Shown here: piece by piece, positions 1 through 64,000 of the stretch
Layout of the letters: the number at the start of each line of letters is the position of its first letter
Position numbering within the stretch: position 1 is the stretch's first letter
Source of the DNA: Phytoactinopolyspora halophila
GTDB lineage: Bacteria > Actinomycetota > Actinomycetes > Jiangellales > Jiangellaceae
NCBI RefSeq assembly: GCF_003287285.1
Contig: NZ_QMIG01000001.1
Location: 186,001 to 250,000, forward strand
Direction of reading: 5' to 3'
Length of the DNA stretch: 64,000 bases
Position numbers and translations under genes: made by a program
The notes under the pieces: model-generated
Database searches by the model: none
Told to the model about the DNA's origin: nothing
What the model saw: only the letters and a program-made list of their open reading frames with translations

Positions 1-2867
1 AGGCCGAGATCCGTTTCGGCGACGACGTTCCCGGCCTCGATCCCACCGACACCGACGGCGAGTACACCGTCACCATCGAGGTCACCGACGCTTCCGGGGA
101 CACGGCCACCTGCGACGTCGACGTCCGTGTCGTCCCCGTACTCGACATCGGCGAGCTGCGCGGCGCCGTCCCCGGAGACGCTAACGGCCGCGAATACGTC
201 TCGCCGTACGCGCTGGGCAGCCCGGTGTTCCAGCCCGGCGATCCGATCGCCGTCCGGGGTGTGGTCACGCAGCGCACCATGGAGGAGAACGACGACGGCG
301 ACTACGACTTCCAAGGCTTCTTCATCCAGAGTCTGGACGCGGACCCGGCGGAGATCGACGGATTCGAGGCCGGCGATCCCGCCTTTTCCGACGGCGACGA
401 TCAGACATCGGACGGCCTGTGGGTGTCCACGAGCACGTTCCCCACCGTGCGCCCGGACTTCGCGTCCACCCCACCGATCGGCGAGCAGTACTACGCCGAA
501 CCCGGCGACATCGTCACGCTGCGCGGCCCGATCGTCGAGGACTTCCAGCAGACCGTGCTGCAGAGCCCGTTCGTCGTCGACGTCGCCACGCCGGAGGAGT
601 CGGGCGCCGATCTCGATTCCCACATCGAGGTCACCGAGGCCGATCCGCCCGACGACGTCCAGGAGGCGTCGGTGTACTGGGAGCGGCTGGCCGGGATGCA
701 GGTCGAGGTCCCGGAGGACAGCCTGGCGGTCAGCGGCAACGACTCCTTCGCCCCGTCCACCAGCGAGTTCTGGGCGATCCGGGGCGATCATCCGGTCGCG
801 CAGCGCGACGACCCGGCACATCGCCGCGTATTCCGTGACTACCACCCGCTCGCGCACAACGGCCCGTTCGACCTGGAGGAAGGACCGGGAGATCAGCACG
901 CGTACCGCATGGTCCTCGGCTCGTTCGGCATCAAGGCCGCGCAGGACGACGCCACGGCCACGATCACCCCGGCGCGCAGCGGGGACACGTTCGCCGAGGC
1001 CACACAGGGTGGGCTGTACTTCAGCTTCGACAAGTACCAGATCATGGTCGATGCGCAGCCGGAGCTGGAGCGCGGTCCCGACCCGTCGGCTTCCAGTCTC
1101 GACGTCGTCGACGGGTTCGAGCCCGCCAACGAGTACTCGGTGATGGTGTACAACGTCGAGAACCTCTACGACTACCGGTCGGACCCATTCAGTGGCTGTG
1201 ACCTCGATCCGGACATCGTTCCGGACGGGCAGCAGCCGACGAGCACCTGCGAGGCGGACGAGCCCGGCGGGTCGACCGTCTCGCCGCCGTTCACCTACGC
1301 GCCTCGCGATCAGGAGTCGTACGACGCGCAGCGCACCGCGATCGCCGAGCAGATCCTGCTCGCACTCGACGCGCCGGACATCATCACCATCCAGGAGGCG
1401 GAGAAGCAGGACGTCTGCGTCCCCGTGTACGACGAGGACACGCCGGCCGAGTCCTTCCTGGATTGCGACCTGTCCGCACCGGAGGACGGCGAGACGATGG
1501 AGAGCACCGACCGCGGCTCCGGCGCACCCGACACCGTGGAAGAGCTCGCGCTCGAGATCTTCCGGCAATCCGAGGGCGACATCCGCTACGAGGCATCCGG
1601 CGACGCGGTCAATGGCCGTGACGTGCGCGGGATCACCCAGGGTTTCCTCCACCGCACCGATCGCGTCGAGCTCGCCTCGGTTGATGACGTGCTCGACGAT
1701 CCGGTGCTGGGCGACGGCGACGCCGTGGACCTTCCCTACCCCGGGGACGACGAGCGTACCGACGTCGCGCCGTGGGTGAAGGAGCCGGCCAACCCGAAGG
1801 CGGTCAACGCCGTTCTGGCCGACGACGCCGAGCTGGAGGACGGCGGCCGGTTCCCGCAGTCCGGATACGCGTTCACCCGGCCCGTCCAGGTCGCCAAGTT
1901 CCGGATCTACCCGGACGGCGTCGGCACCGGCGAGTACGTCGAGCGCTACGTCACCTCGAACCACATGTCGTCCGGGCCGGACAGGCGGGTGGAGCAGCGC
2001 ACCGAACAAGCCCGGCTCAACGCCGCCGTCGGCGAGGCGATACGCGACGCCGGCGGGCAGGTCCTGGTCACGGGTGATTTCAACGTCTTCCCGAGACCCG
2101 ACGACCCGTTCCCGGCCTTCCAGACCGATCCGGAGCGGGAACCGACCGACCAGCTCTCCGCGATGTACGAGCGCGGGTTCACCAACCTGCACGACGTCAT
2201 CATCGACGAGGCACCGGAGAACACGTACAGCTTCATCTTCCAGGGGGTCTCGCAGATCCTCGACCACATCTTCGTCGACGACACGACGCTCGACGAGCTG
2301 GTCATCGCCCGCTTCATTCACATCAACGCCGATTACCCGGCCGAGACACCCGACTTCGAAGCGGGGCGGGGCGCGTCCGATCACGATCCCCTGTACGCGC
2401 GCTTCGGCTTCGAGGCCGTGGGCGAGCCCGAATGCACGGAAACGGTGAGCGGCAGGCACGCCGGCCCGCTCCACGCATCCGAGGGCGTCACCTGCCTCGA
2501 AGGAGCAACGGTGTTCGGGCCGGTCAACATCGAGCCGGGCGCGTCGTTCGTCGCACACGACTCCCGGATCACCGGCTCGGTCGACGCCAGCGACGCCGAC
2601 GACATCCTCTTCTGCGACACCCGCGTGATCGGGCCGACGAAGCTCGCCGGCAGCTCCGCCGTGACGCTGGGTGACCCGGAGCGGGATTGCGGGAGCAACG
2701 CGCTGATCGGACCGGTGTCCCTCACCGGCACGACAGGACCGAGCGTGCTCGCCGGGAACCGCATCATCGGGGGACTCACCTGCGAGGACAACGACCCGGC
2801 GCCGGTCAACCGCGACGTGGCGAATGACGTTCTCGGCCCGGCACGGGGCCAGTGCAGCGATCTCTAG
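1..2867 (+). CDS. Secreted endonuclease/exonuclease/phosphatase-family protein, 5' end outside the window
   Basis: The reading frame (codons starting at base 3) is open to the left edge, so only the C-terminal ~955 residues are present. The first ~45 visible residues read like the end of an Ig/PKD-like beta domain (EYTVTIEVTD). The EEP (DNase I-like) fold follows: VMVYNVENLYD, TIQEAEKQD with the metal-binding Glu, SNHMSSGPD, VLVTGDFNVFPRP (catalytic Asp and Asn), ILDHIFVDD and the terminal GASDHDPLYARF with the catalytic His. This is the architecture of secreted ExeM/NucH-like nucleases. After the catalytic domain comes a ~150-residue Gly/Val-rich tail with repeated I-G-P-V steps, which looks like a short beta-helix. 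The signal peptide must lie upstream of the window. Substrate (DNA, phosphodiester or phospholipid) cannot be decided. A strong palindrome follows the stop. Confidence 0.85.
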   Translation, partial: AEIRFGDDVPGLDPTDTDGEYTVTIEVTDASGDTATCDVDVRVVPVLDIGELRGAVPGDANGREYVSPYALGSPVFQPGDPIAVRGVVTQRTMEENDDGDYDFQGFFIQSLDADPAEIDGFEAGDPAFSDGDDQTSDGLWVSTSTFPTVRPDFASTPPIGEQYYAEPGDIVTLRGPIVEDFQQTVLQSPFVVDVATPEESGADLDSHIEVTEADPPDDVQEASVYWERLAGMQVEVPEDSLAVSGNDSFAPSTSEFWAIRGDHPVAQRDDPAHRRVFRDYHPLAHNGPFDLEEGPGDQHAYRMVLGSFGIKAAQDDATATITPARSGDTFAEATQGGLYFSFDKYQIMVDAQPELERGPDPSASSLDVVDGFEPANEYSVMVYNVENLYDYRSDPFSGCDLDPDIVPDGQQPTSTCEADEPGGSTVSPPFTYAPRDQESYDAQRTAIAEQILLALDAPDIITIQEAEKQDVCVPVYDEDTPAESFLDCDLSAPEDGETMESTDRGSGAPDTVEELALEIFRQSEGDIRYEASGDAVNGRDVRGITQGFLHRTDRVELASVDDVLDDPVLGDGDAVDLPYPGDDERTDVAPWVKEPANPKAVNAVLADDAELEDGGRFPQSGYAFTRPVQVAKFRIYPDGVGTGEYVERYVTSNHMSSGPDRRVEQRTEQARLNAAVGEAIRDAGGQVLVTGDFNVFPRPDDPFPAFQTDPEREPTDQLSAMYERGFTNLHDVIIDEAPENTYSFIFQGVSQILDHIFVDDTTLDELVIARFIHINADYPAETPDFEAGRGASDHDPLYARFGFEAVGEPECTETVSGRHAGPLHASEGVTCLEGATVFGPVNIEPGASFVAHDSRITGSVDASDADDILFCDTRVIGPTKLAGSSAVTLGDPERDCGSNALIGPVSLTGTTGPSVLAGNRIIGGLTCEDNDPAPVNRDVANDVLGPARGQCSDL

Positions 2868-2883
2868 CGGAGGCGCGATCCCC

Positions 2884-2951
2884 ACTTCTTGGGTTTACGG
2901 AACGTCCAGAGCCTGTAAGAGCCTCCTGGACGTTCCATAGACCCAAGAAGT
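2884..2951. repeat. 68-bp palindromic element, copy 1; likely bidirectional terminator
   Basis: The arms begin ACTTCTTGGG and end CCCAAGAAGT and pair along almost their full length (about 29 bp with a few wobbles) around a short loop. It starts 16 bases after the nuclease stop and lies just before the end of the convergent sigma-factor gene, so it suits a two-way terminator. A second copy, about 81% identical by my count, lies at 20939-21006. Confidence 0.75.
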
Positions 2952-2975
2952 GAGCGCTAATCACTCGAGGGCGCG

Positions 2976-4099
2976 CTAATCGGCTACCCGCGCCCGCTCG
3001 ACATCGCCGAGGTCGCGCAGCAGGTCGGCCCGAGTGGCGTGGTAAAGGTGGTAGCGCTCCAGCACATCGGCGAGGTTGTCGAGTTCGGACATGGCGGTCT
3101 CCGCGTCAACGGTGTAGCGGAGCGCGATCGCGCGGTGCAGGCGGGTGACCGGCGACGGCGCGAGGTGCAGCAGCATGTCATACAGCAGCACGATCTGGGG
3201 CCAGTCGGTGTCCTCCCAGCAATCCGCTTCCGCGTGGCACGCCACGATGGCGGCCTGCAGCTGGTACGGCCCTGGTTGATGCTTCCGGGCTGTCCGCGTC
3301 AGCAGCCGCGTCGCGTCGTCGATCATCTCCCGGTCCCAGAGAGATCGATCCTGATCCTGGAGCAGCACCAGCTCACCGCCGGCGTCGAACCGGGCCGTCG
3401 CCCGGGCACGGTGCAAGCGGATCAGGGCGAGCAAGCCGGTAGGCTCCGGCTCGGAGGGCACCAGCCGGTGCAGCAGCACGGCCAGCCATTCCGCGTCGTC
3501 GGCCAGGTCACGGGACTGAGCCTGCTCGGCCGTCGCCAGGTACCCCTCGTTGAACAGCAGATAGATGACGGCGAGAACCTCGGTTAGGCGGGCCGCCAGC
3601 TCGTCGTCGGCGGGTACCCGGTACGGGATGCCCGCGTCACTGATCTTGCGTTTGGCCCGCGTGATTCGGCGGGCGACGGTGGTGTCCGGCACCAGGAAGG
3701 CACGGGCGATCTGTGCCGTCGTCAGCCCGCACACCACGCGCAGCGTGAGCGCGATCTGGGATGCGCGCGGCAACGCGGGATGGCAACACGTGAAGATCAG
3801 CCGCAGCCGTTCGTCGGGCATGCGCTCGGCCGGCAGGGCAGCTGCGCCAGCTTCGCACGGTAGTTGCTCTCGCGGCGCGGCATGTCCAGGCCACGGCGGC
3901 GGGCGACCGTGAATAGCCACGCGTCCGGCCGCTCCGGCACGCCGTCAACTGGCCAGCGTTCCAGCGCGGCCAGCACGGCGTCTTGGACCAGGTCCTCCGC
4001 CGTGGCAAAGTCGCCGATGAGATGGACCAGGGACGCGGCCAACCGGCCCGCGTGCTCGCGCACCACGCGGGCCAGCTCGGCGTGCGACGTTTCGGCCAC
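2976..4099 (-). pseudogene. ECF42-type RNA polymerase sigma factor, broken by a frameshift
   Basis: The gene is read in two frames. The N-terminal part starts at GTG 4099, four bases after the upstream stop, and carries sigma region 2 (AEDLVQDAVLAALERWP, then [15 protein letters not shown]) to about base 3845. The C-terminal part continues one frame over from about 3845 to 2976 with [16 protein letters not shown], region 4 ([25 protein letters not shown]) and a long helical TPR-like C-terminal extension. That extension, together with an upstream DGPF/YCII partner, is characteristic of group ECF42. Adding one base near the run CTGCCCTGCC restores one frame; the linker between regions 2 and 4 also looks shorter than usual, so a small deletion is possible. 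Either the sigma factor is inactive or there is a sequencing error. Confidence 0.75.
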
Positions 4100-4103
4100 G
4101 ATC

Positions 4104-4484
4104 TCACGACGCCAGTGGCCGGATCTCGACGACGGGGCATCCCGGCCAGGACGTGGCCATCCGGAGTGCCTCATCTAGATCGGCGACCTCGACGTAACCG
4201 CTGACGATCTCCTTGCCTTCCACGAACGGGCCGTCGGTGACGACCGGCTCGGCACCCTCCAGGCGCACAGTCGTCGCGGTGTGCCCGGGTTGCTGCTTGC
4301 TTCCTGCCTGGATCGTGTCGACGTGGTCGGCAAACCACCGGTCGACACCGTTGCCGTCCGGTTCTGCGACCGTCGCGTATCGCATGCCCCAGAACGCGTC
4401 CCAGGGCTCTTGCGGGCCTCGGTAGCCCGCGCTACTCCTTTCTCGTGAACGATCCGCTGGGATATTGGCGTTCGAGCTGGTCAC
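4104..4484 (-). CDS. Chimeric VOC-fragment/DGPF (YCII) protein, ECF42 partner
   Basis: The last ~75 residues are a typical DGPF/YCII domain (VTDGPFVEGKEIVSGY, then DLDEALRMA and a VEIRPL end), the family encoded next to ECF42 sigma factors. The preceding residues are not the usual YCII N-terminus. They read WDAFWGMRYATVAEPDGN, which matches the C-terminal strand of VOC/glyoxalase proteins (WG-x-RYA-x-x-x-DPDGN). The gene therefore looks like a VOC 3' end joined to a DGPF 3' part by deletion. A good AAGGAG sits inside the frame near 4440 without a suitable start behind it, as expected for a leftover ribosome binding site. The start given (GTG) is uncertain. The frameshifted sigma gene follows by 4 bases. 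Confidence 0.6.
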   Translation of the reverse strand: MTSSNANIPADRSRERSSAGYRGPQEPWDAFWGMRYATVAEPDGNGVDRWFADHVDTIQAGSKQQPGHTATTVRLEGAEPVVTDGPFVEGKEIVSGYVEVADLDEALRMATSWPGCPVVEIRPLAS

Positions 4485-4599
4485 CGCGCTTTAGCAACCT
4501 GCCCTTACCAATAAGACGATCGGCGAACCCGCGAATAGGACACGCTCGCGGAAACGAGTACTGACGTATGGCATCCGTGACGTATACCATAGCGAACAT

Positions 4600-4618
4600 T
4601 TAGGTTAGGCATGCCATA
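4600..4618 (+). promoter_or_regulatory. IdeR/DtxR-type iron box
   Basis: The 19-mer TTAGGTTAGGCATGCCATA matches the IdeR consensus TTAGGTTAGGCTAACCTAA at 14 of 19 positions, including the whole left half; CTAAGG continues the right half. It lies about 80 bases upstream of the siderophore-binding gene, where an iron-loaded repressor would block transcription. Confidence 0.7.
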
Positions 4619-4697
4619 CTAAGGTTCGGCTAAGTCGTGCGCCGGGTATGGCCACGTCGACGTCCGCTCCGAAGCCGCCAACAATGGAGGGATCGCT

Positions 4698-5726
4698 GTG
4701 TCCGCTGCCTGGGCACGTTCTGCCGCTACATTGATCCTGCTGGCCCTGTTCGGGCTCGCGGGATGCTCATCCGATGATCAGGACGATCACACCGGCTCCA
4801 CGGCAGCCGGGGAGCCGGAATCCGCATACCCGGTCTCCATCGAGTCCGCACTCGGCACTGCCGACATCGAGACCGAGCCGGAGCGAATCGTCACGATCGG
4901 CCGCGGCACCGCCGACATCGTCGTGGCGCTCGGCCATACGCCCGTCGGCATCGAGGAAGACACGTGGTCAGGGGACGAGCAGGGCTACAACCCGTGGTTC
5001 CGGGAGGCTATTGACGCCGCCGGAGGCGAACTTCCCGCCACGTTCACCGCGCAGCCCGAGATCGACATGGACGCGATCGTCGAACTCGATCCCGACGTGA
5101 TCCTCGCCCCGCAGTCCGGCATCACGCAGGACGACTTCGACCTTCTCAACGATCTCGCTCCGACCGTCGCCTATCCAGAGGAAGCGTGGGGCACTCCCTG
5201 GGACACCACGATCGAGCTGGTCGGTGAGGCATTGGGCCAGAGCGACGAGGCCGCCGCCCTGATCGACGAGATCGACGCACAGTTCGCCGAGGTCGCGGCC
5301 GAGCATCCCGAGTTCGACGGCGTGACATTCGCCTACATCTACGCCAGCGAACCCGGTGCGCTGGGTGTGATGCAGCCGTACGAGCCGCGTGCCACGTTCG
5401 TGAGCAAGCTGGGGCTCACTCCCGCGCCGTTCATCGAGGACCTGCCGATCTCGGAAGGAACCGCATCGTCGGAAATCGGCCTGGAGAACGCGGACATGCT
5501 CGACGACACCGACGTCGTCATCAACTGGTTCAGCGACGCCGAACAGCAGGCCGAGATCGAAGCGCAGCCGCTTTACGCCCAGATACCGGCCGTCGAGCGG
5601 GGCTCGTATGTCGTGAACTACGACCGCCCATTCGTCACCGCGACCAGCCTCCTCACGCCCCTCACGGTGCCCTGGGTGATCGACGACTACGCGGACCAGC
5701 TCGCCGAGGCCGTCGCACAACTGTGA
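4698..5726 (+). CDS. Siderophore ABC transporter substrate-binding lipoprotein (first of a tandem pair)
   Basis: This is a 342-residue protein with a lipoprotein signal: basic N-terminus, hydrophobic stretch and lipobox LAGC, so Cys23 would be lipidated. The mature part is a class III periplasmic-binding fold (Peripla_BP_2, FepB/FecB type): ERIVTIGRGTADIVVALG, DVILAPQSGITQDD, APTVAYP and a C-terminal VVNYDRPFVTATSL. It should capture a ferric siderophore outside the membrane for the permeases encoded downstream. The start is GTG behind AATGGAGGGATC. It heads the operon controlled by the iron box at 4600. The next gene is a close paralog. Confidence 0.9.
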   Translation: MSAAWARSAATLILLALFGLAGCSSDDQDDHTGSTAAGEPESAYPVSIESALGTADIETEPERIVTIGRGTADIVVALGHTPVGIEEDTWSGDEQGYNPWFREAIDAAGGELPATFTAQPEIDMDAIVELDPDVILAPQSGITQDDFDLLNDLAPTVAYPEEAWGTPWDTTIELVGEALGQSDEAAALIDEIDAQFAEVAAEHPEFDGVTFAYIYASEPGALGVMQPYEPRATFVSKLGLTPAPFIEDLPISEGTASSEIGLENADMLDDTDVVINWFSDAEQQAEIEAQPLYAQIPAVERGSYVVNYDRPFVTATSLLTPLTVPWVIDDYADQLAEAVAQL

Positions 5727-5745
5727 TCGATGCGGAGTCGACCCG

Positions 5746-6894
5746 ATGATCTCGACCAACGATGTTCGAGGCGAAACCACGACGAAGGGACCCGGTGTGT
5801 GCAGCACCATCGACCATCATCCGACGCCACGCCACCGCGCCCGGCGATATGCAGGCGCACTCCTCGTCGCCGTGGCCGGGCTCATCTCCAGTGCATGCGC
5901 CGCCAACGACAGCGACGTTGCCAGCAGCGAATCAGCCGGTGACCCGGCCGAACCAGCCGGCTCTTCCGACGGATCCGCCGCAGCCGACGCGTTTCCGGTG
6001 ACCATCGAATCAGCCCTCGGAACGGCGGTCATCGAGAGCGAGCCCGAACGCGTGGTCACCATCGGCTGGGGCGCCGACGACATCGCCGTCGCCCTCGACG
6101 TCGTGCCGGTGGGAATCGAAGAGGCCACATTCGCCGGGGACGACGACGGCTATCGGCCGTGGCTTCGGGAGGCGGTCGAAGCGTCCGGAGCCGACCTGCC
6201 GACCACCTTCAGCGCGCAACCAGAACTCGACATCGACGCGGTGGTCGCCCTCGAACCCGACCTGATCCTTGCCCCGCAATCCGGCATCACCCAGGACGAC
6301 TACGACGTCCTCAGCGATCTCGCACCCACCGTCGCCTACCCGGAACGTGCCTGGGCCACGCCATGGGACACCCAGATCGAGCTGGTCGGCAAGGCTCTCG
6401 GCAAGAGCGACGCGGCCGACGCGCTGATTGACCAGGTGACCAGCCGGATCGCCGACACGGCCGCCGAACACCCGGAATTTGAAGGCGTCACGTTCGCCTA
6501 CATCTACGCCGTCGAGCGGGGATCGCTGCACGTCTACCAGCGGCAAGATCCCCGCGTCGAGTTCGTCGCGCGGCTCGGATTGGAAGAAGATCCCGAGCTC
6601 TCGTCACTCGAACTGAGCGAGGGACAGTTCACGACGGATCTGGGCCTCGAACGTGCGGACATGCTCGACGACGTCGATGTGGTGATCACCTGGTTCAACG
6701 ACGAGGAGAACCAGGCCGAGATCGAAGCGCAGCCGCTGTATGCACAGATTCCTGCAGTGCAGCGCGGATCGTATGTGGTGAACCACGATCACGCGCTCAT
6801 CATGGCGGCGACGCTGATGACGCCCCTGAGCGTCCCGTGGGCCGTCGACGAGTACGCCGAGGACATCAGCGACGCGATCCAGCACCTGGAGTGA
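5746..6894 (+). CDS. Siderophore ABC transporter substrate-binding lipoprotein (second of a tandem pair)
   Basis: This paralog of the preceding gene is alignable throughout: both contain GITQDD, DLAPTVAYP, TPWDT, IELVG, HPEFxGVTFAYIYA and QAEIEAQPLYAQIPAV. The N-terminus is longer, with a weak lipobox-like SSAC at residue 51. Two starts are plausible: ATG 5746 with GGAG 8 bases upstream, and GTG 5797 with AAGGGA 6 bases upstream, which would give a more ordinary signal peptide. Residues around the predicted ligand cleft differ from the paralog (for example SLHVYQRQDPR against ALGVMQPYEPR). The two proteins may thus bind different siderophores but share one permease/ATPase set. Confidence 0.88.
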   Translation: MISTNDVRGETTTKGPGVCSTIDHHPTPRHRARRYAGALLVAVAGLISSACAANDSDVASSESAGDPAEPAGSSDGSAAADAFPVTIESALGTAVIESEPERVVTIGWGADDIAVALDVVPVGIEEATFAGDDDGYRPWLREAVEASGADLPTTFSAQPELDIDAVVALEPDLILAPQSGITQDDYDVLSDLAPTVAYPERAWATPWDTQIELVGKALGKSDAADALIDQVTSRIADTAAEHPEFEGVTFAYIYAVERGSLHVYQRQDPRVEFVARLGLEEDPELSSLELSEGQFTTDLGLERADMLDDVDVVITWFNDEENQAEIEAQPLYAQIPAVQRGSYVVNHDHALIMAATLMTPLSVPWAVDEYAEDISDAIQHLE

Positions 6895-6952
6895 TCCAGA
6901 AACGGCCATCCCAGAATCGAGCATCCGGAACCCGACCATCACTCACGATCAC

Positions 6953-8023
6953 ATGACCACGACCGAGACCCGGCCAGCCCCGGCGCCCGCCTCCGGCAGG
7001 AACGGGCGCGGACCGGTCACGCCCGTGCGCGCGGGCCGACGACGGCTCCCGGGGCTTGCCCTCGGTCTCGCCGCTGCCGTCGCGCTGTTCGCAGTAATGA
7101 TCATGGTGAGTCTCGCGATCGGCACCAAGGAGCTGTCTATCACGGAGGTCTGGACGGGCGTCGTCCAGCCCGACGACAGCTACGCCAGCGTGGTGGTGGA
7201 GACCCGGATTCCGCGGACCGTTCTCGGAGTCGTGGCCGGTGCCAGCCTTGCGGTCGCCGGCGTTCTGATCCAGGGCATCACCCGCAATCCCCTGGGTGAT
7301 CCGGGTCTGCTCGGCGTCAACGCGGGAGCGTCCGCCGCGATCGTGACCGGCATGGCGTTCTTCGGGCTCGGCGCGGCGCCCGTGTGGGTGGCGATTCCCG
7401 GTGCGTTCGCCGCGGTAGCTGTCGTCTACGTCGTGGGCTCCGGGCGTGGCGGGGCGTCGCCCTTGCGGCTGGTACTGGCCGGAGCCGTGGTCAACGCCGT
7501 GCTGGTCGCCTACATCGAAGCCGTTGCGCTGACCAACCCGAGCACGTTCGACACCTACCGGTTCTGGGTGATCGGTTCGCTCTCGGGACGGGGATTCGAC
7601 GTCATCGCCGCCGTCCTTCCAGTGGCCGTAGCCGGTTTGCTTCTCACCGTCATCCTGCTGCCCGGGCTGAACGCGCTGGCACTCGGCGACGAGACCGCGC
7701 ACGCGCTCGGTGCACCCACCACGGTGATCCGGATCGGGGGCGCTGCCGGTGCGACGATGCTCAGTGCCGCGGCCACGGCGGCATGTGGCCCCATCGCGTT
7801 CGTCGGTCTCGCCGTGCCCCACATCGTGCGCCCGTTCGTCGGCACCGATCACCGCTGGCTGGTTCCGTACTGTGCCGCGCTCGGACCGGTACTGCTCCTC
7901 GGCGCGGACGTCATCGGCCGGGTCGTCGCGCGTCCCGGCGAGCTCATGGTCGGCGTCGTCATCGCATTCATCGGAGCGCCCATGCTCATGCTGACCGTGC
8001 GCCGGCTCAAGGGAAGCGCATGA
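6953..8023 (+). CDS. FecCD-family siderophore ABC permease, subunit 1
   Basis: This 356-residue polytopic membrane protein of the BtuC/FecCD family has a basic cytoplasmic N-terminus followed by about nine or ten hydrophobic segments. Family signatures include RIPRTVLGVVAGASLAVAG, GITRNPLGDPGLLGVNAGA and GPIAFVGLAVPHIVR, the last being the coupling region that contacts the ATPase. Its stop overlaps the start of the next permease (ATGA), so the two are translationally coupled and likely form a heterodimeric pore. Confidence 0.92.
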   Translation: MTTTETRPAPAPASGRNGRGPVTPVRAGRRRLPGLALGLAAAVALFAVMIMVSLAIGTKELSITEVWTGVVQPDDSYASVVVETRIPRTVLGVVAGASLAVAGVLIQGITRNPLGDPGLLGVNAGASAAIVTGMAFFGLGAAPVWVAIPGAFAAVAVVYVVGSGRGGASPLRLVLAGAVVNAVLVAYIEAVALTNPSTFDTYRFWVIGSLSGRGFDVIAAVLPVAVAGLLLTVILLPGLNALALGDETAHALGAPTTVIRIGGAAGATMLSAAATAACGPIAFVGLAVPHIVRPFVGTDHRWLVPYCAALGPVLLLGADVIGRVVARPGELMVGVVIAFIGAPMLMLTVRRLKGSA

Positions 8024-9057
8024 CGGCAGAGATTCGCACACCGCTCTCCGGTCCCGGCATCCAGCTGCCCGTGCGGCGCCGCAGCGTCGCCGTCGCCGGC
8101 GGGCTGGCCGTCGCGGTCCTCGTCACCGCGGCCCTCACCCTGGCGCTCGGCGAGCTCGGCGTAGCGCCCGACCGGCTGGCGGCCGCTGTCAGCGGGCAGC
8201 TCGGGCCGCAAGAAGAGTTCGTCCTGAGCCGGCTGCGCGGGCCACGGCTCGCCGTCACCCTCACGGCGGGTGCCGGGTTCGGCATCTCCGGTGCACTGTT
8301 CCAGACTGTCACCCGGAATCCGCTGGGCAGTCCCGACGTCATCGGCCTGGCTGCCGGTGCCAGTGCGGGTGCGGCCGCTTTCGGCCTGATGTGGACCGGG
8401 ATCCTGCCGTTGCCGGCCGGCGCGCTCGTCGGTGCGGTCGTGGCCATGGCGCTCGTCTACGTGGGTACCGGCCAGGGGTTCTCGTCGCCCGGCCGGATGA
8501 TCATCGTCGGTATCGGGGTCAACGCGATGTCGCTGGCCTTCGTTCAGTGGATCATCACCAGCACGCAGCGCGAACAGGCCACGGTGATCGCCGCCTACCT
8601 CAACGGCAGCACGGCATCGCGTTCCTGGGACGACGCGCTGCTGATGACCGTCGCACTGCTCGTGCTGCTGCCGCTGGCCCTGGCGTTCACCCGGCGCTTG
8701 CAGCTCATCGAGATGGGCGACGAGCTCGCCGACGCGCTCGGTGCCCGCGCTCACCAGACCCGCGTCTGGTCGGTAATCATCGCGATCTGCGCCGCGACAG
8801 CTGCCGTCACCGTCGTCGGGCCGGTCGCCTTCGTCGCCCTGACCGCCCCGCAGATCGGGCGCAGGCTCACCCGCGCCAGCGGGCCAAACATCGTCGTCGC
8901 CGCGATGACAGGTGCCCTGGTCCTCTCGTTCGCGGACATGCTCGTCCAGCATGCACCGCTCGGCTCGCAGCTGCCCGTCGGCATCGTCACGGCGGCCGTC
9001 GGCGGCGTATATCTCGGCTACCTGCTCATGAGGGAATGGAAGAAGGTGTCCGCATGA
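8020..9057 (+). CDS. FecCD-family siderophore ABC permease, subunit 2
   Basis: This 345-residue polytopic protein starts at ATG 8020, overlapping the previous stop by 4 bases. An in-frame extension further upstream is just antisense-free overlap and is not used. The motifs are RGPRLAVTLTAGAGFGISG, TVTRNPLGSPDVIGLAAGA and GPVAFVALTAPQIGRRL, equivalent to those of subunit 1. It should pair with that subunit to form the transmembrane channel for the ferric siderophore. Its end overlaps the ATPase start by 4 bases. Confidence 0.92.
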   Translation: MTAEIRTPLSGPGIQLPVRRRSVAVAGGLAVAVLVTAALTLALGELGVAPDRLAAAVSGQLGPQEEFVLSRLRGPRLAVTLTAGAGFGISGALFQTVTRNPLGSPDVIGLAAGASAGAAAFGLMWTGILPLPAGALVGAVVAMALVYVGTGQGFSSPGRMIIVGIGVNAMSLAFVQWIITSTQREQATVIAAYLNGSTASRSWDDALLMTVALLVLLPLALAFTRRLQLIEMGDELADALGARAHQTRVWSVIIAICAATAAVTVVGPVAFVALTAPQIGRRLTRASGPNIVVAAMTGALVLSFADMLVQHAPLGSQLPVGIVTAAVGGVYLGYLLMREWKKVSA

Positions 9058-9842
9058 CGCCGATGCTCGGCGCGCGCAACGTCACGCTGGCCTACGACGC
9101 GCAGCCGGTCGTAGCAGAGCTGAACTTCGACGTCCCAGAGGCGCAGTTCACCGTCATCGTCGGGCCGAACGCGTGCGGCAAATCCACCCTGCTCAAGGCA
9201 CTCGCGCGGACGCTTCGGCCAGTATCCGGCGAGGTGCTTCTGGACGGGCGCCCGATCAGCTCGTATCGCAGCAAGGCGGTGGCCCGGCGGGTGGCCATGT
9301 TGCCCCAGAGCCCGATCGCGCCAGAAGCGATCAGCGTACGTGACCTCGTCGGACGGGGCCGCTATCCGCATCAGAGCCTGCTACGCCAATGGACGGACGC
9401 GGACGCCGAAGCAGTGCGCGACGCGCTCCATCTCACCGGCATCTCCGACCTCGCCGGACGGCAACTCACCGAACTTTCCGGAGGGCAGCGCCAGCGTGCG
9501 TGGCTCGCGATGGTTCTCGCCCAGCAGACGGAACTGCTGCTGCTCGACGAGCCGACGACATTTCTCGACATCGCCCACCAGTACGAGGTCCTGGATCTGT
9601 GCGAGAAACTGCATGCGGCCGGGCGAAGCGTCGTCGCCGTGCTTCACGATCTCAACCAGGCCGTCCGCTACGCCACACACCTCGTGTGCATGAAGGACGG
9701 GCAGATCCTCGCTCAGGGACCGCCCGACGAGATCATGACCAGCGATGTGGTCCGCGCTACCTTCGGAATCGACTGCCGGATCATCACCGATCCGGAGAGC
9801 GACGCTCCCCTCGTCGTCCGCAAACGCACCCCGCTCCCATGA
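9054..9842 (+). CDS. Siderophore ABC transporter ATPase (FepC/FhuC type)
   Basis: This 262-residue protein starts at ATG 9054. The nucleotide-binding motifs are in order: Walker A GPNACGKST (residues 37-45), Q-loop MLPQSP, signature LSGGQRQRAW, Walker B LLLLDEPTTFLD and H-loop VAVLHDLNQA. GRGRYPHQSLL after the Q-loop is typical of iron-siderophore ATPases. It is the last gene of the five-gene iron operon and would power the two permeases. A palindromic terminator overlaps its stop codon. Confidence 0.93.
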   Translation: MTPMLGARNVTLAYDAQPVVAELNFDVPEAQFTVIVGPNACGKSTLLKALARTLRPVSGEVLLDGRPISSYRSKAVARRVAMLPQSPIAPEAISVRDLVGRGRYPHQSLLRQWTDADAEAVRDALHLTGISDLAGRQLTELSGGQRQRAWLAMVLAQQTELLLLDEPTTFLDIAHQYEVLDLCEKLHAAGRSVVAVLHDLNQAVRYATHLVCMKDGQILAQGPPDEIMTSDVVRATFGIDCRIITDPESDAPLVVRKRTPLP

Positions 9843-9894
9843 TCATGAACACTTGCACCCCCTGTGACGGGGTAAATCGCACATGATCATGGGA
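9835..9894. terminator. Palindrome closing the siderophore operon
   Basis: The outer arms are TCCCATGATCATG and CATGATCATGGGA, a perfect 13-bp stem. Inside is a smaller stem (ACCCC/GGGGT). It overlaps the ATPase stop and separates it from the convergent reductase gene. The core TGATCATGAACACT recurs in the palindrome at 63319. Confidence 0.65.
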
Positions 9895-9899
9895 AGGGG

Positions 9900-10469
9900 T
9901 CAGGCGCGATTCGGTTCGTAGTGCAACGCAGCAATGCCGCAGTCAAACGATTGCGCGGCCACGAGCCGGAGCCGGTGGTAGGCGCCGGCGTCGGGAAACA
10001 CGGGCATTCCGGAGCCGATCGCCGCCGGGTTGACGAACAGGTGGAGTTCGTCGAGCAGATCCTTGGCGATCAGCTCCGATACCAGCGTCCCGCCCCCGTA
10101 AGCAATCAGATCTCCGCCCGGCCGGGCCTTGAGCCGCTTGACGATATCGGTGAGATCGCCGCCGGCGACGGAAGCGTTCTCCCAGGGGGATTCGGTAAGC
10201 GTGTTGGAGATCACTACCTTGGGGGTGTTATTCATCCAGTCGATGGTTTCCTGGGGTTCGCCGTCGTCCGGCGTCCGATCCGCCCAGACCGGAATGAATC
10301 CCTCGGCGAGCTTGCGGCCCAACACGATGCAGTCCACCGATTCGCAGAGCGCATCGATATAGGCGTCGAGGTCGCCGGTCCACGGGAAGGTCATCCAGTC
10401 CATCTCTCCATTCGGTCCGGCCATGTAGCCGTCGACGGTCGTCTGGACCTGAAGCTTGAACGTGCGCAT
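9900..10469 (-). CDS. Dihydrofolate reductase-like protein (RibD C-terminal family)
   Basis: This 189-residue protein has the RibD_C/DHFR-like fold: an N-terminal strand with TTVDGYMAGPNGEMDW, a middle DCIVLGRKLAEGF, KVVISNT and a C-terminal GGGTLVSELIAKDLLDELHL. Members are NADPH-dependent reductases of mostly unknown substrate and commonly occur alone in actinomycetes. There is no partner deaminase domain, so it is not a full RibD. It appears monocistronic; a 147-base gap separates it from the GNAT gene upstream, and I see nothing convincing in that gap. Confidence 0.85.
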   Translation of the reverse strand: MRTFKLQVQTTVDGYMAGPNGEMDWMTFPWTGDLDAYIDALCESVDCIVLGRKLAEGFIPVWADRTPDDGEPQETIDWMNNTPKVVISNTLTESPWENASVAGGDLTDIVKRLKARPGGDLIAYGGGTLVSELIAKDLLDELHLFVNPAAIGSGMPVFPDAGAYHRLRLVAAQSFDCGIAALHYEPNRA

Positions 10470-10616
10470 GGGTATTTCCTCTCATGCTGTGGTCGGCGTG
10501 GCCGGGCCGACGACGATGTAGCCGGTGGTTCGGCTCGTGGTCAATCCAGCGCGAAGGGTCCTGTGATGATATCGCCTGCCGGCTCGCAGGTGCCGATCAC
10601 TACCGCTGACCCCGAG

Positions 10617-11126
10617 CTACAGCTCGTCGAACGGTGCGGCGTACGCGAACTGACCACGCATCGTCGGCTCGTAAGCGGTGAGGGTGCGCACCTGGAAGTG
10701 AGATCCCCATTGCGGGTCCGGCGGCGCAATGCCGTACTCCGCGCTCGGACGGAAACCGAAACGGGGGTAATAGGCGGTATGGCCGAGCAGCGCCACGAGC
10801 GGCTCGGCCAAGGCATCGGCCGCGCCCAGCACGGTATGCATCAGAGCGCTGCCGACCCCAGCCCGCTGCCGTTCACTCAGTACGCCCATCGGCCCCAATG
10901 CCAGCACCGGAACCGCGTCCACGTGCGCCCTGCTGCACACGACGTGCCCGATCACGGCCGCTCCCTCGACGGCGACGAGAGAAAGCTCCGGCAGCCACGC
11001 ATCATCGGCACGCAGTGCATCCACCAGGCCCGCCTCGGCTGGCACGGCTCCCGAGGCAGCAAAAGCGGACGCGTGCGCGTCGCGGATCGTTTCGATGTCG
11101 GCTGGCGTTTCCCGTCGAATCAGCAC
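10617..11126 (-). CDS. GNAT-family N-acetyltransferase
   Basis: From GTG 11126 this is a ~169-residue GNAT: IRRETPADIETIRDAHASAF at the N-terminus, a central LGPMGVLSERQRAGVGSALM acetyl-CoA loop (Q-R-x-G-V-G) and YYPRFGFRPSAEYGI near the end. The best-known relatives act on small molecules or ribosomal N-termini; the substrate here is unknown. The frame stays open upstream and runs without a stop into the 3' part of a broken TetR gene. A hybrid protein starting within that remnant (up to 11327) is therefore possible. The ribosome binding site before GTG 11126 is poor. Confidence 0.75.
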   Translation of the reverse strand: MLIRRETPADIETIRDAHASAFAASGAVPAEAGLVDALRADDAWLPELSLVAVEGAAVIGHVVCSRAHVDAVPVLALGPMGVLSERQRAGVGSALMHTVLGAADALAEPLVALLGHTAYYPRFGFRPSAEYGIAPPDPQWGSHFQVRTLTAYEPTMRGQFAYAAPFDEL

Positions 11127-11520
11127 ACACTCACGGTGTCCGGCCACCGGACCATCCGCAAACGATTTTCGAGTGCATCGAACCGTCCAGTGCTCGCCAG
11201 GGAAGCAGCGATTGGGCTCGGCGAAAATCCACCGCGCGGCTGCCCGCAGCCTGTCCGCTCCGCTCTCCGCGCTTGCCAGAGCGCCACTCAGGCCGACGCG
11301 AGCCTGCTCCAACGAACGGTGCAGCACCGCGACGACCAGCTCCTCCTTGCCCGCCGGGAAGTGGTAGTTACAGCGATGGTTTGGTGACTCCTACCTCGCG
11401 GGCCACCTCCTGCAGCGAAACCGCGCGGTACCCCCGGCGTAGCAGGTGCGCCTCGGCGACGGCCATCGCCCGCTCACGAGTCGGTGCGCTGCCACCTTCA
11501 CCTTGCTCTCGCTGCCGCAC
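11127..11520 (-). pseudogene. TetR-family regulator, frameshifted and 3'-truncated
   Basis: From GTG 11520 the protein begins RQREQ and has a TetR helix-turn-helix: AMAVAEAHLLRRGYRAVSL, QEVAREVGVTKPSL, followed at once by TAA. The usual next residues YYHFP are present in the +1 frame. The DNA reads CTG-TAA-CTAC-CAC, where CTG-TAC-TAC-CAC is expected, so one inserted A makes the stop. After the shift, GKEELVVAVLHRSLEQARVG continues the ligand domain to about ARWI. Similarity then fades and the frame runs into the GNAT gene, which suggests a deletion of the rest. It is probably non-functional as a regulator, though its operators remain. Confidence 0.75.
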
Positions 11521-11532
11521 GGTTGGGAGCTT

Positions 11533-11550
11533 ACCTACCGGAAGGTAGGT
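11533..11550. promoter_or_regulatory. Inverted repeat, likely TetR autoregulatory operator
   Basis: ACCTACCGGAAGGTAGGT has perfect 7-bp arms and a 4-base spacer. It lies 12 bases upstream of the broken TetR start. The same GTAGG/CCTAC half-sites recur at 11640 and 11665. Confidence 0.6.
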
Positions 11551-11639
11551 GCCCTAACGAGGGGTCGCTCCGAGGGCATCGAACCGGTCAGGTAACACGT
11601 AACCACCGCACACGAGAATGCGTTGCGCAGGATGGGCGA

Positions 11640-11680
11640 GTAGGTAATTTCCTACCCTTGACGAGTAGGAAGTTACCTAC
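11640..11680 (+). promoter_or_regulatory. Two TetR-type operators around a promoter for the VOC operon
   Basis: GTAGGTAATTTCCTAC (11640-11655) and GTAGGAAGTTACCTAC (11665-11680) are the same imperfect palindrome in opposite orientations, 25 bases apart. A TTGACG -35 box (11658-11663) lies between them and a CATAAT or TAATAT -10 box begins at the edge of the second. A bound repressor would cover the promoter. The half-sites match the operator in front of the broken TetR gene. Confidence 0.6.
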
Positions 11681-11694
11681 ATAATATCATCAGC

Positions 11695-12051
11695 ATGGCT
11701 ATCACACAGATTCGAACCCTGACCGTCCCTGTCTCCGACCAAGACCAGGCTAAGGACTTCTACGTCGAGACGCTCGGCTTCGACCTCGTCGCGGACAACA
11801 CGATGGAGCCCATGCGCTGGCTCGAGGTAGCCCCCAAGGGCGCCACTACCAGCGTCGTCCTCGGATTACATCCCGACATGACCCCGGGCAGCCAGCGGGG
11901 CGTACTGCTGGTGACGAGCGACATCGACACGGACTGCAAGCGGCTGCGCCAGGCCGGAGTGGAGCTCGACGGGCCCGTCGAGCAGCCGTGGGGGCGCCAG
12001 GCGACGTTCTCCGACCCGGACGGCAACGCGTTTGTACTATCTGCCATATGA
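11695..12051 (+). CDS. VOC (glyoxalase/bleomycin-resistance) family protein
   Basis: This 118-residue single VOC domain has an N-terminal TLTVPVSDQDQAKDFYVETL, central VVLGLHPDM and C-terminal WGRQATFSDPDGNAFVLSAI. These are two beta-alpha-beta-beta-beta modules, and members bind a metal or small ligand as a dimer. No Shine-Dalgarno is visible. The ATG lies only ~9 bases after the -10 box, so the mRNA is probably leaderless. Its stop overlaps the ArsR-family start by 4 bases. The set VOC-ArsR-SRPBCC is a recurrent small-molecule or stress module; its ligand is unknown. Confidence 0.88.
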   Translation: MAITQIRTLTVPVSDQDQAKDFYVETLGFDLVADNTMEPMRWLEVAPKGATTSVVLGLHPDMTPGSQRGVLLVTSDIDTDCKRLRQAGVELDGPVEQPWGRQATFSDPDGNAFVLSAI

Positions 12052-12362
12052 GCACCCTGACCGACGACGTTTTCGCCGCCCTGGCCAGCCCGGTGCGGCG
12101 AGAATTGCTGCGCCTGCTGCTCGACGGCCCACGAACCGTGAACGACCTTGCTTCGCACTTCGACATGCGCCGACCCAGTGTCTCCGAGCACCTCAAGGTG
12201 TTGCGCGATGCTGAGCTGGTCAGCGAGCACAGGGTCGGCCGTGAGCGCCGCTACCAACTCGAGGCACGGCCTCTGGTTGACCTGCAGGACTGGCTGCACC
12301 CGTACGAGCGGTTCTGGCGCGAGCGTGTCAAAGCCCTGCGTGACGTCCTGGAGGACATGTGA
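12048..12362 (+). CDS. ArsR-family winged-helix transcriptional regulator
   Basis: This 104-residue protein starts at ATG 12048, overlapping the VOC gene stop. It has the classic ArsR layout: FAALASPVRRELLRLLLDGP, then DLASHFDMRRPSVSEHLKVL (recognition helix) and a wing with SEHRVGRERRYQLEARPL. No cysteine metal site is seen, so it belongs to the metal-independent type usually paired with SRPBCC proteins. The C-terminus WLHPYERFWRERVKALRDVL is typical of that subgroup. It overlaps the next gene by 4 bases. Confidence 0.9.
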   Translation: MSTLTDDVFAALASPVRRELLRLLLDGPRTVNDLASHFDMRRPSVSEHLKVLRDAELVSEHRVGRERRYQLEARPLVDLQDWLHPYERFWRERVKALRDVLEDM

Positions 12363-12820
12363 CCGACGACCCCCGAACGATCCGCGTCGACGAGTTCCTC
12401 TCCCACCCGCCGGCCAAGGTGTGGCAGGCGCTGACCGACTCGGAGCTGATGGCGCGCTGGCTGATGCCCAACGACTTCAAGCTGGAGATTGGGCACAGGT
12501 TCACGTTCCACACCCGCCCGATTCCCGCGGTCGGCTTCGGCGGTGTCGGCCACTCCGAGGTGCTCGACTTCGTGCCGGAGAAGATGCTCCAGATCGCCTG
12601 GCGAACCGCACCCGACGACGCCAGCTCCCTCGATTCCGTCGTGACCTTCGTCCTTGAACCCGAGGGAACCGGCACGCGCCTGTTCGTCGTCCACGACGGG
12701 TTCGACCCCGACGACCCGTACCAGGCGCTCTCGCGCCGCATCATGAGCGGGCGCACCAAAGGCGGATGGAAGGGCGTCGGACAACGGATCTCGACGGTCA
12801 TCGACGAGTCGCTCACGTGA
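12359..12820 (+). CDS. SRPBCC/AHSA1-family (START-like) protein
   Basis: This 153-residue protein starts at GTG 12359, overlapping the ArsR stop. It shows the AHSA1 pattern: FLSHPPAKVWQALTDSELMARWLMP, KLEIGHRFTFHTRP, VLDFVPEKMLQIAWR, TFVLEPEGTGTRLFVVHDGF and a C-terminal GWKGVGQRISTVI. These proteins have a hydrophobic cavity for lipids or small aromatics and are commonly co-transcribed with ArsR partners. Exact role is unknown. Confidence 0.88.
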   Translation: MTDDPRTIRVDEFLSHPPAKVWQALTDSELMARWLMPNDFKLEIGHRFTFHTRPIPAVGFGGVGHSEVLDFVPEKMLQIAWRTAPDDASSLDSVVTFVLEPEGTGTRLFVVHDGFDPDDPYQALSRRIMSGRTKGGWKGVGQRISTVIDESLT

Positions 12821-12935
12821 CGCGCCACATCGAGGCTCGCGGCCTCACCGCACACGCCGAGAACGTGACCCCTCGACGGCCTCGAGGACGGCTGTGGCGG
12901 CGAACAATGTGGGCGTGAAGTAGGCGTTCAACAAC

Positions 12936-12972
12936 GAAGCGGCTGGCCAGATTCGCTCTGGCCAGCCGCTTC
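12936..12972 (-). terminator. Terminator of the tmRNA gene
   Basis: A perfect 16-bp stem (GAAGCGGCTGGCCAGA with its complement) has a 5-base loop. It lies 8 bases beyond the tmRNA 3' end in the direction of transcription and is followed there by GTTGTTG. Confidence 0.85.
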
Positions 12973-12980
12973 ATCAACTG

Positions 12981-13349
12981 TGGAGGTGCCGGGAATCGAA
13001 CCCGGGTCCTTCGACGCTTCCCCAGGGCTTCTCCGGGCGCAGCCTGCTATGTCTCTACTCGGCTCCGGTGATCACGCAGGCAAGTCACCGTGACGAGCCC
13101 AGCCGTGTCAATGTCCCGACCGGCCCCACGGCAGTGCCGATCGGTGAGCCTCCTCGATGATGCCGAGCACCGGGCCGGAAGCTTACCCGGGTCGACAGAC
13201 TTCTAGCTCCCCGCCTCAGGCGGCGAGGGCGAAGTCAGTGCGCGTTTCGTTGGCACTTATTAACGTTGCCGCGAGCGTTAACGAGATGACGCGACATCCT
13301 CGGCCCGCTTCCCCTGGGTCATCGTGCGAAGTCGAAACCGTTCACCCCC
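12981..13349 (-). ncRNA. ssrA: Transfer-messenger RNA (tmRNA)
   Basis: Read on the minus strand, the gene starts GGGGGTGAACGGTTTCGAC, the standard tmRNA 5' end. It finishes with a tRNA-like T arm (GGGTTCGATTCCCGGC) and CACCTCCA. The 5' GGGGGTG pairs with 3' CACCTCC as a 7-bp acceptor stem with one G-U. The CCA end is not encoded after the discriminator A. The gene is 369 bases long. The tag ORF is in the middle. Together with SmpB, encoded nearby, it rescues ribosomes stalled on broken mRNAs and tags the products for proteolysis. A GATAAC -10-like box lies just upstream at about 13354-13359. Confidence 0.95.
13216..13254 (-). other. tmRNA tag-peptide reading frame (ANETRTDFALAA)
   Basis: Within ssrA, the frame GCC-AAC-GAA-ACG-CGC-ACT-GAC-TTC-GCC-CTC-GCC-GCC-TGA encodes ANETRTDFALAA. 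The ALAA end is the ClpXP/ClpAP-type degron seen in actinobacterial tags. The resume codon (GCC) is inferred from the tag pattern of relatives. Confidence 0.85.
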
Positions 13350-13609
13350 TGTTGAGTTATCAATCCCGGAAGCGGCTCCACGCCGTCTCCGGGCATCCTC
13401 AGGTTACCTGATTCAACACGGTGGCCGCGACTCTAATTCCTGCCCAGGGCTCGTCGTGGAGAAATCATGGCCAGTCGATTCGCAACCGCGACGCACGGGG
13501 ACGAGACATATCGATATCGATCGAGGCTTCGGATGTGCCAGAGACCCTTCCCTTGATGCTACTCACGAGTAACAATGGGTCGTAGGTCACCACGACGAGG
13601 AGGCGGATC

Positions 13610-15553
13610 ATGACGACCCAGGACGCCACGCACGTCGGCGAGCGTGAAGCACGCGAGGTGGCCGAAGCCGCCCGGGAGACCGAATGGCGCCAGCCCTCGT
13701 TCGCGAAGGAGCTGTATCTCGGCCGCTTCCGTCTCGACCTGATCCACCCACACCCCACACTCGACGCCGAAGCCTCGGAGCAGACCGACGAATTCCTCGA
13801 GCGGCTGCGCGCCGTGTGCACCACCGAGCTGGACGGCACCGTCATCGAGCGGGAGTCCTACATCCCCGACGAGTACATTAAGGCACTCGCGCGCGTCGGC
13901 GCCTTCGGTATGAAGATCCCGGAGGAGTACGGCGGCCTGGGCCTGAAGCAGGTTGCCTACAACCGGGCGCTGGCGATGGTAAGCAGCGTCAACCCGTCCT
14001 TGGGAGCGCTGCTCTCCGCTCATCAGTCGATCGGCGTCCCCGAGCCGGTCCGCCTGTTCGGCACGGAGGAGCAGAAACACGCCTACCTCGCACGCTGCGC
14101 ACGAGGTGCCATCAGTGCGTTCCTGCTGACCGAACCCGACGTCGGCTCGGACCCGGCCCGCCTGCGGGCAACCGCCACACCCGTGGACGGCGGAGCGGCG
14201 TATGAACTCGACGGCGTGAAGTTGTGGACTACCAACGGCGTCGTCGCCGAGCTCCTCGTCGTCATGGCCAGGGTTCCCGAACACGATGGCGGGCGAGGTG
14301 GCGTGACCGCGTTCGTCGTCGAAGCCGATTCGCCAGGCATCGTCGTCGAGAACCGCAACGCGTTCATGGGCCTGCGCGGCATCGAGAACGGCGTGACCCG
14401 CTTCGATCGCGTCCGGGTTCCCGCCGAGAACCGGCTCGGCCGCGAGGGCGACGGTCTGAAGATCGCGTTGACCACGCTCAACACCGGCAGGCTGGCAATC
14501 CCGGCAACCTGCGCGGCCGCCACCAAGTGGTGCTTGAAGATCGCTCGCGAGTGGTCGGGCGAGCGGGTCCAGTGGGGCAAGCCGATCGGCCGGCACGCAG
14601 CCATCGCCCACAAGATCTCCTCCATCGCGGCGACCGCGTTTGCCCAGGAGTCCGTCCTCGAACTCTCCTCCCATCTCGCCGATCAGGGACGGCACGACAT
14701 CCGTATCGAAGCTGCCCTGGCAAAGCTGTGGTGCAGCGAGACCGCCTGGCAGGTGGCCGACGACCTCGTCCAGATCCGTGGCGGCCGCGGCTACGAGACC
14801 GCCGATTCGCTCCAGGCCCGCGGTGAACGCGCGGTTCCCGCTGAGCAGATCCTGCGCGACTTGCGCATCAACCGCATCTTCGAAGGCTCGACGGAGATCA
14901 TGCACCTGCTGATCGCCCGCGAGGCCGTCGATGCCCACTTGCAAGCGGCCGGAGACATCATCGACCCCGATGTCGATCTCACCGATAAGGCAAGGGCGGC
15001 AGCACGAGCTACCGGGCTCTATGCCAAGTGGCTCCCCCAGCTAGTCACCGGCGCCGGCAACCAACCGAACGCGTACCGAGAGTTCGGAAGCCTGGCACCA
15101 CACCTGCGGTACGTCGAGCGGGCATCGCGACGGCTCGCGCGCCAGACCTTCTACGGCATGGCTCGCTGGCAAGGCAAGCTGGAGAAGAAGCAGGGGTTCC
15201 TCGCACGCGTCGTCGACATCGGCGCGGAGCTCTTCGCCATCGCCGCGACGTGCGTGCGGGCTCACATGTTGCATTCGACCGGCAGCGCCGACGAAGCCTC
15301 GAATGCCCACGAACTCGCCGACATGTTCGCGCGTCAGGCTCGACTACGTACCGAGCGGCTGTTCGACGCGCTCTGGAACAACACCGACAAGCAGGACGAA
15401 GCCACCGCCCGGGCTGTCCTCGACGGACGATACACGTGGTTCGAGGCAGATCTGCTCGACATCAGCGAGGGAACCGGGCCGTGGATCACCGAACCGGCCC
15501 CCACACCCAAGGAGAACGTCGCCCGGCGGATGCTTCCTTCGACACGGGAATAG
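13610..15553 (+). CDS. Acyl-CoA dehydrogenase, long form (FadE-like)
   Basis: This 647-residue flavoprotein has an N-terminal helical extension to ~80 and then the acyl-CoA dehydrogenase core: EEYGGLGLKQVAYNRAL, LTEPDVGSDPARLRATA (FAD/substrate loop), GVKLWTTNG, FMGLRGIENGVTRFD, RVQWGKPIGRHAAIAHKI, and RINRIFEGSTEIMHLLIARE with the likely catalytic Glu. A C-terminal helical domain of ~190 residues follows, as in very-long-chain enzymes. It would catalyse the first step of beta-oxidation of long acyl-CoAs. It sits on the plus strand between ssrA and smpB (minus strand), which are often closer together. Its own promoter must lie in 13350-13609. Confidence 0.92.
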   Translation: MTTQDATHVGEREAREVAEAARETEWRQPSFAKELYLGRFRLDLIHPHPTLDAEASEQTDEFLERLRAVCTTELDGTVIERESYIPDEYIKALARVGAFGMKIPEEYGGLGLKQVAYNRALAMVSSVNPSLGALLSAHQSIGVPEPVRLFGTEEQKHAYLARCARGAISAFLLTEPDVGSDPARLRATATPVDGGAAYELDGVKLWTTNGVVAELLVVMARVPEHDGGRGGVTAFVVEADSPGIVVENRNAFMGLRGIENGVTRFDRVRVPAENRLGREGDGLKIALTTLNTGRLAIPATCAAATKWCLKIAREWSGERVQWGKPIGRHAAIAHKISSIAATAFAQESVLELSSHLADQGRHDIRIEAALAKLWCSETAWQVADDLVQIRGGRGYETADSLQARGERAVPAEQILRDLRINRIFEGSTEIMHLLIAREAVDAHLQAAGDIIDPDVDLTDKARAAARATGLYAKWLPQLVTGAGNQPNAYREFGSLAPHLRYVERASRRLARQTFYGMARWQGKLEKKQGFLARVVDIGAELFAIAATCVRAHMLHSTGSADEASNAHELADMFARQARLRTERLFDALWNNTDKQDEATARAVLDGRYTWFEADLLDISEGTGPWITEPAPTPKENVARRMLPSTRE

Positions 15554-15585
15554 ACACGCCACGGGCAGCTCCCGAACACGACGTT

Positions 15586-15618
15586 CAGGGTGAGGGGCGA
15601 CGCAGCCGCCTCACCCTG
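15586..15618. terminator. Hairpin after the acyl-CoA dehydrogenase gene
   Basis: CAGGGTGAGG pairs perfectly with CCTCACCCTG around a 13-base loop. It lies 33 bases after the stop codon and would terminate the plus-strand transcript. Confidence 0.65.
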
Positions 15619-15635
15619 GACCACTGCCGCCTCCC

Positions 15636-15661
15636 CTGGCGGCGGTCATAACCGCCGCCAG
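15636..15661. terminator. Hairpin after smpB
   Basis: CTGGCGGCGGT and ACCGCCGCCAG form a perfect 11-bp stem with a CATA loop. It lies 15 bases past the smpB stop on the minus strand. With the hairpin at 15586 it forms a back-to-back pair between convergent genes. Confidence 0.75.
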
Positions 15662-15675
15662 CGCCATGACCGCAT

Positions 15676-16146
15676 TTACCCCTTGCGGGCCCGCGCCATT
15701 GCTCGCTCGGCTTCGCGCTTCGCCTCCCGCTCGACGATCGCACGGCGCTTGTCATGCTGCTTCTTCCCGCGAGCGAGCGCGATCTCCACCTTGGCGTTGC
15801 CATCCTTGAAATACAGCGACAACGGCACCAGAGTGACGCCTCGCTCCCTGGTCTTGCCGATCAGCCGCTTGATCTCGTCGCGATGCAACAGGAGCTTGCG
15901 GGAACGACGGGGCGAGTGATTGGTCCAGGTTCCGTGGTTGTACTCCGGAATGTGGACGTTGCGCAGCCACACCTCGCCGTCGCTCACCTCGGCATAACCA
16001 TCGCCAAGGTTTGCCTTGCCGGCACGAAGCGATTTCACCTCCGTGCCGGTCAGAACAAGCCCAGCCTCATACCTGGCATCGATGTGATAGTCGTGCCGCG
16101 CTTTGCGGTTCTGGGCAACCAGTGTGCTCCCGCGTTCCCGTGCCAT
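15676..16146 (-). CDS. smpB: SsrA-binding protein SmpB
   Basis: This 156-residue protein spans the full family length. Signatures are [63 protein letters not shown] (given here in pieces of the same motif), [19 protein letters not shown] and the basic tail [17 protein letters not shown] that reads into the mRNA channel of the stalled ribosome. It binds the tRNA-like part of tmRNA, encoded on the same strand ~2.3 kb downstream. It follows the M23 peptidase gene by 60 bases and may be in the ftsE-ftsX-M23 operon. Confidence 0.96.
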
Positions 16147-16206
16147 GATGTCAGGATCTCATTACCGAGCGCCCCATGACGAATGGAATTTTCGCTGGCG
16201 AGACAT

Positions 16207-17673
16207 TCACAGGTAGCTCATCGGATTCTGCAGCTCTCCATTGACGTAGAGCATGAAGTGCAGGTGACACGCCGTCGACATGCCCGTGGTGCCGGAATAG
16301 CCGACCACCTGGCCCTGCGACACGTGAACGCCCGGACTCACCGCAAAACGCGACAGATGGCTGTACGTGGTGACCTTGCCTCCGTGGTCGACGGCGATCT
16401 GGTTTCCGTAAGCACCGCGATGGTAAGCCCATTCGACCCGTCCGTCCGCCGCGGCACGGATCGGCGTCCCGCAACGTGCCCGGAAGTCGGTACCGTCGTG
16501 CAACTTCCGCACACCCGTCACGGGATGCGTGCGCATACCAAACGGGGACGTGATGTACGGGTTGGAGACGGGATAGGTCAAACCTGACGATCGTTGGCCG
16601 TCATTGCCACCGCCACCATTGTCACCATCGCCGCCACCGCCGTCGCCGCCGGAACCGCCGTCGTCACTGGAGTCGTCCTGCTCGCGCTCACGCTCGCGTT
16701 CCCGCTCCCTCTCCCGCTCGCGTTCGCGTTCGGCATGCTCGCGTTCGAGGCGGTCGATGTCATTTTGGATGTCGTCGCGCTCGGATTCGAGCTCGGCGTA
16801 CTGGCGGGCATTCTCTTCCTTGGCTTCCTCCGCGGCGGCCTTCGCGTCTTCCCTGGCATCGATCAGCGACTCGACCTCTGCCTTGGCTTCGGCCGCGGCG
16901 TTCGCGGCCTCTTCCGCATCGGCCTTGGCCTCACGTGCGCGCGCCTCGGCGCGCTCGGTCTCCTCCAGACGCTCAGCCGCCCGCTCACGCAGGACCTCGG
17001 CCTCGCTCTGCAACTCTTCGAGGGTGACGCGCTCGTTCGCCAGGTCAGCCCGGTCGTCACGCAGGTCATCCAAGATCACGGTTTCGGCATTGACCACGGA
17101 CCGGGCCGACTCGACGTTGGTGACCAGCTCGTGCAGATCCTCGGCACGCAGCGCGGCCGAGAGCGTGGTCAGCTCACCACCCGTTCCCCGCTGATAGGCC
17201 TGCGTGGCCACGCGGCTGATCGAGGCACGTTTACCGTCGATACGCTCGTTAACGTCGTCGATACGGGCTAGCTGATCTTCGACCGCTTGCTCAGCCTCTC
17301 GAAGCTCCTCGGCCGCTTGCTCGTCGGCTGCACGCGCAGCCGCAACGTCCTCTTCCGCTTTCGCGAGCCGATCGTCGGCATCAGCGAGCCGTGCTTCGGC
17401 GCTCTGCAGCTCTTCCTCAGCAGCCGGGAGCTTGCTGACCGCATTCTCATAGGCTTCGGTCGCCTCGTTCAGCCGTTCAGTGGAATGCGCAAGGTCTTCC
17501 TCCAGCTCAGCGAGGTCTTCCTCGGTCTCTTCGAGCCGCTCTTCGTTGTCCTCGATCCGATCCTGGAGATCGTCAGCCCACGCAGACTGTGTCAGCGTTG
17601 CGGCCAAACCAAGCGACAGCAACGCGACGATACCCCTGTGGTACCAAGAGGCCCCGTTAGTCACACCATTCAC
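16207..17673 (-). CDS. FtsX-linked secreted M23 (LytM-like) endopeptidase with long coiled coil
   Basis: Start chosen at GTG 17673 because GGAGGAG stands just before it; the open frame extends to 17715. Layout: N-terminal signal region (IVALLSLGLAATL, cut near AWA), about 300 residues of Glu/Ala/Arg-rich coiled coil, a run of (ER)n repeats, a Gly/Asp-rich flexible linker, and a C-terminal M23 domain. The domain has SPFGMRTHPVTGVRKLHDGTD (zinc ligands His and Asp) and ACHLHF (HxH), so it should cleave peptidoglycan cross-links. It lies just downstream of ftsE-ftsX. That matches the EnvC/PcsB/RipC arrangement, in which FtsEX activates a coiled-coil hydrolase at the septum. Confidence 0.9.
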   Translation of the reverse strand: MNGVTNGASWYHRGIVALLSLGLAATLTQSAWADDLQDRIEDNEERLEETEEDLAELEEDLAHSTERLNEATEAYENAVSKLPAAEEELQSAEARLADADDRLAKAEEDVAAARAADEQAAEELREAEQAVEDQLARIDDVNERIDGKRASISRVATQAYQRGTGGELTTLSAALRAEDLHELVTNVESARSVVNAETVILDDLRDDRADLANERVTLEELQSEAEVLRERAAERLEETERAEARAREAKADAEEAANAAAEAKAEVESLIDAREDAKAAAEEAKEENARQYAELESERDDIQNDIDRLEREHAEREREREREREREREREQDDSSDDGGSGGDGGGGDGDNGGGGNDGQRSSGLTYPVSNPYITSPFGMRTHPVTGVRKLHDGTDFRARCGTPIRAAADGRVEWAYHRGAYGNQIAVDHGGKVTTYSHLSRFAVSPGVHVSQGQVVGYSGTTGMSTACHLHFMLYVNGELQNPMSYL

Positions 17674-17820
17674 ACCTGACTCCTCCGTACCAGACGTAAA
17701 TGACCGTAACATCATTCACATCCGGACGGAAGAGCAACGAGGCATTTGCCCGTGACGCCGCCTCCCACTAAGAGATGATACGGGCGATATATTCGATCTT
17801 CGCCGCGCACTGCGGCCAAC

Positions 17821-18720
17821 TCAGACACGCAAGTACCGTCGCAACGTAATGAACGAGGCCAGTGCCGAGATCAACACTCCGGTCAGCAGCAACCATGGCA
17901 CCATCATCCACACGTCACCACGATCGACCCAGGCCGTAAAGGTGAAGTTCGGCGCGAGCAGCTGGTTCACGGCGACCTCTTGAAGTGCGAAGACCGCGAC
18001 ACAACCGAAGACCGAACCGATGAGACCGGCAATGGCGGCCTCCAAAATGAACGGCAATTGGATATAGAAATTCGAGGCGCCGACCAGGCGCATGATTCCC
18101 GTCTCCCGCCTGCGGCTGTAGGCCGCCAGACGGATCGTATTGGCGATCAACAAAGTGGCAGCCACCACTTGAATGGCTGCAATGGCGATCGCGCCGACCT
18201 GGAACCAATCGAGAAGCCGGAACAGCGGTCCCAGAACCTCCCGTTGATCGTGAACATTCTGCACCCCCGGCAGGCCGCTCACAGCCGACACCACGCCGTC
18301 GTACTCGTCCGGGTCGACCAGTGCGACGCGGAACGACTCTTGAAGCTGATCCGGCGTGATGACGTCGGCCACGGGATCGTCGAGCGGCTCGGTAAACCGC
18401 TCGTACGCCTCGTCCTGCGACTCGTGGAAGACGTCGGCCACCTCGGGATGATCTTCGAGTGTATTCCGGATCTCCTCCCGCTCCGACTCCGACACCGCTC
18501 CCGAGCAGTTTCCCCCGATGTCGTAGTCGTTGCACATGAAGACCGAGATCTCGACCTTGTCATACCAGTAGCCCTTGGTCGCGTCGGACTGTGCCTGGAT
18601 CAGCAAACCGGTGCCGAGCAATGCGATGGAGATCGAAACAGTGATCACCACGGCGACGGTCATCGTCAGGTTCCGGCGCAGGCCGGTGGCGATCTCGGAG
18701 AAGACGTACTGGAAGCGCAT
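17821..18720 (-). CDS. ftsX: Cell division protein FtsX
   Basis: This 299-residue membrane protein has one N-terminal transmembrane segment (TMTVAVVITVSISIALLGTG). An extracellular domain of ~130 residues follows, with Cys pairs (MCNDYDIGGNC) and QESFRVALVDPDEY. Three more membrane segments come at the C-terminus, with a SRRRETGIMRLVGAS cytoplasmic coupling loop and a final FITLRRYLRV. This is the standard FtsX topology. With FtsE it forms an ABC-type switch controlling the peptidoglycan hydrolase encoded next. The extracellular domain would contact that hydrolase. It follows ftsE by 61 bases. Confidence 0.95.
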   Translation of the reverse strand: MRFQYVFSEIATGLRRNLTMTVAVVITVSISIALLGTGLLIQAQSDATKGYWYDKVEISVFMCNDYDIGGNCSGAVSESEREEIRNTLEDHPEVADVFHESQDEAYERFTEPLDDPVADVITPDQLQESFRVALVDPDEYDGVVSAVSGLPGVQNVHDQREVLGPLFRLLDWFQVGAIAIAAIQVVAATLLIANTIRLAAYSRRRETGIMRLVGASNFYIQLPFILEAAIAGLIGSVFGCVAVFALQEVAVNQLLAPNFTFTAWVDRGDVWMMVPWLLLTGVLISALASFITLRRYLRV

Positions 18721-18781
18721 GACTCTCTTCCGAACAGGTCAGGGGATCAACGGAGCTGGACGGGAACGCGAGAGGGCAGCG

Positions 18782-19471
18782 CTATCGGGTGTAGCCATAG
18801 ACCCCTCGCGACTGGTCACGAACAAGGCGACCGCTCTCGAGCTGGATCACCCGCTTGCGCATCTGATCGACGATCGATTGATCGTGCGTCGCCATCACGA
18901 CGGTGGTACCGGTGCGGTTGATCCGGTCGAGCAGCTTCATGATGCCAACGCTCGTCGCCGGATCGAGGTTTCCGGTCGGCTCGTCCGCCAGCATGATCAG
19001 CGGCCGATTCACGAAGGCACGCGCCACGCCGACCCGCTGCTGTTCACCTCCGGACAGCTGATCCGGCATCCGATCATGCTTGCCGTCGAGTCCGACGAGT
19101 TCGAGCACCGCCGGTACGTCCCGGTTGATCTGGCGGCGTGGCTTGCCGATGACCTGCAACGCGAACGCGACGTTCTCGAAGACCGTCTTATTGGGCAGCA
19201 AGCGGAAGTCCTGGAAGACCGTTCCGACACGGCGCCGCAGGTGCGGAACCTTCCAGTTCGACAGCCGGTGCAGATCCTTTCCTGCCACTCGAATCCGGCC
19301 GGACGTGGGCTTTTCCTCCTTGAGCACCAAGCGCAGGAACGTTGACTTACCCGAGCCCGACGGCCCGACGAGGAACACGAACTCCCCGCGCTCGACTTCC
19401 ATGCTCAGGTTTTCAAGAGCTGGCCCCGACTGCGTGGGGTAAACCTTGGTCACGTTGTCGAATCGGATCAC
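18782..19471 (-). CDS. ftsE: Cell division ATP-binding protein FtsE
   Basis: This 229-residue ABC ATPase starts at GTG 19471. Walker [10 protein letters not shown] (36-44), [16 protein letters not shown] (Q-loop), signature LSGGEQQRV, Walker [13 protein letters not shown] and H-loop [11 protein letters not shown] are all present, as is the FtsE-typical opening [12 protein letters not shown]. It should energise FtsX. The upstream 380 bases hold no gene; the terminator of the LPDTG gene lies there. Confidence 0.95.
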
Positions 19472-19852
19472 GATGCCTCGCCGACGATCGATGGAAGTTT
19501 CTCGTGCCTCGCGGACCAGCCGACCACGAAGCGCCGCACCGAGTGTACGTCTTCATCCTAAAAACGGCAGCGTTGTGGTCCGCGACACGATAGGAACGAT
19601 GATCACATTCAGGAAGTGCCCGCACCGCGACGCGCTTCATCGACGTCCACCGTGCCGGCCGTCTCCAACATGCGGGCACCGAGACGCCCGCACGCCGCGG
19701 GATGGCCAGCACATGGAGACCGCGTCGGTTTCGGCCAGACACGAAGATGCCGGGTGCCTTCTCATTCGGAAGGCACCCGGCATCACGTGGCGCTCGATCA
19801 TTTCTCGTGCTAGTTCAAACCAGCCTGTTGTTCCGACCGGGACCGACCACGA
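19472..19852. other. Intergenic region upstream of ftsE
   Basis: There is no credible gene in either strand. It holds the terminator at 19746-19784 and, closer to ftsE, a more AT-rich patch (CCTAAAAACGGC near 19560) that could belong to the ftsE promoter. I could not assign -35/-10 boxes. Confidence 0.5.
19746..19784 (-). terminator. Terminator of the LPDTG surface-protein gene
   Basis: A perfect 16-bp stem (GATGCCGGGTGCCTTC and its complement) with a 7-base loop, about 70 bases beyond the stop at 19853. It insulates that gene from ftsE. Confidence 0.85.
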
Positions 19853-20701
19853 TCAGGCGGTGGTCTGGAACATCCTCCGGCCCAGCATCAGCAGACCGGC
19901 ACCAAAGGCGAGCAGCGCAGTACCGCCGACCATCCAGAGCATGGTTGCCGAACCGGTGTCGGGCAGCTCCTCATCGTCCTCGTCGTCTGCCTCGTCATCC
20001 GGCTCGTCGGTCGCATCGTCCGTGGGCTCGTCAGTGGGCTCCTCGGTCGGCTCCGGCGTGTCCGTCGGTTCCGGAGTCTCCGTGGGCTCCGGCGATTCGG
20101 GCGTGTCCGTGGGCTCCGGTGTCTCAGTCGGTTCCGGAGTCTCGGTCGGCTCGGGTGTTTCCGTCGGCGTCTCGGTGGGTTCCGGCGTGTCCGTTGGCTC
20201 GGGAGTCTCGGTCGGCTCGGGCGTGTCTGTCGGTTCCGGAGTCTCGGACGGCTCGGGCTTCTCACCGCAGACGAACCAGTGACTGATGTCGGGAATCTTT
20301 CCGCCGTCATTGTCGGGAGCACGCATGTCGTCAACCGGTTCGCCGTAATAGACGCGGGAGTTGGGTCCACCCTTGACGACGGTTCCGGTGATGTTCAGGT
20401 CATCGCTGAGCACCTCGATGTTGAGGTACTTGCCGTCCTCGGAGATTTCCCCGCGGAGGTCGTCGTTCTCGGCACCGTCCCCGTTCTCCTCCTCGACACC
20501 GAGCAGGATTTCACCGCCTAGCCCAGCGTCGGGACAATCGGTCACGTTGCGGTCGAAGTCCTCGTACCCCTCGTCCGTGTCCTCGGCGTTGGCGGTGATC
20601 AAGCCGCCGGCGACGAGCATGCTTCCCGCGAGCAGGCTGGTCAGCCCGGCAGAAACAGCGATACGTCCGTGACGGCGCAATGGGCGCACAGATATAGACA
20701 T
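19853..20701 (-). CDS. Secreted LPXTG-type (LPDTG) cell-wall-anchored protein with EPT repeats
   Basis: This 282-residue protein has an N-terminal signal peptide (basic RRHGR, hydrophobic core, cut after ANA). An acidic domain of ~110 residues has one Cys pair (DCPDAG ... FVCGEKP) and no recognised fold. A ~100-residue run of EPTETP/EPTDTP repeats becomes Asp/Glu-rich. The C-terminus is LPDTG (residues 246-250), a hydrophobic helix and RRMF, a complete sortase sorting signal. The repeats probably act as a wall-spanning stalk. The gene lies between prfB and ftsE and has its own terminator. A class-E-like or A-like sortase would be encoded elsewhere. Function of the exposed domain is unknown. 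Confidence 0.85.
   Translation of the reverse strand: MSISVRPLRRHGRIAVSAGLTSLLAGSMLVAGGLITANAEDTDEGYEDFDRNVTDCPDAGLGGEILLGVEEENGDGAENDDLRGEISEDGKYLNIEVLSDDLNITGTVVKGGPNSRVYYGEPVDDMRAPDNDGGKIPDISHWFVCGEKPEPSETPEPTDTPEPTETPEPTDTPEPTETPTETPEPTETPEPTETPEPTDTPESPEPTETPEPTDTPEPTEEPTDEPTDDATDEPDDEADDEDDEELPDTGSATMLWMVGGTALLAFGAGLLMLGRRMFQTTA
20030..20262 (-). repeat. In-gene tandem repeats coding (E-P-T-x-T-P)n
   Basis: Imperfect 18-base units encode Glu-Pro-Thr-Glu/Asp-Thr-Pro about a dozen times inside the LPDTG gene. Third-codon positions vary, so the unit is under protein-level selection or is old. Confidence 0.7.
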
Positions 20702-21032
20702 GCGAAAAACCCCGGCCTCTCATGTACTGCAGAATTCAACAGGCCCCCCGAAGGCCTGGGTCGCACGACTGTGACGACCAGGCGGAATATTACCCAAGTT
20801 CGCAGCGACACGCCAGTCCTGAATCGTCGTGATTTCAGCGATACGCCCGAAAGCTACTGGCACTGGAAAGCAAATCACCTTACCGGCCAGCAAGCACGAC
20901 TCAGCACATCGCGCACATCGCGCCCTACCGAATCGGAGACTTCTTGAGTCTGCGGAACGTCCAGATGCCGTATAAGCATCCTGGGCGTTCCGCAGACCCA
21001 AGAAGAGAAGTACCGGTATGTGTTGCCGATTC
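20702..21032. other. Intergenic region between prfB and the LPDTG gene
   Basis: There is no gene I can support. It contains the palindromic element copy 2 (20939-21006) at the prfB end. Toward the LPDTG start there is a run of AT-richer sequence that should hold that gene's promoter; boxes are not clear. Confidence 0.5.
20939..21006. repeat. 68-bp palindromic element, copy 2; likely prfB terminator
   Basis: It begins ACTTCTTGAG, ends CCCAAGAAGA and folds into a ~29-bp stem. It is colinear with copy 1 at 2884-2951 without gaps (13 differences in 68 by my count). Some of the differences are paired across the stem, for example A-T in copy 1 and G-C in copy 2 at stem position 14. It starts 27 bases past the prfB stop. 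Confidence 0.75.
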
Positions 21033-22154
21033 TCAGGACGTCGACGAGCTCTCTTGCTGCTGCCGACGCCAGCGGATCCCTTCTTCGATGAGGCGGTCGA
21101 TCTCGCCATCGAACACGGCCTGCGGATTCCCGATCTCCACACCCGTACGCAGGTCCTTGACCATCTGGTACGGGTGCAGCACGTACGATCGCATCTGGTC
21201 TCCCCAGGACGCCTTGACGTCGCCAGCCAGCTCCCGCTTCTTCGCTTCCTCTTCCTGGCGCTGGATCAGCAAGAGCCGGGATTGCAGCACCCGCATGGCA
21301 GCCGCACGGTTCTGGATCTGCGACTTCTCGTTCTGCATCGATACCACGATCCCGGTAGGAAGGTGCGTGATGCGCACCGCCGAGTCCGTCGTGTTGACGC
21401 TCTGGCCGCCCGGACCGGACGAGCGGAACACGTCCACACGGATGTCGTTCTCCGGGACCTCGATGTGATCGGTGTGTTCGATCAGCGGCACGACCTCGAC
21501 CGCGGCGAATGACGTCTGTCGCCGGCCCTGGTTGTCGAACGGCGAGATACGTACGAGCCGATGCGTGCCGGCCTCGATGGAGAGCTTGCCGAATGCGAAC
21601 GGGGCCTTCACTTCGAACGTTGCGGATTTCAGGCCCGCTTCCTCGGCATAGGACGTATCCAGCACCTCGGTCCGGTAACCGTGCCGCTCGGCCCACCGCA
21701 AGTACATGCGCAGCAACATGTCGGCGAAGTCCGCCGCATCGACGCCTCCGGCTCCCGACCGGATGGTGACGACGGCTTCCCGCTCGTCGTACTCCCCGGA
21801 CAACAGCGTCCTGATCTCGAGATCGGCGATGCTCTCTTTGAGCGCGTCGAGCTCCCGGGACACTTCGGCCACGGCATCCGAGTCGCCTTCGTCGCGCCCC
21901 AGTTCGAGCATGACCGGTAGATCGTCGACGCGCTGACGCAGCTCCGCGACCTTGCGAAGCTCCACTTGCGCGTAGGACAGGCGGCTGGTCACCTGCTGCG
22001 CGCGCTCGACGTCGTCCCACAGGTCCGGTGCGGACGCTTGATCTTCGAGCTCGGCGATCTGCTCGCGCAGCTTGTCCGGCTCGATCACCTTCTCGATACC
22101 CGACAGGGTCTCGGAAAGCTCGGCGATCTCCGCGTCGATGTCTCGTTCAGCCAC
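21033..22154 (-). CDS. prfB: Peptide chain release factor 2
   Basis: Start set at GTG 22154 ([16 protein letters not shown]), giving 373 residues, the normal RF2 length; the frame is open further upstream but that part is not RF2-like. Key motifs: the UGA-reading tripeptide SPF in [17 protein letters not shown], and the peptidyl-hydrolysis motif [18 protein letters not shown] with GGQ. The frame is continuous, so the autoregulatory frameshift near codon 25 of many bacterial prfB genes is absent. RF2 terminates translation at UGA and UAA. It is divergent from the Tad operon. Confidence 0.96.
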
Positions 22155-22351
22155 GTTACCCAAGCGTACGTGGTCCCCCGGCGCTCCTGCCCAACCCGGC
22201 CTCGGACCGGTGGCGAGCCAGACCCGGCAGGGCAGTCGCGCAATCCGGCGAAACCCGGCCTGTGGATAACTCGTTCCGGCCTTGATCCGTGGCGGTTTTC
22301 CGGGCATCATCAAGCTCTCACCAACCGCGACTCGAGTGAGAACCAATAGTC

Positions 22352-23587
22352 ATGAGTGTTGTCGATATCATCGAATCCGACGTCCGCGACGTCGTGCGCA
22401 AGGAAGGCATCGATCCCGTCGTACGGCGCGACATCGTGCAGAAGTACGTCGACGACGCGGTAGCTGCCTATACCGAACGCAGCCTCTCCCGTCCGCTACC
22501 GCCCCTCGAGGACCCCGAGGCCGTCACGCGCACGGTCGTCGACGCCATCGCCGGTTACGGCCCTCTCCAGCGTTACTTCGACGATCCCGAGATCGAAGAA
22601 ATCTGGATCAACGAACCTGGAAAGGTGTTCGTCGCCCGCCAGGGCCGTAGCGAGCTGACCACCACCATCCTCACCGAGGGCGAGGTCCAGAACCTCGTGG
22701 AACGGATGCTCAAGAGCTCCGGCCGGCGGCTCGACACGTCAAGCCCTTTCGTCGACGCCATGCTTCCCGATGGAAGCCGGCTGCACGTGGCGATTCCGGA
22801 CATCACGCGACGGCATTGGGCGGTCAATATCCGCAAGCACCTCATGCAGGCCGCCCGTCTGGATGACCTGGTGGCGCTCGGAACGCTCTCCGATCATGCG
22901 GCTCGCTTCCTCCAGGCTTGCGTCGCCGCCGGACTCAACCTGCTGGTGTCCGGGGGTGTCAAGGCCGGCAAGACGACCCTGCTGAACTGCCTCGTCGCCG
23001 CCGTTCCTCCGCGGGAACGAATCGTCAGTTGCGAGGAAGTGTTCGAGATCCAGCCACGCGTACCGGACATCGTGCACATGCAGACTCGGCAAGCCAGCCT
23101 GGAAGGAACCGGCGAGATCACGCTCCGCCGCCTGATCAAGGAAGCGTTGCGCAAGCGGCCCGATCGCCTCATCGTCGGCGAAGTCCGGCAGGAGGAGTGC
23201 TTCGACCTCCTCATAGCGCTCAGCTCGGGCAACCCGGGCATGTGCACGCTACACGCCAACGACGCCCGCAGCGCCGTGCAAAAGCTGTGCAACCTCTCCC
23301 TGCTGGCCCAAGAAAACCTGAACAGCCGGGCTATCACCGAGACCGTCGCCAGCAGCGTGGACATCGTCGTGCAAGTCAATTGCGAGCATGACGGACAGCG
23401 TCGCGTGCGCGAGATCGTGGCCGTGCCGGGCCGGATCGAAGGCGAGATCATCGAACTCGAACAGATCTTCCGCCGCCGTTCTGGCATGCTGACGCGGGCC
23501 GATGGATTCCCTCCCCATGTGGAGCGTTTCGAGGCCGCCGGAATCGACCTGCGCGACGTCCTCGGCAGCCATCCGGGTACCCGCTGA
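22352..23587 (+). CDS. Tad/Flp pilus assembly ATPase (CpaF/TadA)
   Basis: This 411-residue secretion ATPase has an N-terminal helical domain, then AIAGYGPLQRYFDDPEIEEIWINEP, typical of CpaF. Walker A is GGVKAGKTT (201-209), the Asp box is IVSCEEVFEIQ, Walker B-like RPDRLIVGEVRQEECFDLL, and the His box GMCTLHANDARSAVQKL. A hexameric cytoplasmic ATPase of this class powers assembly of thin Flp pili. It heads an operon of seven tightly spaced genes. Confidence 0.92.
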   Translation: MSVVDIIESDVRDVVRKEGIDPVVRRDIVQKYVDDAVAAYTERSLSRPLPPLEDPEAVTRTVVDAIAGYGPLQRYFDDPEIEEIWINEPGKVFVARQGRSELTTTILTEGEVQNLVERMLKSSGRRLDTSSPFVDAMLPDGSRLHVAIPDITRRHWAVNIRKHLMQAARLDDLVALGTLSDHAARFLQACVAAGLNLLVSGGVKAGKTTLLNCLVAAVPPRERIVSCEEVFEIQPRVPDIVHMQTRQASLEGTGEITLRRLIKEALRKRPDRLIVGEVRQEECFDLLIALSSGNPGMCTLHANDARSAVQKLCNLSLLAQENLNSRAITETVASSVDIVVQVNCEHDGQRRVREIVAVPGRIEGEIIELEQIFRRRSGMLTRADGFPPHVERFEAAGIDLRDVLGSHPGTR

Positions 23588-24453
23588 TGGGGGCGCTACT
23601 CGGTCTCACCTTCGGTACCGGAATTCTCCTGATCTGGCGGTCTTTCCACGCCCCGGCCGAACGCTACGCACCTTCGTGGCGCCGCCTGGAGCTTCACCGC
23701 CGGCTCGAAGAACTCATCGCGCAGGCAGGACTGGAGGCCGTGACACCACGGCAACTGATCCTCTCGAGCGCCGGCCTGGGTGCGATCATCGGCATGGTCT
23801 TCCTGGCCGTCTCGCGTACCTGGCCAATCGCACTCGCCTTCACGCTGTTCGGCGCGTACGCGCCAATGGCGCTGGTTCGCATGCGCGCCCGCGCGCGGCA
23901 ACGCGAGCTACGTGATCTGTGGCCCGACGCCGTGGACAATCTCGCCTCCGCGATACGGGCCGGGCTCGCGCTGCCAGAAGCGCTCACCCAGCTAGGAAGC
24001 CGCGGCCCGGAACCGCTGCGCCGTCCGTTCGAGCGCTTCGGTGAGGACTACCGAGCAACTGGACGGTTCGGCCACAGCCTCGACATGCTCAAGCGTCGGC
24101 TGGCAGACCCGACCGGAGATCGAGTCGTCGAGTCCCTGCGAATCGCCCGCGACGTCGGCGGCTCCGACCTCGGCAGGCTGCTGCGCACGCTCTCGTCCTT
24201 CTTGCGGGAAGACGCACGCACCCGCTCCGAGCTGGAGACACGTCAGTCCTGGGTGGTCAACGCTGCCCGGCTCGCCGTCGCAGCTCCCTGGATCCTCCTC
24301 GCATTGCTGTCGCTGCGGTCAGCATCGGTACAGGCGTTCAACGCACCCTCCGGCTGGCTCGTACTCGCCGGCGGCGCGGGCCTTTGCCTGGTGGCGTACC
24401 GGCTCATGATGCACATCGGGCGGCTTCCGCAAGAAGAGCGAGTACTGCGATGA
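23587..24453 (+). CDS. Type II secretion F-family inner-membrane protein, TadB-like
   Basis: This 288-residue protein starts at ATG 23587, sharing one base with the ATPase stop. It has an N-terminal membrane segment, a pair of segments near 55-95, then a cytoplasmic T2SSF domain (RDLWPDAVDNLASAIRAGLALPEAL, VVESLRIARDVGGSDLGRLL, REDARTRSELETRQSWV) and two C-terminal membrane segments. It forms the platform that the ATPase drives. It overlaps tadC by 4 bases. Confidence 0.88.
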   Translation: MGALLGLTFGTGILLIWRSFHAPAERYAPSWRRLELHRRLEELIAQAGLEAVTPRQLILSSAGLGAIIGMVFLAVSRTWPIALAFTLFGAYAPMALVRMRARARQRELRDLWPDAVDNLASAIRAGLALPEALTQLGSRGPEPLRRPFERFGEDYRATGRFGHSLDMLKRRLADPTGDRVVESLRIARDVGGSDLGRLLRTLSSFLREDARTRSELETRQSWVVNAARLAVAAPWILLALLSLRSASVQAFNAPSGWLVLAGGAGLCLVAYRLMMHIGRLPQEERVLR

Positions 24454-25394
24454 GTGCGGTCACGACCGGGGCCTTGATCGGCGCCGGCGTGGGCACAGGA
24501 ATGCTCCTGATCTGGTCACGCCTGCCGTTCCGGAATCGGCCGAGCCTGCACGAGCGGCTGGCGCCGTATGTCGGTGACCGCGCCGACGAGCACGTCGAGC
24601 GCGCGTTGGCCGAACCGGTCTTCACGCCGTTTCCCACATTGGAACGGATCGTGCGGCCGTACGTGGTGCGCGCTGCCTCGTGGCTGGAACGGCTCCTCGG
24701 CGGTGGTGCATCGGTCCGGCGACGGCTCGAACAGGCCGGCCGGGAACAGACCCTGCACGAGTTCCGCATCCAGCAACTGCTATGGGCAGCCACGACAGCT
24801 GCGGGCGGTATCGCTGTCAGCCTGCTCTTGCTCGCCAGCGGCTACACCGGGTCACCGATCCTGCTCCTCGCCTTCAGCCTCGCAGCTGCCATCGCAGGGG
24901 TGATCGCCTATGATCACCGGCTGTCGGCGGCCGTACGCGAGCGCGAACGGCGCATCATGGCGGAGTTTCCCACCGTCGCCGACCTTCTCGCACTCTCCGT
25001 CGCGGCAGGAGACGGCCCCGTGAAGGCGTTGGAAAGGGTGGTCTGGGCCAGCCGGGGTGAGCTCGCCGGCGAGCTTCGCCGGGCGCTCTCGGATGCCCGC
25101 GCAGGTAGCGGACTAGTCGAGGCGCTCGACCGGATCGCCCAGCGCACCAACCTGACCTCACTCGCCCGGTTCGTCGACGGCATTGCCGTGGCCGTCGAAC
25201 GGGGAACGCCTCTCGCCGATGTTCTCCGTGCTCAAGCATCCGACGTGCGTGAACAGCGCAAACGCACTCTGATGGCGATCGGCGGGCGCAAGGAAATATC
25301 GATGATGATTCCCATCGTCTTCATCGTCATGCCAGTCACCATCCTGTTCGCCCTCTATCCGGGTGTGGTGCAGATCAGCACCGTCGTGCCCTGA
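24450..25394 (+). CDS. Type II secretion F-family inner-membrane protein, TadC-like
   Basis: This 314-residue protein starts at ATG 24450, overlapping the tadB stop. After an N-terminal membrane segment (GALIGAGVGTGMLLIW) and a pair at ~115-155 comes EFPTVADLLALSVAAGDGPVKALERV, ALDRIAQRTNLTSLARFVDGI and RKEISMMIPIVFIVMPVTIL, the end conserved in TadC. It pairs with TadB as the second half of the assembly platform. Confidence 0.88.
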   Translation: MSAVTTGALIGAGVGTGMLLIWSRLPFRNRPSLHERLAPYVGDRADEHVERALAEPVFTPFPTLERIVRPYVVRAASWLERLLGGGASVRRRLEQAGREQTLHEFRIQQLLWAATTAAGGIAVSLLLLASGYTGSPILLLAFSLAAAIAGVIAYDHRLSAAVRERERRIMAEFPTVADLLALSVAAGDGPVKALERVVWASRGELAGELRRALSDARAGSGLVEALDRIAQRTNLTSLARFVDGIAVAVERGTPLADVLRAQASDVREQRKRTLMAIGGRKEISMMIPIVFIVMPVTILFALYPGVVQISTVVP

Positions 25395-25423
25395 AATCAG
25401 TTATCGAGAAGGAGAGATCCATC

Positions 25424-25666
25424 ATGTCGCGACCGTCTCGCCCTCACTACCAGCCAGCTCGGCTCACGCCGTCCCGGCGGCAGGATCGAGCCGAGGGACC
25501 GGGCCGCATCCGGCGCAGCCCGCGCTGGCGCGAGGAACGAGGAGACGTTCCTGGCTGGGTCCTCGTCACCCTGATGACAGCCGGGCTCATTGCGATCTTG
25601 CTACCGCTGGCCGAGCAGCATCTGCGTGAGATCTTCGTGGCCGCCCTGGACCTGGTCCGGCCGTGA
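25424..25666 (+). CDS. Small Flp-pilin-like membrane protein
   Basis: This 80-residue protein has a basic 40-residue leader, then ERGDVPGWVLVTLMTAGL and a single hydrophobic helix, ending REIFVAALDLVRP. The size, position directly after the platform genes and G-x-hydrophobic helix fit a Flp-type major pilin. However, the usual Glu at +5 after the cleavage Gly is not in the standard place. GAAGGAGAG precedes the start. It is the best candidate for the pilus subunit of this locus; homology is not recognisable by eye beyond that. Confidence 0.6.
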   Translation: MSRPSRPHYQPARLTPSRRQDRAEGPGRIRRSPRWREERGDVPGWVLVTLMTAGLIAILLPLAEQHLREIFVAALDLVRP

Positions 25667-26136
25667 TCCGCCGCTCCATGGCGGCCGTTCGAACCACAGG
25701 CCGGCATGGCAACGAAAGCGGGCGATCCGGGGCAACAAGACCGACGAGCGACGGCGCCCTCCGGCACGATCGGGGCGCGGCGGTCGTCGAGTTCACGCTC
25801 GTTTCCGCGTTGCTGACCATGCTCTTTCTCGGCATTCTCCAATTGGGCTTTGCCATCCACGTTCGCAACACGGTCGTGGCCAGCGCCGCCGAGGGAGCTC
25901 GCTACGCCGCCAACGCCAACCGGAGCCTGGCAGACGGGCAAGCCCGCACCCAGATGCTTCTCGCAGAGTCGCTGTCTTCGCAACTGAGCACGGACGTCGG
26001 CGCGCGCATCGTCGACGTCGGTGGCGCAGCAACGGTCGAGGTCACCGTCACGACCACGCTTCCACTCGTCGGCATGCTCGGCATCGAACAGGGGATGACG
26101 GTCACCGGTCATGCGATGGCGGAGCCAGCGCCATGA
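25663..26136 (+). CDS. TadE-like pseudopilin 1
   Basis: This 157-residue protein starts at GTG 25663, overlapping the previous stop. The leader ends DRG-AAVVEF, a prepilin-peptidase-like site with Glu at +5, followed by a hydrophobic helix (LLTMLFLGILQLGFAIHVRN) and VVASAAEGARYAAN, the TadE hallmark. The extracellular part is ~80 residues. TadE proteins are minor pilins needed for Flp pilus assembly. Confidence 0.85.
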   Translation: MIRRSMAAVRTTGRHGNESGRSGATRPTSDGALRHDRGAAVVEFTLVSALLTMLFLGILQLGFAIHVRNTVVASAAEGARYAANANRSLADGQARTQMLLAESLSSQLSTDVGARIVDVGGAATVEVTVTTTLPLVGMLGIEQGMTVTGHAMAEPAP

Positions 26137-26564
26137 CCCCGGCACGGCACCGGCGCGAGCACGGCAACGCCATCGTCGAGTTTCACCTTCTCGGCCTCCT
26201 GCTGCTCGTGCCGATCGTCTACATCATGCTGGCCACCCTCGACGTGCAGCGCTCGTCATTCGGCGTCACCCAAGGGGTGCGCGAAGCCGGGCGGATGTTC
26301 GTGTCCACCGGGGACGAGGCAGCGGCCCGGCACGCAGCTACAGTCGCGTTACGCGACCACGGCCTGGACATCAACGAAGTGACACTGAGCTTCTCCTGCT
26401 CGTCCACACCGTGCCATCAACCAGGCAGCGAAATCAGAGTCACGATGAACGCCGAGGTCGCGCTGCCGTTCGTGCCGGACGTCCTCGCAGGCTCGGTGAA
26501 CGCACACGTCCCAGTCGAAGCAAGCCATGTCGCCGTGGTCGACCGCTACCGGGAACTGCCATGA
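26133..26564 (+). CDS. TadE-like pseudopilin 2
   Basis: This 143-residue protein starts at ATG 26133, overlapping the previous stop by 4 bases. A short leader has EHG-NAIVEF (Glu at +5), then a membrane helix (LLGLLLLVPIVYIMLATLDV) and VTQGVREAGRMFVS. A CSCSSTPCHQP stretch gives two or three Cys, perhaps a disulphide in the exposed domain. Confidence 0.82.
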   Translation: MTPARHRREHGNAIVEFHLLGLLLLVPIVYIMLATLDVQRSSFGVTQGVREAGRMFVSTGDEAAARHAATVALRDHGLDINEVTLSFSCSSTPCHQPGSEIRVTMNAEVALPFVPDVLAGSVNAHVPVEASHVAVVDRYRELP

Positions 26565-27037
26565 GCCCTGACGACCGGCCACCTCAGCGAACTGCCGTGG
26601 CGGGACAGGAGTCGGGTCAGATCACTCTCATGATCCTCGGCTTCGTCGTCGTTCTCGCGCTCACCGTCGCGGTGGTTGCCAACGCCTCACACCTGTTCCT
26701 ACAGCGGCGATCCCTGACCTCCTGGGCCGACGGCGCGGTGACGGCGGCTGCGCAGAGCGCGGCGCACGAATCCCTGTACGGGGGCACCACCGGATCGATG
26801 CTCCCCCTCTCCGAGGCGGCAGCTCGCCGAGCGGTCGCGAACTACATCGAGATCAACGACGTGGGCGATCGGTTCGACGATTTCGCCGTCGTCCACGTGG
26901 GCGTCGACCCCCCGGGCCACCGGGTCACCGTCGAGCTCACCGCCTCGGCGTCGCTGATAGGACCCGATGAGATCATCGGTGGCAGGGCCGCAGTCTCGGT
27001 TACTGCCCGGGCGAGTGCTCGCGTACCGTTCGAGTGA
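26561..27037 (+). CDS. TadG/Flp-locus pilin-like protein
   Basis: This 158-residue protein starts at ATG 26561, again in a 4-base overlap. The N-terminus ESG-QITLMILGFVVVLALTVAVV resembles the TadG/Rv3656-type helix but lacks the +5 Glu. After it comes ASHLFLQRRSLTSWADGAV and an extracellular domain of ~100 residues. It is the last gene of the Tad operon; no prepilin peptidase gene is seen in the window. Confidence 0.75.
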   Translation: MSPDDRPPQRTAVAGQESGQITLMILGFVVVLALTVAVVANASHLFLQRRSLTSWADGAVTAAAQSAAHESLYGGTTGSMLPLSEAAARRAVANYIEINDVGDRFDDFAVVHVGVDPPGHRVTVELTASASLIGPDEIIGGRAAVSVTARASARVPFE

Positions 27038-27043
27038 CGCGAG

Positions 27044-27934
27044 CTAGACGAAGAGATCGTCGACCGAATCGGCGACCAGCGCACGGTCCAGCCACAACTC
27101 CAGGGTCGCCTGATCGGTACAGGACATCACCCGCTGCCGCTCATGCTCCGACACATCTACACCCCGCCGCTCGAGCACGCGCAACACGGCCCGCGCCTCA
27201 CCTTCCGCACGGCCTGCGGCACGGCCCTCCTCGCGGCCTTCCTCGCGGCCTTGGGAGCGCAACTGCGACTGATAGGGGTAGGTCATGGTCGTCATCAACA
27301 TCCTCCACATGTCGAATGCGGCCGCTCCCGCCAATCCTATCTCGGTGAATTCGGCCAGGTAGGCGGCTGACTGGGGATCGATAGTGTTCAGCGCCTCAGC
27401 TAGCGCCTCGAGGATCCTTCCTGCTTGCGCCGCCCCCTTGTGGGCCAGCGCCGAGAACACCGCGAGGACGACGTCGTCCGCAGCTTCATCCACCTCGAGA
27501 ATGACCGGCACATTGTCCGGCCCCAAGACCAGGGGATAAGCAACAAGCGACGGCCGAGCGGTCAGGCCGATCGGGATTGGCTCGCGCGCCCAGGCAGCAG
27601 TTACCGCCCTGGAGCACACGACGAGAAGCGTTACCGGCGCCCTGTACTTGTCGTGCAGAAACGCGATGTAGTACGGCCACGAGCGACGCTTGTCATCGTC
27701 GCCCGTGCTTTGCGACTCGATGATCAAGAGGTGTTCGCCACCATCCGCCTCGACGAGAAGGATCGTATCCGCACGACGCTCCATCGGCTCCATCTCCGTG
27801 AGATCGCTATTGATCACCGAGATGGCTCGCGGTTCCGGAAACTCGATATCAAGCAACTTCTGGAACGCTCTCAGGAACAACATGGAGTCATCCTGAAAGA
27901 TCCTGTGCAGGCCCTCATGAGGGAACTTCACCAT
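27044..27934 (-). CDS. Rpn-like (PD-(D/E)XK) nuclease family protein
   Basis: Start chosen at ATG 27934 behind GGAGG, giving 296 residues; the frame is open further but not protein-like. The N-terminal domain has KFPHEGLHRIFQDDSMLFLR, RRADTILLVEADGGEHLLIIESQS (Asp then E-x-Q of the nuclease core) and WPYYIAFLHDKYRAPVTLLVV. The C-terminal part has helical GREEGREEGRAAGRAEGEAR repeats and a tail ending DRALVADSVDDLF. This is the common actinobacterial relative of Rpn/transposase_31 proteins, which promote recombination in Escherichia coli; here the role is unproven. A hairpin covers its ribosome binding site. Confidence 0.75.
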   Translation of the reverse strand: MVKFPHEGLHRIFQDDSMLFLRAFQKLLDIEFPEPRAISVINSDLTEMEPMERRADTILLVEADGGEHLLIIESQSTGDDDKRRSWPYYIAFLHDKYRAPVTLLVVCSRAVTAAWAREPIPIGLTARPSLVAYPLVLGPDNVPVILEVDEAADDVVLAVFSALAHKGAAQAGRILEALAEALNTIDPQSAAYLAEFTEIGLAGAAAFDMWRMLMTTMTYPYQSQLRSQGREEGREEGRAAGRAEGEARAVLRVLERRGVDVSEHERQRVMSCTDQATLELWLDRALVADSVDDLFV

Positions 27935-28259
27935 ACTGCCTCCATATGCATGCGATGAGGTATTGAGGAAAAGCATATGGAGGCATACCGACAAGGTCGG
28001 CCGCATACGTCCGCACACGGACGCTATCCACCGTGAGCTTGGCTTCGCTGTCCGGCACGAACGCAACCTCGGCGTGGCAGACCAGCACGAAGCAGTCGAG
28101 TTGCGCACTCAAGGAATCCTCCCGAGTCAATGATCTGAAGCGCGCTGATATCTGCGAGCTGCCCTGTGACATACGTCATGACTCGAACGCCCCGCGTCGG
28201 GACGCGTCACGCCGCGTGGCGTCACGTTTTCCCGTAGTCACACCGGTAGAACGGTGCCC
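27935..28259. other. Intergenic region, no gene, upstream of two divergent genes
   Basis: The minus-strand half holds the hairpin at 27937-27985. Minus-strand bases 28100-27990 encode an open stretch (CFVLVCHAEVAFVPDSEAK) with no recognisable family, perhaps a remnant of an upstream gene. The plus-strand end shows repeated GCGTCACG words (28203-28230) just before the NUDIX-like gene. Confidence 0.4.
27937..27985 (-). promoter_or_regulatory. Hairpin sequestering the Shine-Dalgarno of the Rpn-like gene
   Basis: In the mRNA, TGCCTCCATATGC (27985-27973) and GCATATGGAGGCA (27949-27937) form a perfect 13-bp stem with a 23-base loop. The 3' arm contains GGAGG, 4 bases before the ATG at 27934, so the stem would block ribosome binding. 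Confidence 0.65.
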
Positions 28260-28811
28260 ATGAACCAGACCGCGGTGGACACGCACGAGAACTGGCTCGA
28301 CCCCGACGACCTCGCCGCTGCCCGACGATGGGTACCGATCCTGTACGTCAACGCCGTTCCCATCCACGTCGACGGCGCTGGCGTGGCCACCTCGGTCGGC
28401 TTGCTCTTGCGGTCGACACCCGACGGCGAAATCCACCGCGAACTGGTGGGCGGGCGGGTCCTGCACCACGAGCGGATCCGCGACGCCCTGCTCCGTCACA
28501 TCGAGAAGGATCTTGGCGCACTCGCACTGCCACAGATTCCGGCGTCGCCGCTACCGTTCACCGTTGCCGAGTTCTTCCCGACGCCGGGTATCACGCCGTA
28601 TCACGACCCTCGCCAGCATGCCGTCGCGCTTGCGTTCATCGTTCCCGTCACCGGTGATTGCGCTCCGCGGCAGGACGCACTGGACATCATCTGGCTTGCA
28701 CCCTCCGACGCCGCAGCCGACACGGTCCAGAAGGAGATGCTAGGCGGCCACGGCATCTTACTCCGGCAAGCCCTGGCACACCTGGGCTTTCCGCCCGCCT
28801 CTCCGGAGTGA
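28260..28811 (+). CDS. DUF4916 / NUDIX-like protein
   Basis: This 183-residue protein opens WLDPDDLAAARRWVPILYVNAVPI, followed by GLLLRSTPDGEIHRELVGGRVLHHERIRDALLRHIEKDLG. The last is a NUDIX-like G-G-x-V-x-x-x-E segment lacking the full REUxEE box, as in DUF4916. Then come FFPTPGITPYHDPRQHAVALAFIVPV and a C-terminal helix. These proteins probably have a NUDIX fold without proven hydrolase activity. GTG 28254 is an alternative start. A strong terminator follows. Confidence 0.75.
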   Translation: MNQTAVDTHENWLDPDDLAAARRWVPILYVNAVPIHVDGAGVATSVGLLLRSTPDGEIHRELVGGRVLHHERIRDALLRHIEKDLGALALPQIPASPLPFTVAEFFPTPGITPYHDPRQHAVALAFIVPVTGDCAPRQDALDIIWLAPSDAAADTVQKEMLGGHGILLRQALAHLGFPPASPE

Positions 28812-28818
28812 CGCCGTC

Positions 28819-28881
28819 CTTCGTGATCGAGTGCGAGAAGACACCCTTATCGTCTCCCTTTCTCGCACTCGATCAACGAAG
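28819..28881. terminator. Bidirectional terminator between the NUDIX-like gene and fbiC
   Basis: CTTCGTGATCGAGTGCGAGAA pairs with the complementary arm ending at 28881 (about 21 bp with one bulged A) around a 20-base loop. Given in full, the left arm is 28819-28839. It lies between convergent stops. Confidence 0.8.
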
Positions 28882-28883
28882 CA

Positions 28884-31445
28884 TCAGCCGGCGACGAGCG
28901 GGAGCTGCAAACGCTCTGCTGTTCGAGCCGCACGCCGTCGTTCCTCGCTGACCTCGCCGTAGGTGGTGCTCCGCTGCCGAGCGTGCCGGCCCAGTGGCTC
29001 CACGATCTCCTCGAGCTGGCTGATCGTCTTCCGGGATCCGTGCTCGCTTCCCGCCATACGCGAGATGGTCTCCTCCATCAGGGTGCCACCGAGATCGTTC
29101 ACGCCGCCCTGCAGCACCTGCCGACAGCCCTCGATGCCGAGCTTCACCCACGAACACTGGATGTTGTCGATCCGTCCGTGCAGCAGCAGGCGCGCCATGG
29201 CGTGCACTGCCCGGTTCTCCTGCACGGTCGGCCCCGGCCGGGCGACTCCGGCGAGGTAGATGGGCGAATTGTGGTGGACGAACGGCAATGCCACGAACTC
29301 CGTGAACCCACCCGTCTCGTCCTGCAGCCGCGCGAGCAGCCGCAAGTGCGCGACCCAATGGTGTGGTGCGTCGACGTGCCCGTACATCATGGTCGAGCTA
29401 CTGCGCAGGCCCAGCTCGTGCGCGGTGGTGATCACCTCGATCCACGACGACGCCGGCAGCTTGCCCTTGGTGAGCACCCAGCGCACGTCGTCATCAAGGA
29501 TCTCGGCGGCGGTGCCGGGAACGCTGTCCAAGCCGGCCTCGCGGGCACGGATCAGCCATTCCCGGATCGACAGGTTCGTCCGCGCCGCGCCGTTCACCAC
29601 CTCCATCGGCGAGAACGCATGTACGTGCATCTCCGGCACGTCGCGTTTGACCGCCGAGGCGACGTCGAAGTACGCGGTGCCGGGAAGGTCCGGGTGGATG
29701 CCGCCCTGCATGCACACCTCGGTCGCGCCGAGTTCCCAGGCCTGCACCGCCCGGGATCCCACTTCGTCCATGGACAAGGTGTAGGCGTCGGCATCGGTAC
29801 GGCGCTGGGCGAACGCACAGAACCGGCAACCGGTGTAGCAGACGTTCGTGAAGTTAATGTTGCGGTTGACCACGTAGGTCACATCGTCGCCGACGGTGTC
29901 GCGGCGCACGTCGTCGGCCAGCGAGCACAGCGCATCCAGCTCGGCACCGTCCGCCGACATCAGTGCCAACGCCTCGGCATCGCTGAGACCAGCGGGATCG
30001 TCGGCGGCGCGACGCAGCGCCGCCAGCACGTCGGCGTCCAGCCGCTGCGGGGCCGACGACGACGCGGCACGCGCACGCACCTCGTCCCAGTCGCCGTAGA
30101 CGCTGTCGAAGTCCGAGCGCCGTTCGGAGCGGCGACCCTCGGTGTCGATTGCCGTCTCCAGATCGGTACGACCCGACGACGTCCATTCCTCGTCCGGCTC
30201 CTGCCATGCCAACCCGGCTGGCACACGGCCCTCGACGGCGAGCCCGGTCTCCGGTTCGGCCAATGCGGAGACGTGCGGCCGCACCCGTGGATCCAGCCAT
30301 GGTTCCCCGGCCGAGAGGTACTCGGGATAGATCGTGAGCCGTTCCCGAAGCTCGAATCCTGCGTCCGCGCTACGCTCGGCGAGCTCATCGATCTGTGGCC
30401 ACGGCCGCTCCGGGTTCACGTGATCTGGCGTCAGCGGCGACACCCCGCCCCAGTCGTCTATGCCCGCTCGAAGCATCAGGGCGTACTCCTCGCCGACGAG
30501 GTTCGGCGGCGCCTGGATGCGCACCCGGGAACCGAGCACGAGCCGCGCGAGCGCGATGGTCGCTGCCAGCTCCTGCATATCGGGCTCGCCCGCACCACGC
30601 ATTGCCGTATCCGGCTTGGCCCGGAAGTTCTGGATGATGACCTCCTGGATTCCGCCGTACGCTCGAGCGATACGGCGCAGCTCGAACACGGACTCGACCC
30701 GCTCGGCATACGTCTCGCCGATACCGATGAGGAGGCCCGTGGTGAACGGAACCGATGAGCGCCCGGCGTCCTCCAGCACACGAAGACGCACGTCCGGATC
30801 CTTGTCCGGTGAGCCATAGTGCACGCCGCCTGGTTCGGCGAACAGCCGCCGCGCCGTGGTCTCAAGCATCATCCCCATCGACGGCGCCACCGGCTTCAAC
30901 CGCTGGAAGTCCTGCCAGCTCAACACCCCCGGATTGAGGTGCGGCAGCAAACCCGTTTCTTCGAGTACGCGGATGGCCATGGCCCGGACGTAGGCCAGCG
31001 TGTCGTCGTAACCGTGCGCCTCGAGCCAATCCCGCGCGGCCGACCAGCGATCTTCCGGGCGATCTCCGAGCGTGAAGAGCGCCTCCTTGCAGCCCAGCGC
31101 TGCCCCCTCGCGAGCGATGGCGAGCACGTCGTCCGGCGAGAGGAACGGAGACTCGACCCGGCCCGGCACGGTGACGAACGTGCAGTAGTGGCATCTGTCC
31201 CGGCACAGCCGGGTCAGCGGGATGAACACCTTGCGCGAGTAGGTCACGACGCCAGGCCGGCCAACACGGTGCAGTCCGGCGTCGCGAACCCGCGACGCGG
31301 CTGCGCACAGCACCTGAAGATCGTCGTCACGGGCGTGCAGCAGCACGCCCGCCTCAGTCTGGTCCAGCGTCGCGCCGTCGGAGGCCCGGCGCAGTGCTCG
31401 CCGCAGCGTGGCCGTGGTCGGCGTGCGAGTCTCCTCATCTCCCAT
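28884..31445 (-). CDS. fbiC: FO synthase, two-domain (7,8-didemethyl-8-hydroxy-5-deazariboflavin synthase)
   Basis: This ~853-residue protein starts at ATG 31445 (GTG 31454 is also possible). It contains two radical SAM domains, the fused CofG-CofH arrangement of actinomycetes. The first has CRDRCHYC (Cys81, 85, 88) and the second CYTGCRFC (Cys536, 540, 543), each binding a [4Fe-4S] cluster. Other CofH features are [15 protein letters not shown] and [21 protein letters not shown]. It joins tyrosine with the flavin precursor to make FO, the chromophore of coenzyme F420. No other F420 genes are in the window. Confidence 0.95.
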
Positions 31446-31570
31446 GCACGGCACTCTATCCGTCTGGACCGACAGGCTGTGGCGTCGGTCACGAAGGGGA
31501 AGGTGACATCAGTTCGGCGCGGCAGCGGTTGGCCGAACCCTGCTCGACCAGGCGCCGTTCTCTACCCGGC

Positions 31571-34500
31571 TCAGGCTGGTGACGAGCGCAGCAACGAGCG
31601 CACCACTCGGACACCAACGGAGAGCCGTGCCAGGTCGAACGCGTCACCTTCGACCACCTCACCGATGGTTCTGCGGGTGCGGCTGACCATCACCTCGTCG
31701 TCTCCGGCCCAGCTTTGCACCCGTCGCTCTGGCTCGTCGTTCTCATCCGTGTGCTGCAACACCTGGGCTGTCAGCGCCGCGTGCACCGCGTGCAGGTCGT
31801 CACGCAGCGCCGCCCGCGCCATGGTCTGCCAGCGATCGTTGCGGGGCAGGGCGATGATGCGTTCCAGGAGCCGGCCGAGACCGAGATGATCACCCAGGAT
31901 GAAGTGTGTACGCGCGACCTCGACCAGATCCGTGCCGGTCGTCAGCGAGTTCTCCACCATGCCCAGTCCCGAGTACGCGGGCGGCAGCACGGCAACCCGC
32001 ACCGCCAGGTCCTGCGGCACGCCAGCCTTGATCAGTTCATCACGTCGCTGCGAGTACAGGTCGAGCTCGCGCCCGGCCAGGACATCCGGGAGGATGTCGA
32101 GCAGCCGGGCGATGGGCGCCTCGAAGAAGCTGATCTGCCACGCGATGTCGATCGGTGGACGGCGGTTCGTCACGAGCCAGCGGGTCACCCGTTCGGTGAT
32201 GGTCCGGCCGGCCAGCCGCATACGCGTCTGCACCTCGGCCGGAACCAGATTGTCCAACTCGGCGACTGCCGCATACAGCTCGGGCATCTTGAAGACCACG
32301 CTCGCGACGGTGTGTGCGCGGGCCAGGTCTTCCATCGAGCCGCCGGTCTCCATACCCAGCCGGAAGGCGAACGTTGTGCCTGCTTGATCGACCAGCTCGT
32401 TGACCAGTGTGGTCGTGATGATCTCCCGCCGTAGTGGATGAACATCAATGCGGTCGGGATATCGCTCGCGGATCGGGCTGGGGAAATAGGCGTGCAGCAC
32501 CGATGAGAGATAGGGATCATCGGGCAGCGATGTCGGTACCAGCTCGTCGTACATCACGTTCTTCGTGTACGCGAGCAGCACGGCGAGCTCGGGGGCAGTC
32601 AGGCCCCGGCCGGCGTTCATGCGCTCGTGCATCTGCCGATCCGTCGGCAGGGCCTCGATGGTTCGATCGAGCAGCCCCTCGTGCTCCAGCTTGTTGATGT
32701 AGGCCCGGTGCACGTGCGCCAGGTTGGAGGCTTGGTGCTCGCTGTTGGCCAGAGCGACGTTCTGCCGGTAGTTGGTGGCCAGAACCAGCTCGGACACTTC
32801 GTCGGTCATCTCGGCCAGCAGCGCGTTCCGCTGCTTCTCGGTCATGTCTCCGGACCGGACGACACTGTCGAGCAGGATCTTGATGTTCACTTCGTGGTCG
32901 GAGACGTCGACGCCGCCGGAGTTGTCGATCCAGTCGGTGTTGACCGCGTGCTCACGCCCCGCGTCGTCCGTGGCCCGCACGGCGTACTCGATACGGGCGC
33001 GCTGCGTGAGGCCGAGGTTGCCACCTTCGACGACGCTCCGGCAGCGCAGATCGGTGGCGTCGACCCGCACAGCGTCGTTGGCCTTGTCACCCACCTGCGC
33101 GTGTGTCTCGGTGCTGGCCTTGACATAGGTGCCGATGCCGCCGTTCCACAGCAGATCGACAGGCGCGCACAGGATGGCCCGGACGAGCTCGGCGGGCGTC
33201 ATAGACGTCACCGACGCGTCGACACCGAGCCGTTCGGCCACCTGTGGTGTCACCGGGACACTCTTCGACGACCGGGAGAAGATCCCGCCACCTTCGCTGA
33301 TCAGCTCGTCCGTGTAGTCCTCCCACGTCGACCGTTTCTGCTCGAACAGCCGTCGGCGTTCAGCGTACGACGTCGCCGGGTCGGGGTCAGGATCGAGGAA
33401 GATGTGCCGATGGTCGAAGGCCGCCACGAGCCTGATGTGCTCGGACAACAGCATGCCGTTGCCGAAGACGTCGCCGGACATGTCACCGATACCGACGACG
33501 GTGAAATCCTCGCTCTGGCTGTCGCGGCCCATCTCCCGGAAATGCCGCTTGACCGACTCCCACGCTCCCCGGGCCGTGATCCCCATCGCCTTGTGGTCGT
33601 AACCGGCGGATCCACCCGAGGCGAAGGCGTCGCCGAGCCAGAACCCGTACTCCTTCGAGACGTCGTTGGCGATGTCGGAGAACGCAGCCGTCCCCTTGTC
33701 CGCCGCCACGACCAGGTAGGGATCGTCGCCGTCGTGACGCACCACCCGCTCCGGCGGCAGCACCGTGCCATCGTCCGCGCGGTTGTCGGTGATGTCCAGC
33801 ATCCCGCGGATGAACGTCTTGTAGCACTCCACGCCTTCGGCCAGCCAGGCATCACGGTCGATGGATGGATCCGGTAGGCGCTTGCCGACGAAACCTCCCT
33901 TGGCACCCACCGGAACGATCACGGAGTTCTTCACCGCCTGCGCTTTAACGAGGCCGAGGATCTCGGTGCGGAAGTCCTCCCGACGATCCGACCAGCGCAG
34001 GCCTCCCCGGGCGACCGCGCCGTAGCGCAGATGCACCCCTTCGAGCCGCGGCGAGTACACCCAGATCTCGTGGCGAGGGCGTGGCTCTGGAAGGTCGGGG
34101 ATGGACCGGGGATCGAGCTTGAAGCTGATGGCCGCGTCGTCACCGCCGTCTGCGGCTGGGATTGAACGGAAAAAGCTCGTGCGCAACGTTGCCTGGATGA
34201 GACCAAGGAACGAGCGCAGGATGCGATCCTGGTCGAGGCTGGCCACGTGGTCCAGTGCCGTTTCGATGCGCTGGGTGAGCTGGTCCATCGCCTGGGCACG
34301 TTCTTCGTCATCGTGCCGGTCTGGCTCGAAACGGACTTTGAACAGCTCGACGAGCTGGCGCGCGATGTCCACGTGCGCGGTCAGGCACTCTTCGAGATAG
34401 TTCTGGCTGAACGTGGATCCGGCTTGCCGCAGGTACTTCGCGTAGGCACGCAGTATCGACGCCTCGCGCCACGACAGGCCGGCCTTCGGCACCAGCGCAT

Positions 34501-36520
34501 TGAAGCCGTCGCTCTCCGCGTCACCGCGCCACACGGCGACAAAGGCTTCCTGGAACAGCTCCTTGAGCCCACCGTCACCTGCGTGCACGCCGTCGAACCG
34601 GAGTCCGAAGTCGTAAATGTGGGCAGCCGTCTGCGCCTCATGCCGGTGTATTTCATACGGGCGCTCGTCGACCACCTCCACTCCCATCCGGGACAGCACC
34701 GGAAGCACCTGGGTGAGCGAAATCGAACTCCCCGTCCGGTAGATCTTGAGCCGCCGGTCGGTGGCCGGCGCACCCACCGGCTGGTAGAGGTTCAGCGCGA
34801 GCCCGTTGACGTCGGGGAGCTCTTCTAGCCGACGGACGTCGGCCGCTGCCGTGCGGGCTGGGAAATCTTCCTTGTAGCCCTCCGGGAATCCATCCTTGTA
34901 GCGGCGCAGCAGGCGGGCAGCGCTTTCCTCGCCGATTTGTTCGGCCAGCGCGTCGGAGAAGTCGTCCGTCCACGCTCGCGTGGCAGCTGCCAGCTGCCGC
35001 TCCAGCTCCTCCGCGTCGATATCGGGCAACGGCTGCTCGGGCGACTTGCGCACCACGAAATGCAGCCTCGCCAGCACGGACTCTCCCACCCGTGCGGTGA
35101 AATCGATCGATCCGCCGCCGGTCGCGTCCAGGAGCAGGCGCTGGATTCTCTCGCGCACGTCAGTGTTGTAACGATCACGCGGCAGGTAGACCAGAAACGA
35201 CAGGTAACGACCGTAGTCGTCCCTCCGGACGAACATCCGCAGCTGGCGCCGCTCCTGGAGGTTCACGACCGCCAATGCGATGGGGAAGAGCTCCTCGGCG
35301 GAGGTCTGGAACAGCTCGTCGCGGGGGTAGGTCTCCAGAACCTGGATCAGATCCTTGCCCGAATGACTCGTCGGCGCGAATCCGCTGCGCCGGATCACCT
35401 CCTGCACGCGCCGTCGAAGGACCGGTATGCGCAGCACGCTTTCGATGTAGGCCGCCGACGTGAACAAGCCGAGAAAGCGGCGCTCACCAGTGACGTTGCC
35501 CTCGTCGTCGAAGACCTTCACACCGATGTAGTCGAGGTACGCCGAACGATGCACCGTCGCCTTCGAGTTGGCCTTGGTGAGAACCAGGAGCTCTCTCTCC
35601 CGGGCCTTCGCCCGCACCTCCGGCGGCAGCTTGGCGAACGAGCCCGACAACTCTTGATCCGCGCGGAGTATGCCGAGGCCCGTCCCCGTCACGGGACGGA
35701 GGACGTCGTCACCCGGGGAGCCGGAGTCGTCGAGCACGTACTCGCGATAGCCGAGGAAGGTGAAGTGATCGTCCGCGAGCCAGCGCAACAACTGCCGGGC
35801 TTCCTCGACGTCTTCGGCATCGATCGGCAGGCGCTCGGCATCCAGCGAATCGGCGATCTCTTCACACCGCTGCCGCATCCGCTGCCAGTCCTCCACCGCA
35901 TCGCGGACATCGCGCAGCGCCGCGAGAAGCAGTTGCTCGATCTGGTGCTGTTCCTCCGGATCGTCGTGCCGGTCGATCTCGACGTGCATCCACGACTCGA
36001 CGATGGCGTCGGGGGTCTCCGCCACCCTGGGGTCGTTCTCGTCGTAGTCGCACACCTCCAGCAACGTGCCCGCGACATCGCGGCGCACGACGATCTGGGG
36101 ATGCATCACCACGTGGATGATGTTGTCGTTGTGATTCAGCGCCATCGTCACCGAGTCGACGAGAAAGGGCATGTCGTCGGTGACGATCTCCACTACGGTA
36201 CGGCCACACGACCAGCCGTGCTCGTCGACGGTCGGCGTGAAGACGTTGACCACCGCCACACCCTGGGGGCGGTACTCGGCGGTGCGCCAGTGCGACGCTG
36301 CCGCTCCGTAGACGTCCACGGGGTTGCGGTCCACGAGGTCTTCCGGGGCGACGTGGCGATAGTAGCGGCGAAGGAGGGCCGCCCGCGCCTGGTGGTCGTC
36401 GCCGGCTCTGGCGGCTGCACCGCCGGAATCCTCCCTTCCCCGGCTAGCAGCTCCCCGTTCGGCCACGGCAGCGGCCTTGTTGATCAGGTCGGACTTGGCT
36501 TCCTCCAACCGGTTGCGCAT
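31571..36520 (-). CDS. gdh: NAD-dependent glutamate dehydrogenase, large (180-kDa) type
   Basis: Start set at ATG 36520 behind GGGGAGTGGAGC, giving ~1649 residues. This is the large-GDH family (Bac_GDH) known from Streptomyces and Mycobacterium. The long N-terminal part has ACT-like regions ([32 protein letters not shown]) and LGYREYVLD. The catalytic core has [43 protein letters not shown] and [19 protein letters not shown]. It deaminates glutamate to 2-oxoglutarate with NAD. In mycobacteria such enzymes are inhibited by GarA; garA is not seen here. It is followed 125 bases downstream by fbiC on the same strand. Confidence 0.95.
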   Translation of the reverse strand: [1649 protein letters not shown]

Positions 36521-36680
36521 GCTCCATCCACTCCCCGCGGGTGCACCGCACACCTCGTTGTGTACGGTCATTTCCCACACTAGTGCGCCAACGAGGCTCC
36601 TGCAGGGCGATCATCCGGCAGGAGCGTGGGCGGCGCCACGTTGGTGAGACCAGAGGCGGCATACGTCAAGATGGGGAGTC

Positions 36681-37196
36681 ATGGACCTGCACAGCGAGCT
36701 TCGCTTCGAAGCCGACCCGTACGCCGTTTTCAGCATGTTGACCGACGAGGAATACATCGCCAAGAAGACGGCCGCCGCCAAGGCGCTGCGCCACGACGTG
36801 ACGGTGACGCATGATTTCGACGACGCCGGCCAGCCCACCGGACAGGTCACGATCAAGCTGGTCCGGGTGATGCCTCCCGACGTGCCGAACTTCGCCCGAC
36901 GCTTCGTCGGCGAGACGATCGACGTCAAGCAGACTGACACGTGGCGACCGGCCGCACCCGACGGCTCCCGGGACGGAGAGATCCATCTCGAAATGATCGG
37001 CATGCCCGTCACCTGTCACGGCCGGATGAGCCTGCGGGCCGCCGGTCCCAGCACGGTGCTCACCATCCGCGCGACGATCGAGGCGTCCGTTCCGCTGTTC
37101 GGGAACAAGATCGAAGAAGCTGTGCACCAGGGTCTGACCGAGGCAGCCCGAATCGAGGAGCAAGTCGGACGCGACTGGCTGGCCGGACCGCGCTGA
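36681..37196 (+). CDS. DUF2505 family protein
   Basis: This 171-residue protein starts at ATG 36681 with GGGGAG upstream. The layout is that of DUF2505, a START/SRPBCC-like fold common in actinomycetes: MDLHSELRFEADPYAVFSML, VTVTHDFDDAGQPTGQVTI, MPPDVPNFARRFVGE, and a C-terminal FGNKIEEAVHQGLTEAARIE. No enzymatic activity is known. It is transcribed divergently from gdh. Confidence 0.85.
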   Translation: MDLHSELRFEADPYAVFSMLTDEEYIAKKTAAAKALRHDVTVTHDFDDAGQPTGQVTIKLVRVMPPDVPNFARRFVGETIDVKQTDTWRPAAPDGSRDGEIHLEMIGMPVTCHGRMSLRAAGPSTVLTIRATIEASVPLFGNKIEEAVHQGLTEAARIEEQVGRDWLAGPR

Positions 37197-37252
37197 CAGC
37201 CCGGAACGGACCCAGTATCACCTGACGAGTATGAGCTAGCGGCCGGGCATGC

Positions 37253-37882
37253 TCAGCGCCCGGGCATCCCACCGTCCACGGCACGCAGCGGCACGCTCCG
37301 CTCCGGCGCGCCGTTGCGCCGCCCGGCCTGACGTGGAGCAGAAGGCGTCTCGCCCGAGTGGGCGGCATGCGCCGAATGAGCCGAGTGCGTCGCATGAGTT
37401 GACGACGAAGACGAGGTGTCACCGTTCTCGCGCTCGACGAGCGCCTGCGCGATGTCGGCCGGACCGGTGACCATCATCGCCAGCGCCCGGCCGAGATCGT
37501 CCCGGTCGACTGGCTCGTCGGCGGTGCGCCGGAGACGGTCGGAGAGATCGACGACCTTGTCCGCCGAGCCGAGTGCGTTGCGTGCGGCCGTCAGATGCCC
37601 CCGCTGCAGCGGACGGCCGGCGATCAGTTGAGCAAGGGCATCGGCGGTATCGCCCCAGTCCGATGCCGAGACCTGCTCCCCGACCAACCCGGCCACGCCG
37701 CCGATGACGCGGTCGGCTGCGGCCACCAGTTTTTCTGCGGTCTCGCTGTCGCTGTCGAGCGCGGCGAGCCGCAGAGCGACCGCGGTGACCAGTGCGCTAT
37801 CGGCCGGACTGCGCCGGGGCTGGGAAAGGAGCCGCACGGCCCGCGCGACATACGGCCGGGTTGGCAACCGATCATCCATCAC
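37253..37882 (-). CDS. Uncharacterised protein with His-rich tail, downstream of pruA
   Basis: This 209-residue protein starts at GTG 37882 or ATG 37879. I do not recognise the family. The first ~150 residues are helical (LPTRPYVARAVRLLSQP, LVTAVALRLAALDSDS, DLGRALAMMVTGPADIAQAL). The tail has Ser-rich SSSSS then THATHSAHSAHAAHSGE, with His at every third position, and a basic disordered end. It begins 38 bases after the pruA stop on the same strand, so co-transcription is likely and a link to proline catabolism or its control is possible. No membrane segment or signal peptide. Confidence 0.6.
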   Translation of the reverse strand: MMDDRLPTRPYVARAVRLLSQPRRSPADSALVTAVALRLAALDSDSETAEKLVAAADRVIGGVAGLVGEQVSASDWGDTADALAQLIAGRPLQRGHLTAARNALGSADKVVDLSDRLRRTADEPVDRDDLGRALAMMVTGPADIAQALVERENGDTSSSSSTHATHSAHSAHAAHSGETPSAPRQAGRRNGAPERSVPLRAVDGGMPGR

Positions 37883-37920
37883 TGTGACACCTCGTGTTCA
37901 TCGATCGAGTCATGGGCATC

Positions 37921-39579
37921 TCAACCCATGTGGGCGTATTCATGCCTTCGTGGTGGGACGAACGTCTCCTTGATAGCACGTGTGCTGGTCCATCGCAGGA
38001 GATTCTGCACGGAACCAGCTTTATCATTCGTTCCGCTGGCCCGGGCTCCTCCAAATGGCTGTTGTCCGACGATCGATCCGGTGGGCTTGTCGTTGACATA
38101 GAAATTGCCGGCAGCGAACCGTAGCGCATCCGTTGCCTCCGCGATCGCCGATCGATCTTGCGCGACGATGGATCCGGTCAACGCGTATGGTGCAACACTC
38201 TCCATCTGTGCCAACACCCGGTGGTAGTCGGAGTCATCGTACACATAGACCCCGAGAATCGGACCGAAGTACTCGGTGGTGAAGATCTCATTCTCCGGAT
38301 CTGAGCTCTCCAGCACGGTGGGGCGGACGAACCAGCCTTCCGAATCATCCAGCTGGCCACCGGCAACCACCTGGACCGACGGGTCCGAATGTGCCCGGTC
38401 GAGAGCCGCGGTGTGCTTGGCGAAGGCGCGATCGTCGATCACGGCGCCAAGGAAGTTCGACAGGTCGGTGACCGACCCCATCGGCAGCGATTCGGTGAGC
38501 GAGAGGAAGTCGTCGCGCATCCGGTCCCACACGCTACGCGGAACGTAGGCCCGCGACGCGGCGGAGCATTTCTGCCCTTGATATTCGTAGGCGCCCCGGA
38601 TCAGTGCCGTGCGCAACACGTCCTCGTCCGCGCTCGGGTGCGCCACGACGAAGTCCTTGCCGCCAGTCTCCCCGACGATCCGCGGATAGTTACGGTAACT
38701 GGCGATGTTCTCGCCAACCGAGCGCCACAGCGTCTGGAACGTCCGCGTGGACCCGGTGAAATGAATCCCGGCAAGATCGGGATCGGCCAGCGCCACCTCG
38801 GAGACGGCCTGCCCGTCGCCGGTCAGCATGTTGATCACGCCGGGTGGCAGGCCTGCCGCCTCGAGCACCTGCATGGTGATCTCCGCCGCCAGCTGCTGGC
38901 TCGGACTCGGTTTCCAGATCACCGTGTTGCCCATCAGCGCGGGTGCCGTTGGAAGGTTGCCCGCGATAGCGGTGAAATTGAACGGCGTGATGGCGTAGAC
39001 GAATCCTTCGAGTGGGCGGTGATCGACCCGGTTCCAGACACCGCGGCTGTGCGCGACGGGCTGTTCTTCGAGGATCTGCCGGCCGAATGCGACGTTGAAG
39101 CGCCAGAAGTCGACCAGCTCACAGACGGCATCGATCTCGGATTGGATGATCGTCTTCGACTGGCCGAGCATGGTCGCGGCATTGAGCTGCTGGCGGAACG
39201 GACCCGAGGCGAGGTCGGCCGCCTTGAGGAACACCGCGGCGCGGTCATCGTAAGACAACGCTCGCCAGGCCGGCGCGGCCTCCTTCGCCGCGGTGATCGC
39301 CGCGCGAGCGTCATCGGCGGTAGCGTTTCCCATCGTGCCCAGGACGCTGTGGCGCGCATGCGGTTGCACGACCTGCATCTCTTCGCCACCACCGAGCTTG
39401 CGATCTCCACCGATGGCGCACGGAAGATCGTGACGCACCGCCGAGAGCTCAGCCAATGCACTCTGCAGCGTCTCACGTTCCGGAGAACCCGACGCGTACG
39501 ACAAGACGGGCTCGTTGACGGCCGGAGGTACGTTCGTCACGGCGTCGAAACCACTGCTGGGTACGGACTTCGCAGGCAT
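37921..39579 (-). CDS. pruA: L-glutamate gamma-semialdehyde dehydrogenase (P5C dehydrogenase)
   Basis: This 552-residue aldehyde dehydrogenase is of the monofunctional PruA type. Signatures: FVYAITPFNFTAIAGNLPTAPAL (split motif), FTGSTRTFQTLW, catalytic Glu304 in VGETGGKDF and catalytic Cys338 in YQGQKCSAASR. The C-terminus is QPFGGARASGTNDKAGS. It oxidises the semialdehyde from proline to glutamate with NAD. No proline dehydrogenase gene is adjacent in this window. The large GDH encoded nearby could take the product onward to 2-oxoglutarate. Confidence 0.95.
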   Translation of the reverse strand: MPAKSVPSSGFDAVTNVPPAVNEPVLSYASGSPERETLQSALAELSAVRHDLPCAIGGDRKLGGGEEMQVVQPHARHSVLGTMGNATADDARAAITAAKEAAPAWRALSYDDRAAVFLKAADLASGPFRQQLNAATMLGQSKTIIQSEIDAVCELVDFWRFNVAFGRQILEEQPVAHSRGVWNRVDHRPLEGFVYAITPFNFTAIAGNLPTAPALMGNTVIWKPSPSQQLAAEITMQVLEAAGLPPGVINMLTGDGQAVSEVALADPDLAGIHFTGSTRTFQTLWRSVGENIASYRNYPRIVGETGGKDFVVAHPSADEDVLRTALIRGAYEYQGQKCSAASRAYVPRSVWDRMRDDFLSLTESLPMGSVTDLSNFLGAVIDDRAFAKHTAALDRAHSDPSVQVVAGGQLDDSEGWFVRPTVLESSDPENEIFTTEYFGPILGVYVYDDSDYHRVLAQMESVAPYALTGSIVAQDRSAIAEATDALRFAAGNFYVNDKPTGSIVGQQPFGGARASGTNDKAGSVQNLLRWTSTRAIKETFVPPRRHEYAHMG

Positions 39580-39753
39580 GGTTCAAGCTCCGTTCATCGC
39601 ATCGGCAACGCCTCTCATGTCAAGTATCCACCCCATCGTGGACTGCGCGAACCCCCGTGCCCGACCTTTCCAGGCGTGGTTTCGCTTGCACTGACCAGCA
39701 CACACGCGCACCGATCGACGCATAATTGCACTCGCCCTGTTCAGCGCACTGCT

Positions 39754-40731
39754 TCAGGCCGCGTCCCGTCGCGCGCCCAGTGCCTCCGCCGAGGTCTGTA
39801 ACGACGTCTCCAGCACCCGCCGCCTTCGGATGGTGTCCATCATGTTCCCTCCCATCGCCACGAGATCGGCAGGACCCGGCGCGAGCACGGTGACTCGCGC
39901 GCCATCCGCGTGCAGCTTGCCCACTTCGTGCATGCACCTGCGGGTCACCCGCTTGCGCCACGTCCGCTCGAGGCGGGGCAGCACCGCACGGGGGCGGTCG
40001 CTCTCGAACGACACGGCCGGAGCGACAACGAACACCTCGTCGAGTCCCAGACCTGCGAGCAGATCTACGGACGTCGCCGAACACGCGCCCCCGTCGACGT
40101 AGCGACGTCCACCGATCGGCACCGGAGCGAACCATCCCGGTACGGCACACGAGGCCATGACGGCAGTCGGCAGGTCGGTTTCCGGCGCATCCGCACGCCC
40201 GAAAGCGACCCGGCGGCCCGATTCGTAATCCATGGCCACGACCCACACGTTCGGATGGGCCGGCCACTGCCGGCTCGGGTACACCGTGTCGATCAATTCG
40301 CTCACGCTGCGCAACGTGCCGCGCCCTTGTGGCAGTAACGCCGAGAACACTGCCGTCGGCGGCATCTTGCGCAGCCGCGTCACGTTACGTGCCACCATGC
40401 GCGGCGAGCCCATACCCAGTCGTGGCATCGGTGGGCGAGCCCCTCCGGTCGCGGAATCGTAGTCCCACTGGTATCTGGACAGTGGCCCGTCGACCTCGTT
40501 GCCACGTTGATGCTCGCGAAGATCATGGACGCTCACTCCGGCACCGAGCAGCGCTGCCGTCACCGCTCCGGCCGACGTTCCGACGACGTGATCGACATCT
40601 CGCAGGTCCGTTCCGGTGCTCTCCTCGATGGCCGTCAACGCCCCCACGGTCCACGCTGCACCGAGCGGCCCACCCCCGCCGAGCACCAGACCTCGGCGAG
40701 GCGGGTTACTGTGCCTGCGCGCATCCGTCAT
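39754..40731 (-). CDS. Patatin-like phospholipase
   Basis: This 325-residue protein has the patatin catalytic dyad: the oxyanion loop LVLGGGGPLG (residues 16-24), nucleophile Ser53 in GTSAG and Asp213 in YVDGGACSATSVDLL. No signal peptide is seen, so it is probably cytoplasmic or membrane-associated through its lipid substrate. The likely reaction is acyl-ester hydrolysis of phospholipids. It appears to stand alone; the 66 bases to the CpaE-like gene hold no obvious terminator. Confidence 0.9.
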   Translation of the reverse strand: MTDARRHSNPPRRGLVLGGGGPLGAAWTVGALTAIEESTGTDLRDVDHVVGTSAGAVTAALLGAGVSVHDLREHQRGNEVDGPLSRYQWDYDSATGGARPPMPRLGMGSPRMVARNVTRLRKMPPTAVFSALLPQGRGTLRSVSELIDTVYPSRQWPAHPNVWVVAMDYESGRRVAFGRADAPETDLPTAVMASCAVPGWFAPVPIGGRRYVDGGACSATSVDLLAGLGLDEVFVVAPAVSFESDRPRAVLPRLERTWRKRVTRRCMHEVGKLHADGARVTVLAPGPADLVAMGGNMMDTIRRRRVLETSLQTSAEALGARRDAA

Positions 40732-40797
40732 GTAGCTATTGTGCGGCAGAAACGCTGTAGATGCCCGGGACAGGCGGCACCGGGCGGACCGTGCCCT

Positions 40798-42165
40798 TCA
40801 CCGACGTAAGCGGAACAGGCCACGTCTGGGCGCCAGGGCTTCGAACCCAAGCAGCGTTCGGCTCAGTGCTTGTATGCTCTGCCGGGCTCCGGACGCGGGA
40901 GCAGCTTCGGCCAGGCTCAATCCTCCCGCGAGCGCCGCGTCCAACGCGTCGGGATCGTCGGGCACGTACACGGGATTGCGGATCCCGGCATAGCGCTGCA
41001 AGGCGTCGCCGATCTGGCTCGTGGGATCCGGGCCGGCAACGGAACCCCGCACCCGATTGACGACGACGGTGAGGACGGCTTCCGGGACGGCTTCGCCGAG
41101 GTCCGACAGTCCCCTGACCAACCGGGCAAGGCCGACCGGATCGCCGGCACCGACCACCACGACGACGTCGGCGGCCTGCAACGTGGCCAGTGTCGCGCCG
41201 TTACGCTGCGGCGCGGCGGTGTCGAAACGCAGCGCCTCGTCCTCTTCCACGCAGAACCCGCAATCCACCACGGTGGTCGCCGCGACCGAGCGCATCTCGT
41301 CGTAGACCGTCTCGAGCGCCGCGGGTCGCAGTTCCGGCCACCGGACGGCGCGCGGGATTCCGGTCAAGACATGCAGTGCAGGCGCGACCCAGCGGGCATG
41401 GCGGGCAAGCGAGATCGCGTCGAGTGCGCCATCGTTGGCCAGCCGCGCCGCGCCGGCAAGGCCCGGAGCCTCGTCGAGCAGGCCCAGCACTTGCGCGATC
41501 GACGCGCCATAGGTGTCCGCGTCGGCGAGCATCGTCGGCAGGCCCAACAGTGCCGATTCCATCGCGATATTGACCGCCAGCGTCGTGCGTCCCGGCGAAC
41601 CGCATGGCCCCCACACGGCGATCAGGCGGCCACGCTGCCCGCTGCTCTCCACGAAGGCGAGGGCGTCCGCGTCTGCTTCAGCCTCCCGCGCCACACCATC
41701 GGGGCGCACAGTGGCATCGGTGTCCGTCCCCTTCGCCCTCCCGTCACCCTGCTGCGGCGACGTCGTCGCGCCGGCCTCCGCGACCGCCTGCAGGATGGTC
41801 TCGGCCAGCTCCTTCGGCCCGATGTCGACGGGCACGACATGCCGCACGCCAAGACGGGACAATCGCGCGTCGACGCCGGTATCGCCGGGCGGGCGCACCC
41901 CGATCACGCCTACCCGGGATCGGCGAAGGCTGCTCACCGTCTCGCGGTCGAGGTGGCGCATGTCTTCACCCAAGAGGACCGCCTGCCCGATGCCGGCACC
42001 GACGGTCGCCAGCAACTCGGCGACGTCGACGCAGCGGCGTACCACGGCGATCCGGCCTGGAGCGATCTCCAGGGTCTTCACCAGCTGCGCGTCCCACCCG
42101 GCGGCACTCACCGCGGTCAGTACCTGAACGTCGTGTGTGCGGCCACCCGCTGCGAATCCAGACAT
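40798..42165 (-). CDS. CpaE-like MinD/ParA-family ATPase with altered P-loop
   Basis: This 455-residue protein has an N-terminal receiver-like domain (~10-130) without clear phospho-Asp chemistry, a disordered acidic linker (~135-175) and a MinD/ParA domain. The P-loop is VWGPCGSPGRTTLAVNIA (about 185-201), where the usual lysine is Arg193 and the signature lysine is missing. TMLADADTYGASIAQVLGL and VVDCGF match the other SIMIBI motifs. CpaE/TadZ proteins position Tad pili. This gene and the SAF protein gene upstream could supply parts missing from the Tad operon 14 kb away. It follows the SAF gene by 9 bases. Confidence 0.75.
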   Translation of the reverse strand: MSGFAAGGRTHDVQVLTAVSAAGWDAQLVKTLEIAPGRIAVVRRCVDVAELLATVGAGIGQAVLLGEDMRHLDRETVSSLRRSRVGVIGVRPPGDTGVDARLSRLGVRHVVPVDIGPKELAETILQAVAEAGATTSPQQGDGRAKGTDTDATVRPDGVAREAEADADALAFVESSGQRGRLIAVWGPCGSPGRTTLAVNIAMESALLGLPTMLADADTYGASIAQVLGLLDEAPGLAGAARLANDGALDAISLARHARWVAPALHVLTGIPRAVRWPELRPAALETVYDEMRSVAATTVVDCGFCVEEDEALRFDTAAPQRNGATLATLQAADVVVVVGAGDPVGLARLVRGLSDLGEAVPEAVLTVVVNRVRGSVAGPDPTSQIGDALQRYAGIRNPVYVPDDPDALDAALAGGLSLAEAAPASGARQSIQALSRTLLGFEALAPRRGLFRLRR

Positions 42166-42174
42166 GGCCCCTCC

Positions 42175-42891
42175 TCACGGAAGCTGCGACAACGAAACGT
42201 TGCCGCTCCGGCTCGCCGCGACGAGCCGGCTCACCAGCTCGTCGAGCTCGTCGCCATCCGATGCGCGAACAGCCACATCGACGGTGGCGTGCTGACTACC
42301 CATACCCAGCCCCGCCCCCGTGTCGGCTTCGACAACCGTCACCGCCGAGACGAGCTTCTCGGCCGTTTCATCCTCGACCGAGATCGCCCACACGTCGACA
42401 GAGTCACCCGCGGTGAGGCCCGCCGGTACCTGCCCTCCGGGAACGGCCAAGGTGAGATAGCGCAGCGCCTCTGGCGTCGATTCCATCTCGTCGACGGGCA
42501 TCACGGCTGATCGCGACAGCAGCTCACCCGCTTCGAGATCGTGCACCGTCACGTACCCGTCGCCGAGCTCGCCCGTGTAGTAACGGTCGATCCCGGCATC
42601 GAACGCGACGTCGACAGCCTGCACCAGATCCGGCGTCAACGGCTCGCCCGGCCCGAGATCACGTGCTGCTGCCAGCACGGGCACGGTGTCGTTCGCGGCG
42701 GCGACCACGCGCACACCGGCGACCACAGACACCAGGACGAGGAGCGCACCGATGATCAGTTGGGGATGGCGCCACCGGACCCGGCGCGCCCGCACACCTC
42801 GCGGCGATTCGGGCTCGCCCGATACTTCCGGGCCGGTGCCCGGCAGGGAACTCAACAGCATCCGCAAAGAATAGCTAATGCTCGCGAACAT
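42175..42891 (-). CDS. SAF-domain membrane protein (CpaB/RcpC-like)
   Basis: This 238-residue protein has a cytoplasmic basic N-terminus, one membrane segment (LIIGALLVLVSVVAGVRVV) and an external SAF domain: VLAAARDLGPGEPLTPDLVQAV, LEAGELLSRSAVM and LAVPGGQVPAGLTAGDSVDVW. That is the opening half of CpaB/RcpC, the Flp pilus periplasmic factor. Start may instead be ATG 42861. It is followed by the CpaE-like gene. Confidence 0.75.
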   Translation of the reverse strand: MFASISYSLRMLLSSLPGTGPEVSGEPESPRGVRARRVRWRHPQLIIGALLVLVSVVAGVRVVAAANDTVPVLAAARDLGPGEPLTPDLVQAVDVAFDAGIDRYYTGELGDGYVTVHDLEAGELLSRSAVMPVDEMESTPEALRYLTLAVPGGQVPAGLTAGDSVDVWAISVEDETAEKLVSAVTVVEADTGAGLGMGSQHATVDVAVRASDGDELDELVSRLVAASRSGNVSLSQLP

Positions 42892-42990
42892 AGGAAGCCA
42901 GGGACAGCACCGCGGAAATACCGGCGAATCACGGACAATCGCTGCAAGCGGGCGAATATAGGTCGGACTGCACGGAGCGGCGACGGGACG

Positions 42991-43539
42991 TCAGCGCCGA
43001 AGCATCATGCCGACCGCGGCGAACGGCACGACCACGGATGGCGCACTCGGCCTCCCGCCCTCGCCGCGAACACGCGGCGTAAGATCGAATGCGTCCGCTC
43101 CCACTCGATCGACCGTGCCCTCCAGTCTCGACCCGTCGGCCACGCTGACGATGGTGTGCGAACGATCCGAGCAGATCACAGTGAGAGCGTGCCGGAAGGT
43201 CAGCATCGCCACCATCGACCCCTCCGACCGAGGTGCCGCCGCACCTTCTCGAAGACCGCCGATGACCAGTACCGATGCCGTCGGCACGAGTATCTCGGCA
43301 CCGCCCTGCTCGGCCAGCAAGAACCAGTCCGGACCGATCTCACGCAGCACGCCCCGGACCCGTTCCGGACCGAGCACGTGCACGTCGATCGCTTGACCGT
43401 CGACCACGCGCAAGCGGTCCTCCAGGCGGATGTTCTTGCGTTCGGCCCGAGTGCGCACCGCGATCTCGTCCTCCAGCTCCAGACGGGTAGCGGCATCCAG
43501 TTGGGCCACGGCATCGGCGAACAGGCGCTCCCAGCGCAT
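42991..43539 (-). CDS. Conserved actinobacterial protein of unknown function
   Basis: This 182-residue protein opens MRWERLFADAVAQLDAATRLELEDEIAVRTRAER, an amphipathic helical segment. Two short beta-rich modules follow (VRGVLREIGPDWFLLAEQGG and GTVDRVGADAFDLTPRV), reminiscent of small SH3/Sm-like barrels. No signal or membrane segment. I recognise the general type from other actinomycetes but no function. It is upstream of the SAF and CpaE-like genes on the same strand and divergent from the LysM gene. Confidence 0.7.
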   Translation of the reverse strand: MRWERLFADAVAQLDAATRLELEDEIAVRTRAERKNIRLEDRLRVVDGQAIDVHVLGPERVRGVLREIGPDWFLLAEQGGAEILVPTASVLVIGGLREGAAAPRSEGSMVAMLTFRHALTVICSDRSHTIVSVADGSRLEGTVDRVGADAFDLTPRVRGEGGRPSAPSVVVPFAAVGMMLRR

Positions 43540-43610
43540 CGCTCGAACCTACCTCACCCGTGACTCGCCGTGAGGGCATTTCCCGAACGTTCCGCACCGG
43601 GCACATTGCC

Positions 43611-43650
43611 GGCCGCGACACCCGACACCGTCCGGCAGTGTGTCGCGGCC
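43611..43650. promoter_or_regulatory. Perfect inverted repeat in a divergent promoter region
   Basis: GGCCGCGACAC and GTGTCGCGGCC form an 11-bp perfect dyad with an 18-base spacer. It sits between two divergent starts, not at a gene end, so it is more likely an operator or leader structure than a terminator. Confidence 0.5.
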
Positions 43651-43668
43651 TTGGCAGTCATCTCGCAC

Positions 43669-43697
43669 TTGACAGATGTAATTGCCAGGTATACACA
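43669..43697 (+). promoter_or_regulatory. Candidate promoter for the LysM gene
   Basis: TTGACA at 43669-43674 is followed after 15 bases by TATACA, or after 17 by TACACA. The region is AT-rich for this genome. The gene starts at 43745. Confidence 0.5.
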
Positions 43698-43744
43698 TAC
43701 AAACAGAAGTAAACGAATGGTAATGACATCTTCGAGTGGTACCT

Positions 43745-44488
43745 ATGAACCTCCAGCACGTATCTCACATGCCGTGCCCACCGGCACGTCGCGCCACCAC
43801 ACGGACCGCCTCTGCGGTGCCGCGATCAGCGGCCGTACTGGCCAGCGCGGGCTCGGCCTTCGGGCTGCTCTCATGGCTCGCCGGACGATCCCTCGCGGCC
43901 ACGCACTCTGGCTCGGCCACCTTCGACGAGCTCGTCGGCACGGCTGCAGCACTCGGAGCGTGGGCACTGAGCGGCTGGGTCACCGTCTGCGTGACAATGG
44001 CGGTGCTCGCCGCGGTCCCGGGCTGGCTGGGACACGTCGCGGCACGCGCGCAACGATCGATCACACCCGCGGCCACGCGGCGCCTGCTGCACGCCTCGCT
44101 CGGACTCGCCACCGTCGCAGCATCCGGTGCCATCAGCACCGCCCACGCGACACCGGTACTCGTAGCCGCACCGCCGGCCATGACGGCCTGCACGGGCGGC
44201 TCCTCGCCACCATCACCGTTGCCGGACGTCGGACGCCCAGCCGTTTCCCCGCCACCTGCGGCCGAGCAGGACCGGCCGGACAAGCCCCGCGATACGCCAG
44301 AACCCGTCCCGGTCAGGCCCGGCGACACGCTCTGGGACATCGTCGACGAACACATCGGCCCCGAGGCGACCCCCTCGGATGTCGCCCGCGAGTGGCCCCG
44401 CTGGCACGCCGCCAACCGAGCCGTCATCGGCGCCGATCCGGACCTGATCCACCCCGGTCAGCGGCTCGTGCCGCCCGGACATATCTGA
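43745..44488 (+). CDS. Membrane protein with C-terminal LysM domain
   Basis: This 247-residue protein starts at ATG 43745 (GTG 43736 also possible). Two hydrophobic segments (LGAWALSGWVTVCVTMAVLA and one near AASGAISTAHA) are followed by a Pro-rich linker. A C-terminal LysM-like domain follows: VRPGDTLWDIVDEHIG, EWPRWHAANRAVIG, DLIHPGQRLVPPG. LysM binds N-acetylglucosamine in peptidoglycan. Such genes commonly precede an Rv3235-type gene near secA in actinomycetes. The role is not known. Confidence 0.8.
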   Translation: MNLQHVSHMPCPPARRATTRTASAVPRSAAVLASAGSAFGLLSWLAGRSLAATHSGSATFDELVGTAAALGAWALSGWVTVCVTMAVLAAVPGWLGHVAARAQRSITPAATRRLLHASLGLATVAASGAISTAHATPVLVAAPPAMTACTGGSSPPSPLPDVGRPAVSPPPAAEQDRPDKPRDTPEPVPVRPGDTLWDIVDEHIGPEATPSDVAREWPRWHAANRAVIGADPDLIHPGQRLVPPGHI

Positions 44489-44505
44489 CAAGGAGCCAAC
44501 TCACC

Positions 44506-45084
44506 ATGTCGGGACCTTCCACAGCCACCACGCGCTGGCGACGCACGTGTGCCCCGGTCACGGAACCGCCATATGACGACGAGTCCGGGTACCCACCACC
44601 TTCGCCGGACGAACTGCGAGCCCGGCGCCAGTCATCTGACATCACTATCCAGCACGAGCTCGCCTTGTCCATCACCACCTCCGGTGGCATACCGTCGATA
44701 CCCCGGCCCGGAGGACGTCCCGGGCAGGACAACCGCCTCGCCGACGACGACGTCGCCCCCGGGCTACCCGAGCCGCGGCGCTGGTGCGCCATGATCGCGC
44801 AAGCGGTCGTAGAGACCCTGTATGGTCAACGCCCCGTTCAGCAACTCGCACGATGGACGACCGCCGACGTCTATGGCGACCTCGTACAGCGCGCGGTCAG
44901 GCGGCGGACCGTCGGACCGGGCGCGGCGCCCACGGTACGCACCGTCCGGCTCTGCATGGTCCGTGCCGACGTCGTCGAAGCCAGCGCTGTCATCCAGACC
45001 GGAACCCGGGCTCGTGCCCTGGCCGTTCGGCTGGAATCCCGCGATACCGACCACTGGTTGTGCGCGGCAGCCGAACTGGTGTGA
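44506..45084 (+). CDS. Rv3235-type protein (DUF6459)
   Basis: This 192-residue protein starts at ATG 44506 after AAGGAGC. The first ~90 residues are low complexity. The conserved C-terminal domain contains WCAMIAQAVVETLYGQRPVQQLARW, VYGDLVQRAVRR, VRLCMVRADVVEASAVIQ and RALAVRLESRDTDHWLCAAAEL. This is the Rv3235 family, found near secA in actinomycetes. Function is unknown. It follows the LysM gene by 17 bases. An 18-bp hairpin begins inside its last codons. Confidence 0.8.
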   Translation: MSGPSTATTRWRRTCAPVTEPPYDDESGYPPPSPDELRARRQSSDITIQHELALSITTSGGIPSIPRPGGRPGQDNRLADDDVAPGLPEPRRWCAMIAQAVVETLYGQRPVQQLARWTTADVYGDLVQRAVRRRTVGPGAAPTVRTVRLCMVRADVVEASAVIQTGTRARALAVRLESRDTDHWLCAAAELV

Positions 45085-45110
45085 CACACCGACACACCAG
45101 TTCGGCTGCC
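45066..45110. terminator. Perfect 18-bp hairpin over the stop codon of the Rv3235-type gene
   Basis: GGCAGCCGAACTGGTGTG (45066-45083) pairs with 45093-45110 around a 9-base loop. The left arm is coding. It serves the convergent SGNH gene too. Confidence 0.85.
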
Positions 45111-45128
45111 ACGCATCATCCGGACCCG

Positions 45129-46247
45129 TCAGTGTGGCTGCGACCACACCCGGGTGAACGCCTCGGCATAACCGAACTGCCCTTCGACCGTCGGGTGGAA
45201 GGAATCCCGCACGAACGTACCGACCACACTCCAACGCAGCTCAGCTTCGCGATCTTCTTCCAGATCGGCCGACAGCTCCGCCTCCAGCGCAGCTGCTTCG
45301 TCGGCCGATGCCGGCCAGCTCAGCTTCAAACCATGGAGCCAGTCGCCCGGCTCGTTAGCACATGCCTCGTGGCCGTCGAACGTCTCCTCGAGCTGCGAGC
45401 CGGCCGATTGGACGCCGGCCGCCGTCGCCGCCTCCTCAATCGCCTCGTTCAGCGCACCGCCGAGACGCCTGATCATTTGGCGTTCTTCGGTGCTCAGCAG
45501 CGGAGTCAGCGCGCGGCAACGGCTGCGGACATCGGGATCGGGCACCAGCAGCGGATAGCCACCCACGATGAGGGTGTCGGCCGGCGCCGCATCCTGCACG
45601 TCCAGATACAGCTGCCTCAAGGGCTCGACCAGGGCATCGATGCGATCCGCGAGGACGTCCTCACGGCTGGCGCATCCCACCAGCGGAACGAAACAGCGCG
45701 CCAATTCACCGGCGAACCCGATGTCGTTTCCGCCAACGGTCAACGTGATCAGCCGCTCGCCCGGACCATCGCCGCCTTCGAGATCGTCGAGCTGATCGTA
45801 GACATCAGAAATCGTGGCGCCAGAGCACGCCAGCAGCTGCCGGTCCGATGGCGCGATCTCGTCGGAGAAGATGAGCATTCCCCACGCCTGGGGCGTGCGG
45901 TCGCAGTCGTCGTCGTACTCGCCCACACCGAGCCCGGACGAGTACGAGTCTCCCAACGACACGACTCCCGCCGGTGGGTTTCTCCGGATACGCACCCGTG
46001 GCGGGTCGATCTCACCCCGAGACGATGGTGCGAGGGTCGCCGCCTCGGTTGCGGCCGACTCGCCGGAGGACACCTCACCGGGCCGCACCGCGGTGACGGG
46101 TTCCGAGGCGACCGGACCCGCCACCGTGATCAGCAGCGCCAGCGCCCCGAGCATGGACGCCAGCGTTCTCACCTGCGTCCGGCGGTTATGCCGTCGACTA
46201 CCCGATCGGCCTGGCCGAAACGCGGACCCATACCGAGTGATACCCAT
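45129..46247 (-). CDS. Secreted SGNH-family esterase/lipase
   Basis: This 372-residue protein starts at ATG 46247 behind GGAGGGCGG. The long basic N-terminus leads into a signal helix (TLASMLGALALLITVAG). Catalytic blocks: VVSLGDSYSSGLGVG (nucleophile Ser101), CSGATISDVYDQL, TLTVGGNDIGF (Asn in block III) and DSFHPTVEGQFGYAEAF (Asp and His). Pairs of Cys suggest disulphides, as in Streptomyces-type SGNH lipases. It acts outside the cell on an ester of unknown kind. Confidence 0.9.
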   Translation of the reverse strand: MGITRYGSAFRPGRSGSRRHNRRTQVRTLASMLGALALLITVAGPVASEPVTAVRPGEVSSGESAATEAATLAPSSRGEIDPPRVRIRRNPPAGVVSLGDSYSSGLGVGEYDDDCDRTPQAWGMLIFSDEIAPSDRQLLACSGATISDVYDQLDDLEGGDGPGERLITLTVGGNDIGFAGELARCFVPLVGCASREDVLADRIDALVEPLRQLYLDVQDAAPADTLIVGGYPLLVPDPDVRSRCRALTPLLSTEERQMIRRLGGALNEAIEEAATAAGVQSAGSQLEETFDGHEACANEPGDWLHGLKLSWPASADEAAALEAELSADLEEDREAELRWSVVGTFVRDSFHPTVEGQFGYAEAFTRVWSQPH

Positions 46248-46345
46248 GACGCCGCCCTCCGATGATCAAATCGGCATGACGGCACCATAACGAATATGTC
46301 TGACAGACGGAATACAGCGGAGCAAATTCCGGGTCAACGGGCCAT

Positions 46346-49165
46346 TCACGACATGGCTGCTCGCTGCTTCGGGTCACCGTGGCAACGCTTGAACTTCTTC
46401 CCCGATCCACACGGGCACAAGGAGTTGCGGGCGACCCCCTCGAACCGGCTCTCATCATCGTCGTCACCGTTGGACGCGGCGTGGGCGCCGCGCGCTCCCC
46501 CGGGTCCAGAAGCGACGACGTTGCGCTGTACACCGCCCTCGCCGTCGACCGTCGGCGCGGTGTATTGCAACTGCGCCGGACGGCGCGCCGGAGTGAGCCC
46601 TTCGGCCTCGACCACCGGAGCGGAACGCTCTCCCGCCTCGGCAGCCTCCGCATCCTCGGATTCGGGCTTTCGCACCTGGACTTCCAGGTTGAACAACAAG
46701 CCCACGGATTCTTCCTTGATCCCGTCCATCATGGTGGTGAACAGGTCGAAACCCTCACGCTGGTACTCGACCAACGGTTGCTTCTGTGCGAACGCACGCA
46801 GGCCGATGCCCTCACGCAGATAATCCATCTCGTAGAGGTGCTCGCGCCACTTGCGGTCGATCACCGTCAGCAGGACCCGACGTTCAAGTTCGCGCATCAC
46901 CTCGGAACCCAGCTCCGCCTCGCGTGCCGCGTAGGCGGCGCGTGCGTCCTCGACGAGCTCCTTGGTCAGCGTGCTCGCCGACAGCCGCTCCCGTCCACCG
47001 GCATCCGCGATGACCTTCTCGGCGTCGAGCGAGACCGGGTACAGCGTCTTCAGCGCTCGCCACAGTTCATCGAGATCCCAGGTCTCCGGGAAGCCGTCGT
47101 TCGTCGCACCGCGAACGTAAGCTGTCACGACGTCGTCGAGCATCGCCGTCACCTGTTCGTGCAGGTCCTCACCTTCCAGAACGCGCCGGCGTTCTTCGTA
47201 GATGACCTGGCGCTGGCGGTTGAGGACGTCGTCGTACTTGAGCACGTCCTTGCGTGCCTCGAAGCTCTGCGCCTCGCGCTGTGCCTGCGCATTCTTGACC
47301 GCACCGCTCACTCGCTTGTGTTCGATGGGGACGTCTTCCGGCTGGTTGAGCGTGCGCATGATCGTCTCGACCCAGTCGGCCTTGAAGAGCCGCATGAGAT
47401 CGTCCTGCAACGACAGGTAGAAGCGCGATTCACCAGGATCTCCCTGGCGGCCAGAACGGCCACGCAGCTGATTGTCGATCCGGCGGGATTCGTGGCGTTC
47501 CGTACCCAGGACATAGAGACCACCGACCTGGCGGACCTCGTCACGCTCGGCCGCCACCTGCGCCTCGTACTTCTCGAGCACGGCTTCCTCGGCGGCCGCG
47601 TACTCCTCTGGATTCTCCACCGGATCCAGGCCGCGTTGCTTGAGCTCGGCAGCGGCCATGAATTCGTGGTTCCCGCCGAGCATGATGTCCGTGCCGCGAC
47701 CGGCCATGTTCGTCGCCACCGTGACGGCTCCCCGGCGCCCGGCCTGCGCGATGATCGCGGCCTCACGATCATGGTTTTTCGCGTTGAGCACCTCGTGCGG
47801 CACGCCATGCTTGCGCAGCAACTGCGACAGCCGCTCGGACTTCTCCACGCTGGTGGTTCCGACCAGGATCGGCTGGCCCCGTCGGTGCCGTTCCACGATG
47901 TCCTCGACCACCGCATTGAACTTCGCGTCCTCGGTGCGGTAGATGAGATCGTCGGAGTCGATACGGATCATGGGGCGATTGGTCGGAATGGGGACGACAC
48001 CGAGGTTGTAGATCTTGTCGAACTCGCTCGCCTCGGTCATCGCCGTACCGGTCATGCCCGCGAGTTTGTCGTAGAGGCGGAAGAAGTTCTGCAGGGTGAT
48101 CGACGCCAGGGTCTGGTTCTCCTGCTTGATCTCCACCCCTTCCTTGGCCTCGATGGCTTGGTGCATGCCCTCGTTGTAGCGACGGCCGCCCAGGACCCGG
48201 CCCGTGTGCTCGTCGACGATCATGACGCTGCCATCGACGACCACGTACTCCTTGTCCCGCCGGTACAGCTCCTTGGCCTTCAAGGAGTTGTTGAGGAACT
48301 GGATGAGCGGGGTGTTGGCGCTCTCGTAGAGGTTGTCGATGCCCAACCAGTCCTCGACCCGTTCGATACCAGGCTCAAGAACACCGACGGTGCGTTTCTT
48401 CTCGTCGACCTCGTAGTCGGTGTCCCGGGTCAGCCGCTCGGCGATCTTCGTGAACTCCCGGTACCACTTGGTGGGCTGATCAGCCGGACCCGAAATGATC
48501 AACGGCGTGCGGGCCTCGTCGATGAGGATCGAGTCCACCTCATCCACGATGGCGAAGAAATGGTCACGCTGGACCATGTCCTCCATCCGCTGCGCCATGT
48601 TGTCCCGCAGGTAGTCGAAGCCGAACTCGTTGTTGGTGCCATAGGTGATGTCGGCGGCGTACTGCTTGCGCCGTTCCGCCGAGGAGAGCCCGTTGACGAT
48701 CACGCCGACCTCAAGCCCGAGGAACCGGTAGATGCGGCCCATCCACTCGGCATCGCGCCTGGCCAGGTAATCATTGACCGTCACGATGTGCACGCCCTTG
48801 CCGGCCAGCGCGTTGAGATATGCCGGCAGGGTGGCGACCAGCGTCTTTCCCTCGCCGGTTTTCATCTCGGCGATGTTGCCGAGGTGCATCGCCGCGCCGC
48901 CCATGATCTGAACGTCGAAGTGTCGCTGGCCGAGGGCTCGCTTGGCCGTCTCCCGGACGGTGGCGAAGGCTTCGGGGAGGAGATCGTCAAGTGTCTCCCC
49001 CTCCTCGTATCGCTTGCGGAACTCGTCTGTCATCTCCCGCAGCTCGTCGTCGGAGAGATCGACGAAGTCCTCCTCGATGCTGTTGACCTGTTTGACGATC
49101 GTGTCCAGACGCTTGAGGATCTTTCCTTCCCCAGCGCGGAGGATCTTGTCGAGCAGAACGGGCAC
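46346..49165 (-). CDS. secA: Preprotein translocase ATPase SecA
   Basis: Start set at GTG 49165 ([19 protein letters not shown]), because AGGAG sits 9 bases before it, whereas ATG 49174 would touch the AGGAG. That gives 939 residues. Motifs: [18 protein letters not shown] (Walker A), [38 protein letters not shown] (DEAD-like Walker B), [18 protein letters not shown] and [19 protein letters not shown]. The zinc-binding SEC-C tail [18 protein letters not shown] is complete. It drives protein export through SecYEG. In species with two SecA proteins this form is SecA1. Confidence 0.97.
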
Positions 49166-49366
49166 GCGGGTCATCTCCTAGACGGACGGGTATGCGGTTC
49201 AGGGCGGGAACACGTCCCCATGGCATCTCAGACAATGGTACGTGGCAACCCATCGGACAGTTAATAATGCGACCGTGCCCGCGCGAGCACCAGCAAGCTC
49301 ACCGGCATCACCGAGAGCACCGAAAATCCATTGCCTGCCATGCGATACGTTTGCAGGATACCCGCA

Positions 49367-50482
49367 ATGGAACCGTTCGATCTCACCAGCGAGCGCGTCC
49401 GCCTCTCCGCGCCGTCCGAGAGCGATATCGATCAGCTGGCCACGCTCTGCCAGGATCCGGAGATCACCCGGTGGACGACCGTGCCGTCGCCCTATACGCG
49501 CCAGCACGCCGAGGACTTCGTCCGTCAGCAGCGAGACGGATGGGCCTCCGGGCGGAGTCTCACGTGGGCGATCCGCGATCCTGCCGATGCGCGCGTCATC
49601 GGCATGATCGGTGTCGGTCTCACCGGCGACGGCCTGGGCGACATCGGCTTCTGGCTCGCGCCGGACGCGCGCGGCCGGGGACTCTGCTCCCACGCGGTGC
49701 GCCTGGTCGCCGATCGGGTGTTCAGCGATGCGGCGCTCGGGGTCACTCACCTGACGTGGTGGGCATACGTCGGGAATTGGGCATCACGAAGAGTTGCCTG
49801 GTCAACGGGTTTCCGGCACGAAGGGTACGTGCGCGGCGGCGCCGCCCAGCGCGGCGCGCGGCGCGACGCCTGGGTCGCCACATTGTGTGCCGGAGACCCC
49901 ATGGTTCCCGCCTCGCGGTGGCTGGACGTTCCCGTACTCCGCGGTTCACGAGTCGTCTTGCGTCCGTACGAGGAGACCGACGCCGATGCGCTGGCCGAGG
50001 CGTGCCGCGATCCCGAAACGCTACGGTGGCTCAACAGCCTTCCCCGGCCGTACACCCGCGACGACGCGGTCCAATTCATCCACAGGGCAGCCGAGGAGGC
50101 CGCATCCGGTCACGCTGTCACCTGGGCCGCGGCCTCTCCGGACGACGGGCGTGCGATCGGATCGTTCTCCATACGCCTACCCCAGCCGCGGCGAGATCAA
50201 GGGGAACTCGGCTACCTCGTCCATCCTGCGGCCCGAGGCAGCGGCGTTGCCTCGGAAGCGGCACGGCTGATGGTCCGGCACGCGTTCATCTCCGCCGACG
50301 ACGGAGGGCTCGGCTTGCGCCGGCTGGTCATCGAGCACGCCGAGGGCAACGAAGGCTCGCGCAAGGTCATCGAGCGGATCGGTTTCCGGCACTGCGGAAC
50401 CGAGCGTGCCACCTTCGAGCTATCCGACGGTACGTTCGCCGCCCAATACCGCTACGACCTCCTTCCCGAGGAGTTCGCATGA
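49367..50482 (+). CDS. Tandem two-domain GNAT acetyltransferase
   Basis: Start set at ATG 49367 (MEPFDLTSERVRLSAP), giving 371 residues; ATG 49331 is also open. Two RimJ-like GNAT domains follow each other. Domain 1 (~1-165) has TSERVRLSAPSESDIDQLA, ITRWTTVPSPYTRQHAEDF and LAPDARGRGLCSHAVRLV. Domain 2 (~180-370) has LRPYEETDADALAEACRDP, LRWLNSLPRPYTRDDAVQF and VHPAARGSGVASEAARLMV. Each keeps the acetyl-CoA loop R-G-x-G/S. The acceptor is unknown. Confidence 0.88.
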   Translation: MEPFDLTSERVRLSAPSESDIDQLATLCQDPEITRWTTVPSPYTRQHAEDFVRQQRDGWASGRSLTWAIRDPADARVIGMIGVGLTGDGLGDIGFWLAPDARGRGLCSHAVRLVADRVFSDAALGVTHLTWWAYVGNWASRRVAWSTGFRHEGYVRGGAAQRGARRDAWVATLCAGDPMVPASRWLDVPVLRGSRVVLRPYEETDADALAEACRDPETLRWLNSLPRPYTRDDAVQFIHRAAEEAASGHAVTWAAASPDDGRAIGSFSIRLPQPRRDQGELGYLVHPAARGSGVASEAARLMVRHAFISADDGGLGLRRLVIEHAEGNEGSRKVIERIGFRHCGTERATFELSDGTFAAQYRYDLLPEEFA

Positions 50483-50540
50483 TTCGCCGGTGACCACGGC
50501 CGTCGAGCCCGTAACCAGGCATGCCCAGCGACCCACGCCG

Positions 50541-51755
50541 TCAGGTTCCGGCGCGGATCGCCGCCTGCAGCGCCGGGGCGAGGTCGCCCCGACTGCTCAC
50601 CTCGACACCGGCCAGCCCGAGCCACGTGGCCATGGACGCGAGCTCTGTGGCAAGCTCATCCGGCGTCTCCACCGGGGCATCGGCTTCTGCCCAGGCAGCT
50701 TGAACGCGCAGTATGCCGGCCTGCCGATCTGCCTTGAGATCGACCCGCGCGACGAGGCGGTCTCCCAGCAAGAACGGCAAGACGTAATAGCCGTACACCC
50801 GTTTCGCCTTGGGCACGTAGATCTCTATCCGGTAGTGAAAGTCGAACAATGCCTGCGCACGCGAGCGCTCCCACACCACCGAATCGAACGGGCTGAGCAA
50901 TGCCCTGGCCTGGACCCGGCGTGGCACCCGGGCATCGCTGTACAGGTACGCCCGACGGTTCCAGCCCTCGACCTCGACCGGCAGCAGCTCCCCTTCTTCG
51001 ACGAGCTCGTTCACGGCGTTGCGGCTGTGCTGCGCGGGCAGCCGGAAGTAATCCCGCAGGCACTGCTCCGTACCGATACCGTGAGATCGGGCCGCCACAC
51101 GAATCAGCTCACGATAGGCCTCGGCAGGCGACGGGGTGGGAGTGGCGAGCACCTCGGGTGGGAGGACCCGTTCAGGCAGATCGTAGAGCCGGGCGAACGA
51201 GGCATTACGCCCCGCCGCCGTCACCTCACCGGCCCAGAACAAGAACTCCAGAGCGGACTTCACATCCGACCAGTTCCAGCCCCAGTTGTCCTTGCGCCGC
51301 GGAGCGTCCTCCTCGATCTCGCTAGCCGTCACCGGCCCGAGGCGCTTGACCTCGTCACGAACCCACGACACCAGTTCTGGCTGCCGATGCGCCACGCGGC
51401 GCATCCCTCCCCACGCCGACTCGCCCGCTCCCGCCATCCGCCAGCGCAGGTACGGATGCAGGTGGACCGGCACCAGCGATGCCTCGTGCGCCCAGTACTC
51501 GAACAACAACCGCGGCGCTCGTGCGGCCGCACGATCGAGCATGTCCCGCGGATACGGACCTAACCGGCTGAAGATCGGCAGGTACTGCGACCGCGAGAGC
51601 ACGTTCACCGAATCGATCTGGACGACCGCAACCCGCTCGAACACGCGCCGCAGCGTCCGGCGATCCGGCCGGACAGGGCGTGGATCGGCGAACCCCTGCG
51701 CGGCGAGCGCGATCCGGCGTGCCATGCTGCGAGAGAGCGTGCTTGGTCGAGCCAT
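50541..51755 (-). CDS. YcaQ-like winged-helix DNA glycosylase (crosslink-repair family)
   Basis: Start set at ATG 51755 ([20 protein letters not shown]), giving 404 residues. The HTH_42/YcaQ family pattern is present: [94 protein letters not shown] (quoted in pieces) and [20 protein letters not shown]. Members unhook interstrand crosslinks or excise bulky alkyl lesions; AlkX (YcaQ) has QxD catalytic residues, matching VVQIDS. It is convergent with the GNAT gene. Confidence 0.88.
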
Positions 51756-51853
51756 GCGCGAGACGCTAGCAGTCCCGACCGACAACTCCAGCGCTTCACA
51801 GCGCCCATGATCTCCGCAGGATACGCCAGGTACGACGCAGACGAGTCGTTCTT

Positions 51854-52600
51854 CTAGACGTCCAGGCGGATCACGCCGTAGTCATAACCGTGCCGACGGT
51901 AGACGACACTGGGCATTTTCGTCGTGGCATCGACGAAGAGATAGAAATCGTGACCGACGAGCTCCATCTCGTACAGGGCCTGGTCCCGCGTCATCGGATT
52001 CGCCTTGTGAGTCTTCTCACGCACGACCATCGGCCCGTTACGTTCGACGTAGACATCGGCGTCGTCGTCGGCGTCCACCGCCGAGCTCGGCGAAGCATCC
52101 GACTCCGGCCACGCGTCCTGGCCGAACTGCTCGGTCTGCGTGGACGCCTGCTGCTCTGGTACGGCTGTGACCTGGTCAGGTGATGCACCGTCGGCCGAAT
52201 CCGTCGGCCCCGGCACGAGAGTTGCCCCGGCGTCGATCAGATGGCCGTCCATCGGTGCCGTGGCTGCGGCGACCGAGAGGGGCGTGCGGGTTCCGCGATG
52301 AACTCGGCGGCGATCAGCGGCCTTGCGCATCCGGGCCGTCAACTTCTCCAGGGCCATGTCAAATGCCGCGTACTTCTCCGTCGCGGCCGCCTCGGCCCGG
52401 ATGACCGGACCCTTCGAATGAGCCGTGATCTCGATACGATCGCTGTGGTCAGCCTGCCGGGGATTGCGCTCCTTGGAGAGTTCGACCTCCACCCGAATGA
52501 GCTTTTGGTCGTATTTCAGTAACTTGGAGACCTTCTGGGACACGTGCTCACGGAAGCGCTCTGGCACCTCGATGCGACGGCCCTTGACGACGATATCCAC
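51854..52600 (-). CDS. hpf: Long-form ribosome hibernation promoting factor
   Basis: Start set at GTG 52600 ([19 protein letters not shown]) because GGGGAGG stands 6 bases before it. The result is 248 residues. An N-terminal S30AE domain (~1-100) with [11 protein letters not shown] and [18 protein letters not shown] binds the ribosome decoding site. A variable linker (~105-185) follows. The C-terminal dimerisation domain has [31 protein letters not shown]. Long HPF joins two 70S ribosomes into inactive 100S particles in stationary phase. Confidence 0.93.
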
Positions 52601-52754
52601 TCGGAACCTCCCCATGCGGGTAGACAGTCGAGGGAACACCCGCGAGCCGGGCCAGCGACCCGGACGCCCCGATCAATGCGGGTACGAACAGCGGGTGCCA
52701 TGTACAAACGTTAGCCTTTCGTTGCCTGGAATACACGCCAAATTCGAAAGTTCG

Positions 52755-53489
52755 TCATGCTGCTACCGCAATGACGGATGCGCTACAGGCTGGTGCTCCA
52801 TGCGCACACATCACCCGGGCGCATTCCCGTAGCGTGGCCCCGGTCGTGACGACGTCGTCGACGAGCACGATGCATCGCCCGAGCAGCAGCCGGTGCGCCG
52901 AGCGTCGCATGGTCATAGAACCGTGGACATTGTGCTCTCGCGCCACGCGTCCCAGGCCCGCCTGATCGGCCACTCGGGAAACGTGGCGCAGCGCGGGTAT
53001 CACCGCGGCGTCGACGCCTGCCCGTCGCAAGATCGACGCCGCGCGCCGGGCAACGCGCAACACCGGATCATGGCCGCGTGCGCGCACGGTACGGCGACGG
53101 GACGGAACCGGCACCAAGACCACCTCGTGTCCGGCCGGGCCGGGAGCACCGCCGGGACGATGGCCGGGACCGTGATCGCAGCCATGGGCTTCCAGCGATG
53201 CGGTGATCGCGACACTCAGCGCCTCACCGAGCGGCCGGCTCAATGCGAGCCGGCCGCGTTCCTTGTGCTCGATAATCACCGAGCCCGCCACCCCCGAATA
53301 GGCGGCCGCCGCAGTGACCGGCACGTCGCCGTCGCCCGCCAGCTCACGCAGCGTCGCGGGCCCGATCAGCTCGTCCCGGCAATCGGCGCAGATCGTGACA
53401 CCCTCCGATCCGCATCCCGCACACTCGGTGCCGAACAGCAGGTCACTGCCAGCAGCCGCGAGCGCCACCAGCCGATCACGCATACCCAT
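52755..53489 (-). CDS. ComF-family phosphoribosyltransferase-like protein
   Basis: Start set at ATG 53489 (MGMRDRLVALAAAGSDLLF), giving 244 residues and overlapping the lpqB end by none. A zinc-ribbon-like CAGCGSEGVTICADC opens the protein. It is followed by VLVPVPSRRRTVRARGHDP and the PRPP-binding loop CIVLVDDVVTTGATLRECA. ComF proteins help process DNA taken up in competent bacteria; in actinomycetes the role is unproven. The position between lpqB and hpf is conserved in the phylum. Confidence 0.9.
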   Translation of the reverse strand: MGMRDRLVALAAAGSDLLFGTECAGCGSEGVTICADCRDELIGPATLRELAGDGDVPVTAAAAYSGVAGSVIIEHKERGRLALSRPLGEALSVAITASLEAHGCDHGPGHRPGGAPGPAGHEVVLVPVPSRRRTVRARGHDPVLRVARRAASILRRAGVDAAVIPALRHVSRVADQAGLGRVAREHNVHGSMTMRRSAHRLLLGRCIVLVDDVVTTGATLRECARVMCAHGAPACSASVIAVAA

Positions 53490-53517
53490 CCACCCACCAT
53501 TCCCGGATGTTCCCGGA

Positions 53518-55215
53518 TCACGGATACGTCGGTGACCAGCCATCGGCGACATTGATCCAGCGCGTCCTGCTCTCGTGCTCGTAGAGTGCGCCGTCCTCGG
53601 TGCTCACCATGTGTGGCTGGTCGGGTCCCGTCGCCAGGGAGACAGCTCCCGGAACGGCGCCGCGCTCTGCCTGCACCGCGCCGAAGATGTCCAGGATGAG
53701 CACCTCCGGCAGTTCTCCCTCGTCGTTCTGTGCCAGCACGGCGATCTCACCCGCACCGGACCAACCCACATCCAGGGCCTGGTAAGCCGGGCCGACGGGT
53801 CGAAGGCGTTCGACCGACACGAAGTTCGGTTCGGCACCATCGCGAACGACCAGAGCCACGTAGGCACGGCCATCGGCCACCAGCACCATCCGGCTACCCT
53901 CGGGTGATATCGCAAAGCGCGAGATGTCGAGCTCTTGGAGCTCGGGAGCTTGCACCTGTACCGGGGCACCCTCTCGGTCCACGGCAACCAGCTCGCCACG
54001 CCCTTCGGAACGGTCCACGGCCCAGATCAGGTTCTGCCGATCCCACACCGGCGAGGCGAGCTCCACGCCCTCGAGGACCGTGTCTCGCACGTCGCCCTCA
54101 CCGAGTTCCGCGATCTGCAGCTGGGTGCGTCCGGCGGCAACGGCTGCGGCATGGCTACCGCTCGCGTCCACTGCCACCTCGTTGACATCGGTGGCACCGC
54201 CGAGCGGGCCCGGTACCGGGTCCGCCGAACCATCGTCGTGCATGACCACCATCCCCGAGTCGCGCATCGCATACAGCGAGCCCGCCGCCGGTATGCGCTC
54301 GGAGTCGTAACGCTCGTAATCGTCCGCTCCCACAGGCGGAGCGCCCTGTCCGAGCAGGGAGATGCCGTCCGAATACATCGCCACCCGGCCCACCTCGGGC
54401 ATTCCACCGAGCGTGCAACCCAGTTGTGCAGCCATCAGCTCTCGCTCCTCTGGCTGGGTTTCCTGGGCCTCTTCGGACAGCTCGACCGTGGCGGTTCTGT
54501 TCTCGACCGGAACGCTGGACACGCTCAACGTGGTCGATTCGGGAAAAGCGGTGCTCACCGCCGGCCCCACCCACTCGGACGGTCCGTCGAGCAACATCTG
54601 CGCCAGGAGCGTGGCGGGCTGGCCATTCTTCGGAACGTAGACCGGATCGGGCACGAACAACTCGAACGCGGGGTCGAAGAAACACAGGTCGTGCGCTTCG
54701 AACTCACGGGCGAAATTCTCCTCCGAGATGATCGTGCCATCCGGCGGCTCGGCAATCCGCCACTCGCCCTCCACGCGTTCCATCGACAGCTCGAACGTAC
54801 GGGTGGTGTCGGCGTCCGTGGTCACGTACGAGCCGTCGGGCATGACGGTTCCCGCGACGGTCACGCTGAGCTGGACTCGATCGTCGTCGACCAGCTCGAT
54901 GCTCGGGCGAGTGCCCTGGTGCACAATGATCTGCGCCGTCGGCTCCCAGGTAGACGCCGCCTCCGGCGTGAGGAACATCTTCGCCGTCTCGTATCCCGGA
55001 TGGTAGGCACTCATGGCGTCGACGAAACCGTCGACGATACCGGTGACGTCTTCTCCCTCTTGAGGTGCTGCCGCACCGAACGCGACGTAGGGAGGCTGGT
55101 TTTGGGCCCGAACCGGATCGCCCGAGACGACCGGGCCGGACGTGGGGATCTGCGTGCATCCGGCGCTCAGCAGGCCGATCGCCAGGAGCAGCGCCGCTCC
55201 ACTCTTGCTACCCAC
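53518..55215 (-). CDS. lpqB: Lipoprotein LpqB, MtrB-associated
   Basis: This 565-residue protein starts at GTG 55215. The lipobox LSAGC puts the lipid on Cys20. A GerMN-like N-terminal region (VDGFVDAMSAYHPGYETAKMF; TLLAQMLLDGPSEWVGPAV) is followed by a C-terminal beta-propeller-like half (ISRFAISPEGSRMVLVADGR). LpqB sits outside the membrane and modulates MtrB sensing in mycobacteria. Its start overlaps the mtrB stop by 8 bases, so the two are coupled. Confidence 0.93.
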   Translation of the reverse strand: MGSKSGAALLLAIGLLSAGCTQIPTSGPVVSGDPVRAQNQPPYVAFGAAAPQEGEDVTGIVDGFVDAMSAYHPGYETAKMFLTPEAASTWEPTAQIIVHQGTRPSIELVDDDRVQLSVTVAGTVMPDGSYVTTDADTTRTFELSMERVEGEWRIAEPPDGTIISEENFAREFEAHDLCFFDPAFELFVPDPVYVPKNGQPATLLAQMLLDGPSEWVGPAVSTAFPESTTLSVSSVPVENRTATVELSEEAQETQPEERELMAAQLGCTLGGMPEVGRVAMYSDGISLLGQGAPPVGADDYERYDSERIPAAGSLYAMRDSGMVVMHDDGSADPVPGPLGGATDVNEVAVDASGSHAAAVAAGRTQLQIAELGEGDVRDTVLEGVELASPVWDRQNLIWAVDRSEGRGELVAVDREGAPVQVQAPELQELDISRFAISPEGSRMVLVADGRAYVALVVRDGAEPNFVSVERLRPVGPAYQALDVGWSGAGEIAVLAQNDEGELPEVLILDIFGAVQAERGAVPGAVSLATGPDQPHMVSTEDGALYEHESRTRWINVADGWSPTYP

Positions 55216-57175
55216 GTGTCACCTCCGCCGACCTGTCGGTTCCAGATCCGCCGTCCTGGGGATCATCCCCCGCGGCCTCGTCGGCCGGCTCCTCCCCTGT
55301 TGACTCCTGGGATGCCTCACCCGAGACGGTGCTCGCATCAGTGCTCGCGTCACCACGCGAGGAAACGTCGGGGTCGGTGCCCGGGGCACCTTCCGGTGCA
55401 TTCTCGGTGTTCGCCGCCGTGTCTCCCGCCGATTCACCGTCCGCGGAAGACACCGGCGTGGTCTCCCCTGCTTCTCCCGCGACGACATCGGGCTCGTCCT
55501 GCGCTGGCGATTCCGCTGGTGGAAGCTGAGGGAGCTGGCGATACGGGGCACCCACATTCGCAGCCTCGAGCGCGCGCCCCCGGGCATCCTCGGGCACGAG
55601 CGCCAACGGCGCCGACGTGATGTCTGCACCCGCCCTGCGCGGAAGGGTGAGCCGGAACTGAGAGCCCTCTCCGGGCTCCCCCCAAGCCTGCAACCACCCG
55701 CCGTGGAGACGCGCATCCTCGAGGGCGATCGCCAAGCCGAGACCGGTACCACCGGTTGTTCGCGCACGCGCGCGGTCGGCACGCCAGAAACGGTGGAACA
55801 CCAGCGACGATTCTCCGGGCTTGAGGCCGACTCCATAGTCGCGGATCGCCACGGACACCGCGTCGTCGTCGGCGGCCATGCGCACGACGACATCGCGGCC
55901 CTCGCCGTGTTCGATTCCGTTGGCCACCAGATTGCGTACGATCCGCTCAATCCTGCGCGCATCGATCTCCACGACGCACGGATACGTGGGGACGTCGACG
56001 ATGATCTGGCTGCCCTTGCGCTCCGCCAACGGCTGGGCACCGTCGACCACCGAGTGCACGAGGTCACGCATATCGTGCCGTCCGGCATTGAGAATGGCAG
56101 CGCCGGCGTCGAACCTGCTGATCTCAAGCAGATCATTGAGCAGCGCTTCGAACCGGTCCAGCTGTGCCTGCAACAGTTCGGCCGAGCGGCGCACCACGGG
56201 GTCGTATTCGTCCTTCGACTCGTACAACACGTCCGCGGCCATGCGCACCGTCGTCAACGGGGTACGTAGCTCGTGCGAGACGTCCGAGACGAATCGCTGC
56301 TGCACGCGGGAGAGCTCTTCTAGTTGACCGATCTGATGCTGGAGGCTGGCCGCCATCTGGTTGAAGCTCGTCGCCAGCAGCGCGAGATCGTCGCTACCGC
56401 GAACGGCCATCCGTTCGGACAACTTGCCCGCCGAGAACCGTTCGGCGATTCGGGCCGCCATCCGGACCGGGGTGACGACTTGCCGTGTGACGAGCCACGC
56501 CAGCGCGCCGAGCAGGAGCACCAGGAGCAGCCCGGCCGTGATCAACGCGGTGCGTACCAGGCCGATCGTCTCTTGCTCTTCGGTGAGCGGAAACAGGTAG
56601 TACATCTCGTACTGGGCGCCAGACGGATCGGTGACCTGCCCGCCTACCGCCAAGACGGGCAGCGAACCGTCCTGGTTGTCGAGCGAACCGTTCTCGCCCG
56701 GGATCGCCGTGTACGTGTGAAAGACGCGTGCCTCGCCGGTCACGTGCTCCCGCAGTTCCTGCGGGATGATCTCGGGAACCCATTCGAGCTCGATCGCCTC
56801 GGACGCGAACGTCACCGGGTTCTCACCCGGCCCGAGGAGAACGATCTCGTACAACGCGTCCGTGCCGTTCCCGCTGCCTCGGCCCGCCGAGTCTTCCGCG
56901 ATCTGGCGGAGCATCGGCACCCACGAACCGGTGCCGTCATCCGTCGCATGATCGAGCAGTTCCTGCGCGGAGTCGATTCCGGCCGACGCTTCGGCCACCG
57001 CCGAGTCTGCCTGGGCACGCAGGAGCCCGTCGGTGATCTGGCGCATCAGAGTGGCACCGAGCAGGATGGCTACGACCAGCGAAAGCGCGAGCGTCGCCGA
57101 GATGACCCGGAGCTGGATGGAACGCTGCCAGACCCGCCGCACCGCGTGCCATGGACGCATGAGCGCCGCGGCCAT
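55208..57175 (-). CDS. mtrB: Sensor histidine kinase MtrB
   Basis: This 655-residue protein has a membrane segment at ~25-45, an external sensor domain of ~160 residues and a second membrane segment at ~208-230. A HAMP domain (VTPVRMAARIAERFSAGKL) and the H-box QRFVSDVSHELRTPLTTVRM with phospho-acceptor His301 follow. The ATPase domain has NLVANGIEHGEG, YGVGLKPGESSLVFHRFWR and GGTGLGLAI. The last ~120 residues are an acidic, Ser/Thr/Pro-rich tail of low complexity, longer than in mycobacteria. It phosphorylates MtrA to control cell-wall and osmotic genes. It begins 4 bases after the mtrA stop. Confidence 0.95.
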   Translation of the reverse strand: MAAALMRPWHAVRRVWQRSIQLRVISATLALSLVVAILLGATLMRQITDGLLRAQADSAVAEASAGIDSAQELLDHATDDGTGSWVPMLRQIAEDSAGRGSGNGTDALYEIVLLGPGENPVTFASEAIELEWVPEIIPQELREHVTGEARVFHTYTAIPGENGSLDNQDGSLPVLAVGGQVTDPSGAQYEMYYLFPLTEEQETIGLVRTALITAGLLLVLLLGALAWLVTRQVVTPVRMAARIAERFSAGKLSERMAVRGSDDLALLATSFNQMAASLQHQIGQLEELSRVQQRFVSDVSHELRTPLTTVRMAADVLYESKDEYDPVVRRSAELLQAQLDRFEALLNDLLEISRFDAGAAILNAGRHDMRDLVHSVVDGAQPLAERKGSQIIVDVPTYPCVVEIDARRIERIVRNLVANGIEHGEGRDVVVRMAADDDAVSVAIRDYGVGLKPGESSLVFHRFWRADRARARTTGGTGLGLAIALEDARLHGGWLQAWGEPGEGSQFRLTLPRRAGADITSAPLALVPEDARGRALEAANVGAPYRQLPQLPPAESPAQDEPDVVAGEAGETTPVSSADGESAGDTAANTENAPEGAPGTDPDVSSRGDASTDASTVSGEASQESTGEEPADEAAGDDPQDGGSGTDRSAEVTRG

Positions 57176-57179
57176 CTAA

Positions 57180-57857
57180 TTAACCTGTCCCCGCCTTGTA
57201 GCCGACGCCACGGACGGTGACGACGATCTCCGGCCGTTCCGGATCCTCTTCGATCTTCGACCGGAGCCGTTGTACGTGAACATTCACCAATCGGGTGTCG
57301 GTCGCGTGGCGGTACCCCCAGACCTTCTCCAGCAACTCTTCCCGGGTGAACACCTGCCATGGCCGGCGGGCCAGGCACGCCAAGAGGTCGAACTCCAAGG
57401 GAGTCAGCGAGATCAGCTCACCGTCGCGCTTGACCGAATGCCCCGCCACGTCGATGGTGATGTCACCGACCTGCAGGGTTTCGGGTTTCGGGTCGTCGGT
57501 GCGGCGCAATCTCGCGCGCACGCGCGCCACCAACTCCTTGGGCTTGAACGGCTTGACGACGTAATCGTCCGCGCCGGATTCGAGACCGACGACGACGTCG
57601 ACAGTGTCGCTCTTCGCGGTGAGCATCACGATCGGCACACCCGACTCCGAGCGGATCTCCTTGCACAGATCGATACCGTCACGCCCCGGAAGCATGACAT
57701 CAAGCAGCACGAGGTCAGGTTTGAATTCCCAAAAAGTGGGCATCACCTCGTCACCGTTGGTCACGACGGCGTGCTCATATCCCTCCCCGCGCAGCACGAT
57801 TCCCAGCATTTCCGCCAACGCGGTGTCGTCATCGACGATGAGCACACGTCCCTTCAT
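57180..57857 (-). CDS. mtrA: Response regulator MtrA
   Basis: Start set at ATG 57857 (MKGRVLIVDDDTALAEMLG), giving 225 residues; the frame is open upstream but not protein-like. The receiver has acidic pair Asp9-Asp10, phospho-acceptor Asp53 in LVLLDVMLPG, Thr80 and Lys102. The OmpR-type winged helix has EFDLLACLARRPWQVFTREEL and HVQRLRSKIEEDPERPEIV. It is the first gene of mtrA-mtrB-lpqB and is essential or important in many actinomycetes. Confidence 0.96.
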   Translation of the reverse strand: MKGRVLIVDDDTALAEMLGIVLRGEGYEHAVVTNGDEVMPTFWEFKPDLVLLDVMLPGRDGIDLCKEIRSESGVPIVMLTAKSDTVDVVVGLESGADDYVVKPFKPKELVARVRARLRRTDDPKPETLQVGDITIDVAGHSVKRDGELISLTPLEFDLLACLARRPWQVFTREELLEKVWGYRHATDTRLVNVHVQRLRSKIEEDPERPEIVVTVRGVGYKAGTG

Positions 57858-57985
57858 AGTCCATATGGTGACACTCCTGACGCCCAACTGCGAATACTTG
57901 GTCACCGAAGTGCCATGATGGCCAATGCCACGTGGGGTGATCCAGGTGTCCGGCGAAGACGCGCCGGTGAAGAAGGAGAGGAACG

Positions 57986-59233
57986 ATGTCGGGAAACGAC
58001 CGTCCGTCCGGGTGGGGCGAGCCGGAAGGCGGGCACGGGTGGCAGCGACCGGACAGCCCGACCTCTCCGGATGATTCTGCCTCCGCGGGTGGCCATCATG
58101 GATCCGGACGTGCTGGTGAACCTCCCGGCGGCAGGCAGGGCGGCAGCGGGCCAAGCGCCTCCGGTCAGCCAGCCGGTTGGACCTCCGGCTCGGGCTGGTC
58201 GTGGCGTCCGCCAGACGCCAAGCCAGGCGTGATCCCATTACGGCCGCTGGGTGTTGGCGAGATCCTGGACGGCGCCGTCACCACCATCCGGCGCAACCCA
58301 CGAGTGATGCTGGGGTTGTCCGCTGCCGTGGCGATCATCAGTCAGTTGGTGGCCATACCGTTCGTGTGGATGCTCGTGGACGAGGCCGCCACCCTCGAGG
58401 AGCTCGAGCAGCAACGCGCCGTAACCGAGGAGGAGCTCCTCAACTTCTTCGGCACCGCCATCGGCGGGTTAGCCATCGTCATGCTGGTGACGTGGATCGC
58501 GACGGTCTTTCTCACCGGCATGCTCACCGTGGTCGTCGGGCGGGCCGTGCTGGGGGAGAATCTCTCGCTCGCCGATACGTGGGGCCACACCAAACCCCGG
58601 CTGTTGCGCCTGTTCGGGTTGACGATCCTGTACACGCTGATCTGGAGCGGGCCCGGGCTGGTCGTCATCCTCGCCGCCGTCGCCATGGTCGCAACTGATG
58701 CGCCTGCCGCAGCCGTGGGTATGCTCGCCCTCGGGCTCATCGCCGCCGTGTTGATCGGTATCTGGCTGCTCGTGCTGTTCGCGCTCGCCACACCTGCGCT
58801 CATGCTGGAAACGACGTCCCGCGCCGACGGCGATCCGGTTCCCATCGGCATCATCGCTGCCCTGCGCCGCTCGAGCCGGCTGGTCATGAGGTCGTGGTGG
58901 CGAGTGTTCGGCATTCTCCTCCTCGTGATGATCATCGTGTTCATCGTCTCTCAGGTGGTCTCCATCCCGTTCAGCCTGCCGGCAACGTTGGGCGATGGCG
59001 ACATGTTCACGATGGCCGGGATGTCGTTCGGTGCACTCGTCGTGAACACGCTGGGATCCATCGTGAGTGCCACGATCACCGCGCCGTTCAGTGCGGGCGC
59101 CACCGCACTGCTCTACGTCGACCAGCGCATCCGCCGCGAGGCACTGGACATCGAGCTCGCCCGGGCGGCCGACGTCGAACTGCCACACCGCTCCGACGAC
59201 GGGCAGCACGGCAACACGCTCGGCCCGCGATGA
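57986..59233 (+). CDS. Polytopic membrane protein with Gly/Ser-rich N-terminus
   Basis: This 415-residue protein starts at ATG 57986 after AAGGAGAGG. The first ~80 residues are disordered, rich in Gly, Ser and Pro, with Trp spaced through (GWGEP, GWQRP, GWSWRPP). Then GVIPLRPLGVGEILDGAVTT leads into about six membrane segments, a pattern shared with actinobacterial glycerophosphodiester-phosphodiesterase-like membrane domains (no catalytic part here). It is the first gene of the plus-strand block divergent from mtrA; the next start overlaps by 4 bases. Function unknown; perhaps an envelope factor acting with the MoxR/DUF58 genes. Confidence 0.8.
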   Translation: MSGNDRPSGWGEPEGGHGWQRPDSPTSPDDSASAGGHHGSGRAGEPPGGRQGGSGPSASGQPAGWTSGSGWSWRPPDAKPGVIPLRPLGVGEILDGAVTTIRRNPRVMLGLSAAVAIISQLVAIPFVWMLVDEAATLEELEQQRAVTEEELLNFFGTAIGGLAIVMLVTWIATVFLTGMLTVVVGRAVLGENLSLADTWGHTKPRLLRLFGLTILYTLIWSGPGLVVILAAVAMVATDAPAAAVGMLALGLIAAVLIGIWLLVLFALATPALMLETTSRADGDPVPIGIIAALRRSSRLVMRSWWRVFGILLLVMIIVFIVSQVVSIPFSLPATLGDGDMFTMAGMSFGALVVNTLGSIVSATITAPFSAGATALLYVDQRIRREALDIELARAADVELPHRSDDGQHGNTLGPR

Positions 59234-59901
59234 TCGAACTCACGATGATCGAATTCGCCGGGCCCGTCGTCGACATCGACCGTGAGGAAGCCCGGGAACT
59301 TGCCCGGCAGGAACTGTCGCAGCCGGAGTACGAACGTGACCTCTCCTGGCCCGCCCGCGTGTTGGAGTGGCTGTTCGAGCACTTCGGGCGGCTGATCGAC
59401 GGTGCGTCCGCGACGATTCCCGGTGGACTCGGTGCCCTGTTACTCGTCGCCGTTCTCCTCGGCGTCGCCATCGTGGCCATCCTCCGCACGGGGCCGCTGA
59501 CCCGCCGGCGGGGTACCCGTGACCATCCCGTTTTCGGCGAGCGCCGCCGTAGTGCGCACGAGTATCGCGCCGCTGCCGCGGCAGCAGCACAGGATGGCGA
59601 CTGGACCACGGCCGTCATCGAGCAGTTCCGCGCCGTCGTCACGGACATGGAGGAGCGTGGGCTGATCGAGACCCGGGCGGGAAGGACGGCCGACGAGGTG
59701 GCAGGTGACGCCAGCGCGAAGCTACCCGGGTACGAGGACGACCTGACCAGCGCGGCGCGGCTGTTCGATCGGATACTCTATGGAAACCAGCCGGCGACGA
59801 GCGAGGACCACGCACGCATGCGCGAGCTCGACACTGCGGTCCAGCACGCCCGGCCGGTGGCGAGCGGCGGTGACCGTCCAGCCCTGGCGGTGCCCCGATG
59901 A
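59230..59901 (+). CDS. DUF4129 domain membrane protein
   Basis: This 223-residue protein starts at ATG 59230, overlapping the previous stop. N-terminal EEARELARQELSQPEYERD, an amphipathic LEWLFEHFGRLID, one membrane segment (GALLLVAVLLGVAIVAIL), then a cytoplasmic DUF4129 with EYRAAAAAAAQDGDWTTAVIEQFRAVV, RTADEVAGDA and SAARLFDRILYGN. It is a regular partner of MoxR-DUF58-DUF4350 genes. Confidence 0.85.
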   Translation: MIELTMIEFAGPVVDIDREEARELARQELSQPEYERDLSWPARVLEWLFEHFGRLIDGASATIPGGLGALLLVAVLLGVAIVAILRTGPLTRRRGTRDHPVFGERRRSAHEYRAAAAAAAQDGDWTTAVIEQFRAVVTDMEERGLIETRAGRTADEVAGDASAKLPGYEDDLTSAARLFDRILYGNQPATSEDHARMRELDTAVQHARPVASGGDRPALAVPR

Positions 59902-61039
59902 CGGCCGGCGACGTCAGTACGGTCCGTACACCCACAGCTCGCCAACACTGGCGACGCTGGCGCTTTCCGTTTCTCGTGACGGCCGCTCTCGTGATCTTCG
60001 CCGTCGTCATCACCCTTCTGCAGGATCAGACGAGCCGCGGATACCTCGATCCGGAGGGAGTGAACGTCAGCGGCGCGCGCGCTCTGGCCCGGCTGCTCGA
60101 GGACCAGGGGCTCACGATCACCCCCGTCCGCACCACTGCGGATGCCGTGAGCGCTACCAGCAGTGACGAAACGATCGTGATCACCGAGCCGGACATGCTG
60201 CTGCCCGAGCAGATCGACGACGTCCTCGGCACCGGCGCGGACATCGTCCTGGTCACGGCGAGCAACGTGGAGGATTTCGGGCCAGACCTCGAACACGCCG
60301 GTTCGAGTCCCGAACAGGTCCTCGCCCCCCGCTGCGAGCTTCCCGCCGCGCGCAGCGCCGGTGACGCGCTCACCGGCGGCGAGACCTACCACGGTCCCGA
60401 CGACGCCACGGCCTGCTACCCCACCGATGACGGCGCCTCGCTGCTCGTCGGCAGCAGCCACACCGGGTCCCGGCTGGTCGCACTCGGCAGCAGTGCTCCC
60501 CTGACCAATCGATATCTCGACGAGAACGGCAACGCCGCGCTGGCACTCAACCTGCTCGGCCAAACCGGGGAGCTGACCTGGTACCGCCCTACACCTGAAG
60601 GTGCGCCGGACGAGGCACGGGATCTCGCCGATCTGATGCCCGGCTGGGTCGTTCCCGCCGCCTGGCAGCTGGCCATCGCCGTTGGCGTCGCGGCCTGGTG
60701 GCGGGCGCGGCGATTGGGCCGGGTCGTGACCGAGCCGCTTCCGGTCGTGGTGCGTGCGGCGGAAACCACCGAAGGCCGGGCCCGCCTGTACGCCCGCGGG
60801 GGTTCGCGCGGGCACGCGGCCTCGATTCTTCGCAACGCCACGGCGCGTCGCCTGCGGTCCAGGCTGTCTGTCCCGCTCACCGCGCCCGCCGAAGCCCTGA
60901 TCGAAGCGGTGAGCGCGCGCACGGAGCGCGAACCCGAGACCGTCACCACCCTGCTCGCCGGTCCCGAACCCACCGACGACGCGGGCCTGGTCCGCCTGGC
61001 GAACGCACTGGACGAACTCGAACAGGAGGTCATTACATC

Positions 61040-61043
<4 letters not shown>
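59898..61043 (+). CDS. DUF4350 domain membrane protein
   Basis: This 381-residue protein starts at ATG 59898, overlapping the previous stop by 4 bases. One N-terminal membrane segment (FLVTAALVIFAVVITLL), an external Rossmann-like DUF4350 domain (SRGYLDPEGVNVSGARALAR, TIVITEPDMLLPEQID) and a second membrane segment (GWVVPAAWQLAIAVGVAAWW) precede a cytoplasmic tail. No enzymatic motif. A strong AGGAGGT for the next gene lies in its last codons. Confidence 0.85.
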
Positions 61044-62001
<958 letters not shown>

Positions 62002-62002
<1 letters not shown>

Positions 62003-63297
62003 TGGTCCTGTCCGGACGGCTAGCCCTCGTCGCCGTGCTCGCCGCCGTCGCCGTCGCGACGGTAGCGCCGTCGGCTATCGGCGTGCTGCTCGCGACCTGG
62101 CTCATCTTGGTTTTGGGCCTGATCGACACGGCTCTGGCCGGGGCGGTGCGGCAACTCTCGTTCGACCGGTCCGGCGACACCACGGTTCGCCTTGGCGAAA
62201 CGGCGACGGTCACGTTGACCATGCACAACCACGGCCGGCGCCGGGTGCGAGGATTGCTCCGGGACGCGTGGCCTCCGTCCGCGGGGGTAGCTACCGACCG
62301 GTTCCGCGTGGACGCCCCGGCGGGCGGATGGCACGCATTCGATGTCCGTCTGCACCCCACCCGTCGCGGCGATCGAACCGCCGACCGCGTCACCGTCCGC
62401 AGCATGGGCCCGCTCGGCCTGGCCGGGCGGCAAGCCTCCCATGCCGCGGCATGGACGGTGCGAGTGTTGCCGCCATTTCACGCACGCCGGCACCTGCCCG
62501 CCAGGCTGGCGCGGCTGCGCGAACTGGACGGGCGTTCGGCCGTGCTCACCCGGGGCGCCGGCACCGAATTCGACTCGCTGCGGGAGTACGTCGTGGGGGA
62601 CGACACCCGATCCATCGACTGGCGCGCCACGGCACGGCGCGGCGACGTCGTGGTCCGGACCTGGCGCCCGGAACGCGACCGGCACGTCCTCGTCGTCCTC
62701 GACACCGGCCGCACGTCCGCCGCGCGCGTGGGCGACGCGCCCCGGCTCGACGCCGCGATGGACGCCGCCCTGCTACTGGGCACCGTGGCCGCACGGGCCG
62801 GCGACCGCGTCGAGTTGCTCGCCTACGACCGCCGCGTCCGCGCGGCAGTCGAGCGTCCTGCAGCCACCGAGATCCTGCCTCGCATGGTCAACGCCCTGGC
62901 CACCGTGGAGCCCGAACTGCTCGAAACCGACCATCGCGGGCTTGCCGCCGAGATACGAGCGCGGGCCGGGCGGCACGCGCTCGTGGTACTGATCACCGGC
63001 ATCGACTCGGGCACCGTGGAGCAAGGGCTGCTTCCCCTGGTGAATGGGCTGACGCAACGGCACACCGTTCTCGTCGCATCGGTTGCCGATCCACGCTTGG
63101 CGGAGATGGCGGCCGCTCGGGAGAATGCGTCGGCGGTCTACCGGGCCGCCGCCGCGGAGCACGACCGGCAGGGCCGCGACCAGGTGGCCGATCTCCTCCG
63201 GCAGCGAGGCGCGCACGTGGTCGATGCCGCACCGGGTGAGCTACCACCCGCGCTCGCCGATGCCTACCTGGACCTCAAGGCCGCCGGCCAGCTCTGA
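62002..63297 (+). CDS. DUF58 protein (MoxR partner)
   Basis: This 431-residue protein starts at ATG 62002, sharing one base with the MoxR stop. Two hydrophobic segments at the N-terminus (LALVAVLAAVAVATVAPSA; VLLATWLILVLGLIDTAL), a beta-rich region, and the DUF58 signature EFDSLREYVVGDDTRSIDWR plus RTWRPERDRHVLVVLDTG follow. The DTG replaces the DxSxS MIDAS of full VWA domains, so metal binding is doubtful. It closes the five-gene block; a palindrome follows. Confidence 0.9.
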
Positions 63298-63318
63298 TCC
63301 CCCGGCACATACGAGAAA

Positions 63319-63375
63319 CCGTGATCATGAACACTAGCCGGCAATATATGGCCGGCTAGTGTTCATGATCATCGG
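63319..63375. terminator. Palindromic terminator between the DUF58 and protease genes
   Basis: A stem of ~24 bp with one bulge, with inner arms CACTAGCCGGC and GCCGGCTAGTG, an AT-rich loop (AATATATG) and outer arms containing TGATCATGAACACT. It lies between convergent stops. The outer core is shared with the palindrome at 9835. Confidence 0.8.
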
Positions 63376-63394
63376 GGAGGGGGAGGTGGGAGGG

Positions 63395-64000
63395 TTATTG
63401 CGTGACGAGTGTCAGGTTCCACGCGTTCAGCATCGGGTTGACCGGCTGGAAGTAGGTCTGCGGCCGACCACCGGAACCGCAGAAGCCAGAGCCGCCAGAC
63501 GTGACGCCCTGGGCGTTGATCCCCGCCGCGATGAACGACCCACCGGAGTCACCCGGCCGGGCGCAGGCACTCGTCCGGGTCAGCCCGCGCACCGGGCCCT
63601 GCGAGTAGTTCACGGTCTGGTTGTAGGCCTCGATCTGCCCGCACCGGTAGCCGCTGGTCCGCCCGGACCGGCAGGTCGTCGCGCCGATCGGCGCCACGTC
63701 CGAACCGTTCACCTGCGCGTAAGTGCCGTTCCAGCGGGACACCTGGGAGGTCACGCTCCAGTTCTGATTGACCGAGACGTACGCGCCGTCCGAGCCCGGG
63801 AAGACCGACCGCTCGAAGACACCTTGCGAGGCACCGTTGTAACCCGTGGTCGGCGTGCCCACGTTTCCACAGTGCCCGGCGGTCACGAACCCGCGCGGTT
63901 GCACCGCGAAGCCGACCGAACACCCGGAGCCGGGAACGTCGTAGGCCGTCCCGCCAACCACGTCGTAGAACGGCTCGGGAACCGTCTCCGTGGTCTCGAC
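63395..64000 (-). CDS. Secreted S1-family serine protease (streptogrisin/alpha-lytic-like), 5' part outside the window
   Basis: The frame is open to the right edge, so only the C-terminal ~201 residues are seen. A GTG near 63961 is probably not the start, because coding sequence continues beyond it (TETVPEPFYDVVGG). The mature protease domain has CSVGFAVQPRGFVTAGHCG (catalytic His), PGSDGAYVSV (catalytic Asp) and SACARPGDSGGSFIA (catalytic Ser). Cys pairs around His and Ser match S1E disulphides. It ends at the catalytic domain, with no C-terminal binding module. The pro-peptide and signal lie outside the window. Confidence 0.9.
   Translation of the reverse strand, partial: VETTETVPEPFYDVVGGTAYDVPGSGCSVGFAVQPRGFVTAGHCGNVGTPTTGYNGASQGVFERSVFPGSDGAYVSVNQNWSVTSQVSRWNGTYAQVNGSDVAPIGATTCRSGRTSGYRCGQIEAYNQTVNYSQGPVRGLTRTSACARPGDSGGSFIAAGINAQGVTSGGSGFCGSGGRPQTYFQPVNPMLNAWNLTLVTQ

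Follow-up and report, generated by a model that had tools for sequence, protein, structure and literature searches.

A SAF/CpaE-like gene pair set apart from the Tad operon in Phytoactinopolyspora halophila: a probable detached module of a Tad pilus that may serve DNA uptake

In the stretch of Phytoactinopolyspora halophila DNA analysed here (64,000 nucleotides, hereafter the window; the genome comprises 5.04 Mb in 77 contigs) two genes resembling components of a Tad pilus lie at a distance from the Tad operon, which raises the question of whether they complete this machine, serve another one or belong to a separate envelope system. Both frames are open and placed in tandem on the minus strand with 9 bp between them, and their third-position GC favours coding. 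One encodes a membrane-anchored SAF-domain protein of CpaB(RcpC)-like type (42175–42891), the other a TadZ/CpaE-like protein, CpaE2 (40798–42165). Frames, coordinates and profile matches agree that this pair, first noticed in a sequence-only reading of the window, is real, and the separation of about 14 kb from the Tad operon (22352–27037) proposed there was measured as 13.8 kb. Upstream of the SAF gene on the same strand is a gene for a 182-aa protein with no family match above cut-off (42991–43539), for which the name DUF182 was coined here, and divergent from it on the plus strand is the gene of a LysM-like protein (43736–44488). Neighbours outside this unit are the gene of the Rv3235-type protein DUF6459 (44506–45084, plus strand; PF20060, 108.6 bits on the longer frame 44485–45084), a gene of the GDSL-lipase family and secA (46346–49174, minus strand). 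Among the neighbours named in the sequence-only reading DUF6459 and SecA, the latter by its domains, were thus confirmed, and the LysM match was weak (16.4 against a cut-off of 20.9). The frame at 50541–51785 gave no NCBIfam match.

The SAF domain (PF08666) scored 24.6 bits against a curated cut-off of 21. With the CpaB model TIGR03177 the protein reached 24.2 bits, the equivalog cut-off being 71, and it is therefore called CpaB-like rather than CpaB. Its predicted model (pLDDT 82) has a single N-terminal helix at residues 43–66. Chains of RcpC were the only Foldseek matches with E < 0.001, the best of them being 9gzr (E 7.5e-9), but the superposition as a whole was poor (TM 0.30). VIA put the SAF domain of FlgA first, with 65 residues of the SAF part aligned at Z 10.0; for 9gzr it aligned 85 residues of the second part at Z 8.3. 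In diderms RcpC/CpaB has an extracytoplasmic collar role, and the membrane-anchored SAF protein may form a similar extracytoplasmic collar. CpaE2 scored 37.2 bits with the actinobacterial CpaE homologue model TIGR03815 (Ssd), far under its curated cut-off of 154.45. It belongs to the same superfamily as Ssd, of which the genome has a separate copy. The predicted model of CpaE2 (pLDDT 84) combines a receiver-like N-terminal part, where strands and helices alternate over residues 12–132, with a MinD/ParA-like domain, which is the architecture expected of CpaE/TadZ. In a whole-model search it was aligned over residues 10–439 to 3fkq, which we take to be TadZ of Eubacterium rectale (Foldseek E 5.1e-11, VIA Z 20.3), and the alignment spans an N-terminal beta-alpha domain and a ParA/MinD-like domain, although the rmsd across both domains together is large (18.8). 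The second part on its own resembles MinD/ParA proteins with Z up to 28.2 and rmsd 2.0 over 240 residues. CpaE2 differs from 3fkq in the P-loop, which reads VWGPxGxPGR[TS] in most alignment rows. In two alignments, which overlap in the window and in two or more other genomes, arginine stands at the position of the lysine in every row (20 of 20 and 30 of 30). Since this replacement was found in all rows examined, CpaE2 is probably not an ATPase of the usual kind and might instead be a cytoplasmic positioning or assembly adaptor.

The Tad operon of the window lies entirely on the plus strand and adjoins prfB. It starts with the motor ATPase TadA2 (22352–23587; PF00437, 134 bits; TIGR03819, 265 bits, below its cut-off of 373), TadB (23587–24453; PF00482) and TadC (24384–25394, with an uncertain true start; PF00482). 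They are followed by an 80-aa protein with one hydrophobic segment and no Pfam match, judged by eye as a possible small pilin (25424–25666), a TadE-like pilin of 157 aa (PF07811) with the cleavage-site-like G/AAVVEF (25663–26136), a second TadE/F-like pilin recognised by eye, with the site-like G/NAIVEF (26133–26564), and a TadE/G-like protein (26561–27037; PF13400, 32.3 bits on the longer frame 26111–27037). No CpaE or CpaB gene was found in this operon. The genome carries three Tad loci in all. True Ssd is encoded on contig C25 (354.7 bits) with a tadA gene directly after it. At the third locus (at about 44 kb on C12, the contig on which the window occupies 186001–250000; region C12:38000–56000) tadA is preceded by a SAF gene and a P-loop-like gene, which has no Pfam match and is CpaE-like by eye only, its motif also being without lysine.

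For a set of 60 relatives the CpaE2 query matched 36 genomes at E ≤ 0.001, in a few cases weakly, and the TadA query matched all; most TadA2 proteins showed 56–72% identity and other types about 34–42%. Large numbers of genomes with the pair and without any tad genes, which would speak against the connection, were therefore not seen, the TadA-like match in 60 of 60 relatives being a weak test because TadA-like genes are everywhere. The informative test is that at the level of the TadA paralogue. It was made with 196 genomes of the class, each at least 90% complete, at thresholds of E ≤ 1e-20 for CpaE2, 1e-80 for TadA2 (chosen after the identity spread in the 60 relatives had been seen) and 1e-40 for Ssd. 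CpaE2 was registered in 96 genomes, TadA2 in 98, Ssd in 150 and ComEC in 193. The co-occurrence with tad genes proposed as a check in the sequence-only reading was obtained for the TadA paralogue of the window: CpaE2 and TadA2 were both present in 81 genomes, CpaE2 only in 15, TadA2 only in 17 and neither in 83 (Fisher p = 3e-22), so that the two agree in 164 of 196. Kinship was handled by collapse to genus and family only, which left 46/6/6/23 (p = 1e-9) and 25/2/2/8 (p = 5e-5), respectively. Within the window's own family (18 genomes) both genes were present in 5 genomes and both absent from 13. One family, f35, had TadA2 matches of 46–54% identity, which places them between the main TadA2 group and the other TadA types.

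Genetic linkage to the tad machine, as expected of CpaE/TadZ, was found too. CpaE2 and TadA2 lie on one contig in 46 of the 81 genomes that have both and on different contigs in the other 35. Among the 46, the distance is at most 20 kb in 26 genomes (with both genes on the same strand in 25 of them) and at most 110 kb in 39; in six it exceeds 900 kb. On one contig (L200) the order secA-DUF6459-LysM-DUF182-SAF-CpaE2-patatin-tadA2BCE-prfB is contained in about 16 kb. The same data bear on the idea that the pair works for the other, Ssd-type Tad system, which is likewise present in the genome. We give this idea next to no credence, as opposed to its presence stand the missing association of CpaE2 with Ssd in the 196 genomes (p = 1.0), a control in which CpaE2 and Ssd shared a contig in 11 of 73 genomes and never came closer than 301 kb, and the fact that Ssd is itself a CpaE homologue encoded beside that tadA.

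Genomes deviating from the joint pattern were inspected separately. Among the 15 scored as CpaE2-only, nine have TadA2 fragments with an identity of 50% or more and in six no TadA2 fragment was found. Of the 17 with TadA2 only, 12 show a weak CpaE2-like match no farther than about 2 kb from DUF6459. All eight fetched loci with weak CpaE2, three of them from these 12 genomes and five from genomes of family f25 scored as having neither gene, contain SAF and a partial CpaE2 according to HMM search. In f25, a family with small genomes (G098, G134, G142, G166, G182), the SAF gene and the strongly diverged partial CpaE2 gene lie beside DUF6459; DUF182 and LysM were not detected in these loci, nor was a TadA2 match in the five genomes, which argues against strict dependence of the pair on TadA2. 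If diverged CpaE2 is accepted in 17 genomes (families f25, f38 and f29; eight by HMM, nine on the basis of weak hits at up to about 2 kb from DUF6459) and TadA2 fragments in nine, the count becomes 102/11/5/78, but this revision is post hoc and leans to the favoured reading, and the original count should be preferred.

The f25 genomes, together with the tight clustering of the genes, are what can be said in favour of a separate envelope system, unrelated to Tad, composed of SAF, CpaE2, LysM, DUF182 and DUF6459 near secA. The clustering as such exceeds chance. At least 549 relatives were found, and the best 80 of them supplied named loci, 62 of which extend 5.5 kb or more beyond the CpaE2 gene on its upstream side. 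Genes for SAF, DUF182, LysM and DUF6459 are each present in 62 of these 62 loci, an HTH gene in 43 and secA in 51, and the order secA, DUF6459, LysM, DUF182, (HTH), SAF, CpaE2 is conserved to the end of each stretch, with DUF182 upstream of SAF in relatives as well. The HTH gene is of the HTH_17 type and divergent from SAF; comparison of it with solved structures gave no match. One record carrying the pair (L101) is titled as a Spirochaetaceae MAG and is probably mislabelled or contaminated.

Loci without the pair, eight of them picked by hand from 100 CpaE2-less genomes and two of these belonging to genus g2 of the window's family, show which neighbours are separable. At E ≤ 1e-3 none of the eight gave a match to LysM, DUF182, SAF or CpaE2, the absence of LysM being less certain because its profile is weak, while DUF6459 and SecA stay in all of them. 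One such locus (G102) keeps the HTH gene, and in the two members of the window's family a patatin gene comes directly after DUF6459. Across the class DUF6459 was found in 190 of 196 genomes, irrespective of CpaE2. A system shared with DUF6459 and secA was rejected since DUF6459 is near-universal. Of the separate system suggested in the sequence-only reading there remains, therefore, not the whole but the part concerning LysM, which does accompany the pair. With CpaE2 in addition co-occurring and linked with tadA2, an envelope system independent of Tad seems very improbable. DUF182, overlooked in that reading, also goes with the pair in these loci; it probably forms one unit with SAF, CpaE2 and the LysM-like protein, the last of which could tie this unit to peptidoglycan.

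Thus, the pair probably serves as a detached CpaB/CpaE module for the Tad (type IVc) pilus with motor, platform and minor pilins encoded at 22352–27037. This is suggested by the co-occurrence with TadA2, frequent linkage, joint absence of the block in the eight loci and predicted folds pointing to TadZ and, with a poor overall superposition, to RcpC. It was also one of the two options of the sequence-only reading, and the co-occurrence and linkage, together with the persistence of DUF6459 and secA without the pair, speak for completion of the Tad machine.

A different kind of information came from tadA2 genes that are broken. In at least six genomes (G099, G135, G184, G087, G032 and G269) tadA2 is interrupted, and about 30 bp or less separate the break from a gene for a large serine recombinase. 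Six is a minimum because insertions were sought only where the open frame was short or a split already apparent; the N-terminus of TadA2 was found in at least 148 of the 393 genomes searched. In the first four genomes the two parts share a contig and are separated by 4 to 54 kb, in G032 they are on two contigs, and for G269 the first part alone was seen. Approximate break positions are residues 150, 159, 208, 230 and 282–308, and the recombinases are 25–44% identical over their aligned parts. The element in G184 carries phage tail genes and that in G135 a phage capsid gene; one tadA2-interrupting element with phage tail genes is about 54 kb long. Three further genomes (G363, G270, G004) have short tadA2 frames with no recombinase in the stretches fetched. 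Repeats were considered at five of the six breaks and dismissed, since the shared runs of only 6–8 bp were taken as chance. No split pair of another TadA type was seen in 16 genomes, a weak comparison. In G229 (L232) a partial second copy of tadA2 lies upstream of an apparently whole one. As to targets of this kind, PMC10083194 reports strong enrichment of DNA competence genes among those of serine recombinases, and PMC11472951 describes comM of Acinetobacter broken by mobile elements.

Based on these breaks and on genetic data for Micrococcus luteus one can assume that the Tad machine of the window is more likely than not a competence pilus engaged in DNA uptake. In M. luteus, knock-out of the SAF gene lowers transformability 10^4-fold (PMC8467076), and both tad clusters are needed for transformation, tad mutants having no obvious change in adherence (PMC4322843). 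The same observations, as well as the recombinase elements in tadA2, weigh against a pilus that is served by the pair and used for adhesion or surface sensing rather than DNA uptake; such a role, which we regard as unlikely, draws on ComEC being near-universal and so not tied to the pair. As a co-occurrence marker ComEC was discarded as uninformative, and with 193 of 196 genomes positive it neither supports nor excludes competence. The broadest version of the preferred reading is that TadA2-B-C and the pilins, together with the detached LysM-DUF182-SAF-CpaE2 block, constitute a DNA-uptake pilus common in the class Actinomycetes, that some lineages are without both halves and that elements with dissimilar serine recombinases repeatedly disarm it via tadA2; its chances of being right or wrong appear to us about equal. 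Beyond PMC8467076, PMC4322843, PMC12849477, PMC11472951 and PMC10083194, the literature, judged by titles and beginnings of abstracts, gave no work on the class-wide pairing and no report of tadA as an integration site. What emerges is an inventory of the components of a probable actinomycete competence pilus encoded at two separate loci, from which gene content may predict which actinomycetes can be transformed; transformability has been studied mostly in a single one. A role is also suggested for DUF182 and the LysM-like protein, both uncharacterised, and DUF6459 and secA drop out as components.

M. luteus is also the known system with the most similar arrangement. In PMC8467076 the SAF gene (Mlut_14650) and the CpaE gene (Mlut_14640) are accompanied by a divergent HTH-17 gene (Mlut_14660), and SAF and CpaE form one operon detached from the tad clusters, as in the window; PMC4322843 gives the M. 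luteus tad loci as being without rcpC/cpaB. Relatives of the window have the divergent HTH_17 gene at the same place, but the window itself has none in the 100-bp gap between DUF182 and SAF. The presumed orthology of these genes rests on gene order and on the family names in print. According to PMC8467076, G27D in the M. luteus SAF protein abolishes transformation and V31I spares it. Residues G48 and V52 of the window's protein, which do not vary in any of the rows (19 of 19 and 28 of 28), have the same spacing and presumably correspond to G27 and V31. Finally, tad-1 of M. luteus (Mlut_07500–07560), as described in PMC4322843, resembles the Tad operon of the window in having tadA-tadB-tadC followed by TadE/F-like pilins that are some 150 aa long and carry G/XXXXE[FS] sites, and by this layout alone the two would be orthologous.
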